Of a stretch of 64,000 nucleotides of DNA, positions 1 to 64,000 are shown piece by piece. Position numbers and translations under genes: made by a program. The DNA comes from Bdellovibrionia bacterium (GTDB taxonomy: Bacteria > Bdellovibrionota > Bdellovibrionia > Bdellovibrionales > JAGQZY01). The DNA lies in assembly GCA_030424715.1 (NCBI GenBank), contig JAUHWH010000006.1:1-64000 (forward strand), in the 5' to 3' direction. The notes beneath the pieces were generated by a model. The model made no database searches, had not been told where the DNA came from, and saw only the letters and a program-made list of their open reading frames with translations. Positions within the stretch are counted from its first letter, which is position 1, and each line of letters begins with the position of its first letter.

Positions 1-1
1 A

Positions 2-1507
<1,506 letters not shown>

Positions 1508-1512
1508 TGGAG

Positions 1513-2481
1513 TTGAACAAGAAGCAGCAACAAGAATTGATAATGAAAAAGTTGTCCCAATCCCAGAGAGATCTTAATCTTGGTAAGCTTTCACGCCGGG
1601 ACTTCAATAAGTTTTTATTTAACCTGTCATTGGCAACAGGAGTATCGTTGTCGTTTCTCGATAAACTTTCGGCATGGACTGGGACTCGAATGCGCAAGGC
1701 AATCAAAGAATCGGGTGACTTCAATGTTTCAAACTTATCGTACAACTCGACAAATTATTTGGTTACTGAAGACACGCGTCCTCGAGATCTATTTATCAAG
1801 CCCGATGGTACCAAGTTGTATCTAACTGGCGATACCGGGAATAGAGTTTATCAGTATTCGCTAGGGACGGCTTGGGATCTGTCGACAATTTCCTACGATA
1901 CTATTACTTTTGCTACCGGAGCTGCGAAACCTTACTGTACTGAATTCAAGCCCGATGGGACAACTCTATTCTTTACAGACTATGATACGGACACCATCCG
2001 ACAATTTGATATGTCCACAGCCTGGGATCTATCGACAGCGGTTCATCAAGCCAACAATTTAAAAGTGAACGGTGTCCAGACGGACTCTGCAGCAGGATTT
2101 TTCGTAAACCCTGTCGGTGATCGAATGTTTGTCGTCGATTCGATCGGTGGTCAAATCCAGCGTTGGAACTTGAGCACAAACTGGTCTTTGACCGGTGCGA
2201 CCGCTAGTACAACGTTTTCAACGAGCACACAGGATGCCAACCCTCAGGATGTCAGCTTCACGTCTGACGGACTGACCATGTTGGTCAGCGGGCTTGCTAG
2301 TGCTGCTGTCTATCAATACACGTTGGCAAGTCCTTGGGATATCTCTTCGGTCACGTACAATAGTGTCTCTCTCGATGTTTCCTCCGAAGGCACAGTCCCC
2401 TTCGGGCTTTTTTTAAGGCCAGACAATAGTAAACTCTACGTCCTCGATTCCGGTGTTGACACTATTAGTGAATATATCTAA
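1513..2481 (+). CDS. Tat-exported beta-propeller protein
   Basis: The N-terminus has a twin-arginine motif, SRRDFNKF (residues 27-34 from the chosen start), followed by a mildly hydrophobic stretch, so export by the Tat pathway is likely. The rest consists of repeated blades with a pattern like QYxLxxxWDxSTxxY followed by FxxDGxxxF, typical of six- or seven-bladed propellers of the NHL or lactonase type. No catalytic residues can be assigned. I chose the TTG at 1513 because AAGGAG at 1499-1504 lies 8 nt upstream, inside the end of the preceding gene. A GTG at 1495 and an ATG at 1543 are alternatives. Proximity to the fibre gene suggests co-expression and a cell-surface or periplasmic role. 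Confidence 0.75.
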   Translation: MNKKQQQELIMKKLSQSQRDLNLGKLSRRDFNKFLFNLSLATGVSLSFLDKLSAWTGTRMRKAIKESGDFNVSNLSYNSTNYLVTEDTRPRDLFIKPDGTKLYLTGDTGNRVYQYSLGTAWDLSTISYDTITFATGAAKPYCTEFKPDGTTLFFTDYDTDTIRQFDMSTAWDLSTAVHQANNLKVNGVQTDSAAGFFVNPVGDRMFVVDSIGGQIQRWNLSTNWSLTGATASTTFSTSTQDANPQDVSFTSDGLTMLVSGLASAAVYQYTLASPWDISSVTYNSVSLDVSSEGTVPFGLFLRPDNSKLYVLDSGVDTISEYI

Positions 2482-2556
2482 ACCAGAAAATTTTAATCAC
2501 TGTGCTAGTTTTTTATAGATGGCTACCGAGTCGAACCTCGTCCTTTTGTGCGTAAA

Positions 2557-3000
2557 TTACTTATGACGAATTCCTTGTTTGGCTTCGACTCGCTCTTTAA
2601 GTCCTGTTATCAATGATTTCTGCTGGGGTGTCAGACTGTTGTAAAATGTGACGGGATCACCCTGAGTCTTTTTCATAATGGCTTTCAGCTTGCTGAAGTC
2701 GCCACCACTTTCTTGGGCCATCTCTTGAAAAATAACTCCCGCCACACGATACATCTCTTGGGCGTTCTCTGGGCTACCCATTAACTCTTGAACCTTCTTG
2801 TCGGCAAACTGGCCTGCAGCAGTACGTCCCATATTTTGCTTTCGATATTGAGCATCGTTGTAATTACGTAGGGTCATCTCGAGGGCTTCCGCATCGAAGG
2901 TCATAACGTCTTTAGCCACCACGTTGAGGGTCAGACTCACCACCGCTGACAGAAAAAAAGACTGAAGCAAATACTGACCAATTTTTTTAAAAATAGACAT
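2557..3000 (-). CDS. Small secreted hypothetical protein
   Basis: 147 residues. The N-terminus has a positively charged start, then a hydrophobic segment (about residues 9-28) ending at VVAKD, consistent with a Sec signal peptide or a membrane anchor. The mature part is charged and helical, with no Cys and no motif I recognise. The ATG at 3000 has only a weak Shine-Dalgarno. It is convergent with the propeller gene and downstream of ychF. Function unknown. Confidence 0.65.
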   Translation of the reverse strand: MSIFKKIGQYLLQSFFLSAVVSLTLNVVAKDVMTFDAEALEMTLRNYNDAQYRKQNMGRTAAGQFADKKVQELMGSPENAQEMYRVAGVIFQEMAQESGGDFSKLKAIMKKTQGDPVTFYNSLTPQQKSLITGLKERVEAKQGIRHK

Positions 3001-3200
3001 GGTGTTATTGTCTCTTGAAACTGAGCGATGGGCCAGAAATTGCTACGAAAGTCTCAGATTCAGACACCGAAATAAGGAGGCGGAACGGGGACACTCTTAT
3101 TAAACATCTGGTTGGTGGGTTGCATTTTTCACTAGAGTTTTACGGATCATTTTGGGATCAGACCAAACGAAGTCTTGATCAAAGTTTTAAATAGCTTGAC

Positions 3201-4301
3201 CTACACGTTGAAGCGAAAGAACAGGACGTCACCGTCTTTGACGACGTACTCTTTGCCTTCAAGGCGATACTTGCCAGATTCTTTAACGGCTTGTTCCGTC
3301 TTTAAGGCGAACAGATCTTCGCAGTTGTAGGTCTCAGCACGGATAAAGCCTTTTGCAAAATCGGTATGGATCACCGCCGCGGCTTGCGGAGCTTTGGTGC
3401 CTTTTTTGATCGTCCAGGCGCGCACTTCTTTTTCACCGGCCGTAAAGTAGGTTTCAAGTTCCAAAAGGCGATAGGCCTCGCGAATCAAGCGATGCAGTCC
3501 CGGTTCTTCGACACCGAGCGCCTCCAAGAACTCTTTTTGCTCCTCAGGCTCGAGCAAAGCAATTTCAGCTTCCATGGCGGAACAGACCAGTAGAGAGTTG
3601 TTGCCCTCGTTGGCGGCAAAAGCACTGACTTTTTTAGAGCCCTCGTTACCACCGGCGGTGAAGTCGTCTTCACTGACGTTGCAAACGTAGAGGATGGGCT
3701 TGCTGGTGAGCAGTTGCAGTTCCTTTGCAAATTTTTTGTCGTCTTTGTCGATTTCAACCGTGCGGGCGGGTTTACCGTCCGCCAGGGCGGCGTGGATCTG
3801 AGAGACTACATTGAGTTGGCGCTCCAGTTGCTTGTCTTTGGTGGCTTTGAACTGTTTTTCCATCTTTTGTTTTCTTTTTTCGATGGACTCGAGGTCGGCA
3901 AGCATAAGCTCTGTGTTGATAACATCAATATCTCTCAAGGGATCAATGCTACCCGACACATGGACCACGTCGGGGTCATCGAAGCAGCGCACCACTTGAA
4001 TGATGGCATCGGTCTCTCTGATGTTGGCCAGAAACTGGTTACCCAGGCCTTCGCCTTTACTTGCGCCAGCCACCAAACCGGCGATGTCGACGAACTCCAT
4101 GGCGGTGGGGATTTCTTTTTGGGGTTTGATCAGAGCGGTGATCTCTTTGAGTCGCGGGTCGGGGACTGTCACCACGCCCACGTTGGGGTCGATGGTGCAA
4201 AAGGGGTAGTTGGCGGCTTCGGCCTTGGCAGCGGTCAGGGCATTAAAAAGGGTGCTTTTTCCAACATTGGGTAGTCCCACGATTCCACATTGTAAGGCCA
4301 T
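3201..4301 (-). CDS. ychF: Redox-regulated ATPase YchF (OLA1/Obg family)
   Basis: Universal P-loop NTPase of the TRAFAC/Obg group that binds ribosomes and preferentially hydrolyses ATP. Visible features: G1 loop GLPNVGKS at residues 9-16, switch II/G3 DIAGLV at 72-77, a coiled-coil stretch at about 130-165, and NVSE at 208-211 in place of the GTP-specific NKxD. That substitution is the family hallmark and explains the ATP preference. A C-terminal TGS domain ends the protein. The length (366) matches the family. The ATG is preceded by CGGAG. It lies downstream of a lipoprotein gene and the prs-rplY-pth run, a common neighbourhood for ychF. Confidence 0.97.
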
Positions 4302-4460
4302 TTTCGTCTCCGGAGGTAGCGGGCCGAGGCCCGAGCATATAGAGAGGCATAGTATATGGAAAAGCTTCGGGTATCCAGAGGATTTTCTTTCTCAAATCAA
4401 AATCAAGGCACCGTCGCTGGGCCTCGAGGCTTTACTGTCCTAGTCCGCAATCACGACGAA

Positions 4461-6281
4461 TTATGGAATGTCGGGCCCACAGGCGGATATAGTGCCACCA
4501 TTGTTTGAGCCGGGAACAAAAGTGCCAGCGACGGTGGCTGCACTAGCACCAACGATGGCTGAGAAATTTGGGACTGTAGCTGAGCGGTTACAAAAGAGGT
4601 TGTCATTGTTGTTTGAATTTATGTTGTTTGTACATGCTGACCCATCGGAGACGATAGCAGCGCCCAGGATTCCGGCCGTTTGAATTTCTCTTACGAAAGT
4701 GTTGCCATCGAGGGTCACCGTTGGACTTCCTCCAGTACAATCGAGTTTTAGTCCCTTTCCTGATTCATCGTACAAAAAGGAGCTTTCAATAGTAGTGGAA
4801 GCTCCGGCGGAGGTGTGGGACAGAATTCCCATGCTTCCCTGGGCTCTGATGATCGAGTTGCGGATGGTGAAGTCGGCGGTGTAGGCATCGATCACTTTCC
4901 CATGACCTCTGAGCTCTGAGTCGTCGACAGTGGTATTGATGGTGTTGACGTTGGCCACCAGTGTGCTCGCGTTGTTCAAATCTCCAATAAGCTTGGCGTT
5001 GTCAATATCGATAGTTACGTTAGGGCCGGCTGTATAGGCATGAAGCGCATTGCCGGATTGTTTTGAGTGAAGCGTCGAATCCTCAACAATTAGGGTCAAT
5101 GCACTGGAGGTCGCTGATACAAAAACGGCATGCATCGCAGCCTGATTCGCCACAACAGAGAGGCCAGAAATAATGTTGGTGGAGGCACCTGAGTTCGGCA
5201 TCGAGACGGTGTGATTACTGGTGTTTTCAATGGATGCTGTTTGCCCTTGCCGCACCATCAAGTGGGTGTTGACGCCAGGGGTGAGTGTTGGGCCGCCATC
5301 AGATATTTGAGTGCCATCCTCAAAACAGACCGTTTGGTTAGGCGCGCTGATTACCGACACAATGGGAGAGAAGCTGGTTTGGGTGTTTGAGACAGTGGCA
5401 TTACAGCTTTTGAACACCACAGCCCCAAACTGGTCGTCGGGTTTAAAAGTCTTGGTTTGTATGCTTCCATCGCTGTGAGTGACTTCTATTATGTGGTCTT
5501 GGCCTCTGTCGGCCTCTTGCCAAATAATAGAGGAGCTGGTATCGCAGCTACCAAAGCTTGTGCCGCCATCCCGGGAGCAGCGGGCGCTGACCCCATTGTG
5601 TGAAAAATTAACGGTACGAGGCAAATCGTTGTCCGCGATCCAGTATCTGCGTTTGCTTTGGTAAAAGCTCAGCGTGATATCTTCAGGCTGATCACCATCG
5701 TCAGAGAAAAAGCTACAATCTTGAATTTTATTGTCGTTGGTGAACTGGTTGGTCAAATAAATGTCGACTACCTCTTCTGGCTTAGAAAGGTTAGCGACGG
5801 CCTTACCAATAACAAAAGGGGCCGAGTACTTCGAAGCTTGCACGTCGGGACTGATGTCAAAACCAGGGTCACAAGTGCCGTTGCTCGATGCCAATCCAAA
5901 AAGGTAAATGTGTCGGTCATTACCAGCGGGTACTGAGATCTCCGCTTTGTCGCCCACCTTAAAAAAACCAGCACGAGGTTCGAAACGAGCGATCTCTATG
6001 CCATTGGCATTGGTGCAACGGGATGATCTTAAGTTTGCTTCGGGGCCTCCAACGACAATTCCAAAACAGTTGATTTGACTCAAGCTGGTGGGGTCGCTCA
6101 ATCCCCAGTTCGGGCCGTCTTGATTCGTATTGCTGGAAGCGGCTAATTTATGAGCGGACGTGCCGAACACTGCGGGATCTAATTGTATGGTTAGGCTCGA
6201 TGTGTTCTCAGCTTTTTTTGAACATCCAGAATGTGTGACTAAAATGAAACCAGATAATATAAAAATCGAAAGCAGACGCAA
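4461..6281 (-). CDS. Large lipoprotein with beta-helix-like repeats
   Basis: 606 residues. The signal peptide ends in THSGC, so Cys at about residue 20 is a plausible, though not consensus, lipidation site; Ser and Lys follow. The C-terminal half (about residues 330-560) has repeated short strands rich in Asn, Thr and Val, with patterns such as IxNSxIxAxGxxG and IDIDNAKLIG. These resemble the stacked coils of a right-handed parallel beta-helix of the pectate-lyase or polymorphic-membrane type. No catalytic residues are assignable. The start is TTG at 6281 with AAGGAG 5 nt upstream. A surface-exposed or periplasmic role is inferred. It sits between pth and ychF, separated from both by 150-180 bp. 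Confidence 0.75.
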   Translation of the reverse strand: MRLLSIFILSGFILVTHSGCSKKAENTSSLTIQLDPAVFGTSAHKLAASSNTNQDGPNWGLSDPTSLSQINCFGIVVGGPEANLRSSRCTNANGIEIARFEPRAGFFKVGDKAEISVPAGNDRHIYLFGLASSNGTCDPGFDISPDVQASKYSAPFVIGKAVANLSKPEEVVDIYLTNQFTNDNKIQDCSFFSDDGDQPEDITLSFYQSKRRYWIADNDLPRTVNFSHNGVSARCSRDGGTSFGSCDTSSSIIWQEADRGQDHIIEVTHSDGSIQTKTFKPDDQFGAVVFKSCNATVSNTQTSFSPIVSVISAPNQTVCFEDGTQISDGGPTLTPGVNTHLMVRQGQTASIENTSNHTVSMPNSGASTNIISGLSVVANQAAMHAVFVSATSSALTLIVEDSTLHSKQSGNALHAYTAGPNVTIDIDNAKLIGDLNNASTLVANVNTINTTVDDSELRGHGKVIDAYTADFTIRNSIIRAQGSMGILSHTSAGASTTIESSFLYDESGKGLKLDCTGGSPTVTLDGNTFVREIQTAGILGAAIVSDGSACTNNINSNNNDNLFCNRSATVPNFSAIVGASAATVAGTFVPGSNNGGTISACGPDIP

Positions 6282-6459
6282 AGGAACTCCTTTTAGAAAT
6301 CTAAATAACTTATCGGGAGTTTCAGAGGGAACTTGATTGGTTTTCTAAAGATGAGACAGGTCTTTTTTTGGAGAGCTGGGGCGTGGCTTGAAGAGCATTT
6401 TTTTAAGAAGAATCGTGCCTGAAGTGAATCTGAATGAGACAGGTAACGAATGGGGCTGG

Positions 6460-7032
6460 TCAGGCTTCTGGGTCGCGGTTTAAAATCGTAGCCGCTTTGT
6501 CAAAGCCCTGAAAAATTAGAGTTTCAATGCCGTCGCTCACTCGCTCCAAAACATCGGGGAGCTCTTGTTGTTCTTGCTTGGCGAAGGGTGAAAGAACATG
6601 GGCGGATACATCTTTTTTACCATCGGGGCGCCCAACGCCCACTCGAATGCGAAAGTAAGCGTTGGTTCCTAGCTTTTCATGGATGTCACGAATGCCGTTC
6701 TGACCAGCATGTCCGCGCTTGGTCTGCAACTTCATTTTTCTGAAGGGCTGTTCGATCTCGTCATGGATAACGATGATCTTTTCGGGAGGGATTTTATAAT
6801 AATGACTGATCTCTTGAATGGCTTCACCCGAATTGTTCATAAAGGTTTGGGGCTTTGCCATGATCACCTTTTCGTTCTCGATAGAGAACGAGTAGGTGAG
6901 AGATTTGTGTTCTTTTTTTTCGGGAGGGTTGCCAATGTTGTTGAGGTAGTAATCAATCGCCATAAATCCAACATTATGGCGAGTGAGTAAATACTTTTTC
7001 CCCGGGTTTCCTAGGCCAGCAACGAGCCACAT
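6460..7032 (-). CDS. pth: Peptidyl-tRNA hydrolase
   Basis: Cleaves the ester bond of peptidyl-tRNAs released by stalled or aborted ribosomes, recycling tRNA. The N-terminal GLGNPGKKY and TRHNVGF carry the conserved Asn9 and the catalytic His19. Asn66/Asn67 (MNNSGE) and the HDE segment with Asp91 complete the recognised active-site set. Its 190 residues are normal for the bacterial enzyme. The ATG at 7032 is 9 nt after the rplY stop, so the two are probably co-transcribed and possibly translationally coupled; no strong Shine-Dalgarno is visible. Confidence 0.97.
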   Translation of the reverse strand: MWLVAGLGNPGKKYLLTRHNVGFMAIDYYLNNIGNPPEKKEHKSLTYSFSIENEKVIMAKPQTFMNNSGEAIQEISHYYKIPPEKIIVIHDEIEQPFRKMKLQTKRGHAGQNGIRDIHEKLGTNAYFRIRVGVGRPDGKKDVSAHVLSPFAKQEQQELPDVLERVSDGIETLIFQGFDKAATILNRDPEA

Positions 7033-7041
7033 AAGTCAGGA

Positions 7042-7713
7042 TTAGTCTTTTTTATCGTCGTCAGCAGGAGCAGGAGCTTCTTGCCCCTCAACCGGAGCAG
7101 CGGCTTCACCGTCGGCAGCAGCAGGTGCCTCTTCTTCAGCGGGCTCTTCTTTCACCATACTGACACTACAAATCGTTCTGTCGGCGGACGTCACAGGCTC
7201 GATACCTGCAGGAAAGTTGATGTCTGAAACATGAAGAGAATCGTTTAGCTTCAACCCAGACACATCGACTTTGATAGTTTCAGGAATGTCAGTCGGGTTA
7301 CACTCGATTTCCACATCTCTAAGCACGATTTGCAGAGCGCCGTCATCTTCTTCGACTCCAACCGGGGTGCCTTCGAACTCAATGTTCACATTCACTTTAA
7401 TTTTTGCCGTCATGTCGAGAGCATAAAGGTCGACATGGATCGGGCGGTTGGTGGCCGGGTGAGTATCGATCTTTTTCAACATCACTTTCATGCCGCCGAG
7501 TTGTTTGGTTTCGCTTTGGGTTTGAAAAATGGCACTTTCGTATTTTGAACCACTGTGCTTGAGCACAAAAATTTCTTCGATCAGGCAGTTCATATTTTCC
7601 ATTTTCGGACCATAAATAACGGCGGGAACTTTACGCTCTTTGCGGTACTTGCCCGATGCACTTTTACCGGTGGCTCTAGCTTCAACGTTAAATGTCAGTG
7701 TCGATTGTGTCAT
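7042..7713 (-). CDS. rplY: 50S ribosomal protein L25/general stress protein Ctc
   Basis: 5S rRNA-binding protein of the large subunit. The 223 residues fit the long (Ctc/TL5) form: an N-terminal L25 beta-barrel (about residues 1-95, with VPAVIYGP near residue 30) plus a C-terminal beta domain (about 100-190). The last ~35 residues are an unusual acidic, Ala/Pro/Glu-rich tail, probably disordered. The ATG at 7713 is preceded by AGAGG. The prs-rplY-pth order is conserved in many bacteria and supports the call. Confidence 0.95.
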   Translation of the reverse strand: MTQSTLTFNVEARATGKSASGKYRKERKVPAVIYGPKMENMNCLIEEIFVLKHSGSKYESAIFQTQSETKQLGGMKVMLKKIDTHPATNRPIHVDLYALDMTAKIKVNVNIEFEGTPVGVEEDDGALQIVLRDVEIECNPTDIPETIKVDVSGLKLNDSLHVSDINFPAGIEPVTSADRTICSVSMVKEEPAEEEAPAAADGEAAAPVEGQEAPAPADDDKKD

Positions 7714-7730
7714 TTTTTACCTCTTTACTA

Positions 7731-8678
7731 TCAATCGTCAAAAAGTGATGAAACCGAAGCGTTTCCGTAAATTCTAAGAAGAGCCTCTGCCACCACGGGG
7801 GCCATACTAAGGACCTCCATTTTGCCACTGGCCACAGCTGCTTCACTGAGGGGAATGGTGTCTGAAACTAGCACCTTTTCCACTCCGCTTTCTGTCAGGC
7901 GGCTAACAGCCGGGCCTGAAAACAACGCATGGGTCGCGACGGCGAACACCCTTTTTGCCCCATTAGCGAGGAGGCTGTCAACAGCTTGTGTTAATGTTCC
8001 TGCGGTATCGATCATATCGTCCACAATGATGGCCGTTTTGTCAGTCACATCTCCAATGAGGTTTAAGGCTCGGGCTTCGTTGGGGCCAGAGCGCCTTTTA
8101 TCGATGATGGCCATGGAGCAATTGATCTTTTTGGCAAAGGCCCGGGCTCGTTCCACCCCTCCGGCATCGGGGCTGACCACCACAAACTCATCGCCAGAGC
8201 CATAACGGCGCTTCCATTCGTTGGCTAATGTGGGTATGGCAAAGAGATGGTCCACCGGACAGTTGAAAAATCCTTGGATCTGAGCGGCATGGAGGTCAAC
8301 ACAGACCACTCTCGTGGCTCCAGCTGTGGTTAAAAGGTCGGCCATGCATTTGGCAGAAATCGGAGCACGGGGAGCCACCTTTCGATCTTGTCGAGCGTAG
8401 CCGTAGTAAGGCAGTACGGCCGTGACCTGCTTTGCCGAGGCCCTCTTCAGGGCGTCCAGCATAATGAAAAGCTCCATGTAGTTTTGATTGACGGGCGGGC
8501 AGGTGCTTTGGATGACAAAGACACTGTCTCCGCGCACACTCTCGTGGATTTCAACCTGAACCTCACCGTCGGCGAAACGGGTGATTTCACACCGACCGAG
8601 GTTCACTCCCGCCGATTTGGCTACGGCCTGTGCAAAGGCTGGGTTCGAGGTTCCGGAGAATATTTTTATTTGCGACAT
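7731..8678 (-). CDS. prs: Ribose-phosphate pyrophosphokinase
   Basis: Makes PRPP from ribose 5-phosphate and ATP, for nucleotide, His and Trp synthesis. The ATP-binding RQD (residues 96-98), the flexible-loop Lys100, His130, and the PRPP loop VDDMIDTAGT (219-228) are all present. The DKRR segment (residues 193-196) also matches the class I enzyme. The 315 residues are typical. The ATG at 8678 follows a purine-rich AGGGTGAG. The gap to rplY is 17 nt, implying an operon. Confidence 0.98.
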   Translation of the reverse strand: MSQIKIFSGTSNPAFAQAVAKSAGVNLGRCEITRFADGEVQVEIHESVRGDSVFVIQSTCPPVNQNYMELFIMLDALKRASAKQVTAVLPYYGYARQDRKVAPRAPISAKCMADLLTTAGATRVVCVDLHAAQIQGFFNCPVDHLFAIPTLANEWKRRYGSGDEFVVVSPDAGGVERARAFAKKINCSMAIIDKRRSGPNEARALNLIGDVTDKTAIIVDDMIDTAGTLTQAVDSLLANGAKRVFAVATHALFSGPAVSRLTESGVEKVLVSDTIPLSEAAVASGKMEVLSMAPVVAEALLRIYGNASVSSLFDD

Positions 8679-8722
8679 GACTCACCCTGTTATCACCCAT
8701 CGAAGGGTCTGTAAACGATTAA

Positions 8723-9316
8723 CTAAACACTTGTTTTTAAAACTTCTATAAAAGCTTTTAAAGCCTGAGAGCGGTGCGAGATTGCATTTTTTTCACCGGC
8801 TGTCATTTCGGCGACGGTACAGGATTGGCCCTCGGCGATAAAAACGGGGTCGTAGCCAAATCCGCCGGTGCCGCGAGCGACTTTCGCAATTTCGCCAGAG
8901 AGCTGGCCTTCAAAAATATGCTCTTTGCCTTCAGGGTCAATGGCCACCATGGTGCAGTGGTAGTGGGCTTTGCGGTTGGTCGCGCTTCTCAGCTGCATCA
9001 TTTTTAACAGCTTGGCATTGTTCTCGGAGGATTGTGCTTTCGGTCCGGCATAGCGAGCCGAATGAACACCAGGCAAGCCACCAAGCCCATCCACCACCAG
9101 GCCGGAATCATCGGACAATGTCCAAGCCTCTGGCTTCATGGCGTGCAAGGCTTTGGCTTTGATGCGAGCATTGGCGAGAAAGGTGTCGCCGTCCTCTGGT
9201 GGTTGCGCGAAAAAACTCATTTCGTCTTGGGTGTGAATCTCAAAGGGCGCGTCTTTTAAAAGATTTTTGATCTCGTCGACTTTACCTCGATTGCCTGTGG
9301 CTAGCCAAAGTTCCAT
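8723..9316 (-). CDS. rdgB: Non-canonical purine NTP pyrophosphatase (RdgB/HAM1)
   Basis: Hydrolyses dITP, XTP and similar non-canonical nucleotides to monophosphates, keeping them out of nucleic acids. Key motifs: N-terminal ATGNxGK, SDDSGL with the catalytic Asp, a GLPGVHSARYAG segment, GGFGYDPVF and the C-terminal SHR. The ATG at 9316 shares one base with the rph stop (TGATG). A TTG three bases earlier is possible, but ATG gives the family-typical N-terminus. About 197 residues, normal for the family. It is part of the amidase-rph-rdgB-prs run. Confidence 0.96.
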   Translation of the reverse strand: MELWLATGNRGKVDEIKNLLKDAPFEIHTQDEMSFFAQPPEDGDTFLANARIKAKALHAMKPEAWTLSDDSGLVVDGLGGLPGVHSARYAGPKAQSSENNAKLLKMMQLRSATNRKAHYHCTMVAIDPEGKEHIFEGQLSGEIAKVARGTGGFGYDPVFIAEGQSCTVAEMTAGEKNAISHRSQALKAFIEVLKTSV

Positions 9317-10038
9317 CAAGTCGTTCCACCGCGTAAGGCTAGCTTCTGTAGCCCATGGAGAGTCTCACAGCCGCCAATGGCAAGGTCTAACATCTGATTG
9401 AATTGTTCTCTCGAGAAGGCTTTTTCCTCAGCGGTGCCCTGGATTTCAACCAAGCCGCCTTGATCATTGATCACAAAGTTACAATCGGTTTCTGCGTTGC
9501 TGTCTTCTTGGTAGCACAAGTCCAAGAGGGGATTGTCTTCAACGATGCCCACACTGATGGCCGCGACGGTGTTTATGATCGGATTTTCCTTAATCTGCTT
9601 TTTCTGCATCAAGTACTCAACGGCTTGAGCTAAGGCCACAAAGCCGCCCGTGATCGCTGCGGTTCGAGTGCCTCCGTCGGCTTGTAGAACATCGCAATCG
9701 ATGGTGATCTGAATGTCTTTAAGTTTGGTTAAGTCCACACAGCTACGCAGTGAACGAGCCACCAAGCGTGAGATCTCTTGTGTGCGCCCAGAAGACTGTG
9801 TCTTGTCCCTTCGCATCCGCTCGTGAGTCGATCGTGGGAGCATGCCATACTCTGCGGTCACCCAACCTCGATCCTGTCCTTGTAACCATTTGGGAACATT
9901 GGTTTCAACAGAGGCGTTACAGGCCACCTTGGTGTGGCCAAATTCAACCAGGGCGCTGCCCTCGGCGTAGCGGTTAAATTGGGTGGTTATTTGAACGGGG
10001 CGAAGTTGGTCGGGTGTTCGGCTATCGTGTCTTTGCAT
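9316..10038 (-). CDS. rph: Ribonuclease PH
   Basis: Phosphorolytic 3'-5' exoribonuclease that trims tRNA 3' ends. The N-terminal RTPDQLRPV block, the phosphate-binding SRLVARSLR segment (around residue 90) and CDVLQADGGTRTAAITGG are diagnostic. The 240 residues match the usual length. The rph start overlaps the end of the upstream amidase gene by 17 bp, and its stop overlaps rdgB by 1 bp. The rph-rdgB pairing is widespread in bacteria. Confidence 0.97.
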   Translation of the reverse strand: MQRHDSRTPDQLRPVQITTQFNRYAEGSALVEFGHTKVACNASVETNVPKWLQGQDRGWVTAEYGMLPRSTHERMRRDKTQSSGRTQEISRLVARSLRSCVDLTKLKDIQITIDCDVLQADGGTRTAAITGGFVALAQAVEYLMQKKQIKENPIINTVAAISVGIVEDNPLLDLCYQEDSNAETDCNFVINDQGGLVEIQGTAEEKAFSREQFNQMLDLAIGGCETLHGLQKLALRGGTT

Positions 10039-10774
10039 TCTGTGTTTCTAGAATGCTTGAGGGAAGTTTGTCCATGTTTTTCGCGTAGTCCTTAAGAGCG
10101 AAGTGGATTTTTTTTGCGATGCTCTCTTGATAGGCGCTTTGGGTGAGCCTTTTACGCTCTCTCGGGTGAGTGAGGTAACCCACTTCAACTAAGATCGCTG
10201 GCTTTTCGTTTTGACTCAAAACAAAGAAGGGGCCCTGGCGAATCATTTTCTTTTTCTTGGGTGACCAATTTTTTCGAAGATACTGGCTGACTTGGTAGCT
10301 CTTCAAAATGCGGTGAGATTTTTTCAGATCAAATAAAATGGTTTCGACATCACCTTCGGGCTTGGTTTCTCCGGAGGTCACAGATTGCTCAGTGTGGGCC
10401 AGGTACATGGACTCTTCATCTGCTGGTAGTTGATTTTGGATGTAGAACTCAGCACCCTGGGCTCTGCGGTCAGGGTGGGCATTGGCGTGGATAGAAACGA
10501 AGAGGTCACTGTTAAAGGACTTGGACAGGGCCACTCTTTGCTCTAAAGACAAATCTGTCTCTCTGTTCCTCAAAATTTGTACCTTGAAGTCTTTGTCGCG
10601 GTTCAATCGTCGGTAGACTTTTTTGGCCACTTGTAGAGCAATCTCCGATTCGATGACGTTGCCGTGGACAGCCCCCTTCTCTGAGCCGCCGTGGCCAGGG
10701 TCGATCGTCACTCGCAGAGCGGCGATGGAGGGAGTGCTAAGTAGAACAAAAATGGCGATTGGAATCAGACGCAT
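10022..10774 (-). CDS. N-acetylmuramoyl-L-alanine amidase (Amidase_3)
   Basis: Periplasmic zinc amidase that cleaves the MurNAc-L-Ala bond of peptidoglycan. There is a Sec signal peptide (residues 1-18, ending SIAA). The catalytic domain shows DPGHGG with zinc ligand His28, an ESE segment with the second ligand, SIHANAH with the third, and VEVGYLTHP with the catalytic Glu. The 250 residues form just the catalytic domain, with no AMIN or SPOR targeting domain. It is the first gene of the leftward housekeeping run. Candidate roles are cell division or wall remodelling. Confidence 0.93.
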   Translation of the reverse strand: MRLIPIAIFVLLSTPSIAALRVTIDPGHGGSEKGAVHGNVIESEIALQVAKKVYRRLNRDKDFKVQILRNRETDLSLEQRVALSKSFNSDLFVSIHANAHPDRRAQGAEFYIQNQLPADEESMYLAHTEQSVTSGETKPEGDVETILFDLKKSHRILKSYQVSQYLRKNWSPKKKKMIRQGPFFVLSQNEKPAILVEVGYLTHPRERKRLTQSAYQESIAKKIHFALKDYAKNMDKLPSSILETQNAKTR

Positions 10775-10929
10775 AAATCCATTTTATACCCTTCTGGTAG
10801 CCCCTGGAATGCTCCGAGCTCAGTTCCGGTCCATGGCCCCATTTTTATGTCAAACCAATGGAGAAAGGAAAGCCTTTTGCCCCTGATAAGGGGGCTTCGA
10901 ATGACAATTTTTGGCCTGATCTTGCAACT

Positions 10930-10957
10930 TTGACAGAAGTGGCATTTACGGTATTTT
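10930..10957 (+). promoter_or_regulatory. Candidate sigma-70 promoter for short plus-strand unit
   Basis: A perfect TTGACA at 10930-10935 is followed after 16 bp by TATTTT at 10952-10957. It points rightward into a region with no annotated plus-strand gene, which ends about 140 bp later in a strong terminator. Predicted by eye only. Confidence 0.5.
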
Positions 10958-10972
10958 AACTAATATACTGGA

Positions 10973-11101
10973 ATGAAAGAGGTTTTTTACTTTGGCAAGT
11001 TTTTGGCCGTTGGCCCTGGATTTGCTTTTATAGAGAGTAGATCCCAACCCCCCCCCTTTTTCGACCAGGCCCCCAATAACCTGGTCGTTTTTTTTGCCTA
11101 A
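10973..11101 (+). other. Candidate small RNA or 42-residue small protein unit
   Basis: The stretch between the amidase gene (start at 10774) and the outer-membrane protein gene (ending at 11098), both leftward, holds a plus-strand unit: promoter-like boxes at 10930-10957 and a T8 terminator at 11062-11095. It contains a 42-codon frame from ATG 10973 to TAA 11099-11101 (starting MKEVFYFGKF). The frame runs through the terminator hairpin, so it would not be fully transcribed if the terminator is efficient. An RNA of about 130 nt is therefore the better reading. It does not resemble 6S, SRP or tmRNA in any feature I can see. Confidence 0.4.
11062..11095 (+). terminator. Rho-independent terminator
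   Basis: Perfect 8-bp stem (11062-11069 with 11080-11087), 10-nt loop, then eight T residues on the plus strand. On the minus strand the hairpin is followed by A residues, so it is oriented for rightward transcription. Confidence 0.85.
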
Positions 11102-12024
11102 AGCTCGAAGAGTATCCCTAGCTTAGCAGCAATAACATTGGTTTTGACGGTGTCTGAGGGAGGAAAATAAAGGTAATCGGCACCCCCATAAATCTCCCAC
11201 CCATTGAAGGGCAAAGTCACACCCGCACCGGCGATCAAAAGACTGGTGGTTGATATGGAGTCGGCTTGAATCGCTCCGACATTTCCGGGGCCACCTGTGG
11301 TGGTGGTCGACATTGGCGAGTAGATACCCATCCCCAGGTTGGCAAAGATACCAAAGCTATCGGATCTCATAAGATAATAGCGGACCAAAAGATCGAGTGC
11401 TATATAGTTGAGGTCGGTTTGATAATCCACTCCTCCAGTTACAGAAAGTTGATCGATACCCAAGCGGGCTCGAACCCCTAGGTTGCTAAAGAGCTCGTAG
11501 TCTAAGACGGCTTTCACTCCCATGGAAGAGCCCGACATGTCCTGGGTCGAGCTAGTGGTGATCGCACCGCTGGTGGTATTGATCGTTGCTGTTTGACTAG
11601 CGGATCCAAAAGCTCCCATCAGACCAAATTTTAGGTCGGAGCCACCGCTGGAGTAATTTTCTGTTTCGGCCACTTCAGAAGCTTCTTCGGTTTCGTAGCT
11701 TCGGCGACGCTTTTTCATTTTACCTTTGCGAGCTTGAGTCAACATGCCCTTTTTCGCCTTCCCTTTTTTCAACTGGGCGATGACGTTGCGTCCCTTCATT
11801 TTTCTAACGAGAACCAAAGCCCGTTTTTTTCCCGAGCTAGTGGTCAGATACAGGAGATCACCCTTGGACACCGAACGGGCCTCGTCGGGATCGAGAACAA
11901 TCAATATCTTCTTACCTTTTTTAACCTTGAAAACTCGGCCGGCCCAAGAGGGTTGTGCCACCAAAAGGAATGCCATTAAAAGCAAGGGCGCTAATGTCCA
12001 CTTTGAAGTTTGAGATCGCTGCAT
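11098..12024 (-). CDS. Outer-membrane beta-barrel protein with basic N-terminal domain
   Basis: 308 residues from the chosen ATG at 12024, which has AAGGAG 5 nt upstream; a longer frame starting at 12057 lacks this. Signal peptide about residues 1-28, ending PSWAG. Residues ~30-110 are very Lys/Arg-rich (KKGKK, KKRRRS) and are predicted to form a small periplasmic or surface domain. Residues ~130-308 alternate polar and hydrophobic residues, with Gly and aromatics, and end in a hydrophobic Leu (GILFEL), as in 8-stranded OmpA/OmpW-type barrels. No specific family name can be given. It stands alone on the minus strand between ssb and the amidase. Confidence 0.75.
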   Translation of the reverse strand: MQRSQTSKWTLAPLLLMAFLLVAQPSWAGRVFKVKKGKKILIVLDPDEARSVSKGDLLYLTTSSGKKRALVLVRKMKGRNVIAQLKKGKAKKGMLTQARKGKMKKRRRSYETEEASEVAETENYSSGGSDLKFGLMGAFGSASQTATINTTSGAITTSSTQDMSGSSMGVKAVLDYELFSNLGVRARLGIDQLSVTGGVDYQTDLNYIALDLLVRYYLMRSDSFGIFANLGMGIYSPMSTTTTGGPGNVGAIQADSISTTSLLIAGAGVTLPFNGWEIYGGADYLYFPPSDTVKTNVIAAKLGILFEL

Positions 12025-12130
12025 AATTACTCCTTTGGAGACAGGCGTTTTCGCCAACCTTTATGATAGAAAAATATCTATAGGTGGCCAAGTCCAAAGT
12101 ATCTGATTGATGAGCGATTAGAAGGAGTTA

Positions 12131-12155
12131 AGCCACCAAACCCATGTTGGTGGCT
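12131..12155 (-). terminator. Hairpin downstream of ssb, possible terminator
   Basis: Perfect 9-bp inverted repeat (12131-12139 with 12147-12155) and a 7-nt loop, lying 12 bp after the ssb stop. No T-tract follows on the minus strand, so it may act with Rho or as an mRNA 3' end rather than as a classical intrinsic terminator. Confidence 0.4.
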
Positions 12156-12166
12156 CAAAAGACTGA

Positions 12167-12598
12167 CTAGAAGGGGATTTCTTCAGAACTATCAAAAGAG
12201 GGTTCTGGACCAAAATCTTGGCTGGCACCGCCGCCGCTCATGTCATTGGACTGGCTGCTCCGGTCGTTAGACCCGCCGAGAAACTGTACTGTGTTGGCTA
12301 CGATTTCAGTGGTGTATTTTTTTTGGCCTTGTTGGTCTTCCCACGAGCGAGTCTGTAAACGCCCCTCAAGATAAACTTGCCGACCTTTTGATAAATGTTT
12401 GCCACACACTTCAGCCATGCGTCCCCAAACGACCACACGGTGCCATTCGGTTTTTTCTTGTTTTTGACCATCGCGGTCTGTCCAATTTTCACTGGTTGCA
12501 ACACTAAGACGGCACACTGTTTGGCCGGAAGTGACGGTTTTAACCTCTGGATCTGATCCGAGACGACCGACGACAATGACTTTATTCACACCTGACAT
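12167..12598 (-). CDS. ssb: Single-stranded DNA-binding protein
   Basis: 143 residues from the ATG at 12598, preceded by GGGGGAAATT; an in-frame extension to 12706 has no family similarity and is rejected. The OB fold (about residues 1-105) begins with [15 protein letters not shown] and includes EWHRVVVWG and [13 protein letters not shown] Gly/Ser/Gln-rich linker and the conserved acidic tip ending SSEEIPF follow; the tip recruits replication and repair partners. It coats ssDNA during replication, recombination and repair. Confidence 0.97.
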
Positions 12599-12918
12599 AA
12601 TTTCCCCCTTTAAAGGTTTTTGTTGTATCGGATAAGCATCCGGGAGGCCAGCGTTAGCCTGAAGAATTCTTACAATTACCTGATACTCCTCCGGAGATCC
12701 ATGCAAAACCCGGATTGCTGGGGTGCATATCCCGCCATAGAGGCTCTAGAGGGCCTTTGAGCTGTCAGCTGAAAACAGAAAATGAAGGAAGCTGAACAAA
12801 TAGGCAGCATTCCTCTGTTTTAGTGGCCAAAAGTCTTTGCTTTCGAAAAGCAGATTGGGTAGCAAAATCTCTCCAGAGACCAAGCATCGATTGTGCGTTT
12901 TAATCAAGAGAGGTTTTT

Positions 12919-13191
12919 TTGCAGAAAAACAAAACTGAAAATATCGTTCTTAAGGGGATTTACAAGCATTACAAGGGGCCGCTTTATAAAGTGCACGACC
13001 TGGTTCGGCACAGTGAAACGCTTGAGGAACTCGTTCTTTATGAAACACTGTACGATACAGAGTATGGCCGAATGTGGGTGCGTCCCAAGACTATGTTTCT
13101 CGAAACCATTGAAATCAATGGCGAGGCTGTCTCTCGCTTTGCCTTCACCGGTGAGGTAGAAAACGGTGCAACAGACCTGCCCGCAGTTTAG
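12919..13191 (+). CDS. DUF1653 family protein
   Basis: 90 residues. GxYxHYKGxxYxVxxxxxHSET near the N-terminus, then LVxYxxLY, and VRPxxMFxE(T/V)xxxxG, are the recognisable features of the small beta-rich DUF1653 family, whose role is unknown. The start is TTG at 12919, with AGAGAGG about 6 nt upstream. It is a monocistronic gene in a mostly empty region; nothing else is visible between the ssb start and this gene (12599-12918) or between it and the next lipoprotein gene (13192-13387). Confidence 0.85.
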   Translation: MQKNKTENIVLKGIYKHYKGPLYKVHDLVRHSETLEELVLYETLYDTEYGRMWVRPKTMFLETIEINGEAVSRFAFTGEVENGATDLPAV

Positions 13192-13387
13192 AGAGCCTCT
13201 TTAGGGTGATTCCTCTCGGTGAGGTGAGAGCAGGTCGATTTCGCGAGCACCCTAGGTCTGCAGTCGAACTTGCGAAAGACCATGTTACGGGCCCTGAGCC
13301 ATCGTGCCTCGATAAACAGTTGGCATTATTATTGAAAACCTTATAGAGAGACCTTTTAGTTAAATGATTGAAATGAGGAGTATTACT

Positions 13388-14746
13388 GTGGTCAAAGCCA
13401 TTGTCGTTGTCGGATCTTTATTCACCTTTGTGTCGTTATTTGTCGCTGCTTGCGGAAATAATCCTGAAAAGACTCAAATCATGGTGGATGCGAGCGCCAA
13501 TGTTATCAAGCAAGCCTCGACACAGAAGTATCAGTCGGCTGCCGGGCACTCATTTGTCATCGATCCTGAAACCAAAGAAGTCTTATACACAGTTGTTCAG
13601 CCGGGCCGCCAATCCATCGTTCAGTTTGATCCAGAGACAGAAACTCTTGTGGTGGATGATGTCCGTGGAGCCGGTCGCCTTGTTTTAAAAAAGCAAGACG
13701 TGGACGATCAATTTGAACCTCTCCTTTTAAAGTGGGAAGCCTACAAGGCGGAGAACCCTAATGCGAAGGCATGGGAGTTGAAAAACTACGGCCCCTTCTC
13801 AAAAAAGACGCCACTGGATCTTGTTTGTTATGAGACCCGCAAAGGCGGCATTGAGGCGATTTACGCCAGACCCCAGAATGCCTCAGTGAAATATAGTAAT
13901 TACTCTGTCGTTGATATGTTCCGCCAGTCGCCGGAGGCTCAGTTCGTCGCTTTAATGGGCCGAGAAGGCGAAGCTTCTTTTTCGCGGGCGCAGGAGCGGG
14001 TCGCTCAAGACAATCAATATAAAGAATACCTCGCCATCGACAAGGTACAAAGATTTTTGTCAGAAGTCTGTGCTCTCGAGACAGGTTTTGATGCTCTTTT
14101 TGAATCTATGTTCTCTGGTGAGCGCTCTCATCAGACTTATGGAGGCAAAGGTGAGACGTTTTATTTGCCAATTGCAAAACTTGACCATGCCACATTTCAG
14201 GTCGCTGGCATGATCTCTGACATTCCAGTGAACGGAACCCAGGATCTCGATGGCTATCTGTTCAGTGTTGATCCTCTGGTCATACCGGTCTCTGACTTGC
14301 TGGGAGACTTGGTCGGCGGCGATTTGCAGTCGGGTGTCATTGAGTCAGGAGATTGGGATCCCACCAAGAATGAATTTGAGGCTAAAAAGGTTCTCGATAG
14401 TAGCCGAGTGCAAGTTCGGTTTGATTTTGATTCCAACACTTTTTGGTTCAGTGACAGAGAGGGCGATCAGACCTGTAAGCATGAAGTTAATGCTGCCATT
14501 AGTGACGCCGTCTATGAGACCCGTCGCCCTTTTTTGCAATTCAAAAACAGCCTTCGGATCGGTCTAACAGTGCAATCTGTTAACCTCACGGCGAAGTGCA
14601 CCGATGGGTTCTCCGGCCTTAAAAAGGGCAGTGAAATCACGTTGTTTCTCTCAATTCGCCGCGGCGCCAGAGAATTTGATATGGTTCTACTTGATGAAGA
14701 AAACGATATAGAGCTACTATCCAGAAAAACTTTTGTCCAAAACTAG
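13388..14746 (+). CDS. Lipoprotein, first gene of a three-gene envelope cluster
   Basis: 452 residues. The signal peptide ends in LFVAACG, a good lipobox with Cys at about residue 22, followed by Gly-Asn-Asn, so outer-membrane sorting is plausible. The mature part is beta-rich with three or more Cys residues, and I recognise no domain. The GTG at 13388 is chosen because GAGGAG ends 7 nt upstream; ATGs at 13364 and 13373 are alternatives with poorer ribosome sites. The next gene starts 11 bp after the stop, indicating an operon with the two paralogous barrel-type proteins that follow. Function unknown. Confidence 0.75.
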   Translation: MVKAIVVVGSLFTFVSLFVAACGNNPEKTQIMVDASANVIKQASTQKYQSAAGHSFVIDPETKEVLYTVVQPGRQSIVQFDPETETLVVDDVRGAGRLVLKKQDVDDQFEPLLLKWEAYKAENPNAKAWELKNYGPFSKKTPLDLVCYETRKGGIEAIYARPQNASVKYSNYSVVDMFRQSPEAQFVALMGREGEASFSRAQERVAQDNQYKEYLAIDKVQRFLSEVCALETGFDALFESMFSGERSHQTYGGKGETFYLPIAKLDHATFQVAGMISDIPVNGTQDLDGYLFSVDPLVIPVSDLLGDLVGGDLQSGVIESGDWDPTKNEFEAKKVLDSSRVQVRFDFDSNTFWFSDREGDQTCKHEVNAAISDAVYETRRPFLQFKNSLRIGLTVQSVNLTAKCTDGFSGLKKGSEITLFLSIRRGAREFDMVLLDEENDIELLSRKTFVQN

Positions 14747-14757
14747 GTAGAAGTCAT

Positions 14758-16299
14758 TTGAAACTATTTACAATTCTTGGATTTATGCTGCTCCCAGTAT
14801 CTCTGTGGGCTGCAGACCTATACACACTTGTTCTTCCAGATTGCCAAGCCGAGCAAGGTATCTTTATCAATGTTGATAAAGAACGGGTTCAAATGCTTTC
14901 TTTGCGGGGCCAAGAGCGAATCGTACAGAGAGACGAGATCAGTTTTATTATCATTCACAACACCTACGAGAACCCACTGGCTCGTGTGGAAGTCACCCCC
15001 AGTGTTCAGAGTCGCATGAAGCGGGTTTATGTGGAGAGCACCAAGAAGTCTGCTTTCGTTGGATGGCCGGTTAAATTTATTGAAAACCTTGTGGTCTTTT
15101 TTGACCAGAAGGGTCGGCAACACGTTTTGGAACTTAACAAAATTCTTCGCTTGCGACCTTATACTCAGAAGAATCCTCAGTTGCGGATGAAAGCCGCCGC
15201 ACCACGGCTCAGTTACGGCGATTCTTTAGGCTCTTGCCGAAAAACTTTACCATCGAGATCAAAAGGGATCATTCCAACAAGGGTGCTGGCTGACAAGATT
15301 CAAATTAGTGAGTTCTTGAACAATTTTGAAAAGGGCTACGAACGAGTGAACTCTTATCAGGAGCGAACTTACCTTTATCCAAAGCCCGTTTTGTTTGATC
15401 AGCCCACGAAATTTGGTGTGACTCTTTACCAAAAGCCTTTTGCCAACCCTCTTGCTAACGAAATGCCGATGTTTTTCCAGTGGTCGTCTGGCCGACCCTA
15501 TCGATTTCAAAGTTATAATTTTATTGGCTACGGCGACGTAGAATATCTACCGACGGTCGAACCTCTGGTGCTGACTCGAAATGAAGTGAAGTCCCATTTT
15601 TTTAGAGGCTCTTTTGTCGGGAACCTCGCGGCTTTACCCGCCGGTTCTGAGTACTATACGAGTTTTGAACGAGAAAGCGGGAATGTCTTTAATCCAAAAA
15701 CGACTCGCTCTGGGGTGGCTGTCAATTATATGGCCTTGATGGGCGGTGACTACGAAAATTGGTCTCTGTCGATTGGATCCGCTTATAACACCTACTATAT
15801 TCAGGTGGAGACGTACTTTCGGGAGATCTTAGGGTCCGCTGTATCACCTGTGCTCCGCCTTATGTGGACAGGAGAGAGATGGAAGTTCTTTGGAGTTGTC
15901 GGCAATACCGATGTCGGTGCCAACAATCCAACGGATTTACAGGTCAGTAGCGACCAGAGCAATAGCGTCGTTGGAGTGATCAATAACTTCAATTTTGAGA
16001 GTCGCTATTTGCGTGGTGGGTTCGAATTTGATTTGGACAAGAAAACCAAGATGGGAGCAAACTTTCTTTATTTGGACGCGAAATACAAAGAGGCCTTGGC
16101 GGTTGGGGATAACAACTTTTTTAATTGGAACTCTAAAGACTTCAACTTCTTTATACACAAGCAATTTGGTGAGTATGTGGCCCTACGGATCTTCGGGAAC
16201 TCGATAAATTTTGATTACTCGTCTGAAATTGCCACTGTAAAAAAGGCGTCCACTATGAATCAGTTGGTAACAGGGGGGGCTTTTGAGTTTGTTTTCTAA
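14758..16299 (+). CDS. Outer-membrane protein, paralogue A of tandem pair
   Basis: 513 residues. Signal peptide (about residues 1-18, ending LWAAD). Residues ~19-110 form a beta-rich domain with the pattern LPxCxxxxGIxxxVDxxxVxxLSxxG, reminiscent of an Sm- or SH3-like barrel. Next come a PSRxKGxxPTxxLxDxxQI block and a long C-terminal part rich in aromatic and alternating residues that ends GGAFEFVF, as expected for an outer-membrane barrel. The start is TTG at 14758, with AGG-rich sequence upstream. It overlaps the next gene by 17 bp. The architecture is shared with the next gene, so the pair arose by duplication. Confidence 0.75.
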   Translation: MKLFTILGFMLLPVSLWAADLYTLVLPDCQAEQGIFINVDKERVQMLSLRGQERIVQRDEISFIIIHNTYENPLARVEVTPSVQSRMKRVYVESTKKSAFVGWPVKFIENLVVFFDQKGRQHVLELNKILRLRPYTQKNPQLRMKAAAPRLSYGDSLGSCRKTLPSRSKGIIPTRVLADKIQISEFLNNFEKGYERVNSYQERTYLYPKPVLFDQPTKFGVTLYQKPFANPLANEMPMFFQWSSGRPYRFQSYNFIGYGDVEYLPTVEPLVLTRNEVKSHFFRGSFVGNLAALPAGSEYYTSFERESGNVFNPKTTRSGVAVNYMALMGGDYENWSLSIGSAYNTYYIQVETYFREILGSAVSPVLRLMWTGERWKFFGVVGNTDVGANNPTDLQVSSDQSNSVVGVINNFNFESRYLRGGFEFDLDKKTKMGANFLYLDAKYKEALAVGDNNFFNWNSKDFNFFIHKQFGEYVALRIFGNSINFDYSSEIATVKKASTMNQLVTGGAFEFVF

Positions 16300-17743
16300 G
16301 GTCTTTTTTGTAATTGGGCTGAGCTTTTATTGCTCTGCAGCTTGGGGCTTGAACGTCAAAGCTCTCTACACCTCGGCATGCAAAAGAGAGTTGGGGTTGA
16401 TTCTCGACGTCGATGAAAAAAATATAACCTTTTTGTCGGTGAATCGTTCGGTCATAAAGATGCCTCGTTACGAGCTCATCTACTTAGCCGACTATCCGAT
16501 CGATGTTTTACCAACACGAGGGCGCTTGAACGTGACTCAGGCGCCATTGGTTAAAGTGTCTATCTTGGACAACCATCAAGAAAAGCCGCTTCTTGAGGGA
16601 TGGCCCATTGGGTTTAATGCAGAAAAAATTGCATTTCTACGTGCCGATGGTGCCGAAACGGTGATTGATTCTGAGAATATTTGGTCCATTGAGTTTGTTG
16701 AGGGGGCTTTTGGCGTGCAGAGTCGTCGTGCGCCGAAGAGCTATCGCTTTATCCACCCCTACGCATTTCGAGACTGTTCTTATCCGAACAAAGGGCGCAA
16801 TATCTATCCGCAACAGATATTGAGCGACCCAGTGCAAATCAAAAGAGAGCTAGATGTTTTGCGAGATGGCTTTGATCGGGTGCGCCGCTACGAGCGCGAG
16901 CAAGATTTTTATCCCGTGCCACAAGTGTATGAGAACAAAACCGAGCTAGGAATATGGTACAGCTTTGGTTCTCGCTCGGGAGCCTCAGACAAGCGCAACA
17001 ACAACTTATTACCCGTGCTCGTCGACCAGTACTCTTCAGATATTTTTGACTATCAACACTACTCAGTAACTGGTGCTGCACCTCTTTTTGTGGGAACCCA
17101 CGAAGAGCCTCAATCCCAAATCTATTACACCTTCAAGGCCTCCTATTTCCATTTTAGTATTATGGTGGACCCAGATATTGTTCTGGTTGGAGAGAATTAC
17201 GATTGGCAGGCTCAAGACTTCAATGGCGGGCAATCAGACACTCGGCACAATGACGTGACCATTGTTGAGCTGGGTTTTGATTTTGGAGCTTTTTCGTTTC
17301 GTGGTTATGGTGGTAGCGTTATTAACCTGGGGCTGTGGGATGGTAGCCGGTTGCTGGTAGAAAGCATGGGCGTGCCTCGAATTGGGCTACGTTACACCCA
17401 TCATCGTTGGTGGGCCGAGGTGAATGGCGGGTCAGGATCAAAGAGTTTAGAGGCCCCGAATGGTGAACTCGATGTCAGTTTTAGTCGACTCAATGTTGGT
17501 ATTAGTGACTGGAAACGTTTCGACGTGGTGTTTTCATTAATTAATATGGCCAGTGAGGCTCCGTTATTTTCGGCGCTGAACTCCAAGTCGACGATTTTCG
17601 CAGCCTACCTCAGTCGGCCGGTGACCAAGCGTGTTCGGGCGGGTGGTTTTCTATCCAACGAATCCACATCAAATTCCACGTCGGTCTCCTCGAACGATCA
17701 GTCTTATTTTAAAGGTGGCGTGAGTCTGTTTCTAAATTTTTAG
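16283..17743 (+). CDS. Outer-membrane protein, paralogue B of tandem pair
   Basis: 486 residues. Signal peptide (residues 1-22, ending SAAWG). The N-terminal domain keeps the pattern of its upstream neighbour (a Cys, GLxLDVDExNxxFLS), then DCSYPNKGRNIYPQQILSDPVQI, matching the neighbour's block. The C-terminal half is barrel-like and ends in GGVSLFLNF, with a terminal Phe suited to BAM recognition. The start is TTG at 16283, inside the previous gene, with an AGGGGGGG tract 5-6 nt upstream. Overlap and paralogy suggest a hetero-oligomer or alternating pair in the outer membrane. Confidence 0.75.
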   Translation: MSLFSKVFFVIGLSFYCSAAWGLNVKALYTSACKRELGLILDVDEKNITFLSVNRSVIKMPRYELIYLADYPIDVLPTRGRLNVTQAPLVKVSILDNHQEKPLLEGWPIGFNAEKIAFLRADGAETVIDSENIWSIEFVEGAFGVQSRRAPKSYRFIHPYAFRDCSYPNKGRNIYPQQILSDPVQIKRELDVLRDGFDRVRRYEREQDFYPVPQVYENKTELGIWYSFGSRSGASDKRNNNLLPVLVDQYSSDIFDYQHYSVTGAAPLFVGTHEEPQSQIYYTFKASYFHFSIMVDPDIVLVGENYDWQAQDFNGGQSDTRHNDVTIVELGFDFGAFSFRGYGGSVINLGLWDGSRLLVESMGVPRIGLRYTHHRWWAEVNGGSGSKSLEAPNGELDVSFSRLNVGISDWKRFDVVFSLINMASEAPLFSALNSKSTIFAAYLSRPVTKRVRAGGFLSNESTSNSTSVSSNDQSYFKGGVSLFLNF

Positions 17744-17852
17744 TTGTACGTCCGAAGAATTGGGCTCTTTGCACAATTGGTGTGGGTCTCTGTAGAAGGG
17801 GAGCCTCTCTCGATATTGGGAAAGACCTGCGGCATATTTACATCGAGGATTC

Positions 17853-18848
17853 TTAGAATGCTGAAACTCTTGGGGGTGTTTGCATGCTGCGTGCGGTGAG
17901 GCGCATCGAGTAGCGAACACCACGCAGGCTATCAAACTTGTATTTGTCTCCGATGCCCTGATAGATGTCGACGAAGCCGAGAACGGTTCCCAATTGGCGT
18001 TTGAGGTTTTCGCTGACATTCAAATTGATTTTCAAGTCATAACCACCCATTTTCAATCGTCCGCCCCTTTGAACTTCAAAGAAGATGTCACCAGTGACTT
18101 TACCGTGCAGATCATTTTTTGGGTCACCGATCTGCCCCTCTTTTATAAAGAGCTTGCCATCGTTGATGTTGCCCTCAATCACCAAGTTGGTCAGTTTGAG
18201 TGCTGGAAAAGCCATACTCATTTTCATGTTAGCAGGTCCAATACTGATATTTGATGATGGGATATCCAGGTCTTTGATCTTTATCTCCACACTGCCTTTG
18301 GGTTGTTTTTTAAAAGTGGGGTCGATATGCAGGAGAGAGTCCACTTGGGTCTGACCCGACATGGAGACTGGAAAGTCGAAAGATTTTTTTAGAAACTTGG
18401 ATAAATCTTTGAGTGCCACGTCCTCAAGGTTGATTTCCACACCCATTTCATTGTTCACGTCGAGTTCGCTGGATGAGCTTAGGTCGATGGTGGCATCGCC
18501 TCCAAAAAGGCCATAGGCTTTGAGCTTTCCAGCCGTTGACCCAAACAGTAGAGACATTTTGGGGGCGAAGCCAAGGGTTTTCATACTCAATGTCGGGGCG
18601 TAGACCGACTCAACAAGGACATTGTCCATCTTGATACCCAGTTGTGGCATCAGGCCAAAAGACAGCCCGTCAAACTGAAGGTACACATTACTCTGTGTTT
18701 GCTGGGTCACCAAAAGAGTTAGATAATCACTGAGATCGTCGTATGGAAAAAGCGTTACGAACCAAAACGCAATCGCAGCAAAAAAGAAGAGAATCTTTTT
18801 TTTGTGAAATCGAAAAACATCCAATACCACTTGTAGAGGTTTTTTCAT
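17853..18848 (-). CDS. gspN: Type II secretion system protein GspN
   Basis: 331 residues. The basic N-terminus is followed by one transmembrane helix (about residues 17-34). The periplasmic part has the pattern seen in GspN of deltaproteobacteria and relatives: a LxFDGLSFGLMPQLGIKMDNVLVES block near residues 55-80, then beta repeats similar to AsmA-like and DUF748 folds. It is the last gene of the leftward gsp block and overlaps gspM by 4 bp (18845-18848). The usual assignment rests mainly on position and topology; its role in assembly of the machine is poorly known. Confidence 0.8.
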   Translation of the reverse strand: MKKPLQVVLDVFRFHKKKILFFFAAIAFWFVTLFPYDDLSDYLTLLVTQQTQSNVYLQFDGLSFGLMPQLGIKMDNVLVESVYAPTLSMKTLGFAPKMSLLFGSTAGKLKAYGLFGGDATIDLSSSSELDVNNEMGVEINLEDVALKDLSKFLKKSFDFPVSMSGQTQVDSLLHIDPTFKKQPKGSVEIKIKDLDIPSSNISIGPANMKMSMAFPALKLTNLVIEGNINDGKLFIKEGQIGDPKNDLHGKVTGDIFFEVQRGGRLKMGGYDLKINLNVSENLKRQLGTVLGFVDIYQGIGDKYKFDSLRGVRYSMRLTARSMQTPPRVSAF

Positions 18849-19531
18849 CGCGATTGCCCCTTCTTCTTTCGAGACTTGAATTTTGATCCTTTTTTACTTT
18901 TGTCGACCAAGGGTGTTTCTTGGGGTACCGAGAAGGCGGCGACTTCGTAGTCGACACTGTAATAGTGCGGGTCTTTGGCATCAGCCTGGATTGCTATATT
19001 CATCAATTTACTGCTATCGATTTGATTGAGGGCTTCGCCAATGCGCACCAGTTGTCTTAAGTTGACCTGTTTGACACTGGTTTTGACACCTTGTTGCTCG
19101 ATACTTTTAGGCACTATTGTTTTGGAGGCCACCTGCTTGAGAGTGTTAGAGGCTAGCTTTTGTTCTTCAAGGACCTGTTCTTCAGTAAGAATACTATTTA
19201 CTTTTGTGGTCAGTGCTGAGGCTGATGGAGCAGGAGGAGGCACTTGTACGGTTTTTGCGATACGACCGGCTCGAATCAATTCTCGGGTGAGCTGGCGGTT
19301 TTCCTCGAAAAAGCTCATCTTCTCCTGGGCTGAATTCACGAAGGACGCTGGTATGCTGTATAGGATATAGCATACCATGGCCAGCGCGCTGTATTTAATT
19401 AAGTTCTGGATGTTTGGAGCTAGGTTGTCATAGCGCTCTTTTAAAACGATATAGACTTCACTGTCTTCGACTCTATTTTTATAGAGGGCGAAGTTGTCTT
19501 GTAACTGTTCTTTTAAAGATTCTATGTCCAT
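18845..19531 (-). CDS. gspM: Type II secretion system protein GspM-like
   Basis: 228 residues. A cytoplasmic N-terminus of ~40 residues, a transmembrane helix at about 45-64 (YSALAMVCYILYSIPASF), a coiled-coil-like stretch (about 68-90), a Pro/Ala linker, and a C-terminal ferredoxin-like periplasmic domain. This is GspM/PilO topology; GspM pairs with GspL in the inner-membrane platform. It lies between gspL (3-nt gap) and gspN (4-nt overlap). The tail is strongly Lys-rich. Sequence similarity to classical GspM is weak, so the call leans on position. Confidence 0.75.
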   Translation of the reverse strand: MDIESLKEQLQDNFALYKNRVEDSEVYIVLKERYDNLAPNIQNLIKYSALAMVCYILYSIPASFVNSAQEKMSFFEENRQLTRELIRAGRIAKTVQVPPPAPSASALTTKVNSILTEEQVLEEQKLASNTLKQVASKTIVPKSIEQQGVKTSVKQVNLRQLVRIGEALNQIDSSKLMNIAIQADAKDPHYYSVDYEVAAFSVPQETPLVDKSKKGSKFKSRKKKGQSR

Positions 19532-19534
19532 TGG

Positions 19535-21214
19535 CTAGTTCTTCCTTTTTACTTTGAATGTGAAGGCAAACTTTTGCTTGGTGCCTTCGTTGACAATGGT
19601 GGCTGGAATCGACTTGACCTTTCCATCGGCGGCCACCCCTTTAAGCGCCTTGCTAATCTGAGTCACGGTCGATGCGTCCGTTGCCACGCCCTGGATGTTC
19701 ACTTCGGAGTTCTTTACGATAAAACGCCGGATCTCGTAGCTTTTGTCGTCTTTGTTGCTCGGTAAAATCTGACTGACTTCATTGAGGAACTTCATGGGCG
19801 AGTTCACTTCTTCTAATTGTTCATACACACCAACCAGTTTTGCTTTTTTGTTATTGCGCTTAATGTAAGATCGAATCTTTGAGTGAGTCGCTTGTCGACC
19901 TTTCAGCTTTGCAATAGTACTGGCTTGGGTGATTAAGACATCATTAGAGGCTTCTTCCAGTTGCGTGCTGATTGAATCAATGGCAACTCCGTAAACCAAA
20001 TAGCAAAAGTAGGCCGCGGAGACCACCTTGGCGGTGTACCCCCATTTGTCCCAAAATTTTTCAAAGGAAAGATTCTTCTTTGCAAATTGCATCTGTCTAA
20101 AATTGACCGCGGGGTTGAAGGGCTTGCGCATGCCCTCGATAGCGAGGCCTAGCGCCATTTGAAAAACTTCGTTCAAACTCTCGTGATTGCTCATGAACTG
20201 TTTGTCGAGATTAAGAATCGGGTTAGTGACGTTGGCAGGGCGCTCCAGTTCTTGAGTGAAGTAGGGAGCCAGGTTTTTTATTCTACTGGGGCCGCCGATG
20301 AGCTCGATCGAAGCTATATTGGCGCCGTACTGGGTGTTGGCCAGCATCATTGTTAAACGCAGCGATTGAATCAGGGGAGCGAAGGCTGTTGCGACAGTCT
20401 CCGACATTTTAATTTGATCCTCGTTCGCCCCATTGGTCGTCAGTAATAGGAAGGCCTTTTCTGGCATCATATCGTGAGCTGTCGTAAACGGAACCTTAAA
20501 GGATTGTGAGATGGCGGCAGCAATCTTTTCTGCCCCCCACATGATACTGCGTCCCCAGATTAGGTTCCCTCCGCTGACGACTCCAACGAAGCTTTTGGAA
20601 TGTCCGATGTGCACAATCATTTTATCGTCACTTGGGCTAAGCTCGGGATCATCTGTGATAAGGTCTTCTGATTCGAGGGCTTTGGTCAAAGTCTTGAGAA
20701 CTTCTTCGGGGGGCTTGTACCATTTCTCATAAAGATTGGCGATGGCACAGAACTCGGCTGTGATAATGTCCGGCTCAATATGGGCTTTTTCAAAAATTTC
20801 TATGGTTCGCTCAATCTCTTCACTCACACAAGCCATGGCCACAACCTCGGCGGCCTTTTCATGGAGTTTTATAATTTTTGAATCATAAATAGCTTTATCG
20901 ATCGATAGAGGAATGTCGTCTTCCAATTCAAAGGCAAGGGTCTTATGAATTTTTGCACGCTCTTTGTACGGAAAGAAAAGCTTTCGAGTACTCACATACT
21001 GTTGGCGGATCGAACATGTGACTTTTGCGGACTCAGTATCAAATTCTTTGGCAATGGAGTTCAGTGTCTGAAGAATCTCGATCTCTTGGTCACTGGTTTC
21101 CATGTTAAGAACTTTATATTCTTTCGCATTGGTGATTTCGTAATTTCTTTTGTTGAGCTGAACCTCGACAACTTTAATGCTGTGACGGCCAATATCAATA
21201 CCCAAGCTTCTCAT
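19535..21214 (-). CDS. gspL: Type II secretion GspL with PilM-like actin fold
   Basis: 559 residues. The N-terminal GIDIGRHSIKVVEV starts an actin-like (PilM/FtsA-type) cytoplasmic domain up to about residue 370. One transmembrane helix follows at about 390-412, then a periplasmic ferredoxin-like domain (about 440-559) resembling PilN or the GspL C-terminus. It joins what are separate PilM and PilN proteins in type IV pili. As GspL it would bind the GspE ATPase on the cytoplasmic side and GspM in the periplasm. The ATG at 21214 is preceded by AAAGGG. Confidence 0.85.
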   Translation of the reverse strand: MRSLGIDIGRHSIKVVEVQLNKRNYEITNAKEYKVLNMETSDQEIEILQTLNSIAKEFDTESAKVTCSIRQQYVSTRKLFFPYKERAKIHKTLAFELEDDIPLSIDKAIYDSKIIKLHEKAAEVVAMACVSEEIERTIEIFEKAHIEPDIITAEFCAIANLYEKWYKPPEEVLKTLTKALESEDLITDDPELSPSDDKMIVHIGHSKSFVGVVSGGNLIWGRSIMWGAEKIAAAISQSFKVPFTTAHDMMPEKAFLLLTTNGANEDQIKMSETVATAFAPLIQSLRLTMMLANTQYGANIASIELIGGPSRIKNLAPYFTQELERPANVTNPILNLDKQFMSNHESLNEVFQMALGLAIEGMRKPFNPAVNFRQMQFAKKNLSFEKFWDKWGYTAKVVSAAYFCYLVYGVAIDSISTQLEEASNDVLITQASTIAKLKGRQATHSKIRSYIKRNNKKAKLVGVYEQLEEVNSPMKFLNEVSQILPSNKDDKSYEIRRFIVKNSEVNIQGVATDASTVTQISKALKGVAADGKVKSIPATIVNEGTKQKFAFTFKVKRKN

Positions 21215-21287
21215 AAAATCCCTTTTTCTTGTCAGAGGTCTCTCAAAAGATATTCTATGATATCAAGGGGTTGCTGTCTATTGTCGT

Positions 21288-22598
21288 CTATTTGATCTGT
21301 TGGATAATCATTCTCGGTGGCCCAGGTGGAAGAGGCTCCGATTGCTTATTACTTTGGTCCTGTTTTTGGGCGGCTTTCTTCTTCTCATTGATGCATGTCT
21401 TGCGTTCGTTGTCTGGTTTATCGGCGCAGAGGCACTCAAAAAGTTCGTCGCCCGTTTTGTTTTGGCATTCGGGGTTGGCGCCGTTCTCTTTAATGTCTTT
21501 TAGCAGCGCTTCTTTGAGGCGAGCCTTCACCGATGTTGCATCGTAGACCACGGCCTCAATCTCGCGGGTCATCTTACCCGAGACTCCAATGCAGGAAATT
21601 CTAAAGTTGAGTTCGGCACCAAAAAACAATGGGACTTTATTCTCCTCGTCGTTAAAGTTGTTGGTGTCTATAAAGCCACCAAGAAAGCCGACAAACTCTT
21701 TTTCATCACGAAAGGGGCCTCCCAGTTCTGGATTGTTTCGTCTTTTCAAAATCTCGGTGACAATTTCATCGGCCACTTGTGGGTCATAGGAGCTGAATAG
21801 ACTGAGCAAAACATCTCGCTCAGCTTGGTTGACGTTAATCCCTTTAACCCCATACAGGGTGATTTGCGGAGTCAATACGTCGTAAATTTCGTCTGTCATT
21901 CCGGCAACCATATGCATCTCTTGCATGGTTTTAAAGCCTCGATTGGGAGGGATAAACTCGTTGCGGATGTCCGGATAGTAAGAGCTTTCGGCGCCCCCAT
22001 TGAGACTCTCTTGGTCGGCGTCGACCCAATCACTGATATTGTTAATAAGCTCCTCAAAATTAAAGTTGGCATAACGTTCTGCGAAAGCGTCTTCACCATT
22101 GAGCACCCGCGTTTGCAAGCGCTGTAACAGTTGCAACTTGGTTTTGGTTCGCAGGCTTTCAGCGGGCGAGCCCAAGTCGTTGATATCAATTTTTCCACCC
22201 TCAGCGGAAATGGCGGAGATGAATTGGTGTTTTAACAGGGAGCCGCCCACGGTCTTGTTGATTGTGGAGCTATCAAAGTTGCTGATTTCTTTTGGCAGAG
22301 TCGGCGGCCACGATAGGGGAAATTGCCAAATCATATCGAGCATGGACATGTCAGGCACGGCGTCACCCAAGGCCTTTGTGGCCTGCTGGTACCCCTTAAT
22401 GCGCAATAAGTTGAGTCGCAAGCAGGCCTGAGCAGCGTACTGAGCCTGAACTTTCTTAATTTCGGTGGCCGAAGTGAGATACTCCATAATGGTTTGTTGG
22501 GAAATTTCGGTGGCAAGGAAGATCACAAAGGTGACAGTAAAGATCGCCAGCATGATCGCTGAGCCCTTTTGGTTTTTATGGCGTTTGAAAAAGTTCAT
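21288..22598 (-). CDS. gspK: Type II secretion minor pseudopilin GspK
   Basis: 436 residues. The prepilin-type N-terminus has a short basic leader, cleavage expected after QKG (residue 12), then a hydrophobic helix without Glu5, as is usual for GspK. The large helical insert (helix-hairpin-helix-like segments, e.g. GVKGINVNQAERDVL around residue 250) is the family's alpha domain. The tail has several Cys and a Pro-rich end. GspK caps the pseudopilus tip with GspI and GspJ. It overlaps gspJ by 4 bp (ATGA). Confidence 0.88.
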   Translation of the reverse strand: MNFFKRHKNQKGSAIMLAIFTVTFVIFLATEISQQTIMEYLTSATEIKKVQAQYAAQACLRLNLLRIKGYQQATKALGDAVPDMSMLDMIWQFPLSWPPTLPKEISNFDSSTINKTVGGSLLKHQFISAISAEGGKIDINDLGSPAESLRTKTKLQLLQRLQTRVLNGEDAFAERYANFNFEELINNISDWVDADQESLNGGAESSYYPDIRNEFIPPNRGFKTMQEMHMVAGMTDEIYDVLTPQITLYGVKGINVNQAERDVLLSLFSSYDPQVADEIVTEILKRRNNPELGGPFRDEKEFVGFLGGFIDTNNFNDEENKVPLFFGAELNFRISCIGVSGKMTREIEAVVYDATSVKARLKEALLKDIKENGANPECQNKTGDELFECLCADKPDNERKTCINEKKKAAQKQDQSNKQSEPLPPGPPRMIIQQIK

Positions 22599-23425
22599 TG
22601 AGTCAGCCCTCCGGTGCCGTTGGCCGGTTGACCATTGGGGGCCGCTCCGCGCCCTGTCTGCTGAAGATGTGACTCGTTGTTCGGAAAGGCAATCTGAATG
22701 ACAATACTCTGTTGTACGGCACGGGCCTTTTTACTTTTTTCATCTTCGATTTCAAGATCCACTTTTACAAAGTGGGGAAAGTTGTTGCGATGGTCGTTGC
22801 GCCCCTTGTTGTCACTCCGCCATTGCTTGATCCATTCTTCATTTTCTCGATCACTCCGGTAAGCCAGTTCAAAGCGAGTGACATTGTGAGCGACCACCAC
22901 TTTGGCGCCCCCCTGATCAACCTCATCGTCGATCAGAGGAGAGGTCCTGCGCCACAGGCACTTCGTTGTTCCTTCGCCGTCCGGGCGCTCACAACTGTCA
23001 ACATAGTAGCCTACTTCCATTTGATCACTCTCGGGGGCGTTGTATTTTGTGCGATAGTGGTTCAGAGCGGTGAAGTGAACGCTGCTCAATTCGCCGAGGA
23101 AATGTGTCAACTTGATTGGCGGCGGACGCTGCTCTCGTTGGTCGGTCTGTCCATTCTGGTTTTTTGGTTTTTCTGCATCCAGCTGTTGCAGGGCGATGTT
23201 CTCAATTTCAAAGAACACATCCTGGTAGTTAAAAGCCCGCTCGATATCGAGCTTCATCACTCGCAGAGCATCGTAAAGAGTTGTTTCAGCGGCCATTCGA
23301 GCTTCGAGCTTTTTCTTGTTCTGTACAGCGCTCCGAATAGACTGAGACACCAAAACGGTGAGCATGGCCATAATGGCCATTGAGATCATAACTTCAATGA
23401 GGGTGAAACCGCGGCGACTCATCAC
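22595..23425 (-). CDS. gspJ: Type II secretion minor pseudopilin GspJ
   Basis: 276 residues. Cleavage is expected after RRG, giving FTLIEVMISMAIMAML with the conserved Glu5. The globular part holds an insert rich in Pro, Gln and Arg (about residues 85-105) and a Gly/Pro/Asn-rich tail. It is a minor pseudopilin that forms the tip complex with GspI and GspK. The GTG at 23425 overlaps the gspI stop (GTGA), with GGAGG 9 nt upstream; an ATG 3 bases later is an alternative. Confidence 0.88.
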   Translation of the reverse strand: MMSRRGFTLIEVMISMAIMAMLTVLVSQSIRSAVQNKKKLEARMAAETTLYDALRVMKLDIERAFNYQDVFFEIENIALQQLDAEKPKNQNGQTDQREQRPPPIKLTHFLGELSSVHFTALNHYRTKYNAPESDQMEVGYYVDSCERPDGEGTTKCLWRRTSPLIDDEVDQGGAKVVVAHNVTRFELAYRSDRENEEWIKQWRSDNKGRNDHRNNFPHFVKVDLEIEDEKSKKARAVQQSIVIQIAFPNNESHLQQTGRGAAPNGQPANGTGGLTQ

Positions 23426-23967
23426 TGACCCAGTCCTCCGGCGCCGCCGGGAATACCACCAGGCATTGGAATCGAGCGACTGTAGTCGACCAAAAAGGTT
23501 GTCGCCGAATATTCCACGCTCTTTTTGCCAATCGTGTATTTTACGCTCACCTTCATCTCTTTGACACTTTCATTGAGGTATTCGGTCAGCTTGTCGATCA
23601 CCATGAGCATGGCCTCGTTGCCTTCGTTGTCCGCGATGAGGAGTGATCTTAGGTCAGGCATCTCAAAGTCCCGAGACTCCATGGTCCAAGTGAAGCGAGG
23701 GTGGTCTTCAAAGACACCACTCTCGTTGTCGGGAAGTTGCAAGATTCGCTGGGAGTACTTGATCTCGAGTTCGGCCACAATTTGATCCAATAGAAAGGCA
23801 GCCTTATTGTTTATCGCCATCTTCTGCACTCGAATCTGATTACCTGACCAGGCCGTGTACAACAGAATAGCCGCTGATGACATGATCGACATGGCGATAA
23901 GCACTTCGAAAAGAGAAAACCCCAAAGCGTTTTTTATGCCTTTGGATCGCTGATAGAAAATAATCAC
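23422..23967 (-). CDS. gspI: Type II secretion minor pseudopilin GspI
   Basis: 181 residues from the GTG at 23967, which overlaps the gspH stop as GTGA; AAGGAG runs into it, so translational re-initiation is likely. The longer frame (to 24051) adds unrelated residues. The prepilin motif is NALG/FSLFEVLIAMSIMSS, with Glu5 conserved. The globular part is of normal size, with a Gly/Pro-rich end. Minor pseudopilin nucleating the tip complex with GspJ and GspK. Confidence 0.85.
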   Translation of the reverse strand: MIIFYQRSKGIKNALGFSLFEVLIAMSIMSSAAILLYTAWSGNQIRVQKMAINNKAAFLLDQIVAELEIKYSQRILQLPDNESGVFEDHPRFTWTMESRDFEMPDLRSLLIADNEGNEAMLMVIDKLTEYLNESVKEMKVSVKYTIGKKSVEYSATTFLVDYSRSIPMPGGIPGGAGGLGQ

Positions 23968-24671
23968 TCCTTGACTAAAAAATCTTCCAGATTGCGGTAC
24001 TTGGGATAAATTTTCACACGTCCCGTGAGGCTCTGTATCACCAGAGTCCAATTCAGGTTATCACGGTTGGTGAGATGAATGGCACTCCCTTGCACGTATC
24101 CCTGGGGAAAAAAGTAGATATAGACGCGACCACTACTGACTTTTTCAACGGGATCCGTTGCCAATTCAATAGACTCAAAAAAAAGGCCATCGGCGAGCAC
24201 ATCCGGTGCTTGCTTGACCACACTGGTGTCAACAACGAAGCCTTGAGGGTCGGGCTTGTAGCTTTTGCCCTCTTTATCTTTCATTTCCTCGACGGTTTCT
24301 TCCAGTTCTTCCCGTTGTTCTTCGTTGAGGAGAAGAGCCGGTTTACTGGTGCCTTCAACCCAGTAGCCCTGCTCCTTGTCTTTGTCGATTGGCAGGTCAA
24401 AGACCAGGCGATAGGTTTTGTTGTCCAGTCGAGCGCGGTTGCGAAGTCTTTTGGTGATGGCGGAGAACCGACGGACCTCCGCTTTCATTTCTGTTCCGCG
24501 GTTCACAAGTTTTCGAGCACTGAAGGTCACAAACATGCCAACGATGATTAGCACAATCATAAGTTCCATCATTGAAAAGCCCAGCTGCCTGGTCTGGCAG
24601 GGGCTTCGGTGGTTTGATTGAAAGCGAGGAATAATCAGCTGAGAGAGGGGCTTCGGCGTGGTCTTATTCAT
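23964..24671 (-). CDS. gspH: Type II secretion minor pseudopilin GspH
   Basis: 235 residues, with an unusually long leader (about 31 residues) before QLG/FSMMELMIVLIIVGMF; Glu5 is conserved. The GspH-type globular domain (FxTFSARKLVNRG, then beta strands) follows, with a highly charged insert of Glu and Lys (about residues 125-155). It probably links the tip complex to the GspG shaft. The ATG at 24671 follows AGAGG. It is 57 bp after gspG. Confidence 0.83.
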   Translation of the reverse strand: MNKTTPKPLSQLIIPRFQSNHRSPCQTRQLGFSMMELMIVLIIVGMFVTFSARKLVNRGTEMKAEVRRFSAITKRLRNRARLDNKTYRLVFDLPIDKDKEQGYWVEGTSKPALLLNEEQREELEETVEEMKDKEGKSYKPDPQGFVVDTSVVKQAPDVLADGLFFESIELATDPVEKVSSGRVYIYFFPQGYVQGSAIHLTNRDNLNWTLVIQSLTGRVKIYPKYRNLEDFLVKE

Positions 24672-24728
24672 ACCTCTGTCCCTTCGCCTTTCAGCCGAAA
24701 TAAATAGAATAACGCTCTACCAAGAGGT

Positions 24729-25151
24729 TTAGAGTTCGTTGTAGTTGATATCTTCGCCGAAGGCATCGCCACCTTCTCGTTTGTCTTTTCCAAGTGAGAT
24801 TATATTAAACTCAACACCATCAGACTCATAGATATAAGGACGCCCCCATGGGTCTTTGGGAATTTTTTTAAGATAAGAAACCGGTCCCCAAGAGTCGCAA
24901 GCCGGATCACCCTGGGGCTCAGACATCAAAGCGTCAAGACCCTGATCGGTGGTCGGGTAGGTGTTGCAGTCGGTGTTGTACATCTCGAGAGCATCGGCAA
25001 ATTTCTGCATCATGATTTTAGCATTCTTTACTTTTGCTTTATCGAGTCCACCGAACAGGCGGTTTCCCATGGTTGCGGCAATGATCCCGATGATCACGAC
25101 AACAATCATAATTTCAACAAGTGAAAATCCACGTCTATTGTTTAAAAACAT
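24729..25151 (-). CDS. gspG: Type II secretion major pseudopilin GspG
   Basis: 140 residues. A very short leader is cleaved after RRG (residue 8), giving FSLVEIMIVVVIIGIIAAT with Glu5. The family signature includes YPTTDQGLDALM, DPWGRPYIY and the calcium-binding C-terminal loop (LGKDKREGGDAFGEDI). It polymerises into the periplasmic pseudopilus that pushes substrates through the secretin. The ATG at 25151 follows GGAG. Clear orthologue. Confidence 0.96.
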   Translation of the reverse strand: MFLNNRRGFSLVEIMIVVVIIGIIAATMGNRLFGGLDKAKVKNAKIMMQKFADALEMYNTDCNTYPTTDQGLDALMSEPQGDPACDSWGPVSYLKKIPKDPWGRPYIYESDGVEFNIISLGKDKREGGDAFGEDINYNEL

Positions 25152-25186
25152 ACATCTAACTCCTCAGAAGATTGGAACGGCTTATC

Positions 25187-26401
25187 TTAGTCTGCAATAT
25201 TGGCGAGTTCAAACATTGGCACCATGAGTGAGAATACAATCACGCCTATGACACCCCCCATTATAATGATCATAATGGGTTCAAGCACAGAAGTTAAGCC
25301 ATCCACCTGATTTTTGACCTGAAAATCATAGGTGTCACTGACTTGGTTGAGCATCTTCTCCAAATCGCCCGTTTTTTCACCAATGCCCACCATATGAATA
25401 ACAATGGGAGGGAACTGTTGAGACTTTTTCAGTGGTCCAGCGATGGATTCACCCTCGCTGATGTTATCGCGGGCCTCGCGAACGGCCTTTGCCAACACTT
25501 CGTTGTTAACCACATTTTTCACAATGTCCATGGCGTTCAGCATGGGAACTCCACCAGCCAGTAATGTTGAGAGTGTTCGGGTGAAGCGTGATACCGCAAT
25601 CATTCGAGTGAGTCGGCCAGACACTGGGAGCTTTAACTTGATGGCGTCCCATTTTGGTCGACCGGTCTCTGATCTTGTCCATTGTATGAAGCCAAATATA
25701 ATGGACCCGGCCGCAAGGAGGATCAGCCACCAATAGTTAACAATGGTGGAGCTCAGGTTGATCACCATCACCGTGTACCAGGGCATTTGCATTTCAGCGT
25801 CTTCAAAAATGCTCATCATTTGAGGGATCACAAAAATAAACATCACAGCCAAAATAAGAATCATAAAAACAAGCATGATGACCGGGTAAAGCATGGCCGA
25901 TTTGATTTTTGAGTTGAGTTCCGCTCGATCTTCGGTGAATTCGGCCAAGCGGAGCAAGATCACGTCGAGGGTTCCCGACATCTCTCCGGCCTCGCACATT
26001 GAGACAAAAATTTTATCAAAGATTTTTGGGTATTTGCGAAGGGTTTTATGAAAGGGACTTCCTTCGTTAACCGCCGTTTTGCACTCAGCCAGCACATCTT
26101 TTAAGAGAGGGTTGTCCATTTGGTCCGAGCAGGCCCCCAGGGCGTCGACCAGAGGGATGTTGGCTTGAATCAGTGAGGCCATCTGACGGGTCATGTTCGA
26201 GAGGTCATTAACGCTAACGCCTCTGTTGGAGCCCGACTTGGTCTGTTTTTTACGCTGTCTTTTGGTTTTGTCGATCAGGTCGACGACAAAAATACCGTCT
26301 TTCTTAAGTTTGAGGCGAGCCGCACGCAAGCTATCAGAATCAATGTTGCCTTTAACATTTTTCCCGGCCTTGCTCAGTCCTTTGTATTCATAAATGGGCA
26401 T
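25187..26401 (-). CDS. gspF: Type II secretion inner-membrane platform protein GspF
   Basis: 404 residues from the ATG at 26401; an upstream extension to 26431 is not needed, since MPIYEYKGL is the normal GspF start. Two repeated helical cytoplasmic domains (about residues 60-185 and 260-385) are separated by transmembrane helices near 170-190 and 220-240, with a last helix near 375-395. It links the GspE ATPase to pseudopilus assembly. First gene of the leftward gsp block, divergent from the barrel gene and gspC. Confidence 0.95.
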   Translation of the reverse strand: MPIYEYKGLSKAGKNVKGNIDSDSLRAARLKLKKDGIFVVDLIDKTKRQRKKQTKSGSNRGVSVNDLSNMTRQMASLIQANIPLVDALGACSDQMDNPLLKDVLAECKTAVNEGSPFHKTLRKYPKIFDKIFVSMCEAGEMSGTLDVILLRLAEFTEDRAELNSKIKSAMLYPVIMLVFMILILAVMFIFVIPQMMSIFEDAEMQMPWYTVMVINLSSTIVNYWWLILLAAGSIIFGFIQWTRSETGRPKWDAIKLKLPVSGRLTRMIAVSRFTRTLSTLLAGGVPMLNAMDIVKNVVNNEVLAKAVREARDNISEGESIAGPLKKSQQFPPIVIHMVGIGEKTGDLEKMLNQVSDTYDFQVKNQVDGLTSVLEPIMIIIMGGVIGVIVFSLMVPMFELANIAD

Positions 26402-26534
26402 ACCTAGACCTTTCGAAGAGAACACCCTCAATTGTAATCATAAAGAAGGGGGAGTTCAACGATGTTTGTACCGATTCGAAGCCGCTGTCCTATGAATGGC
26501 TTGATTAATTTTACTGAGGGGCAAATAATGGGGC

Positions 26535-27170
26535 ATGCCAATCGTCGTTTTGATACTATTTTTCTCATTTCCAGCTTTCTCACAATACGAGGACTATCAG
26601 TCCTATGAGACCTTCTCCGACCTCGATAAGTACGAGAGAGATTACGGTCTTATCTTTACGCCTGGACTGATGTACTCCAACGTCGACGAAAACAATCAAG
26701 TGGCGGTCGCGCCGGTGAACAATCGCACCCGGGGCCTTTTGTTTTATGACGCGCGCTTGGGTTATGTTTTTCGCAGTGGTTTTTTCTTTGGAATTCTCTA
26801 TGCCGGGGAGACTCAAGACATCAATAGTGGCGGTACCAAAACCAGTCGAGAGTCGGTCGGAATGAGTCTCGGTTACATTAAGTGGGGCTGGGCTTTCACG
26901 GGCACCTTTTTTCCTTACTCTAAGCAAGAAATCTTAATTCCGGGCAACACCGATGTGGCAACTTACTCTGAGGGCTTGGGCTTTCAGGTGGATGCGGCCT
27001 ACTATTTCCGCTTAGGGCGATATTTTTCGGTGGGTCCCCAGTTTGTCTATAAGAGTCTGCGCTACGGCAAGGCCGAAAGTGCAACCACCAGTGTGAATGC
27101 CAACGCCAGTTCTCAGCATAGTGTGTTTACTCCCATGATCTCCATGATCATTAATTTGTATCGGGGATAG
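26535..27170 (+). CDS. Small outer-membrane barrel protein within the gsp locus
   Basis: 211 residues. A short signal peptide ends PAFSQ (about residue 16). The mature protein starts with acidic and Tyr-rich residues. The rest alternates aromatic/hydrophobic and polar residues (e.g. GLLFYDARLGYVF, GFFFGILYAG), ending in a barrel-like strand, consistent with an 8-stranded barrel. It lies between divergent gspF and gspC, reads in the gspC direction and ends 108 bp before gspC. The position suggests a link with secretion, e.g. an outer-membrane partner or simply a passenger; there is no direct evidence. Confidence 0.7.
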   Translation: MPIVVLILFFSFPAFSQYEDYQSYETFSDLDKYERDYGLIFTPGLMYSNVDENNQVAVAPVNNRTRGLLFYDARLGYVFRSGFFFGILYAGETQDINSGGTKTSRESVGMSLGYIKWGWAFTGTFFPYSKQEILIPGNTDVATYSEGLGFQVDAAYYFRLGRYFSVGPQFVYKSLRYGKAESATTSVNANASSQHSVFTPMISMIINLYRG

Positions 27171-27278
27171 GTCTAGGTCGGTGAACCGCAGACCACGGCG
27201 ACGGGTGAGAGAAAACTATCCTACAGTCCAGAGAGTTTTTCCTAATATTTATGGTTCCTTTTTGATAGACTTTTATCC

Positions 27279-28232
27279 ATGGCATTTAATTTCGGTTCAT
27301 TTCGCTTTTTAAAATTTGGTGATGGAGGAGGCTACAAGAACCCTCGTCCCCCTTATGAGTCCTATTATATTTATGGTTTACTGTTTTTTGTTGGACTATT
27401 GATCTCGGATTATGCCACGACGTTTGTGCGTTCAACGATGCTTCCGATCGGCGGTATCACCAAGGTTAGTGTCGCTGGTAGCAAGTCCCAGGCTCGTAAA
27501 AGTGAAGCTTCGATATTCTCAAACTTGAAAGATCGAAACATTTTTAATGCCGATCACTTTATACCCGACGCGCTCGGTGAAAAAGCCAAAGGCCCTGGTG
27601 GCGAGGATAATGCCGACCCGGTACTGAGCAGCCTTCCTTTAAAGCTGGTCGGGACTATTATTCACGGGGCTCGGGAGAAGTCGGTAGCCACGGTACAGGT
27701 GAATGGCAAAGACATTCAGGCGGTCATGGCCGATGAAGAGGTCGAGGGCATGGCTCGTATCCAAGAGATCAATCGCTACAAAGTGATTTTTAGAAACCTC
27801 CGCAATCGCAAAATGGAGTACATTGAGATTAAAGAAGAGAATAAAATCAATATGGGTGTGGCCAATAAAAGTGAGCCGACTAACAACTTGGGTGCTGCCG
27901 AAAAAACCAACTTCACCTTTAAGCGCGCCGAGATTAACAAATACCTAGAGAACCTGCCCCGGGTTTTGCAAGACGCCAAGGCCGTTCCGTATGTGGCTCC
28001 AGGCTCGGGTGGCGAAATCAGTGGGTTCAAGCTTGTGGCCATAAAATCGGGAAGCATCTACGAAACCTTGGGCTTGAAGCGTGGGGACATTATCAAAGGG
28101 GTCAATGGCGAGCCAGTGGACACGCCCCAGAAAGCCATGGAACTTTATCAGGCGCTGAAAAGTGCTGAGTCCATTCAGCTAGAAATCGGTCGCGGTGGTT
28201 CCAACACCACGCTCAATTATCAATTGGAATAG
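27279..28232 (+). CDS. gspC: Type II secretion protein GspC
   Basis: 317 residues. A cytoplasmic N-terminus, one transmembrane helix at about 26-44, then the homology region (SIFSNLKDRNIFNADHF, then LPLKLVGTIIHG), which contacts the N0 domain of GspD. A C-terminal PDZ domain (about 245-317: SGFKLVAIKSGSIYETLGLKRGDIIKGVNG) is thought to help recruit substrate. Followed by gspD and gspE, giving the conserved C-D-E order. Confidence 0.94.
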   Translation: MAFNFGSFRFLKFGDGGGYKNPRPPYESYYIYGLLFFVGLLISDYATTFVRSTMLPIGGITKVSVAGSKSQARKSEASIFSNLKDRNIFNADHFIPDALGEKAKGPGGEDNADPVLSSLPLKLVGTIIHGAREKSVATVQVNGKDIQAVMADEEVEGMARIQEINRYKVIFRNLRNRKMEYIEIKEENKINMGVANKSEPTNNLGAAEKTNFTFKRAEINKYLENLPRVLQDAKAVPYVAPGSGGEISGFKLVAIKSGSIYETLGLKRGDIIKGVNGEPVDTPQKAMELYQALKSAESIQLEIGRGGSNTTLNYQLE

Positions 28233-28449
28233 TGCCAGCCGCCATCGAGTCGAAAAGCCTTGGTGTTTTTTTGTTGTTCGCTCCACATTGGAAAAATGGA
28301 GGGGGCACAAAATGATGCGCCGCGATTGTGCGAAGATTTCCTATTTTTCCCGACCTAGGACGCGATCCTCTACTCCCATCCAGTTAGTTGCTTAAGTTCT
28401 GAATATTTATGGGTTTTAATAGAAAATGCAGCACCATAGGAAGGTTCCG

Positions 28450-31008
28450 ATGAAGATATTGCCAATCATGATGATAGCACTTTTGAGTTTCTGTTTTTCG
28501 CCACTCTCATTGGCCGACGAGTCTTCGTCAAAAACGAAAGCAACAGTATTGAATGCCCCTCTTTATACAATCGCTCAAGAGGGCGATTTCTTTGATGACG
28601 AAGGTGACATTGATGCTGAGATGAGCGAAGTGGATATCGAAGAGCCCGAGGTGATTGAAGACGAAGTGGAAGCTCCCGCGCCTCCCACCCCTCGTGGGCG
28701 TTCTCGTTTTCGTAATAGTGGACGAGATCGTTTTAAAAATTCTAACAATGCCAGCACCACAAAGTCGGTCAACAACCGACCCACCACTAAAGTGGATGAC
28801 ATCAAGGTCAAAAAAGCGCCAAAGAGTGATAACAAGAAGAAACTTTCTTTTGCCGACGCTCATCCCGAAGATATCACCGATGAAAACTTTCCGGACATCA
28901 TTGAAAGTTTCGACTACCCCAACGCCAACATCATGGACGTTGCCAATGCCATTTCGAAACTGACCAAAAAGAACTTTATTATGGAGCCAGGGGTCAATGG
29001 TAAGATCACCATCGTTGCTCCCACACCTGTCACCGTCGCCCAAGCCTGGAAGATGTTTATGACCGCCTTGGCCATGAACAATTACACTGTGGTCCCGACT
29101 GGCGATGGTTATCTAAAAATACGGAAAGAGACTAACGCTAAAAATGACTCGATTGAGACCTATTCCGGTCCCTACTTTCCAACAGCGGACCAGTTAATCA
29201 CTCGTATCGTTCAGCTTAAATTTATCCAAGCCGAAAGTTTAAAAAAGAGTCTTGAAAAGTTCGTATCGAAAAAGGCCGGTAATGTTGAGGCCTATGAGAA
29301 CACCAACTCCATTATTATTTCTGGCTATGGTTCCAGTGTGGAGCGTATTTCGCGGATCATCGAAGAGCTAGACAAGCCTGGTTTTGAAGAAAGACTTGAA
29401 GTGATTCCCATTCGCCACGCCAAAGCAAAAGATATCGCCGAACTGATCGAAAAAATTATTAAAGACGGAGAGGACGACAAAAAGGGCAGCCGCTTTCGCA
29501 GCTCTCGTTTTAATAAGAACGATGGCGGTAAAACGGAAAACCTGAAGCTGGTGGCTCCCGACGAGAGAACAAACTCCATCATCGTGGTGGGTAACATACA
29601 GGGGATCGACCGCATTCGCAATTTGATCACCCGTTTGGACTATCCTCTTGATCCTGCCGACGCCGGAGGGGTTTACGTTTACTATGTGAAGCATGGCGAG
29701 GCCAAAAACATCGCAGAAACCCTATCGGGGATTGCCGAAGAGTCTGAAAAGGCCGCTGATAAGTCGGCCAAGAAGTCTGATGACAAAAGCTTTGTGGCTC
29801 CTAAGATTCAAAAAGCCATATTTGACGGTAACGTGGTTATTAAAGCCGATGAGAACACCAACAGCCTGATAGTTACCGCCAGCAAGCAGGATTTCAAAGT
29901 GGTTAAAAATTTATTGGCTAAAATTGATATTCCCAAGGATCAAGTTTTTGTTGAGGCCATCATTATGGAGATGGAAGCCAACAACAAAGATGTTTGGGAT
30001 ATGAATTATATGAAGTTCTTTAAAAATGACAATGGCGACACCACCAATCAAAATGGTGAGGGCACAGCGCGTGTGGGTTTCACAGGTGGGAATATTCTTG
30101 ATCTTGCCAATCCTACCAGCGGTAAAGGGGCCATTCTGAACCTGGGCGATCCTACGGAAACGGTGAATATTAATGTGGGCGGGCAGGTTGTGCAAATACC
30201 GAGTCTTATCGCTCTGATCAGCTTTTTGAAAGAAAAAACCAATGCCAACATTCTATCGACTCCTAATATCTTAGCCATGGACAATGAAGAGTCTGAGATC
30301 GAGGTTGGTGAAGAAGTCCCAATTGCCAACAATCAGAGTATTGCCCAAGGTGGGGTGGCGCAAAACAACATTCAAATGCGGGATGCGACCATCAGTTTGA
30401 AAATTAAACCTTTTATCTCTCCCGACTCTGATATTGTCAGACTCAATGTTGAGCAGAAGATCACTAAGGTCAGCACACGCCAGATTCGGGCTGAAAACCT
30501 AGCGAACAATGCTCAAGGTTTGACCAAAAAGGGTTTGAAGACCAATATTGTTCTCGAGTCCGGGCAGACCGCCGTTCTTGGCGGCTTGATGGAGGATGAG
30601 GACTCGATCACTGAATCGAAAATTCCTCTGTTAGGTGACATTCCGGTCTTAGGCTGGTTGTTTAAAAACAGCTCAGTCACTAAAATCAAAAAGAACCTTG
30701 TGGTCTTTCTGACTCCGAAAATCATTCGTAACTCTCAAGGTCACAAAGACATTTTGCGAGACAAGATGAGCGAGCGAATCGACTGGATCAAGAAGAACTC
30801 CGGTGGTCGTGACCCCTATGGTGAGCGTTTTAATAATTTGGTTAAAGACGCCACCGCGGCACGCACCTATGTTCCGAACACCGAAGAGATTGAACTCGAC
30901 CTTGAAGAGGCCATCCCATTGGGTGAACCCCCGGCCCCTGAGGCGCCCCAGCCTTTACTCGACGATTTTCAGGACTCTGGTGACTTTCAAGAGTCTGAGG
31001 AGATATAG
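28450..31008 (+). CDS. gspD: Type II secretion secretin GspD
   Basis: 852 residues from the ATG at 28450, preceded by AGGAAGG with 5-nt spacing. Signal peptide ending SLADE. An acidic and Arg/Asn-rich linker (about 40-120) comes before the N0 domain (about 145-220), then N1-N3 repeats, the last interrupted by charged Lys/Asp/Ser inserts, and the secretin domain (about 500-780) ending in LGDIPVLGWLFKNSSVTKIKKNLVVFLTPKII. A tail rich in Glu, Pro and Asp follows. It forms the outer-membrane gate. The 217 bp upstream hold no gene. Confidence 0.96.
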   Translation: MKILPIMMIALLSFCFSPLSLADESSSKTKATVLNAPLYTIAQEGDFFDDEGDIDAEMSEVDIEEPEVIEDEVEAPAPPTPRGRSRFRNSGRDRFKNSNNASTTKSVNNRPTTKVDDIKVKKAPKSDNKKKLSFADAHPEDITDENFPDIIESFDYPNANIMDVANAISKLTKKNFIMEPGVNGKITIVAPTPVTVAQAWKMFMTALAMNNYTVVPTGDGYLKIRKETNAKNDSIETYSGPYFPTADQLITRIVQLKFIQAESLKKSLEKFVSKKAGNVEAYENTNSIIISGYGSSVERISRIIEELDKPGFEERLEVIPIRHAKAKDIAELIEKIIKDGEDDKKGSRFRSSRFNKNDGGKTENLKLVAPDERTNSIIVVGNIQGIDRIRNLITRLDYPLDPADAGGVYVYYVKHGEAKNIAETLSGIAEESEKAADKSAKKSDDKSFVAPKIQKAIFDGNVVIKADENTNSLIVTASKQDFKVVKNLLAKIDIPKDQVFVEAIIMEMEANNKDVWDMNYMKFFKNDNGDTTNQNGEGTARVGFTGGNILDLANPTSGKGAILNLGDPTETVNINVGGQVVQIPSLIALISFLKEKTNANILSTPNILAMDNEESEIEVGEEVPIANNQSIAQGGVAQNNIQMRDATISLKIKPFISPDSDIVRLNVEQKITKVSTRQIRAENLANNAQGLTKKGLKTNIVLESGQTAVLGGLMEDEDSITESKIPLLGDIPVLGWLFKNSSVTKIKKNLVVFLTPKIIRNSQGHKDILRDKMSERIDWIKKNSGGRDPYGERFNNLVKDATAARTYVPNTEEIELDLEEAIPLGEPPAPEAPQPLLDDFQDSGDFQESEEI

Positions 31009-31014
31009 TAGTTA

Positions 31015-32706
31015 ATGGCACAACCTCAGGGCATTGAAAGTATTATTCAAAAATCCACCAGTCTGACCGATGAGCAGCTCAAGATCCTGCTGGATTCAGA
31101 CTTTGGTGGTAAAAAAACCATCCGCACCACGCTCGAGGAAATCACCGATCCCACCACCGACCGGGTCATGGAAAAGCTGAGTCAGCGCATTGGTATTGAT
31201 TTTGTAAAAGACATTATTATTAATGAAATCGCCATGGACATGATCCGAGGCATCTCGATCAACTATGCCAAGACCTTCGAGATCTTGCCATACAAAGATG
31301 AGCCCCATCAGGTTCTGGTTTTAACGACCAACCCCCTGAACATCACGGTGCTCGATGATTTAAGACTCTTGTTTAAAAAGAGAATCACTCCCGTTCTCAC
31401 CACCAAGGTGAAGCTCCTTGATGCAATCAACCGGGTTTATGAAAAGGGAACCGCGGCCTTAGAGGGCCTCGACGACATCGAAGAGGAAGACTACGATCTG
31501 GACGATCCGATTATCGATCTTTTAGAGGCCGCCGACGACGATGCTCCAGTGATTCGCTTGGTGAACACCTTGCTGTCTCGAGCGGTGAAAGAGAAAGCTT
31601 CTGATATTCACATTGAACCCTATGAGAAAGACATGGTGGTGCGCTTTCGAGTGGATGGGGTATTGTACGATGTCTTTAAGCCACCCAAAAAGCTACAGAA
31701 CGCCATCACCTCACGTATTAAAGTGATGGGTAACCTGAACATTGCCGAAAAACGTTTGCCCCAGGATGGTCGTATTCCATTGAAAATTGGCGGCAAAGAT
31801 ATCGATGTGCGTTTGAACACTGTTCCAACCGCCCATGGCGAGCGCGCTGTGATGCGTTTGCAAGATCGGTCCAATGTGATTCTAAATCTGGAGCAGTTGG
31901 GGTTTTCTGATCAGAATTTGGCCAACTTGGGTGATCTTCTCCAAAGGACCTATGGAATTGTTCTCGTGACAGGTCCAACAGGTTCAGGAAAGTCCACCAC
32001 TCTTTACGCGAGTTTGCAAAAGCTCAATTCAATAGACACTAATATTATCACGGTGGAAGACCCGGTGGAGCAGAGGATTCAAGGGATTGGGCAAATTCAG
32101 GTCAACTCGAAGATCGGCCTCACCTTCGCCAGTGGTTTGCGAGCCATTCTACGGCAAGATCCTGACATTATTATGATCGGGGAGATTCGAGATCTCGAGA
32201 CGGCAGAGATTGCCATCAACTCGTCCTTAACCGGTCACTTGGTGCTCTCTACCATTCACACCAACGATGCGGCGGGAGCTTTCCCACGACTGATCGACAT
32301 GGGTTGTGAACCCTTTTTGATTGCAACATCTCTTTTAGGGGTGATTTCACAACGTCTGGTGCGGGTTCTGTGTCCACACTGCAAAAAAGCCCATCAACCT
32401 TCGAAACTGGAAATGAAGAATCTTGGAATCACTGAAGATCAAGTGACGGATCATAAAATTCATAAAGCGGTGGGTTGTAACAAGTGTAACAATAAGGGTT
32501 ATATCGGACGAACCTTGATTCAAGAACTTTTAGTCGTTACCGAAGAAGTCCGCACCCTGGTGATGCAACGAAAAGATTCTGGAACCATAAAAAAGAAAGC
32601 CATCGAGCAAGGAATGAAGACCTTTCGAGATCACGGTGTCCAAAAAGTTCTCCAAGGTATCACCACCATCGAAGAACTGCTCTCAAACACCCAAGAAGAT
32701 CTTTAA
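31015..32706 (+). CDS. gspE: Type II secretion ATPase GspE
   Basis: 563 residues. An N-terminal MshEN-like domain, then the ATPase core: Walker A GPTGSGKST at 320-328, an Asp box, a Walker B region (DPDIIMIGEIRD) and a His box (STIHTNDA). A tetracysteine zinc module (CPHC...CNKC) follows the core, as in GspE and PilB. It powers pseudopilus extension and docks on GspL. It starts 6 bp after the gspD stop and ends just before the convergent secreted-protein gene. Confidence 0.97.
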   Translation: MAQPQGIESIIQKSTSLTDEQLKILLDSDFGGKKTIRTTLEEITDPTTDRVMEKLSQRIGIDFVKDIIINEIAMDMIRGISINYAKTFEILPYKDEPHQVLVLTTNPLNITVLDDLRLLFKKRITPVLTTKVKLLDAINRVYEKGTAALEGLDDIEEEDYDLDDPIIDLLEAADDDAPVIRLVNTLLSRAVKEKASDIHIEPYEKDMVVRFRVDGVLYDVFKPPKKLQNAITSRIKVMGNLNIAEKRLPQDGRIPLKIGGKDIDVRLNTVPTAHGERAVMRLQDRSNVILNLEQLGFSDQNLANLGDLLQRTYGIVLVTGPTGSGKSTTLYASLQKLNSIDTNIITVEDPVEQRIQGIGQIQVNSKIGLTFASGLRAILRQDPDIIMIGEIRDLETAEIAINSSLTGHLVLSTIHTNDAAGAFPRLIDMGCEPFLIATSLLGVISQRLVRVLCPHCKKAHQPSKLEMKNLGITEDQVTDHKIHKAVGCNKCNNKGYIGRTLIQELLVVTEEVRTLVMQRKDSGTIKKKAIEQGMKTFRDHGVQKVLQGITTIEELLSNTQEDL

Positions 32707-32709
32707 ACC

Positions 32710-33219
32710 CTACTGAATCATGTAGCAGGATTCAGCGGGATGTTGCGCAAAAGGCTGGTACATCACCTCGATGGTCTGGAAAGATTCGTTTTCCACTTGC
32801 ACCTTCGCCACCACGACCACCGTATGGGTTCTCCATTTTGCTCCCACGCACCCCAGTTTTCCGATAAGGGGTTGGCACTCACGGACCTGACTTTTGAAAG
32901 TCTTAACACCACTGTCAGAGATTTCGACCGTGGTTCGTCGTTGTTGGACGCTAATGATGGGCCCAGAGTAGAGTTTGGCCGGTTCATTGATATTTTGTAG
33001 GACCAGAGGAGAATTTTTCAACCCCTCAATGATCATGTTGGAGTCTTCAACGGAAACAGCAACAGCATCTCCATCATAGCAGTTGAGGTAACGGTACTCT
33101 TGCTCTTGGGTGTTAACGCCCGAGTGAACCGTATAGGGGCCACTCAAACCGTCGGCCCAGTCAGCCGCGAAGAGTTGTGTTGAATGAGTAAGAAGAAGAA
33201 GAACGATTGCGGTTTTCAT
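32710..33219 (-). CDS. Secreted hypothetical protein
   Basis: 169 residues from the ATG at 33219. This ATG overlaps the stop of the upstream FabD-like gene (ATGA), with GGAAAG upstream; a longer start at 33234 is rejected. A Sec signal peptide ends LFAAD (about residue 19). The mature part is beta-rich with five Cys (likely disulfides) and contains a YSGPIISVQQRRTTVEI segment. No family recognised. The tight overlap implies its synthesis is coupled to the FabD-like protein. Confidence 0.72.
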   Translation of the reverse strand: MKTAIVLLLLTHSTQLFAADWADGLSGPYTVHSGVNTQEQEYRYLNCYDGDAVAVSVEDSNMIIEGLKNSPLVLQNINEPAKLYSGPIISVQQRRTTVEISDSGVKTFKSQVRECQPLIGKLGCVGAKWRTHTVVVVAKVQVENESFQTIEVMYQPFAQHPAESCYMIQ

Positions 33220-33899
33220 ATAGCAGCTTTCCAAAAAGAGTTGAGAATAGGGTCTAAATCAATCGAGCTCATTGAGGCAATCCCATAAAGCCCAGACTTG
33301 TCGAATTCTGCAAGGCGAAAATCATAGCAGGGGCCGACGTGGATGCATTGGGTGAGAAGATGCTTTTCGCTGAGCTCAGCAATGATCTTACCCGCTTCTT
33401 GTTGTTTGAAGTTTAGAGCGTAGTAAAAACCCTCGGGGTCCCACATCATTGCTCCATAGTCTTCAAGTTTGACTCCCGACAAGCGGGTGTTTTGTGGCGC
33501 CAGGTGAGCAATGGTGGAATTTTCTTTGCAAAAGTCACTTTTTTGCACGAAATCTTCGAAGCTTTGCAGCCCGGCGCACACTCGCATGGATGAACAACCA
33601 TTAGTGCGGCCCACTAAAAATTGCGGGTGGCTGCGATACTTCACATAACGGTCAAAAAGGCCAATTTGGATCACCGCGGCCACTAAGGACTTCAAACTCG
33701 GGTTCGAGTTGAAATCAGCGTCCACCGATTGCAGATAAGAGTTTAAGTCCACTTGCGACTGTGGCATCAAGACCTCGTCCAGCAAGGCTTGAGCCTCCTT
33801 GAGTTTTCTTGATACCTCAGGAATTCTAAGTACAGAAGTTCTTGTCACTGGATCGTCGACCCCCCGACGACCCGCGAATAATAAGCAGATGTTTTGCAT
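33216..33899 (-). CDS. Degenerate FabD-like (malonyl transacylase fold) protein
   Basis: 227 residues. Landmarks follow FabD in order: CLLFAGRRG at the N-terminus (FabD FPGQGSQ), PSLKSLVAAVIQIGLFDRYV (FabD QPALLAASVALYRVW), FLVGRTNGCSSMRVCAGLQSFEDFV at 94-118 (FabD [24 protein letters not shown]) and CIHVGPCYDFRL at 185-196 (FabD YEVGPGKVL). The catalytic GHSLG is GRTNG here (Thr99 at the nucleophile, Arg for His). The segment carrying the second catalytic His and most of the small subdomain is missing (FabD is ~310 residues). The likely outcome is no acyl transfer, with a binding or regulatory role instead. Similarity judged by eye. Confidence 0.65.
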   Translation of the reverse strand: MQNICLLFAGRRGVDDPVTRTSVLRIPEVSRKLKEAQALLDEVLMPQSQVDLNSYLQSVDADFNSNPSLKSLVAAVIQIGLFDRYVKYRSHPQFLVGRTNGCSSMRVCAGLQSFEDFVQKSDFCKENSTIAHLAPQNTRLSGVKLEDYGAMMWDPEGFYYALNFKQQEAGKIIAELSEKHLLTQCIHVGPCYDFRLAEFDKSGLYGIASMSSIDLDPILNSFWKAAI

Positions 33900-34123
33900 G
33901 TACGCCCCTTAATTAATATTTGTTTGCTTTGTCCCACCGGCAATCAAACAAATTATTCGACTCTTTAGTATAAAAAAGATTTCATGGTCCCTATATTAAT
34001 TACAATTGAAGGCTCAAGTTGACCTTTAGGTCGATTGTTTCGGCCATACAGCGTCGGTATAAAAAATTGTTTGGTGCCAAATTAGGTTTTCGCGCGACAT
34101 CATCGATGTGGGCTATCAGCCGA

Positions 34124-35236
34124 TCAAAAGTAGCTGTATTGAAAGTCAGGACCAGGAATGAAGGGGTTGGGGTGAAGAAAGCTGTCCAAAGTCTTTTCGT
34201 CGTCCAACAGAGTGTAAAATCCGTAAGGGATTTTGACGTGGATAAATGAGCGTGGCGGACGAGTGGCAAAGTCGCCATAGTAGTTGGGGTACACCAGGAG
34301 CTCTTGGTTTCGACAATCGTTATAAGCATGGTGGAGTAGAGAGTAAAAGATGTCTGGGTTGTCGTAGGCTCCGTGGGTGATATGTTTCACATTAAAGACT
34401 TCACCCACTTTCGGTAGAGCCCTTGTCAGCTTTAAAGGCGAGAGGGTTCGACTTGTCGAGTAGACCTGAAAGCTTTTTTCGTGATACTTTTTTGCAACGA
34501 TTCTTTGCACATCGCGGTTGTTCCATGGTGCCATGCAGCCGATGATTTTTCCCTCGTAGTTGCGAGCGATCAGAAAGTTTTGAATAGAAAAGTTCGGCCA
34601 GGTTCGACAGCGCCGCTCCAGCTCCTCCGCGGTAATATTGTAGCGGAGGGGGCGGCGCACAGACTTTTCTTGCAGGTAGCGAGAGATGGCCTCAGCGTCT
34701 TCGGTGCGGCCATAGTCTATCTTAATAGAGGGTAGGGGGGCTTCAGCAAAAAAGTTTTTGCCGTAAATAACGATGAGGTGAAACTTTCTAAACAGGTGAT
34801 AGCGGGGCATGCGGCTGGTGCGGTTGCGACGGCGTAAAAGTGTGTTGTAGGCCTGATTTTCATACTGCTCGAGCTCAGAAAATACGAACTGGCATTGCCT
34901 TTTTTGTCTTTCCTCTTCCATGATCGGAACAAACTCACGGGCCCAAGTCAGAGTGGCTTCTCGGGAACCCCACACCCGAAGGTCCGTCACGTATCCAATG
35001 GTTTGTTCTTGATCATTGATATAGGCTTTTTTAAAGAGGATTGAAGCCATGGCATGGATTTTTTTGTCATCGGCACGGAGCATATAGGTTTGATAGTCAT
35101 CGGTCGTGAGCTTGTATTGGTCAAAAAATGAGTGCGGTCGAGTCACATAGTAATCATAGAGTCCGGGGATTGGCTGCTCGCTAAAAACTTTTTTTAAGTC
35201 TTCGTCGTCACTAAGGGTCGCTTTAACAAGCTTCAT
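34124..35236 (-). CDS. Two-domain GNAT-like acetyltransferase
   Basis: 370 residues. The N-terminal half shows GNAT-like order: an acidic helix start, then ASILFKKAYINDQEQTIGYVTDLRVW (beta4 substrate strand), a helix, and a VFSELEQYENQAYNTLLRR region. The second half (IDYGRTEDAEAISRYLQEK, then FLIARNYEGKIIGCMAPWN) looks like a second GNAT unit. The classical Q/RxxGxG/A acetyl-CoA loop is not clear in either half. The substrate cannot be predicted. It stops 3 bp short of... more exactly, its start lies 3 bp after the adenosyltransferase stop, so the two are co-transcribed. Confidence 0.65.
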   Translation of the reverse strand: MKLVKATLSDDEDLKKVFSEQPIPGLYDYYVTRPHSFFDQYKLTTDDYQTYMLRADDKKIHAMASILFKKAYINDQEQTIGYVTDLRVWGSREATLTWAREFVPIMEEERQKRQCQFVFSELEQYENQAYNTLLRRRNRTSRMPRYHLFRKFHLIVIYGKNFFAEAPLPSIKIDYGRTEDAEAISRYLQEKSVRRPLRYNITAEELERRCRTWPNFSIQNFLIARNYEGKIIGCMAPWNNRDVQRIVAKKYHEKSFQVYSTSRTLSPLKLTRALPKVGEVFNVKHITHGAYDNPDIFYSLLHHAYNDCRNQELLVYPNYYGDFATRPPRSFIHVKIPYGFYTLLDDEKTLDSFLHPNPFIPGPDFQYSYF

Positions 35237-35239
35237 CGA

Positions 35240-35794
35240 TTAGGGTTTCCATTCGATGTTATCAATCTTGAGACGGTGATTGATTCGCCTGGCTAGCATA
35301 TAGAAGTGATCACTCAGGCGGTTTAAGAATGGGGTGGCTGGTAGATCCAGCGGAGTTTGCTCCTCAAGAGTGACACAGGCTCGTTCGGCACGACGGGCGA
35401 TGGTGCGACAAATATGGGCTTGGGCCGATGCCGGGTGGCCTCCTGGCAAAATGAAATTTCGCAGGGGGGGCAGTTCAGAATCCCATAGATCCATCTCTTG
35501 TTCCATTTTCTTGAGAGGCTCGTGATTGATTGTTGGTAGTTTTTTAGCCATCTCAGGGTCAGAGCAGGCCAGTTGACTGCCCAGCTGAAAAAGCCAAATT
35601 TGGATTTCTTTGAGAGAGGTTGTCTCGGCGGAGAAGATCGACTCGGCATCAAGCATTCCCACTAAAAGGCCGACATGGGAGTTCAGCTCATCGAGAGTCC
35701 CGTACACTTCAAGGCGGATGTGGGCTTTAGAGATCGGGCTGCCGTCAACTAACGACGTCTTTCCTTGATCGCCATTTTTTGTGTAAATTTTCAT
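35240..35794 (-). CDS. Cob(I)alamin adenosyltransferase, PduO type
   Basis: 184 residues. Makes adenosylcobalamin from cob(I)alamin and ATP. N-terminal IYTKNGDQGKTSLVDG (the ATP-binding loop), then RLEVYGTLDELNSHVG, and the late RRAERACV (about residue 135) and LNRLSDHFYMLAR, are diagnostic of the PduO/MMAB family. The ATG at 35794 follows GGAG. No cobalamin synthesis genes and no B12-dependent enzyme are in the window, so salvaged cobalamin is the likely substrate. Confidence 0.94.
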   Translation of the reverse strand: MKIYTKNGDQGKTSLVDGSPISKAHIRLEVYGTLDELNSHVGLLVGMLDAESIFSAETTSLKEIQIWLFQLGSQLACSDPEMAKKLPTINHEPLKKMEQEMDLWDSELPPLRNFILPGGHPASAQAHICRTIARRAERACVTLEEQTPLDLPATPFLNRLSDHFYMLARRINHRLKIDNIEWKP

Positions 35795-35902
35795 GGGTTC
35801 TCCTCAGTCTCTGTGCGCGCTAATTTATCCTATGCACAATAAGGGGTCAATTTCTTGAAAAGCTATTGTTTTTAGCCGCGATTCAAACTATCTCAAGTCT
35901 GT

Positions 35903-36721
35903 ATGGAATCCACCTTAAAAACGCCTTTTTTTGTTTCGATCCCCCATTCTGGCGAACAAGTTCCCGCCGAAGTCTCTTGGTTGCAAGGTTTACCAGAAGT
36001 GACTTTAATGCGCGATGTGGATCGCTTTGTGGATAAGTTGTACCAAGAGAGCTTGCAGCAATTGGCGATTCCTTCGATTGTGACCCCTTGGCACCGCTAT
36101 GTAGTGGACTTAAACCGAAAGCCTGACCAGTACGACGCCACAGCGGTTCTGGGAGCAACGGAGCCGGCCGGTCAGTTCTCCAGGGGGCTGCATTGGAGCG
36201 TGACGACCCACAAAGAAGTCTTAATACCCCAGCCTATGAGTCAAGAGCTGCATGAGCAACTGGTTGAAAAGTATTACAAGCCATTTCATGAATCAGTGCA
36301 GGGAATGCGAAAGACCATGAAGCAGCAGCTCGGCGTTGTCTATCATCTCGATCTGCACAGTATGCCGTCTGTAGGGACCGAACTGCACTCGGACCCGGGA
36401 GAAACTCGGGCGGAGGTTGTGGTGAGCGACTTTCACGGCGCCAGCGCCGAGCCCTTTTACCGAGATTTAGTCATGGAATCTTACCAAAAAGCGGGCTTCC
36501 AGGTGGCTTACAACTGGCCCTACGTGGGCGGTGGAATCACGCAAATGTACGGTGAGCCCGCCAGTGGTTTTCATACCATACAGGTTGAACTCAATAGAGC
36601 CCAGTACATGGACGAAACATCAAAAAAATTAGATCCGGTGAAGTCGTCGGCGATGCAAAAAAAATTGCATAAAGCCTTGCAAGGGGTCCAGCAAGGCCTT
36701 CAGGAAAAAGCCAATGGCTAG
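35903..36721 (+). CDS. N-formylglutamate amidohydrolase family protein
   Basis: 272 residues. VSIPHSGEQVP at the start, RDVDRFVDKLY, VVDLNR and DLHSMPSVG form the conserved motifs, with His and Asp metal ligands. The family hydrolyses N-formyl-L-glutamate in histidine degradation or acts on related amides. No hut genes are present, so the substrate is uncertain. It overlaps resB by 8 bp, which may be incidental. The ATG at 35903 has no strong Shine-Dalgarno. Confidence 0.88.
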   Translation: MESTLKTPFFVSIPHSGEQVPAEVSWLQGLPEVTLMRDVDRFVDKLYQESLQQLAIPSIVTPWHRYVVDLNRKPDQYDATAVLGATEPAGQFSRGLHWSVTTHKEVLIPQPMSQELHEQLVEKYYKPFHESVQGMRKTMKQQLGVVYHLDLHSMPSVGTELHSDPGETRAEVVVSDFHGASAEPFYRDLVMESYQKAGFQVAYNWPYVGGGITQMYGEPASGFHTIQVELNRAQYMDETSKKLDPVKSSAMQKKLHKALQGVQQGLQEKANG

Positions 36722-38102
36722 AGAGAAGTCCAAATTTCAAAAATGGGTCAAACCTTTAGCCTCTTTGAAAATTGCGGTTTTTGTTATTGTGAGTATTGGT
36801 GTGATGTCGGCTTGGGGAACCATCGTTGAGTCGATGTATCAAGATGCGAAGCGCGCTCAGGAGACCGTCTACCATTCGTGGTTCTCTTACGGGATTTTCT
36901 TACTACTGATGATCAATTTGATCGCAGTCATCGTTGATCGTTATCCTTGGAAAAAGCAACATATTGGCTTTATTAGTGCCCATGTGGGTATCATCATCTT
37001 GTTGCTTGGCTCACTGCAAACCCGTTACTTCGGAATTGACGGGTCCATGGCCTTCGCCATCAAAGAGTCAAAAAAGCAGATCACGGTGGGGGAGACAGAT
37101 TTGATTGTCTATAGTGGCTTAGCTGCTGGGGGAATGCGAAAAGTCTTTGAACAAGAAGTGAAGTTTATTAAGAATCCTCCGGCTCCCGATAATCCTTTTG
37201 AGATCACCGTGGGTGGGGATAGTATTATCATCGATGACTACCGGCCTTACTCGATTCCGCAGAATAAAATTGAGCCCTCCGACAAAAAGACAGATGGACC
37301 TGCGCTGCGATTTCAGATTTCAAACGACAATGTGAGTGAATCGGATTGGTTGATGTTGGGGCGTGCGCCTTTTGATGTGAAGAATATGGGGCCTGCGAAA
37401 ATGGTCTTGAGTAAAAAAGGGGCCTTTCAATACGAAGATGGTAATGTGTTGCTCATTGAAACCGACGGCAAAAGTGAAACCATGACTTACAAAGTTTTCA
37501 CTGCGAGCAAAAACGGAGAAACTGCCAGTGGTAGGGTCAAAGCGGGAGACTCCATTGAAACCGGTTGGATGGGGTTAACCTTTCGGGTTCTTAAGTTCTA
37601 CCAAGCCGCTCGAGAAAAGTGGGTTTACGAACCTCTGGAGGCCTCTGTTGAAGGTTCTGTGGCAGCGATCCGTTTCCAGTTTGGTGGGAGTGAGTATTGG
37701 ACCGGACTAAACTCATCTGTGCGTCTGTTCTCAGACAATGCTTTTCATGTTTTTGTTTTTGCCAATCGACAGTTGCAATTGGATTTTGCGCTTCGCTTGG
37801 ATGAGTTTCGAGTGGGACGGTATCAAGGAACCATGCGAGCAGCCTCTTACGAAAGCGACGTCACTGTTTTAGAAAAGGGCGATGAAATTTTAAAAACGAC
37901 AATTTCCATGAACGAACCTTTGAAGTACAAAGGATTCACTTTCTATCAATCCAGTTTTCAAGAAGATGAAATGGGGCGACCCAATATGTCTATCCTCTCG
38001 GTGAATCGCGACCCCGGGCGGTTTTGGAAATATCTGGGCTGTATTTTACTTGTGTTCGGAATCATTCATCTGTTTTATTTCAAAAGAAGGAGAGCCAAGT
38101 GA
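36714..38102 (+). CDS. resB: Cytochrome c biogenesis protein ResB/CcsB
   Basis: 462 residues. Three N-terminal transmembrane helices (near residues 15-35, 55-75, 78-98), a large periplasmic beta domain and a last helix near the C-terminus (about 438-457), the normal ResB layout. N-terminal LASLKIAVFVIVSIGVMSAWGTIVES is typical. With CcsA it forms the system II haem lyase that attaches haem to CXXCH proteins. It overlaps ccsA by 4 bp (GTGA). It serves the ActA and ActE cytochromes encoded 4-10 kb downstream. Confidence 0.93.
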   Translation: MAREKSKFQKWVKPLASLKIAVFVIVSIGVMSAWGTIVESMYQDAKRAQETVYHSWFSYGIFLLLMINLIAVIVDRYPWKKQHIGFISAHVGIIILLLGSLQTRYFGIDGSMAFAIKESKKQITVGETDLIVYSGLAAGGMRKVFEQEVKFIKNPPAPDNPFEITVGGDSIIIDDYRPYSIPQNKIEPSDKKTDGPALRFQISNDNVSESDWLMLGRAPFDVKNMGPAKMVLSKKGAFQYEDGNVLLIETDGKSETMTYKVFTASKNGETASGRVKAGDSIETGWMGLTFRVLKFYQAAREKWVYEPLEASVEGSVAAIRFQFGGSEYWTGLNSSVRLFSDNAFHVFVFANRQLQLDFALRLDEFRVGRYQGTMRAASYESDVTVLEKGDEILKTTISMNEPLKYKGFTFYQSSFQEDEMGRPNMSILSVNRDPGRFWKYLGCILLVFGIIHLFYFKRRRAK

Positions 38103-39730
38103 TTTCTCGCTATTGGGTCCTATTGTTTTTTGTGCTTTGTGGCGCTTCTGCTGGCGCCAAAACCCACACCTTTGAATCCTTGCCGGTGCAGGAGTCGGGC
38201 CGGGTGAAGCCTTTGGTGACAGTGGCTCAAGAGACTTTACAGTTGATTTATGGGCGTTCAAAATATGAGGGCAAGCCGGCTTTGGACATTCTGACCACCT
38301 GGATTCTGGTTCCGGAACCCTGGGTTGAAAAAGAAATTATCAAAATTGATCATCACGGCTTAAAAGAGGCTCTTGGTTTTTCGAAGGAAAAAAAGTATTT
38401 CACTCCCAAGCAGGTGTCCACCAATCAGAGACTCAATGTTTTGCTCAGTGATCTGCAGGTTCGTACCGCTCGCAAAGAGAAACTCAATGCCTATTACCAA
38501 GCCGTGCAGAGGCTGCAAGGGCAAATCCTGACTTTTTATGGCATCACGCAAGGGGCGTTAAAAGTATTTCCTCCAGCGAAAGAAACAGACTCGACCAGTT
38601 GGCTTTCTTTGCGAGAAATGACGGAGACCCAAAGTGAAGCTTTTTTTAAAGTTTTGGCGGCTCGGGCGACTCAATTTGTGGGGGGCACCGACCTTGAGGT
38701 GAAGCAAGGCAAAGAGGCTCTCGATATTGCCCTTAAAAATTATTCCAACTTGGCCCGAGACTTTGGCGGTGATAATTATCCCACCCACTCAGACATGAGT
38801 GTTGAAGTGCACTATCAGCAGCTCATGCCATTTTTTTGGACCTGGATTCTCTACCTCATTGCCACTCTTCTTTTTACATTGAGTTTTTTGACTTTGGGTC
38901 CTGTTCTTGCTGGCTTGGGCTATGTGGTGTTTGGCAGTGCCTTTTTGTTCCACACCTACGGTTTCGTTTTGCGTTGCTTGATCACTGGACGACCGCCGGT
39001 CTCTAATATGTATGAGACCGTTGTTTGGGTGGGATGGGGTGTTGTCTTATTTTCAGGCCTCTTCGCCTTGGTGAAAAAACGCCCATGGATCGCTCTTGTC
39101 GGTGCTGCTGTGGCGACTTTATGTATGATTGTTGCTGACTTTGCACCGGTGATTTTAGACGGAACTTTACAGCCCCTCGAACCGGTGTTGCGCAGTAACC
39201 TTTGGCTCACAATTCATGTGATGACCATCACTCTCAGCTATGCGGCCTTCTTTTTGGCTTTTGGCATTGGGGATTACGGTGTGTTTCTCTATTTGAAAGA
39301 TCGAGCTGGCAACCGAAAGAAAATCCACGAATTAGCGCAAGTGGCCTACCATTCTATTCAGGTAGGAGTGGTGCTTCTCACTGCTGGAACCATCTTGGGG
39401 GGCGTCTGGGCTGACTACTCCTGGGGGCGTTTTTGGGGTTGGGACCCGAAAGAAACCTGGGCATTTATCGCATTGATGGGTTACCTGGCGATTTTACACG
39501 CTCGTCTCGTTGGCTGGGTGAAAGACTTTGGAATGCTGGCGGGGAGTGTTGTTTCATTTAGTTTGGTTATCATGGCCTGGTACGGAGTGAACTTTGTTCT
39601 TGGAGCGGGTCTGCACTCTTATGGTTTCGGGGCCGGTGGCATCGAATACGTCTCTGCATTTGTTGGTTTGCATTTAATTTATGTTGGCTATGGCTGGTTT
39701 GTGGAGCGCTACAACCCTAGTGCAAAATAA
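38099..39730 (+). CDS. ccsA: Cytochrome c biogenesis protein CcsA/ResC, long form
   Basis: 543 residues from the GTG at 38099, which overlaps the resB stop (GTGA), with AGAAGGAGAG upstream; the longer frame from 38024 is unlikely. The N-terminal ~240 residues are periplasmic and begin after a signal-like segment with LPVQESGRVKPLVTVAQ, an extension found in long CcsA forms. The C-terminal half has ~8 helices with the haem-handling WGWDPKETW motif and conserved His residues (HTYGF, HVMTI, HSYGFG). It is the haem-presenting half of the system II synthase. Confidence 0.93.
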   Translation: MISRYWVLLFFVLCGASAGAKTHTFESLPVQESGRVKPLVTVAQETLQLIYGRSKYEGKPALDILTTWILVPEPWVEKEIIKIDHHGLKEALGFSKEKKYFTPKQVSTNQRLNVLLSDLQVRTARKEKLNAYYQAVQRLQGQILTFYGITQGALKVFPPAKETDSTSWLSLREMTETQSEAFFKVLAARATQFVGGTDLEVKQGKEALDIALKNYSNLARDFGGDNYPTHSDMSVEVHYQQLMPFFWTWILYLIATLLFTLSFLTLGPVLAGLGYVVFGSAFLFHTYGFVLRCLITGRPPVSNMYETVVWVGWGVVLFSGLFALVKKRPWIALVGAAVATLCMIVADFAPVILDGTLQPLEPVLRSNLWLTIHVMTITLSYAAFFLAFGIGDYGVFLYLKDRAGNRKKIHELAQVAYHSIQVGVVLLTAGTILGGVWADYSWGRFWGWDPKETWAFIALMGYLAILHARLVGWVKDFGMLAGSVVSFSLVIMAWYGVNFVLGAGLHSYGFGAGGIEYVSAFVGLHLIYVGYGWFVERYNPSAK

Positions 39731-40019
39731 GTTTCATTTTCTGTCTTAAACGCGGAAGCCTATTTTTCCAGATCTCAAAAGTAATTGAAGAACTGTGTCG
39801 TCGGCCGTGGTCCCCGTGGATTTTGTGGATTCTGTGGGAGCGTCCGCGGATAATCCTTGCCAGTCGGTAAATCGGAGAAGATGGGTGATTTTGTTTGGGC
39901 TCTCTTCGGACGGATCATGATCTCGTCAGTCACGCCAATCGTTACATAATACTTGCTCGTTTTTTGTGCCTCTTGCTTATTAACTTTGTCGTTGTGACGT
40001 CATTAGCCAAACTCATTAC

Positions 40020-40049
40020 TTGATCCTACGAAAGTCTTGTTTCTAAAAT
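40020..40049 (+). promoter_or_regulatory. Candidate sigma-70 promoter of the subtilase gene
   Basis: TTGATC at 40020-40025 and TAAAAT at 40044-40049 with 18-bp spacing, ending 27 bp before the TTG start at 40077. The rest of the 346-bp gap after ccsA (39731-40076) shows no gene and no clear terminator. Confidence 0.4.
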
Positions 40050-40076
40050 ATTGGGAACCCAAGGACGGAGGATCAT

Positions 40077-42092
40077 TTGCCACAATCTATTCACAAATTA
40101 ATCTATATATTAGTCTTACTAGTTTTCAGCCCGTCGGCTGTGGCCACTACGTTTAACGTTGATGGCCATGAGATTGAAATATCGAAAACACGGGACAGTG
40201 AGACCTACACTATAGATGGTCAAGTCTACAGTCACAGCGGTCGTATTCGGTTGCAACGGTCTGAGATGTTTCATTCTCGACAAGATCAGGGGGGTGACCT
40301 CGGTCTTTATATTGTTCAATACGAAAGCAAAATCTTTCCGAGCTACCACGATGAGCTGACCGATCTGGGCGTTGAAATCATTAAGTATGTTCCGGATCAC
40401 GCTCTTCTTGTGCAAACCAACCCTTCTTTACTGGAACAAATAGCGGAGCGAGTGCATGTGCGAAGTGTTTCGCGCTATGATGGGGCTTACAAAATGGCTG
40501 GAGTGCCTCGTTCATTGTGGTTGCAACCCGAGGCCTTCTCGCAAGCACGTTACGACATTGTGGCGATCAATGAAAACCACAAAGCCAAAGTGTTACAAGT
40601 GGCTCAAAAGCAGGGGCTTCCGGTGGTTCATACCGGAGAAGACTCTTTTGCCGTCACCGTTTTTGCAAGCCTGGAGCAACTCGAACCCTTGGCGTTGTCG
40701 CCTTTCGTGCTGTGGATTGAGTTAGCTCCCACGGGCATTGAAGAGGATATGGATATTGTGCACATTCAGGGCGGTGTCCAGACTCTCACCCAAAACACCG
40801 GAGGCTATAAGGGACAGGGCATTCGTGGTCATGTTCTCGAAGGTATTTATCGCGACCATAAAGACTTTGAGAAAACGGATTTTCGAGACGCACCGATCGC
40901 CATCGGTGATGATTCCGCCAACGGGCATGGGCAAAAGACCTATGGAATTATTTATGGCAGTGGCGCCGGCGATATTTCAGCCCTGGGTATGATGCCGATG
41001 GCTCAAGGTTTCTACACAGACAGTCGCTTCGTTTTTAATAAGGACAGTCGCTACGCTCTCACCCAAGAGTTGATCGAAGATCATCAAGTGATGTTACAAA
41101 CCGCCTCTTGGGGTTATCCGACCACCACAGAGTACACGGCGCGCTCCCTCGAGATGGATAAAATCATTTTCGAGTTAGACTTGATTGTCACCCAGTCTCA
41201 ATCCAACCGAGGCAATCGAGATTCCCGCCCCCAAGCTTGGGCAAAGAATATCATTTCCGTGGGGGCCGTCCATCATGGTAACAACACCAGCTTCGCTGAT
41301 GATAGTTGGAGCAAAGGAAATGCCAGTATAGGTCCGGCTTCTGATGGGCGAATCAAGCCCGATATTGTATCGTACTACGATAACATCCACACCACCTCTA
41401 GCGTAGGGTACGGAAAGTTTGGTGGCACCAGTGCGGCCACTCCAATCGTCAACGGGCATGTGGGATTAATTATTGAAATGTTCACGGATGGAATTTTCGG
41501 AAACACTTTGCAGCACCCCGTGACGGAGCGCTTTCTGAACCGCCCCCGCGCTGCAACCGCCAAAGCCTTGTTAATCAACTCGGCTCGACAGTACAACTTT
41601 AAAGGCAAGAAGGCTGATATGGCTCGGGTGCACCAAGGCTGGGGACACCCCAACCTGCAAGGGCTGTACGAGCGTCGTGACCAAATTTTTATCGTTGATG
41701 AAACTCAGCCCCTTAAAACTCTAGAGAGTCAGGTGTATTCCTTTGAAGTGGCAGAGGGGCAGACAAAACTGGCGACAACCTTGGTGTACTCCGATCCCGA
41801 TGGGGTTGTTGGGGCCGAGATCCACAGGGTGAATGATTTAGATCTGGTTGTGATCGACCCCGATGGTGTTCGCTACCAAGGCAACCATGGCTTGATGATG
41901 GGGCCACAATCTTTACCCGGTGGCGCGCCCGATACGATTAACACGGTGGAAAATGTTTTCATCGAAAACCCTAAAGCCGGTCGGTGGCAGTTTGCCGTGA
42001 TGGCCTCTGAAGTGAATCAAGAAGGTCATTTGAGAACTCCGGAGATCGATGCTGCCTTCGCCTTGGTGATCAACGGGATTCAGCGGCCCTAA
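40077..42092 (+). CDS. Secreted subtilisin-family serine protease with Asp-to-Glu change
   Basis: 671 residues. Signal peptide ending AVATT (about 24). A prodomain-like region spans ~60-220. The S8 core carries NGHGQKTYGIIYG with catalytic His284 and GGTSAATPIVNG with Ser452. Where the catalytic Asp is expected (VLDTG) the sequence is VLEG with Glu255, one residue short. The oxyanion Asn is probably at 377 or 380. The C-terminal ~140 residues (NDLDLVVIDPDG, NTVENVFIENPKAGRW) resemble the jelly-roll domain of KP-43-type subtilases. The start is TTG at 40077 with GGAGGA upstream. Probably a periplasmic or secreted protease. Confidence 0.88.
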   Translation: MPQSIHKLIYILVLLVFSPSAVATTFNVDGHEIEISKTRDSETYTIDGQVYSHSGRIRLQRSEMFHSRQDQGGDLGLYIVQYESKIFPSYHDELTDLGVEIIKYVPDHALLVQTNPSLLEQIAERVHVRSVSRYDGAYKMAGVPRSLWLQPEAFSQARYDIVAINENHKAKVLQVAQKQGLPVVHTGEDSFAVTVFASLEQLEPLALSPFVLWIELAPTGIEEDMDIVHIQGGVQTLTQNTGGYKGQGIRGHVLEGIYRDHKDFEKTDFRDAPIAIGDDSANGHGQKTYGIIYGSGAGDISALGMMPMAQGFYTDSRFVFNKDSRYALTQELIEDHQVMLQTASWGYPTTTEYTARSLEMDKIIFELDLIVTQSQSNRGNRDSRPQAWAKNIISVGAVHHGNNTSFADDSWSKGNASIGPASDGRIKPDIVSYYDNIHTTSSVGYGKFGGTSAATPIVNGHVGLIIEMFTDGIFGNTLQHPVTERFLNRPRAATAKALLINSARQYNFKGKKADMARVHQGWGHPNLQGLYERRDQIFIVDETQPLKTLESQVYSFEVAEGQTKLATTLVYSDPDGVVGAEIHRVNDLDLVVIDPDGVRYQGNHGLMMGPQSLPGGAPDTINTVENVFIENPKAGRWQFAVMASEVNQEGHLRTPEIDAAFALVINGIQRP

Positions 42093-42103
42093 GGGTTCTA
42101 TTG

Positions 42104-42123
42104 AGGCCTGCCGCCTCAGGCCT
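42104..42123 (+). terminator. Inverted repeat after the subtilase gene
   Basis: Perfect 7-bp inverted repeat (42104-42110 with 42117-42123) and a 6-nt loop, 11 bp after the stop. Only a short T run follows (42130-42134), so it is a weak terminator at best. The rest of the 457-bp gap before actA (42093-42549) contains no gene I can support. Confidence 0.35.
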
Positions 42124-42549
42124 GCACCCATTTTCAAGATTTTCAAAGGGACTTGTAAAAATCCCTTTTCTCATATTCAGGGGGGCATTTGTAGAGCCCT
42201 TCTCAAAGTTTGCAAGACTGATACTGCCTGATGCGGCTCAGTTCTTCAGGGGTTTTGCTATTTATGGACCACTCCGACTCCATTGGCTAAGTGAGTTTCA
42301 TTTTCAAAAAAGTTCACACCTCAGCGACAATAAGTCGTAAAAAAGTCACAGGGCTCCCTTTTGTTGAAGCGCATCATCGAGTGCTTAAAACAAAAGCAGT
42401 TCTTTAAAATCCTTAACAAGTGTAGGGGAATACTTTACAAGTGAAAGGCATTTGAAAATTTATGACCTATCCTTTGGAATGTTCTCGCGGTTCATTGCCG
42501 GGCGGTCAGTTGTTGTTGACCAGTTACGGTCACTGTTGAAGGAGATTCG

Positions 42550-43092
42550 ATGTTCTTGGTTCAGCGATCATTAAAACTCATCCCATTGATTATAATTGCA
42601 ATGCTTTTTGCCAATTGTGAGTGGGGCTCTATTGGGTACAACAAGGGCTATAAGCCTGATCAACCCATCCCTTTCTCTCACAAGCTGCACGCTGGTGAGT
42701 ACAAAATGGCTTGTGTCTACTGTCATACTCAGGTTGAGGTGGCTAAGCATTCAGCCGTTCCCAGTCTGAATATTTGTATGAATTGTCACCAAGTGGTGGG
42801 GATCGATAAAGAGCCCATTAAAAAATTAAGACAGAAATACTTTGATGGCGAAACGGTGAACTGGGTTAAGGTTCACATGCTTCCTGACCACGTGAAGTTT
42901 AATCACAAGAGACATGTGCATCGGTTTAGCACGGCAGAAGATCGCTATCCGGCCTGTAAAACTTGTCATGGTGAAATCAAGCAAATGGATGTCGTTGAAC
43001 AACACAGCAGTCTCTCCATGGGATGGTGTGTGAACTGTCATAGAGAACAGGAGCCAAAGGGTCCCTTGAACTGTTCAACTTGTCATCAATAG
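42550..43092 (+). CDS. actA: Alternative complex III pentahaem cytochrome subunit ActA
   Basis: 180 residues with five CXXCH haem sites: CVYCH, CMNCH, CKTCH, CVNCH and CSTCH. The N-terminal hydrophobic segment ends in LFANC, so either a lipid anchor or an uncleaved anchor is possible. In alternative complex III, ActA forms the periplasmic electron relay that receives electrons from the iron-sulfur subunit. It is the first gene of an actABCDEF operon. The ATG at 42550 follows AAGGAG about 6 nt upstream. Confidence 0.93.
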   Translation: MFLVQRSLKLIPLIIIAMLFANCEWGSIGYNKGYKPDQPIPFSHKLHAGEYKMACVYCHTQVEVAKHSAVPSLNICMNCHQVVGIDKEPIKKLRQKYFDGETVNWVKVHMLPDHVKFNHKRHVHRFSTAEDRYPACKTCHGEIKQMDVVEQHSSLSMGWCVNCHREQEPKGPLNCSTCHQ

Positions 43093-43102
43093 AGGAGCGC
43101 GA

Positions 43103-46191
<3,089 letters not shown>

Positions 46192-46192
<1 letters not shown>

Positions 46193-47547
46193 TGATGGAT
46201 CGTAACCCATTAATTCTTGGTGATAAAACGTACAAAGACATTACCGACGATATTTGTGAGCCCTTAGAGACGGTTCCAGGCAAGCAATGGATGATGATGT
46301 TTTTCTCTGCCAAATCGCTGTTGCTATTTTATTTAGCCAGTGTGGCGACCATTCTCTTTACAGGGATGGGGTTGATGGGGACAAACCATCCTGTGGCCTG
46401 GGGAACAGACATTGTCACTTTCGTTTTCTGGATTGGTATCGGGCATGCCGGGACGCTTATTTCTGCGGTTCTTTATCTGTTTCGTCAGAAGTGGCGAACG
46501 TCTGTGGCTCGCTCCGCAGAAGCCATGACGGTGTTTGCCGTGATGACAGCTGGGATTTTTCCACTGATTCATACCGGGCGCCCTTGGCTTGATTTTTGGC
46601 TGCTCCCGTATCCGAACCAAAGGGGTCCATTGTGGGTGAACTTTCGTTCTCCTTTGTTGTGGGATGTTTTTGCGGTTTCTACTTACGCGACGGTCTCCAT
46701 TGTTTTTTGGTACGTTGGGCTTGTTCCTGATTTCGCCACGGTTCGTGACCGCGCGAAAAATAAAATTCGAAAAAAAGTGTATGGCATTTTATCTCTCGGG
46801 TGGCGTGGATCAACACGCAACTGGAGCCATTACGAAATGGTTTATTTGCTATTAGCCGGTCTTGCCACACCTCTGGTTCTTTCAGTTCACACCATCGTAT
46901 CTTTTGACTTTGCCGTGGCTTCTCTGCCGGGGTGGCACACCACGATCTTTCCCCCTTATTTTGTGGCGGGAGCGATTTTCTCTGGTTTCGGAATGGTTGT
47001 GACTTTGTTGACCTTGGTTCGCATTGGTTTTCCGAAATTTAAGGACTATATCACCATCGATCATATGGAGGTGATGAACAAGATTATCATGTGTACGGGA
47101 CTCCTTGTGGGTTATGCCTATTGTTCGGAGCTATTTATCGCTTGGTACTCCGGCGTGAAGTACGAGCAGTATGCTTTTATCAACAGAGCCCTGGGGCCCT
47201 ATTGGTGGTCGTATTGGATCATGTTCTCTTGTAACGTGTTCATTCCCCAGATTTTCTGGTTTCGTGCCGCTCGCCGAAGCATCCCAATCATGTTTGTGAT
47301 CTCTATCTTCGTGAACATAGGGATGTGGTTCGAGCGTTTTGTGATCACAGTCACTTCTTTACACCGCGATTTTCTACCCTCGAACTGGGGCATGTACGAC
47401 TGGTCCATTTACGATGCGGCGATTTTGTTTGGTAGCTTCGGAATGTTCTTAACATTGTTTTTACTTTATTTACGGGCCTTTCCAGCGATCTCCATTGCTG
47501 AGGTAAAACCCGTTCTTTACGTAGGTAAGAAAAAGGGAGGTCACTAA
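46192..47547 (+). CDS. actC: Alternative complex III NrfD-like membrane subunit ActC
   Basis: 451 residues. About ten transmembrane helices of the NrfD/PsrC family, with a [14 protein letters not shown] start and a conserved [17 protein letters not shown] region. It is thought to hold the quinol site of the complex. It starts 1 bp inside the actB stop and ends 1 bp into actD, so the operon is compact. Paralogous in fold to ActF downstream. Confidence 0.95.
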
Positions 47548-48071
47548 TGGCAAAACGTCAAAGTGGTGTGGCTGGTATTTGGAGCGATGACGAAAAGATT
47601 TTAGAGGCCGCTGCGAAAATGCGAGACGCTGGCTATAAAAAATTTGACGCGATCACCCCTTTCCCTGTGCATGGCATGGAAGAAGCGGTTGGGATCAAAC
47701 GCTCGGGTATTCCCTATGTGACTTTTGTTGCAGGAGTCACGGGATGTTGCCTGGGCCTTTATATGCAGTATTGGATGAGTGCGGTGAGCTGGCCGATCAA
47801 TGTTGGTGGTAAACCGATGTTCTCGATTCCGGCCTTTATCCCGGTCACTTTTGAAATCACAATTCTTTTTGCGGCCCTGTTTTCAGTGGGAGCGATGTTT
47901 TTTCTCAATGGATTACCAAAAGTAGACCCCCCGATTATTGATCCTGATTTAACGTCCCATAAGTTTGCTCTTTGGGTACCGGACGACGAAGTCGGTTATT
48001 CGGTTGAAAAAGTCGAAGCTTTTCTAAAAGAGCTGGGCGCAGAAGAAGTTAAGAGAATGGCGGAGTACTAA
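47547..48071 (+). CDS. actD: Alternative complex III subunit ActD (DUF3341)
   Basis: 174 residues. An N-terminal soluble part with the family motif DAITPFPVHGMEEAVGIKRS, two transmembrane helices (about 60-85 and 100-130) separated by a loop including NVGGKPMFSIPAFIPVTFE, and a C-terminal domain with FALWV and a conserved VEKVEAFLKELGAEEV. It matches DUF3341, a membrane subunit of alternative complex III. Position between actC and actE supports this. Confidence 0.94.
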   Translation: MAKRQSGVAGIWSDDEKILEAAAKMRDAGYKKFDAITPFPVHGMEEAVGIKRSGIPYVTFVAGVTGCCLGLYMQYWMSAVSWPINVGGKPMFSIPAFIPVTFEITILFAALFSVGAMFFLNGLPKVDPPIIDPDLTSHKFALWVPDDEVGYSVEKVEAFLKELGAEEVKRMAEY

Positions 48072-48072
48072 T

Positions 48073-48681
48073 ATGAAAATGTTGATGGAAATTGTTCACC
48101 TGTTAAAAACGCTGATGGTGATGGCGATGGGGACTGTTGTGTTGTTGTCTCTTTTGACTTTTGCCGGAATCTTTATGGTGGGTTGTGGACCGAAGGGAAA
48201 CAAGCCGAATATCGAAATCATCCAAGACATGATGGAGCAGCCGGCTCTGAAAGCTCAAGACTTTCATCCCTACGATCGAGAAAAAAGCTCGATGCTAGTG
48301 CCACCGGCTGGCTCTTGGCCGAAGAACGTGAAGCCCTACATGTATCGTGGCAAACCCGTTGAGGCTGGCGAAAGCCTTAAGAACCCTCTTGCTGGCTCTA
48401 CAGATGTAGAAGTCATGCAGTTGGGTGAGCGCAATTATAAAAACTTTTGCCTCCTTTGCCATGGTGCTGGTGGTGCTGGTGATGGCCAGGTGGCTCCCAA
48501 GTTTATTGGAATCAAACCACCTTCGCTGTTAACTGATAAAATCAGAAACTATCCCGATGGTCGTATTTTCCATATCATCACCGACGGTCAGGGCCTGATG
48601 GGTACCTACATCCACCAGCTCCCCGATGAAAAAGGGCGTTGGGCTGTTGTGAATTACGTTAGAAAGTTACAAAAGAAATAG
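48073..48681 (+). CDS. actE: Alternative complex III monohaem cytochrome c lipoprotein ActE
   Basis: 202 residues. A hydrophobic N-terminus with a lipobox-like MVGC (about residue 37) indicates an outer-leaflet lipid anchor. One CXXCH (CLLCH, about residue 126) starts a cytochrome c domain with GAGGAGDGQ and a likely axial Met (GLMGTYIHQLP). It probably passes electrons to a terminal oxidase. One bp separates it from actD. Confidence 0.94.
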   Translation: MKMLMEIVHLLKTLMVMAMGTVVLLSLLTFAGIFMVGCGPKGNKPNIEIIQDMMEQPALKAQDFHPYDREKSSMLVPPAGSWPKNVKPYMYRGKPVEAGESLKNPLAGSTDVEVMQLGERNYKNFCLLCHGAGGAGDGQVAPKFIGIKPPSLLTDKIRNYPDGRIFHIITDGQGLMGTYIHQLPDEKGRWAVVNYVRKLQKK

Positions 48682-48694
48682 TGAGGAAACGATA

Positions 48695-49897
48695 ATGGGT
48701 CATTCAGTGACAGTTGACAAAGTGGAGCCAAAAAAGTTTGAACTCCCAAGTAACGGAAAAGTCATTTTATTCGCAATGATGGGCGTGGGCCTGGCGACTT
48801 TGTTAGCCGGTTTTGCCATCGATCAAAAAAGAGTGTGGCATGCTTATCTGACCAACTACTTTTTCTTTTCGTCTCTTGCGGTTGGGGGATTGTTTTTCAC
48901 TGCCATCCAACATGCGACGAACGCCGGTTGGAGCGTGAATATCCGACGGGTGTCAGAATCCATGACGGCCTTTTTACCGGTGGTTTTTATCGGTGGGCTA
49001 GTTCTTCTGGCATCGGGCAGTCAGCTGTATATGTGGCTTGATCACGACGTCGTTGCCAACGACGCTATTTTAAAAGGTAAGAGCGCCTATTTGAACCTTG
49101 GTTTTTGGGCGGTCCGCATGGTTCTTTTTGTGGGTCTGTGGCTGTTTTTTGCGAAAAAGATTGTTGGTCACTCTTTAGCTCAGGATCAAGATGGCGACGA
49201 AAAATGGACCCACAAGATGGTTCCTCTTTCTATTGCCTTTCTTTTGGTTTTTGCGTTGAGCTACTCACTTTTCAGCGTGGATCTTCTTATGAGTCTGGAT
49301 GCCCATTGGTTCTCCACAATCTTTGGCGTGTATTGTTTCGCAGGTCTGTTCCAGTCCACTTTGGCTTTTATGATTCTAATGACTCTTTATTGTCGTGGAA
49401 AGGGCTGGGTCACTGGCCTTATGACGACGGAGCACACCCATGACCTGGCAAAGTTCCTCAAAGGCTTTACTGTGTTCTGGGCCTACATTGCTTTCTCCCA
49501 GTTTATGTTGATTTGGTACGCCAACCTCCCTGAAGAAACCATTTTTTATCTGCACCGCAGTCACGGTGGATGGATGGAAGTATCCATGGCTTTGTTGGTT
49601 TTTAAGTTTGTGGTCCCCTTTGTGGCTTTGATGCCCCGTTGGGCCAAGCGCACGCCAAAGCACCTCATTATGGTGTGTCTACTGATTCTTGTTATGCAGT
49701 TCGTTGACCTCTATTGGTTGGTTTATCCCAACTACTCCCATGAGCACGCGACGTTTCCATTGATGGGGGTTGGGATCTTTATCGGTTTCCTAGGTCTGTT
49801 CCTATTTACGGTCACAGGTTTTCTTGCCAAGCATAACTTGGTGCCCGTGCGAGACCCTCGAATTCATGAGTCCCTGTCGCATCACGTGACTTATTAA
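48695..49897 (+). CDS. actF: Alternative complex III NrfD-like membrane subunit ActF
   Basis: 400 residues with about ten transmembrane helices and a second NrfD-like fold. SVNIRRVSESMTAFLPV, SMDAHW-type SLDAHWFSTIFGVYCFAG and HRSHGGWMEVSM are conserved in ActF. It pairs with ActC in the membrane core. The ATG at 48695 follows GAGGAAAC. It ends just before a strong terminator, which closes the operon without cytochrome oxidase genes. Confidence 0.94.
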   Translation: MGHSVTVDKVEPKKFELPSNGKVILFAMMGVGLATLLAGFAIDQKRVWHAYLTNYFFFSSLAVGGLFFTAIQHATNAGWSVNIRRVSESMTAFLPVVFIGGLVLLASGSQLYMWLDHDVVANDAILKGKSAYLNLGFWAVRMVLFVGLWLFFAKKIVGHSLAQDQDGDEKWTHKMVPLSIAFLLVFALSYSLFSVDLLMSLDAHWFSTIFGVYCFAGLFQSTLAFMILMTLYCRGKGWVTGLMTTEHTHDLAKFLKGFTVFWAYIAFSQFMLIWYANLPEETIFYLHRSHGGWMEVSMALLVFKFVVPFVALMPRWAKRTPKHLIMVCLLILVMQFVDLYWLVYPNYSHEHATFPLMGVGIFIGFLGLFLFTVTGFLAKHNLVPVRDPRIHESLSHHVTY

Positions 49898-49942
49898 TTC
49901 TCAGGTTGCAGGTTCTCGCCGAAGTCGGTGAATGAGAATAAA

Positions 49943-49970
49943 AAAACCCTCTTTTAAAGAGGGTTTTTTT
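49943..49970 (+). terminator. Bidirectional Rho-independent terminator
   Basis: 9-bp stem (49943-49951 with 49959-49967), a short AT loop and T-tracts on both sides. It ends the act operon rightward and serves the convergent lipoprotein gene leftward. Confidence 0.92.
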
Positions 49971-49991
49971 GTTTTCGAATCTCCAGTTTTT

Positions 49992-50498
49992 CTAATTTCC
50001 GATTTTGGAATAGGTCAGTGGACCCACTTCATTCACCTTCACGATGAGTCGACCGAAATCCAGGATGTAGGGCTGGGAGGTTTGGTTATTCAGTCTCATA
50101 ATGCGAGCCGTGCAATCATAGCGTCCAACGGACTCAGTTCGTTGATTGGGTTGGCGGACGATCAAGCGCTTGCGGCGGAGGTTGGCCGGGCTGCTGACTT
50201 GTGAGTAAAGCATGATCCCGTCATTAAATAAACAGCGTACTGCCATGGTCACAAAGCCGTCACGAATTTCAAGGCGATAGGTTTCGCGGGTGCCATCAAA
50301 AGAGTTGGAGGGCACGGAGGCCTCCCAAACACCACGCACGGAGTTACCATTGGCCGTGTTTTTATCAAACACCTGGCCAAAAAGCGTATCCCCTCCGTCT
50401 TTTAGGTTCTTGTTATTGTCGTTATCAGAATTGCTGGTGCCGCAGCCGGCGATAATTAACAGGCTGGCAATGGCGATAGTCGTCCGTCGTAGTTTCAT
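49992..50498 (-). CDS. Small lipoprotein
   Basis: 168 residues. A clear signal peptide with lipobox LIIAGC (Cys19), then a Ser/Asn/Asp-rich linker (GTSNSDNDNNKN). The mature domain has beta-strand character with WEASVPSNSFDGTRETYRLEI and two Cys. No family recognised. The ATG at 50498 follows AAGGGG. It is convergent with actF, sharing the terminator. The 328 bp before thrS hold no other gene. Confidence 0.75.
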   Translation of the reverse strand: MKLRRTTIAIASLLIIAGCGTSNSDNDNNKNLKDGGDTLFGQVFDKNTANGNSVRGVWEASVPSNSFDGTRETYRLEIRDGFVTMAVRCLFNDGIMLYSQVSSPANLRRKRLIVRQPNQRTESVGRYDCTARIMRLNNQTSQPYILDFGRLIVKVNEVGPLTYSKIGN

Positions 50499-50719
50499 AT
50501 GGTTTTCCCCTTAAAGTAAAACGACCCATGAAAGCATTTCTGGATGTGGGTGGTCGAGGTTGTGATTTTGTCCCGAAGGAACCTCGGAATCTTAAAACAC
50601 CAAGATCGAAGCCCTTTGTGCTGTTTCCTATCATTTCTCGTAATGTTGTAAACGACTTTCTGGGGAATTTGCTAAAAAATCTCACAAGGAGGCTGGAATT
50701 CGCTCTCTGAGGCCGATAT

Positions 50720-50745
50720 ATTGGACTTGAATATAATTGGACTTG
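50720..50745 (+). promoter_or_regulatory. 10-bp direct repeat with embedded TATAAT upstream of thrS
   Basis: ATTGGACTTG occurs at 50720-50729 and again at 50736-50745, with a period of 16 bp. A perfect TATAAT lies at 50732-50737 between and partly within the repeats. It may be a thrS promoter with an overlapping operator; no good -35 box is visible. Confidence 0.4.
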
Positions 50746-50826
50746 CCTTCAGGGCATTTTTTGGAGATAACCGGGGAGATGAATACAACACCCTTTCTTA
50801 ATCTTACGATGACCTTTTAATTCTTG

Positions 50827-52767
50827 ATGTCCTCAATACAGATCCGTTTGCCTGATAATTCCATAAAAACTTTTACTGAACCTCCCACGGTTTTAGATGT
50901 GGCAGCAAGTATTGGCGAAGGCCTGGCCAAATCCACGGTGGGTGGTTTGATCAATGGTTCCAAAGAGGTTGTTGATTTAAGAACTCAACTCAATGATGGA
51001 GATCAACTCTCTATCGTGACATCTCAATCTCCAGAGGGGCGTGAGGTCTTAAGACATTCAGCCGCCCATATTATGGCGCAAGCGGTGCAAGAGCTTTTCT
51101 CAAACGTGAAGGTCACCATTGGCCCAGTGGTTGAGGGTGGATTTTACTATGACTTCGACCCAGAGCAGCCCTTCTCGCAAGACGATCTGCCGAAGATCGA
51201 AAAAAAGATGAAAGAGATTGTGAAGCGAAACCTCCCTGTGAAGAAAGAGGTTTGGACGTCTGAAAAGGCTATCGAGACTTTTAAAAGCATGGGTGAAACC
51301 TTTAAAGCCGAGATCATCCAAGACCTCGGTGAAAAAGAAGTCTCTGTTTACCGTCAGGGTGAGTGGTTTGATTTATGTCGAGGACCCCATGTGCAAAGCA
51401 CAGGACAGGTTAAGTCGGTCAAAGTGATGAGTCTTGCCGGAGCCTACTGGCGCGGCGACCAAAACAACAAACAACTGCAAAGAGTTTACGGCACAGCCTT
51501 TCATGATAAAAAAGAAATGAAAGAGTACCTTCATCTTCTCGAAGAGGCGAAAAAGAGAGACCACCGTAAGGTGGGTAAAGACCTCAATCTCTTTATGTTT
51601 CATGACTCTGCTCCGGGCATGCCTTTTTTCACCGAGAAAGGCACCATCATATACAATCAGCTCACCAATTATATGCGTGAGCTATATATTAAATATCAGT
51701 ACAAAGAAGTGATCACCCCGCAAGTGTTTGATGTTAGTCTCTACAAAACCTCGGGGCATTACCACTGCTATCAAGACAATATGTATTTTAGTGACCTGGG
51801 CGAAAAGGGTGTGACCGGTGTAAAACCTATGAACTGTCCTTCGCACTGTCTACTGTTTGCAGCAGAAAAGCACTCATACCGAGATCTTCCTTTGCGAATC
51901 GCCGACTTCGGACGCTTGCACCGTTATGAGGCCAGTGGAGCCCTGCACGGGCTGACTCGCGTGCGTTCGATGTGTCAGGATGACGCCCATATATTTTGTA
52001 CCCATGACCAGGTAGCCGAAGAGATTTCCACTTTTATGAATATGTTAAAAGAGACCTACGACACTTTGGGTTTAACAGACTTTAAAGTCTATCTTGCGAC
52101 ACGCCCCGAAGAGCGCATTGGCTCTGAGGAAGACTGGGATCGTGCTGAAGAAGCTCTGGAGCAAGCCTTAAAAAATCTCGGCATTGCCTACGAAATTGCT
52201 CCTGGCGATGGTGCTTTTTATGGTCCCAAGGTCGAAATTCACTTTATTGATGTGATGAAACGCACATGGCAGTTGGGCACCATTCAGGCCGACTACAATA
52301 TGCCTAAAAACTTTGAACTCTCATATGTGGGAGAAGACAACTCCGAGCATCGGCCCATCATGCTTCATCGAGCTATTCTTGGAACTTTAGAGCGCTTTAT
52401 CGGTATTTACATTGAAAACACGGATGGCAAATTCCCGCTGTGGTTGTGTCCGACCCAAGTGAGTATCCTCAACGTGACCGATCGTCAGAGTGAATATTGT
52501 GAAAAGATTAAGGCACAGCTGTTGGCCAAGGGGTTTCGTGTGCACTTTGATGATCGTAACGAAAAGTTGGGATACAAAATTCGTGAGAACCAATTGCAAA
52601 AGGTTCCTTACATGATGATCATCGGCGACAAAGAACTAGAAGATAACAAAGTTTCGGTGCGCGTGCGCTCGGGAGAGACCAGCGAGCCCATGTCCATCGA
52701 AAGTTTTATTGATATTATAGAAAAAGAAGTTCAAACAAAAAGCTTAACCAGTTTGATCAAGGTTTAA
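50827..52767 (+). CDS. thrS: Threonyl-tRNA synthetase
   Basis: 646 residues. An N-terminal TGS domain (about 1-65), then the editing domain (about 75-225, with HSAAHIMAQAV), the class II catalytic core with motif 1 to motif 3 (MNCPSHCLLF contributes a zinc-binding Cys, plus GRLHRYEASGALHGLTRVR, and HRAILGTLERF) and the anticodon-binding domain (about 540-640). It charges tRNA-Thr. The ATG at 50827 is chosen, with a TTG just before; neither has a clear Shine-Dalgarno, a sign of possible translational control. It is the first gene of thrS-infC-rpmI-rplT. Confidence 0.97.
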   Translation: MSSIQIRLPDNSIKTFTEPPTVLDVAASIGEGLAKSTVGGLINGSKEVVDLRTQLNDGDQLSIVTSQSPEGREVLRHSAAHIMAQAVQELFSNVKVTIGPVVEGGFYYDFDPEQPFSQDDLPKIEKKMKEIVKRNLPVKKEVWTSEKAIETFKSMGETFKAEIIQDLGEKEVSVYRQGEWFDLCRGPHVQSTGQVKSVKVMSLAGAYWRGDQNNKQLQRVYGTAFHDKKEMKEYLHLLEEAKKRDHRKVGKDLNLFMFHDSAPGMPFFTEKGTIIYNQLTNYMRELYIKYQYKEVITPQVFDVSLYKTSGHYHCYQDNMYFSDLGEKGVTGVKPMNCPSHCLLFAAEKHSYRDLPLRIADFGRLHRYEASGALHGLTRVRSMCQDDAHIFCTHDQVAEEISTFMNMLKETYDTLGLTDFKVYLATRPEERIGSEEDWDRAEEALEQALKNLGIAYEIAPGDGAFYGPKVEIHFIDVMKRTWQLGTIQADYNMPKNFELSYVGEDNSEHRPIMLHRAILGTLERFIGIYIENTDGKFPLWLCPTQVSILNVTDRQSEYCEKIKAQLLAKGFRVHFDDRNEKLGYKIRENQLQKVPYMMIIGDKELEDNKVSVRVRSGETSEPMSIESFIDIIEKEVQTKSLTSLIKV

Positions 52768-52768
52768 C

Positions 52769-52783
52769 AAGGAGGACCTTATT
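52769..52783 (+). promoter_or_regulatory. Strong Shine-Dalgarno and ATT start of infC
   Basis: AAGGAGG at 52769-52775, a 5-nt spacer, then ATT at 52781-52783. Spacing and downstream sequence both fit a rare AUU initiation codon, the basis of IF3 autoregulation in enterobacteria. Confidence 0.85.
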
Positions 52784-53440
52784 CGAAGACCACGTGGCGG
52801 GCGACAAGCCCCACCCAAAGAAAAATACAGAGTGAACGATCGAATCACGGCGCGCGAAGTTCGTGTCATTGACGAAGAAGGCGAAATGCTAGGGGTGATG
52901 AGCCCACAAGATGCATTAAAAATAGCTCAGGATAAAGCCTTAGATCTGATCGAAATTGCTCCCAATGCCAAGCCGCCCACCTGTAAAATGATGGATTACG
53001 GTAAGTGGAAATATGAGAATAAGAAAAAAGCCCAGGTTGCCAAGAAAAAGCAGACCGTGATCTCTATTAAAGAGATTCAGATCCGTCCAAGAACAGACGA
53101 TCATGACTTAGAAACGAAAATGAAAAACGCCCGTAAATTTCTCTTGGCCGGTGATAAAGTGAAAGTGAATTTGCGATATCAAGGTCGTGAAATGGCTCAC
53201 AAAGAAGTCGGCGCAAAAGTTCTCCGTCGTGTGATCGAAAAGTTGGGCGATTTAGCCGTACCCGAAGTCGAACCAAAGATGGAAGGCCGACAATTGTTTG
53301 TGGTGATGGCACCCGATGCCGCTAAGGTCAAAGAGTATCGCTTGAAGCACAAAGAAGAAGCCAAGGCCGAAGCCAAAGAAGAAGCTCGCGCCAAAGCAGA
53401 AGCCGAAGCTGGGACCGAAGAGGCCACGGCCGATTCTTAA
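52781..53440 (+). CDS. infC: Translation initiation factor IF-3, starting at ATT
   Basis: 219 residues when read from the ATT at 52781. The first residues RRPRGGRQAPPKEKYRVNDRI are typical of IF3, and starting at the next GTG (52832) would remove the conserved opening. An N-terminal domain (about 18-85, with LDLIEIAPNAKPPTCKMMDYGKWKYE) and a C-terminal domain (about 95-180, with IQIRPRTDDHDLETKM) are joined by a Lys-rich linker. A long Ala/Glu/Lys tail (about 185-219) is unusual. It binds 30S and checks start codons. Confidence 0.95.
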   Translation: MRRPRGGRQAPPKEKYRVNDRITAREVRVIDEEGEMLGVMSPQDALKIAQDKALDLIEIAPNAKPPTCKMMDYGKWKYENKKKAQVAKKKQTVISIKEIQIRPRTDDHDLETKMKNARKFLLAGDKVKVNLRYQGREMAHKEVGAKVLRRVIEKLGDLAVPEVEPKMEGRQLFVVMAPDAAKVKEYRLKHKEEAKAEAKEEARAKAEAEAGTEEATADS

Positions 53441-53450
53441 TCTATACAGT

Positions 53451-53495
53451 GGGGCCGTTGAGTAGAGAAATGTCTCGAGGCCCCCTTGTTTTAAA
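53451..53495 (+). terminator. Stem-loop after infC, possible terminator or attenuator
   Basis: GGGGCC (53451-53456) pairs with GGCCCC (53479-53484), with an inner GAGA/TCTC stem, followed by a T-rich run. It lies 10 bp after the infC stop and precedes an unusually long gap to rpmI, so premature termination or attenuation is possible. Confidence 0.45.
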
Positions 53496-53902
53496 ATCTT
53501 CAAATGACCTTATTGCGCCGATTTCTCTTACTTAGCGCAGCCGTGAGCTTTCACGACCCGATCTTGATATTCTAATTTTCCTATGAGTCAGTGAGTGAGC
53601 AGGTTTGTCATGTGGCAAGTCGTTGGGTTGGGCCCGAAGGGTGTTTTCTCCGACAATCGCTACGGAGTTTCCTATGGAGTGCTAGCCTGGGTGAGTGGTA
53701 AAGGGACCAACTTCGGGGGAGGCTCGGTGGCGGAGCGCGATCGATGCCAGCCATCCTATTAGAATTGCTCGCCTTTATTTGTAAAATCCACTGTGGACAA
53801 AGGCGTCAAATTGGGCTAAAACCTTCAGCACATCTTCTAAAGGCCAGTAAAAGCAGGAACTTGAATCAATAAGCTCCACGCCTTCAGGGAAAGGAAATTA
53901 AG

Positions 53903-54094
53903 ATGAAACTAAAGACCCATTCGGGGGCTAAGAAACGCTTTCGCGTAAAAAGCCGCACCCAAATCAAGCGTGGTCAGCAGGGTATGCGCCACATCCTCAG
54001 TAACAAGAGTTCAAAAAGAAAAAGACATTTAGGTGACAAAGCCTATGTTGATTCTGCGAACCTTAGCAACATTCAAGTCTGTTTGAATCTGTAA
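53903..54094 (+). CDS. rpmI: 50S ribosomal protein L35
   Basis: 63 residues. [25 protein letters not shown] and [12 protein letters not shown] are family-defining, highly basic and bind 23S rRNA. The ATG at 53903 follows GAAAGGAAA. It is 13 bp before rplT, as in most bacteria. Upstream, 53441-53902 holds no supported gene; a 50-codon frame at 53610-53762 is noted separately. Confidence 0.97.
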
Positions 54095-54107
54095 GGAGGG
54101 TTGAGAG

Positions 54108-54455
54108 ATGCGTGTAAAAAGAGGAGTCAAAGCCCGTCGTCGTCGTAATAAAGTCTTAAATAGAGCCGAAGGTTACCGTGGTGCCGGAAGTCGTATTTTT
54201 GCTGTTGCTAAAGAAAAAAATGATCGTGGAATGGTTTACGCCTACCGTGACCGTAAAGTTAAAAAGAGAGAGTTTCGCAAATTGTGGATCACTCGTATTG
54301 CTGCGGCAGCAAAGTTAAACGGAACCAGTTACTCAAAGTTCATGGGCGCTCTAATCAAGTCCGACATCGATATGGATCGTAAGATTCTTGCCGAACTTGC
54401 CGTGAACGATCCATCTGTTTTCAGCAGTATTGTTGAAAAGGTGATGGCGAAGTAA
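54108..54455 (+). CDS. rplT: 50S ribosomal protein L20
   Basis: 115 residues. It begins MRVKRGVKARRRRNKVLNRAEGYRG, then DRKVKKREFRKLWITRI and the late NGTSYSKFM. It assembles early on 23S rRNA and represses its own operon in several bacteria. AAGGAGG ends 7-8 nt before the ATG at 54108. Followed 33 bp later by the isoprenoid operon. Confidence 0.98.
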   Translation: MRVKRGVKARRRRNKVLNRAEGYRGAGSRIFAVAKEKNDRGMVYAYRDRKVKKREFRKLWITRIAAAAKLNGTSYSKFMGALIKSDIDMDRKILAELAVNDPSVFSSIVEKVMAK

Positions 54456-54488
54456 ATTTAATCTTCAAATTATAAATCAGGAGAGGTC

Positions 54489-55538
54489 TTGGAAGTGATT
54501 AAAGATTCTTCCTCGGTTGGCTTTAGCCAGAGGAAGAAAGATCATATCGAAATTTCCCTGCGTGACGAAAGTCAGGCCTCTCTCGATCAGTTTTCTAAAA
54601 TTCAACTCCAGCACAATGCCATACCAGAAATTAATTTTGCCGATGTCGATCTAAAAACCCAGGTTTTTGGTCACTCGTTGCAATCGCCACTCTTTATTAG
54701 CTCCATGACTTTGGGGCATGACGGGGCAAAAGAACTCAATGAAACCTTGATGGGTGTCAGTGAAAGCATGGGGTGGATGATGGGTGTGGGTTCACAACGT
54801 CGTCAGTTGTTTGATCCCCAGGCTTTCAAAGAGTGTGAGAGCTTGCGGGCCCGGTACTCAAAGGCTGTGGTATTCAGTAATATTGGTCTTTCGCAAATTA
54901 TTGATTCACCCGTAGCCGATATCCAGGCTTTGGTGGATTCCTTGGGTGCAAAATTCTTAGTGGTCCATTGCAACCCATTGCAAGAGGCCATCCAACCCGA
55001 AGGCACACCACAGTTTCGTGGCGGACTGAAGGCGTTGACCACCCTTTGTGAAAAAATCAATGTGCCAGTGGTGCTAAAAGAAACTGGTTGTGGCCTCTCG
55101 GAGCAAACCTTTGATGCTCTTAAGAACTGCGGCTTGGCGGCGGTTGATGTGAGTGGATTGGGTGGCACCCATTGGGGGCGAGTCGAGGGCTTACGGATGC
55201 AGTCTGATGAGTTGGGTTATCAAGTGGCCCAAACTTTTGCAAACTGGGGCATCTCCACAGTGGACTCTGTGGAAAATGGCATCCGCTCCAGTTTTGATGG
55301 AAGCCTGTGGGCCTCCGGCGGTGTTCGTAATGGCTTGCAAGCGGCTAAGCTGTTGGCTTTAGGGGCAGAGAGGGTTGGCTTTGCCCAGCCGATTCTTGTA
55401 GCCGCTCTGCAGGGTGAGGGAGAACTGCAGAAAAAGATGTTACAGTTGGACCACGAACTGAAAGTGGCTATGTTTTGCCTTGGTATTGCCGATGTGGAGT
55501 CTCTTGTGGGTAAAAGGAATTTGTTGAGATGGAAATAG
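54489..55538 (+). CDS. fni: Type 2 isopentenyl-diphosphate isomerase
   Basis: 349 residues. FMN-dependent isomerase of IPP and DMAPP. FSQRKKDHIEISL at the start, GVGSQRRQL, and GGTHWGRVEGLR with ASGGVRNGLQAAKLLALGA (phosphate and FMN binding) identify the type 2 family. The start is TTG at 54489, with AGGAG 5 nt upstream. It overlaps mvaA by 10 bp. First gene of the mevalonate operon. Confidence 0.95.
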   Translation: MEVIKDSSSVGFSQRKKDHIEISLRDESQASLDQFSKIQLQHNAIPEINFADVDLKTQVFGHSLQSPLFISSMTLGHDGAKELNETLMGVSESMGWMMGVGSQRRQLFDPQAFKECESLRARYSKAVVFSNIGLSQIIDSPVADIQALVDSLGAKFLVVHCNPLQEAIQPEGTPQFRGGLKALTTLCEKINVPVVLKETGCGLSEQTFDALKNCGLAAVDVSGLGGTHWGRVEGLRMQSDELGYQVAQTFANWGISTVDSVENGIRSSFDGSLWASGGVRNGLQAAKLLALGAERVGFAQPILVAALQGEGELQKKMLQLDHELKVAMFCLGIADVESLVGKRNLLRWK

Positions 55539-56836
55539 ATCAGTTTTTTAAAGGTTTCTCGAAGTTACAGAGAGATCAACGTTTTGAAAGACTCCTCGCT
55601 ATGGGGGCTTTGTCGAAAGCGGATATTGATTACCTGAAGGCCGGCGGAGTGCACGACTTGGCTCTGGCCGATAACTTTATTGAAAACTCCATTGGATACT
55701 TTCAGTTGCCACTGGGAGTTGCCACCAACTTTAAAATTGACGGTGTAAACCGAGTGATTCCGATGGCTGTTGAAGAGACTTCCATCATTGCGGCTGCTAG
55801 TAAGACGGCTCGCTGGGTGAATCAGTGCGGTTCTATTAACACTGAAACAGAAGGCGAGACCATTATTGGTCAAATTCAAATTGCAAGAGTTGCTAATTTT
55901 CAGGCTCTCGAGGAACTGTTGAGTGAAAACAAAACTCAGTGGATGGCCCAGGTGAATGAACAAGTGGCCGCTTCGATGGTCAAAAGGGGTGGGGGTGTTG
56001 AAGACATTCAGCTCCGCAAGGTTCAAGGCGTTGATGATCATGACATGGCTGTGTTCCATGTTTTGTTTAACCCCTGTGATGCTATGGGTGCGAACATGAT
56101 CAACCAAGTTTGTGAATATTTGAAAGGTCCCATCGAAGCACTCAGTGGTGAAAAGGTGACCATGTGTATTCTGTCTAACTTGGTGGACAGTAAACTCACG
56201 GTTGCTCGAATCGAGATGGAAGGTGTCGATCCCGAGATGGGTGAAAAAATTCAGGAAGCCTCGATTTTCGCAGAAAGCGACCCCTACCGAGCCGCAACCA
56301 ATAACAAGGGTGTGCTCAATGGTATCGACCCCATACTGATTGCCACCGGTAACGACTGGCGAGCGGTGGAGGCTGGTATCCATGCCTATGCCTGTCGTGA
56401 TGGGCAGTACCGATCGATCACGAAATGGCGTTACTCGAATAATAAACTCACTGGGATCTTTCGCGCTCCTCTGATCGTTGGAACCGTGGGGGGAGTGACC
56501 TCCTTGCATCCAACGGCGCGCTTGTGTCTTGATATGCTTAATGTTGAAAGTGCCAACGGCCTGGCTCGTATTTGTGCTTCCGTCGGTCTGGTGCAAAACT
56601 TAGGAGCTCTCAAGGCGCTGACCACAGTTGGCATTATCGAAGGCCATATGAAATTACATATTAAAAATCTCACCCTAGGCGTCGGTGCCAACGAAGCAGA
56701 AGCCAGACCCTTGCAAAAAAAGTTGGAGCAGCTCTTGGCAGCGAAAAAGCGGATCTCCCATAGCGATGCTTGGCAGATTTTACAGGCTCTAAGAGGTCAG
56801 GCAGCGACAGCTCCTCAGGAAACCAGCCCCATCTAA
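55529..56836 (+). CDS. mvaA: Hydroxymethylglutaryl-CoA reductase, class II type
   Basis: 435 residues. Makes mevalonate from HMG-CoA in this setting. ENSIGYFQLPLGVATNFKIDG, VEETSIIAAASKTARW, DAMGANMINQ and GTVGGVTSLHPTARLCLDML are conserved; the short length and lack of a membrane domain indicate class II (bacterial). The late catalytic His is in MKLHI. Followed by the GHMP kinase with a TAATG overlap at 56836. HMG-CoA synthase is not in the window. Confidence 0.95.
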   Translation: MEIDQFFKGFSKLQRDQRFERLLAMGALSKADIDYLKAGGVHDLALADNFIENSIGYFQLPLGVATNFKIDGVNRVIPMAVEETSIIAAASKTARWVNQCGSINTETEGETIIGQIQIARVANFQALEELLSENKTQWMAQVNEQVAASMVKRGGGVEDIQLRKVQGVDDHDMAVFHVLFNPCDAMGANMINQVCEYLKGPIEALSGEKVTMCILSNLVDSKLTVARIEMEGVDPEMGEKIQEASIFAESDPYRAATNNKGVLNGIDPILIATGNDWRAVEAGIHAYACRDGQYRSITKWRYSNNKLTGIFRAPLIVGTVGGVTSLHPTARLCLDMLNVESANGLARICASVGLVQNLGALKALTTVGIIEGHMKLHIKNLTLGVGANEAEARPLQKKLEQLLAAKKRISHSDAWQILQALRGQAATAPQETSPI

Positions 56837-57735
56837 TGCCGGATCTACCAGATATTACCTTCGAAATTCCCAGTAAAACCTTTGTGATCGGTGAGTACCT
56901 AGCCATCAACGGAACAGCCTCAATGGTGATGGCGACCGAGCCCGGTTTTATCGTCAAAGTGATCGCCGATAAAGACTTTGGTTTTCATCCGGAGAGTCCA
57001 GCAGGGGCTCTCAAACAACAGCTTAAAATCAAGTCCAATGGTTTTTCTGTTTTCGACCCTCACGAGGGGCGGGGTGGGTTTGGACGTTCCACAGCTGAAT
57101 ATTTATCAGTCTACCTGATGCATCGGTTTCAAGAACAGGGTTCGCTGGAATTCACTGAGGACGTATTAGAAAACCTTGAAGAATTTGTGCTGCAGTATCA
57201 AAGTTGTGCGGGTGGGAGCTATAAGCCCAGCGGCGCCGACCTGGTGGCGCAGGTGTGCGGTGGGCTTTGTTGGTATGACGGGATGAATTTTAATGCAGAA
57301 CAATTACTCTGGCCCTTCCCTGGCTATGATCTGTTCGTGTTCCACACGGGCAAGAAGCTGGCGACCCATGAACATTTAAAGGATTTAAAAAAAATAGACT
57401 TTCGATCTTTGATTCCCATTCTTTTAGCCGCTCGCACTTCTTTGGATCAAAAGAACCTACGTGTGTTTGCTGAGTCCTTAAATTACTACTATGATATCTT
57501 GGGAGAAATTAACCTGAGTGATCGGACCGTGCAAAAGAGTGTCCACAGTTTACGAGAAACTCCCGAAGTTCTTGCCGCCAAAGGCTGTGGAGCTATGGGC
57601 GTTGATACGGTAATCGTACTCGGAGAGGTTTCTCAGCAAGAAAAAATAAAAGAGCTTTGCGCCCGCGAGGACTTTCAGTACATCACGGCTCTAAGCAATA
57701 ACCACGGTGGCGCCATGATTAGGAGGACCAATTGA
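56836..57735 (+). CDS. GHMP kinase, putative phosphomevalonate kinase
   Basis: 299 residues from the ATG at 56836, which overlaps the mvaA stop (TAATG). The start KTFVIGEYLAINGTAS matches the GHMP N-terminal motif. RGGFGRSTAEYLSVYL stands in for the Gly-rich ATP loop, and PSGADLVAQVCGGLCWYD plus a late CGAMGVDTVIVL complete it. With mvaD and mvk also present, the missing step is phosphomevalonate phosphorylation, so that role is inferred from context. Divergent from classical phosphomevalonate kinases. Confidence 0.75.
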   Translation: MPDLPDITFEIPSKTFVIGEYLAINGTASMVMATEPGFIVKVIADKDFGFHPESPAGALKQQLKIKSNGFSVFDPHEGRGGFGRSTAEYLSVYLMHRFQEQGSLEFTEDVLENLEEFVLQYQSCAGGSYKPSGADLVAQVCGGLCWYDGMNFNAEQLLWPFPGYDLFVFHTGKKLATHEHLKDLKKIDFRSLIPILLAARTSLDQKNLRVFAESLNYYYDILGEINLSDRTVQKSVHSLRETPEVLAAKGCGAMGVDTVIVLGEVSQQEKIKELCAREDFQYITALSNNHGGAMIRRTN

Positions 57736-58406
57736 CGTTATTCAGTTACGATCACTGTCCCTATTGTGTGAAGGCGCGAATGATCTTTGGCCTCAAAAGT
57801 GTTCCTTTTGAGCTCGTGACTCTGTTGAATGACGACGAAGAAACTCCTATCTCCATGATTGGCAAAAAAATGCTACCGATTTTGCAGCAGCAAGAAGGGC
57901 AGTATTTGCCCGAGAGTTTGGACATTGTGGCCTACGTCGATTCTTTGGGAGAGTACGGCGCACCCATCGTACATCCTTCGCACAACAGTTCGCAGTTGAA
58001 TGAATGGCTTACTGAGGTCCGATCTTATCATTACCCGTTGGCGATGCCGCGCTGGCCATTGATGCCGTTGGAGGAATTCAATACAGAGTCCGCTCGCCAG
58101 TACTTCACCGGTAAAAAAGAAAAGTCCATTGGCCCCTTCGCGGAAGCTTTTAAAAAGACGCCCCAATTGATCGAGCGTGCCCATGAGCACCTCAAAGAAC
58201 TAGAGGACCTCATTGTGGGAGAACCTTATTTTTGGGGGAGCGACCTGACCATTGATGACTTCCATGTTTTTTCGAGCCTACGTTGTCTAACAACAACCAA
58301 GGGCGTGAGCTTTCCGAGCAAACTCGACAACTATATGAATTTTATGAGTGAAGCGACGGCGGTTCCGTTGCATTGGCCGGATGCTATTGGGGCTGACCAT
58401 GGCTAA
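57732..58406 (+). CDS. grxB: Glutaredoxin 2
   Basis: 224 residues. A glutathione-S-transferase-like, two-domain glutaredoxin. CPYC at residues 9-12 is in the context YDHCPYCVKARMIFGLK, followed by TLLNDDEETP, LPILQQQEG and LPESLDIVAYVDSL, very close to E. coli Grx2. It reduces disulfides and glutathione adducts. The TTG at 57732 overlaps the previous stop (TTGA), with AGGAGG upstream; the end overlaps mvaD by 8 bp. Its place inside an isoprenoid operon is unexpected. Confidence 0.93.
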   Translation: MTLFSYDHCPYCVKARMIFGLKSVPFELVTLLNDDEETPISMIGKKMLPILQQQEGQYLPESLDIVAYVDSLGEYGAPIVHPSHNSSQLNEWLTEVRSYHYPLAMPRWPLMPLEEFNTESARQYFTGKKEKSIGPFAEAFKKTPQLIERAHEHLKELEDLIVGEPYFWGSDLTIDDFHVFSSLRCLTTTKGVSFPSKLDNYMNFMSEATAVPLHWPDAIGADHG

Positions 58407-59376
58407 GAGTTGGCAGGTGGAAATGCCCTCCAATATTGCTTTAATAAAGTACATGGGTAAGAAGGACGTCGAAAAAAACATTCCAACCAATGCTTCACTA
58501 TCGTGGACGCTGAACCATCTTACCACTACGGCACAGCTAACCATGAACACCGATGGTGTTGACCGGTGGGAGCCTCTGCCTAGCGATTACCCTTTCCAGA
58601 TGAGTGCCACCGGGCGAGAGAAGTTTTTAAATCATTTTTTGAGAATCAAAGACTCTTTTGGTGTGACCGATGGGTTCACCATTGCCTCGGGCAATAACTT
58701 TCCGGCTGATTGCGGTATAGCCAGCAGCGCTTCAAGCTTTGCGGCCCTAACAGAGGTTAGTTGCCGGGCTTTTGCAGAGTTGTCAGGAAAGTCCGTTGAT
58801 GTAAAAACAAAAGCCAACCTTTCGGCTCGGGGTTCGGGCTCTTCGTGCCGCTCTTTTTTTAATGGACTGGTGCAGTGGAGTGATGATGGTGTGGCTCTGA
58901 TGGAGTCCGAGCTTGGTTCTTTGAGTCACATGGTTGTGATCGTAGGTGGTGGGAGCAAGAAGGTTTCCTCTTCGGAGGCTCATAAGCGAGTGGCGAGCAG
59001 TCGATTGTTTCAGGGCCGAGTGCAGCGGTGTGAAGCGCGTCTACAAGATGTGATTAACTTTACCAAACCTTTGGATTGGCCCCGTTTGTTTGAAACGGTG
59101 TGGGCCGAGTTTTGGGATATGCATGCTTTGTTCGAGACCAGCACCCCAAGCTTTGGATACTTTAGCCCCGGCACCATCGAAGTCTTAAATGGCGTGAGCG
59201 AGTTTTGGGCCAAGCATGGGGATGGCCCGGTCGTGACTATGGATGCGGGTCCGAACATTCATCTTCTGTGGCGTGAAGACCAAAATGATCTGAGCCTTCA
59301 GTATTATACCGAAGCATTGCAGGGCCGGTGGACCTGTTTGAGTAACATCGAAGGGATCGGCTTTGCTAAAATCTAG
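58399..59376 (+). CDS. mvaD: Diphosphomevalonate decarboxylase
   Basis: 325 residues from the ATG at 58399, within the end of grxB. ATP-dependent decarboxylation of mevalonate diphosphate to IPP. SNIALIKYMGKKD, NIPTNASLSWTL, CGIASSASSFAALT and SARGSGSSCRSFF (catalytic and phosphate-binding region), and a late VTMDAGPNIHLL are diagnostic. It overlaps mvk by 14 bp. Confidence 0.95.
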   Translation: MAKSWQVEMPSNIALIKYMGKKDVEKNIPTNASLSWTLNHLTTTAQLTMNTDGVDRWEPLPSDYPFQMSATGREKFLNHFLRIKDSFGVTDGFTIASGNNFPADCGIASSASSFAALTEVSCRAFAELSGKSVDVKTKANLSARGSGSSCRSFFNGLVQWSDDGVALMESELGSLSHMVVIVGGGSKKVSSSEAHKRVASSRLFQGRVQRCEARLQDVINFTKPLDWPRLFETVWAEFWDMHALFETSTPSFGYFSPGTIEVLNGVSEFWAKHGDGPVVTMDAGPNIHLLWREDQNDLSLQYYTEALQGRWTCLSNIEGIGFAKI

Positions 59377-60232
59377 AACTCACGGCAAGTGGATCTTGGC
59401 AGGGGAACATAGCGTTTTGCGTGGAGGCACAGCCTTGGTGTTTCCCGTGCACAGTCGGTTTCTCGACTTTGAGTTTGAGCCTGGTCCGGAACTGACCTTA
59501 GAGATTCATCATAAAAATACAGATCTAGAGATGGCTTTTTGGGGTGTTTTAGAAAAAGCGCTGCAAAAGTTAAATCTCAAAAGAGAGCAGGTGCTTGGCA
59601 CTTTAAAGCTGTCGAGCAATATCCCGGTGGGGGCCGGCATGGGGGCTAGTGCTACCCTTTGCGTAAGCTTGGCCAAATGGCTCACCGCTTTGGGCTTCCT
59701 AGAAAAGTCGGAGCAATACAACTTTGCCAAAGATTTAGAAAATCTTTTTCACGGCGAGAGCTCTGGGGTTGATGTGGCGGTGGCTTTGAATCACCAGGCG
59801 TTGGCTTTCAGAAAGCCCGATGTGATGGAGAGTTTTTTACCGACCTGGCAGCCCCACTTTTATTTATCCTATTGTGGCAAGCGTGGTGTGACCTCGGATT
59901 GTATTGCGCGAGTGCAGAGTCTAATTTTAGAGAACCCGAGCCTTGGCGATAATATTGATCAGCGGATGCAACAAGCCGTCACGCAAGCGCAACAGGCGCT
60001 GCAAACAGAGAATCAATTGGCTCTTTTGAAAGACGCCATTGATCTTGCCAGTGATTGCTTTAACTCATGGGGATTGATCAGTTCTGACTTGCAAGATCAT
60101 ATGACTTATCTCAAAGACAGGGGCGCCATTGCCACCAAACCCACCGGGAGCGGTGATGGCGGTTTTGTGCTGAGCCTCTGGGACTCACCCCCTGGCGATC
60201 GTGCGCCCCAGGACCAATTGATCCAGGCCTAG
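59363..60232 (+). CDS. mvk: Mevalonate kinase
   Basis: 289 residues. Phosphorylates mevalonate. HGKWILAGEHSVLRGGTALVFPV, PVGAGMGASATLCVSLAKWL (ATP loop), HGESSGVDVAVAL and PTGSGDGGFVLSLW are the GHMP/mevalonate-kinase motifs. The start is TTG at 59363, inside mvaD. Last gene of the mevalonate operon. The following 900 bp contain no supported gene. Confidence 0.9.
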   Translation: MLKSRTHGKWILAGEHSVLRGGTALVFPVHSRFLDFEFEPGPELTLEIHHKNTDLEMAFWGVLEKALQKLNLKREQVLGTLKLSSNIPVGAGMGASATLCVSLAKWLTALGFLEKSEQYNFAKDLENLFHGESSGVDVAVALNHQALAFRKPDVMESFLPTWQPHFYLSYCGKRGVTSDCIARVQSLILENPSLGDNIDQRMQQAVTQAQQALQTENQLALLKDAIDLASDCFNSWGLISSDLQDHMTYLKDRGAIATKPTGSGDGGFVLSLWDSPPGDRAPQDQLIQA

Positions 60233-61138
60233 AAAGCACTTGATGTTTAGTAGCTCCGCTAATCAGCCAATGCTGAAGTAAAATCAATACCTTATAGATT
60301 CAATCTAAAGTCTAGGTTGAACTTTGGTCGAGTGGCTATTCTGTGATCGAGGGGTGTGCTTTAAAGCATGGGGCAACAGTTGTGAACAACATCTTGTCAC
60401 CAGCCTTGCAATGGACCACCAGGAGCTTTCCTTCGAGTGGGTTATCATCGGCAAGAACGATCTATTGATAGGCCTTTTTTCGATCCACGGGCTTGGGTAC
60501 AAAGAATCACGGGGAAGTTTCAATTTTTAGTATTTTAGAGTAGGCGGGAAACGCGAGGTTGGGACGGTGTAGAGTCGGTTCATTTATTTTAAGTGTCGTT
60601 TTGATATCGGTTAGGGAATTTTATTCATTGAGAATAGGAACGATAAAACCGCGCGACGTGCCACTGATGAACGAGCTTAGTTGAGTAACGTCACTTCGTC
60701 TTATCCCCCCGGTGGCGGCTATTATCGTTAATTCTACTATCGGTTGGCGTGGCGAAAACTTGAGCCTCGACGCCAAAACCTATGCTTTGGTCCAGTCCAT
60801 TCTTATGAGGCTCGGCTCCAGCTTTCATCACCTGGCAAACGAGGGAGGTGAAGCCACCGAGCGGTCTGGCTTGATTGTTTAGGCGTGGGGGAGACTGGTC
60901 GAACTCTGTAAGGACGCGCGATGGTTTGTACGGGCCTTTTATGTAAACCCTTCAAAAACGAAGTAAAGGGGCAAGGTAATCTCAAACTGAGTTGCTGTTG
61001 GTAAAAATTGTGTTCCGGAGACTCGCCTGTGAAAGAAGAGCTTGGTTTTTGAAAAGACCATGCGTTGCAATCTCATAGAGATCATGCCAATACTTCAAAC
61101 GTAGACAGTTGTTTTCTCTTCAAAGAAAGGGTGCTTGG
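60233..61138. other. Long intergenic region without a supported gene
   Basis: About 900 bp between mvk and the MarC-family gene. Only short overlapping frames on both strands exist (at most 72 codons), with no Shine-Dalgarno and no recognisable motif. I see no tRNA, no repeat and no convincing terminator. It may be a decayed gene or hold an unrecognised RNA. Confidence 0.6.
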
Positions 61139-61789
61139 GTGAGTGCGATTTTTGATTTTAACCAGACCGTTGCTATCTTTATGGCTTTTTTTGCCGTGAT
61201 GAACCCTTTGGCTAACACTCCCATATTTTTGTCCCTCACCGCCAACGAAACCTCTGATGTTCGCAAAGCCATGGCTTTTCAATCAGTGATCGTGGCTTTT
61301 TGTATCACCACCACCTTTTGTGTGCTTGGCACTCAAATTTTTCATGTGTTTGGTATCACAATCTATGCTTTTAAAATTACCGGGGGACTTCTTATTGCCT
61401 CTATCGGTTTTGAAATGCTGCATGGTGAAACTTCAAAGGTGCAAAAGCCGGACTTGGAGGCCCATGAAGAGAGTCGCGATCGTATTCTCAGTTCAGCCAT
61501 CAGCCCTTTGGGGATTCCCTTGTTGTCGGGACCAGGCACGATCACCACGGCGGTGAATTACGGGGCCACTGGCCAAGTGAAGGACATGTTCGCGACTATT
61601 ATAATTTTTGGTTTCCTCTGTTTAATCACGGTGGTGGCTTTTGTGTTTGGAGAGCAAATTCAAAAGTTCTTGGGCCAAATTGGGTTCAACGTGATCACTC
61701 GCCTGATGGGGTTGATTCTCGGGGTGGTGGGCGTGCAAATGCTAATCACAGGGCTGCAGGGGGCTTTTCCTTTTCTGGGGCACGCCTAG
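61139..61789 (+). CDS. MarC family membrane protein
   Basis: 216 residues from the GTG at 61139, with GAAAGG 8 nt upstream. Six transmembrane helices; FFAVMNPLANTPIFLSLT near the start and AISPLGIPLLSGPGTITTAV (about 120-140) are the family hallmarks, a repeat of the NP/GP type. MarC proteins are inner-membrane proteins of unknown transport function, once linked to multiple antibiotic resistance without proof. Monocistronic. Confidence 0.9.
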   Translation: MSAIFDFNQTVAIFMAFFAVMNPLANTPIFLSLTANETSDVRKAMAFQSVIVAFCITTTFCVLGTQIFHVFGITIYAFKITGGLLIASIGFEMLHGETSKVQKPDLEAHEESRDRILSSAISPLGIPLLSGPGTITTAVNYGATGQVKDMFATIIIFGFLCLITVVAFVFGEQIQKFLGQIGFNVITRLMGLILGVVGVQMLITGLQGAFPFLGHA

Positions 61790-61926
61790 GCTCTGCGACT
61801 GTATAAAGGCAAAGTTGCGCCTTCTGGAAGTCGCGGCAAGAAGGTCAAGAGGGCCCCAAGCCCCAGCGGTTTAGAGGTTTAGAGGTTTTCGGGGGCGTCG
61901 TGGTCGGCCGAAGGATTCTCAGAGAA

Positions 61927-63258
61927 CTAGATCAGTAATCCTGCAATGGCGGCGGTGATAAAGGCGGCTAAACTGCCTCCGATCACGGAACGTAAACCAA
62001 AAGAAGCCAACTCTTTTTTACGCTCCGGAATGAGTGGGCCGATACCACCAATTTGGATGGCAATCGAAGAGAAATTAGCAAATCCACAAAGCGCGTATGA
62101 CAACAAGATTGACGTGCGTGGATTGAGCTCTCCCGTGACTTTTGCCAGATCGAGATAAGCGATGAACTCATTAAAGACAATTTTCTTGCCAATCAAAGTA
62201 CCAGCCACATTGAGGTCTTCAAAAGGGATCCCTAAGAAAAAAGCAATTGGGGTAAAAAGCCAGCTCAAGATTAAAGATAGAGAGAACGGAGGCAGATTCT
62301 CTTGCAGGTTCCAAGGCTGATAAGACTCGCCAACGACTATAGCCCCGTAGAGGTTGTCCAAAGACCAATCCGTGGCTTGGTAAGCCAATGCGCCGGAGTA
62401 TATGAAGAGAGCGTCGAGCATGGCAATTAAAGCCACAAAAGCCAGTAGCATGGCGGCCACGTTGGCGGCGAGCTTGAGGCCATCACTGGCTCCGGCGGCG
62501 GCGGCCTCGATCACGTTGATATGCTCCTTGGTCTTCTCTTTGGGGATGCGACCCAAGGTTTCTGGAGTCTCGGTTTCTGGAATCATAATTTTTGCAATGA
62601 TCAGAGCGGCCGGGGCAGATAAGATACTGGCCGTCAGCAAGTGACCACCAATCCCAGGAATGTCATCTTTTAGCAATCCCACATAGGCGGCCATGACCGA
62701 CCCGGCAATCGTGGCCATGCCTCCGGTCATTAAAGAAAACAGCTCGGACTCCGTCATTTTTTTAAGATAGGGGCGAACAATCAGGGGCGCTTCTGTTTGG
62801 CCCACAAATACATTGGCGGCGGCGGCGAGAGATTCGGCTCCACTGAGTTTGAGAACTCTCTGCATTAAAAATGCGAAGGCATTGACGATCCATTGCATGA
62901 TGCCCAGGTGGTATAAAACGGTCATCAACGAAGATAAGAAAATAATAATGGGAAGCACTTGAAACACAATAATAAAACCGCTTTTCTCAGCACTGATAAG
63001 ATCACCAAAAAGAAAGCCGCTGCCTTTCTCGGTAAAAGCAAGCATGTGCAATATCAGGTCGTTGGCGCCAGCAAAAACAGCTTTAAGAGGGCCTTGAAAG
63101 CCAAGGCGGGGAAGCCCGAGAACCAGGATCGCCAGGGTGAACTGTAGAGCCAGTCCGGCAACCACCGTCTTCCAGCAAATTTTGGATTTGTGTTTTGAGA
63201 ATAACCAGGCGATGCCGAGAAACAAGAAGATGCCGATAAAGCTCTGGAGCTGAAGCAC
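61927..63258 (-). CDS. Concentrative nucleoside transporter NupC family
   Basis: 443 residues with about ten transmembrane helices. GQTEAPLIVRPYLKKMTESELFSLMTGGMATIAGSVMAAYV and NEFIAYLDLA are the CNT-family signatures. It imports nucleosides with H+ or Na+; uptake of prey-derived nucleosides would fit a predatory lifestyle (inference). The GTG at 63258 shares one base with the stop of the upstream RNA methyltransferase (TAGTG), so the two are co-transcribed. Confidence 0.94.
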   Translation of the reverse strand: MLQLQSFIGIFLFLGIAWLFSKHKSKICWKTVVAGLALQFTLAILVLGLPRLGFQGPLKAVFAGANDLILHMLAFTEKGSGFLFGDLISAEKSGFIIVFQVLPIIIFLSSLMTVLYHLGIMQWIVNAFAFLMQRVLKLSGAESLAAAANVFVGQTEAPLIVRPYLKKMTESELFSLMTGGMATIAGSVMAAYVGLLKDDIPGIGGHLLTASILSAPAALIIAKIMIPETETPETLGRIPKEKTKEHINVIEAAAAGASDGLKLAANVAAMLLAFVALIAMLDALFIYSGALAYQATDWSLDNLYGAIVVGESYQPWNLQENLPPFSLSLILSWLFTPIAFFLGIPFEDLNVAGTLIGKKIVFNEFIAYLDLAKVTGELNPRTSILLSYALCGFANFSSIAIQIGGIGPLIPERKKELASFGLRSVIGGSLAAFITAAIAGLLI

Positions 63259-63977
63259 TAGATTTTACTCCATTCATAGAGGAGCAGGCTGGTGGCAATA
63301 GTGGCATTGAGGGACTCCACCTTATTAGAGATGGGGATCTGCACCCGTCGGCCCGGAAAGTTGGAAGGGACGCCTTGGCCCTCTTCGCCCACTAAAATTT
63401 TAAGATCCTTTTTGATGTGCTTGGCGTCTAGTTTTTCTCCGCCCATGTCCAGAGCTATTATCTCTGGGTCCATTAAGTCGTTAATGGAGGGGCCATCAAA
63501 AAAACGACTGGCGAAGCAGGTACCACTGGCCGCTCGAATGGCTTTTGGTAAAAAGGGATTGGCGGACTCTTTTAATAACACAATTTGGTGCCAGTTGAAG
63601 GCCGCACAGGTCCGAATCAAAGCGCCCAGATTGGTAGGGTCGCTGAGCGCCACGTACAGCGTCGAATGATGAGGCTCAAGATCTCCAACACTTTTGATTG
63701 ACGGCACATTGGCGCAAAGCAGGGGGTGGCGGGTTCCACACACATCCAATTTCTTAAAGAGGGCGTCTGTGAGAGTGACGGTTCGGCTCCAGTTCCCTGA
63801 GGGAAGTGGCATGTTCTCGGTTGTGATCCAGAAGGACGGAATCTTTGCCAGTTTGCTTATTTCAAGAGTGATTTTTTCACCACTGACCAGGGCTTGTTTC
63901 TCTTGTTTCACACCTTTGTTTTTGGTGAGAGAGAGAAGGGTTTTGAAAAGACTATTTTGAGCGCTTTCAATGAGCAT
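63258..63977 (-). CDS. TrmH/SpoU-family RNA methyltransferase
   Basis: 239 residues from the ATG at 63977, with GAGG 6 nt upstream; a TTG at 63995 is an alternative. The SPOUT fold is shown by SDPTNLGALIRTCAAF (about 115-130), LVGEEGQGVP (motif 2) and VQIPISNKVESLNATIATSLLLYEW (motif 3, the knot with SAM binding). An N-terminal RNA-binding-type segment is present. It 2'-O-methylates rRNA or tRNA; the target is unknown. First gene of a two-gene operon with the nucleoside transporter. Confidence 0.92.
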   Translation of the reverse strand: MLIESAQNSLFKTLLSLTKNKGVKQEKQALVSGEKITLEISKLAKIPSFWITTENMPLPSGNWSRTVTLTDALFKKLDVCGTRHPLLCANVPSIKSVGDLEPHHSTLYVALSDPTNLGALIRTCAAFNWHQIVLLKESANPFLPKAIRAASGTCFASRFFDGPSINDLMDPEIIALDMGGEKLDAKHIKKDLKILVGEEGQGVPSNFPGRRVQIPISNKVESLNATIATSLLLYEWSKI

Positions 63978-64000
63978 CAGGAACCTCGGTTTCAAGATGT

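Follow-up and report, generated by a model that had tools for sequence, protein, structure and literature searches.

The window analysed here, a stretch of 64,000 nucleotides from a Bdellovibrionia bacterium (contig JAUHWH010000006.1), contains a predicted small RNA belonging to a conserved family of C-rich small RNAs with sigma-54-type promoters in the order Bdellovibrionales, and the existence of this family is well supported by comparison of genome sequences. We consider it probable that the RNA acts in trans without Hfq, being activated through sigma-54 and an enhancer and pairing through its C-runs with G-rich translation-initiation regions. The features of the locus are as follows.

10022-10774, minus strand: Amidase_3 (N-acetylmuramoyl-L-alanine amidase) gene (PF01520, E 1.6e-42), with rph, rdgB and prs after it
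10930-10957, plus strand: sigma-70-like site TTGACA-16-TATTTT of the sequence-only reading, probably coincidental
10973-11101, plus strand: 42-codon frame opening with ATG, no Pfam match, probably not a gene
11010-11026, plus strand: predicted sigma-54 promoter, TTGGCCCTGGATTTGCT (11010-11029, TTGGCCCTGGATTTGCTTTT), by match to the family consensus
11037-11095, plus strand: predicted small RNA of about 59 nt, from sigma-54 geometry, model match and fold
11048-11056, plus strand: 5′ C9 tract, proposed pairing region, unpaired in the predicted fold
11062-11069 and 11080-11087, plus strand: arms of the terminator hairpin, with a loop at 11070-11079 that starts with C5
11088-11095, plus strand: U-tract (T8) and RNA 3′ end, by direct reading
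11098-12057, minus strand: convergent outer-membrane beta-barrel gene (OMP_b-brl, E 7.5e-6, just under the curated cut-off)

The RNA unit and its family

The sequence-only reading had described a perfect 8-bp stem followed by eight T residues, and both are present: the arms CGACCAGG (11062-11069) and CCTGGTCG (11080-11087) enclose a 10-nt loop and lead directly into the T8 tract. That reading had also put the RNA length at about 130 nt, implying a start near 10965; the sigma-54 geometry points instead to about 59 nt from a predicted start at G11037, 12 nt after the C of the -12 element, a distance at which G is the commonest base (63% of 86 loci). The RNA at 11037-11095 folds with a minimum free energy of -13.1 kcal/mol (z = -4.2). 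Across 50 aligned members, 44 cells of the stem were changed on both sides, whereas shuffles gave 20 such cells and slid controls 0-13. One stem pair is UA in 25 members, AU in 24 and GC in 1. By both its fold z-score and the family covariation, the hairpin exceeds chance.

The family C-run is mostly 5-8 C long and, in 63 of 86 loci, has its first C 15-16 nt past the -12 C, corresponding to about position +4 of the RNA; the spacing from promoter to C-run is constant. The C-runs, in the leader or the loop, are unpaired in the predicted folds, as in sX13- and RepG-like RNAs. The loop of one family reads CCCCUCCUUACCC and contains the familiar anti-Shine-Dalgarno sequence of 16S rRNA. Relatives share a layout of TGGC-N9-TTGCTYTA-like bases, about 12 further bases, 6-9 C, a hairpin with a C-rich loop, and a T-run. 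The elements listed by the sequence-only reading are real, but the conserved parts that it missed are the sigma-54 promoter, the C9 tract and the C5 of the loop. C-run lengths vary between close relatives, from 4 to 9 in the leader and variably in the loop (in the window, 11048-11056 and 11070-11074), so slippage could tune the RNA. In genus g37 (L164-L169), the promoter, C-runs and stem are kept and the U-tract is weak (AACCTTTTCTC); termination or the 3′ end may therefore differ there.

When 60 relatives were searched at the DNA level, similarity was confined to the 3′ part of the region, at about 11021-11106. A covariance model built from 50 aligned RNA parts, with the promoter left out, matched 109 of 141 Bdellovibrionales genomes, exactly once in each, including the window (11046-11094, E 4.2e-6). 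The description of the unit as an orphan is not supported, because a single-copy, syntenic RNA family runs through the order. A scan of 369 genomes of the phylum added two matches in a sister order, each having GG-N10-GC as well as an amidase gene downstream, and one borderline match elsewhere. That borderline locus (L298, G344, another class) has several C4-C6 runs and a terminator, with no sigma-54 site seen, and may be an independent poly-C RNA, if it is not a chance match.

A strict RNA motif searched in 84,980 species genomes gave 36 matches. Those with both promoter and T-run are all Bdellovibrionales, including B. bacteriovorus strain kdesi, and the 15 matches in other phyla were discarded, as none has a T-run after the hairpin. 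In the window, Rfam 15 gave no match at the gathering threshold; at relaxed E-values, the window segment and the loci of ten relatives yielded only sub-threshold noise, and a tRNA/tmRNA search found none. The covariance model placed the RNA at 2,620,005-2,620,059 on the minus strand of genome G031, which we take to be B. bacteriovorus HD100. RNAs combining a sigma-54 site and a C-run with other folds were also observed at L023 (G002), L022 (G004), L058 (G077), L092 (G008), L103 (G035), L105 (G038), L112 and L113 (G013), and L005 (G058 C33), G013 having a pair of almost identical units separated by about 450 bp; judged from sequence, these are paralogous or analogous poly-C RNAs.

Promoter and proposed upstream activator site

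Classical -24/-12 promoters of sigma-54 combine GG-N10-GC with TTGGCAC and TTGCT. On the plus strand of the window, the -24 GG lies at 11012-11013 and, after N10, the -12 GC at 11024-11025. This site is the best match in 64 kb to the family promoter consensus, TTGGCAC-N5-TTGCTYTA (86 loci), with one mismatch, all others having two or three. Because the covariance model was made from RNA parts without the promoter, it allows a non-circular test: GG-N10-GC occurred no more than 34 nt upstream in 34 of the 39 model matches that the promoter pattern had missed, compared with 2.5% of control windows. A pattern combining the promoter with the C-run was present in 78 of 141 Bdellovibrionales genomes, whereas the reversed control pattern gave only about half a dozen matches in the same search. 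With the -24/-12 elements at a fixed distance from the RNA, as in a sigma-54 transcription unit, the predicted promoter is of sigma-54 type across the family. The rpoN gene is present in 127 of the 141 genomes, including the window's own; as it is nearly universal in the order, its co-occurrence with the RNA is uninformative and was set aside as evidence.

The promoter proposed earlier, TTGACA-16-TATTTT, is not a family feature. Sigma-70 promoter-like sites are at chance level (4 found in 4 kb, 3.2 expected), and the regions upstream of the RNA in relatives show no excess of such sites over shuffled sequences, with 10 of 12 positions matching in 2 of 89 loci where about 5 were expected; these 89 loci rule out a sigma-70 promoter as a shared element. 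Conservation of both hairpin and promoter in relatives had been named as the test of the original claim, and the hairpin withstood it, while the sigma-70-like promoter did not. The chance level of that match would also suit the view that a fortuitous promoter-like sequence merely lies beside the transcription terminator of a neighbouring gene. However, both flanking genes lie on the other strand, and the conservation of the unit in 109 genomes with a sigma-54 promoter of its own contradicts this view, leaving it barely credible.

Upstream of the promoter, TGTC-N9-GACA (at most one mismatch) was found in 33 of 75 regions, compared with about 6 in shuffles, whereas neighbouring spacings were not or only weakly enriched (N10 in 13 of 75, about 6 expected). 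The palindrome's main positions relative to the promoter are -46, -57 and -68. These are 11 bp apart, the periodicity expected when an enhancer site is contacted from one side of the helix. Near the promoter in the window, the only site of this kind is a weak one. In HD100-like genomes, TGTC-N9-GACA with GG-N10-GC in range exceeds the reversed control (30 vs 11 in G031), and several genes downstream of the G031 sites encode secreted or lipoprotein-like products. The G031 sites include 983728, 3156801-3156926, 3613478-3613596 and 3708964-3709083, among others, and some such sites elsewhere in Bdellovibrio genomes lie between divergent promoters. From their sequence, the TGTC-N9-GACA sites look like a sigma-54 regulon with one candidate enhancer-binding protein. 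The QseF/GlrR site on the sigma-54-driven glmY gene is TGTC-N10-GACA (PMC8745638). Since N9 dominates in the present family (33 of 75, compared with 13 of 75 at N10) and the spacing thus differs, QseF/GlrR was not accepted as the named activator.

Orientation and independence from neighbouring genes

The RNA adjoins the amidase gene, its syntenic neighbour and the head of an amidase-rph-rdgB-prs operon, in 80 of 91 loci. In 73 of these 80, the two share a strand, with the gene start typically 80-170 nt past the RNA, and the sister order shows the same RNA-amidase arrangement. These observations would fit a cis-acting leader or attenuator, in which transcription from the sigma-54 promoter would continue into the operon and the hairpin would act as a conditional terminator, under the control of pairing or protein binding at the C-run. 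However, in the remaining 7 of the 80 loci, those of the window and of six genomes in the genus Bdellovibrio, the RNA points away from the amidase gene and keeps its promoter, C-runs and terminator. In the six Bdellovibrio genomes, it faces instead a secreted coiled-coil protein gene, which elsewhere lies on its far side. The window's inversion falls within its own genus and is recent, because the RNA and the amidase gene share a strand in the genus-mate G001. In addition, there is only one stem-loop and no conserved anti-terminator, and we regard a leader or attenuator as unlikely. The orientation has flipped in two lineages with the unit's own promoter and terminator retained, which argues for an independent transcription unit rather than an amidase leader.

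The sequence-only reading was right that the amidase and beta-barrel outer-membrane protein genes flanking the unit are both on the opposite strand, and its proposal of a small, non-coding, independently transcribed plus-strand RNA ending at the terminator is supported. The 42-codon frame that it noted (10973-11101) does run through the terminator. Although the frame is open and has an ATG, it begins before the RNA start predicted from the sigma-54 promoter, extends over the terminator and has no Pfam match, so we rejected it as a gene. Only 51 of 91 loci have an open frame across the RNA, and the RNA part is conserved by base-pairing, making a translated peptide gene highly improbable.

Proposed mode of action and known systems

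The favoured reading, a trans-acting RNA, builds on five points that genome comparison establishes at the level of sequence: that the family exists, how it is structured, which type of promoter it has, that it is independent of neighbouring genes and that Hfq is absent. Sigma-54 RNA polymerase, together with an enhancer-binding protein that in Bdellovibrionaceae probably binds the upstream TGTC-N9-GACA palindrome, would transcribe a single-copy RNA of about 55-60 nt. Its short 5′ leader would expose a C-run near the 5′ end, and the loop of its intrinsic terminator would present a second C-rich stretch, sometimes the anti-Shine-Dalgarno-like CCUCCUU. In the presence of the sigma-54 signal, the C-runs would pair with the G-rich ribosome-binding sites of several mRNAs, whose translation would be repressed.

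A search for Hfq family matches found none in 60 Bdellovibrionales genomes, the window's own included, with control genomes positive; the RNA thus shares the Hfq independence of sX13/RepG-like RNAs, and the long GC pairs formed by C-runs could dispense with a chaperone. Sponge small RNAs are a known kind, and two separate exposed C-runs with otherwise little conserved sequence would also suit an RNA whose C-rich single strands titrate an RNA-binding protein, base-pairing not being its main action. No protein partner is known for such a sponge and Hfq is absent, while the CCUCCUU of some loops fits pairing better; we judge a sponge to be rather improbable.

For the proposed pairing with mRNAs, genes with G6 before the ATG exceed the reversed control (106 vs 32 in G031). 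The median ratio of this excess is 2.7 in genomes with the RNA, 2.1 in those of the order without it and 1.7 elsewhere in the phylum; the difference within the order has p = 0.13 and is phylogenetically confounded. As RNA-less genomes also show the G6-N-ATG excess, more weakly, it is not specific and was not taken as proof of targeting, with which it is nevertheless compatible. In G031, genes that carry at least six G at ribosome-binding distance include, as identified by eye, a flagellin at about 562,132 (AAGGGGGGTTCTATG) and many signal-peptide proteins, and those identified in the same way in the window's genome include FliW-like and DksA-like genes.

More tentatively, this new order-wide family might be a core regulator of the Bdellovibrionales, acting broadly as an anti-Shine-Dalgarno repressor on mRNAs whose ribosome-binding sites contain G-runs and helping to switch the predator's programme without Hfq. 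If so, the repressed set would include flagellin and many secreted proteins in HD100-like genomes and the FliW- and DksA-like products in the window's genome. To our knowledge, very few small RNAs have been described in Bdellovibrio-like predators. An RNA that is single-copy and syntenic, is predicted to be sigma-54-driven and occurs in most of the order's genomes makes a good candidate core regulator at the post-transcriptional level; its HD100 locus (about 2,620,005-2,620,059, minus strand) offers an immediate entry point. C-run/G-run targeting is so far known to us from scattered, unrelated small RNAs (sX13, RepG), and an ancient order-wide family would be an especially minimal case.

Within the same organism group, the RNA is absent from the eight published attack-phase small RNAs of B. 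bacteriovorus HD100, APsRNA1-7 and merRNA, whose coordinates lie elsewhere, none at about 2,620,005-2,620,059; they measure 98-655 nt, and three have FliA-type promoters (PMC3627812). The RNA, if expressed, may therefore be growth-phase or condition-specific, or, at about 55 nt, may have been lost in library preparation. Campylobacter jejuni CJnc230/FlmE is likewise an RpoN-linked small RNA with a single-stranded anti-Shine-Dalgarno stretch, but it is processed from the flgE mRNA, measures 88-98 nt and carries the motif CCUU with no long C-runs (PMC11187230). Enterobacterial GlmY, with QseF/GlrR, resembles the family in its sigma-54 promoter and upstream TGTC...GACA palindromes; the spacing is N10 in the QseF consensus and N9 here, and GlmY, which has no sequence relation to the family, acts through RapZ on GlmZ without poly-C (PMC8745638).

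The closest parallels concern the C-rich stretches themselves. Xanthomonas sX13 uses C-rich loops to repress mRNAs that carry G-rich motifs close to their start codons, independently of Hfq, and shares with the present RNA both the unpaired C-rich stretches and the Hfq independence (PMC3771888). However, sX13 has 115 nt and three stem-loops and belongs to another phylum (PMC3771888), whereas the Bdellovibrionales RNA is about 55-60 nt long with a single stem-loop, and has a C-run close to its 5′ end and a predicted sigma-54 promoter, with no sequence relation shown. Helicobacter pylori RepG (Campylobacterota) has one variable G-repeat as its target and, in the text consulted, is described with no such 5′ poly-C tract; its C/U-rich terminator loop pairs with a homopolymeric G-repeat located in the leader of an mRNA, and a C-rich terminator loop is what the Bdellovibrionales RNA has in common with it (PMC8295292).
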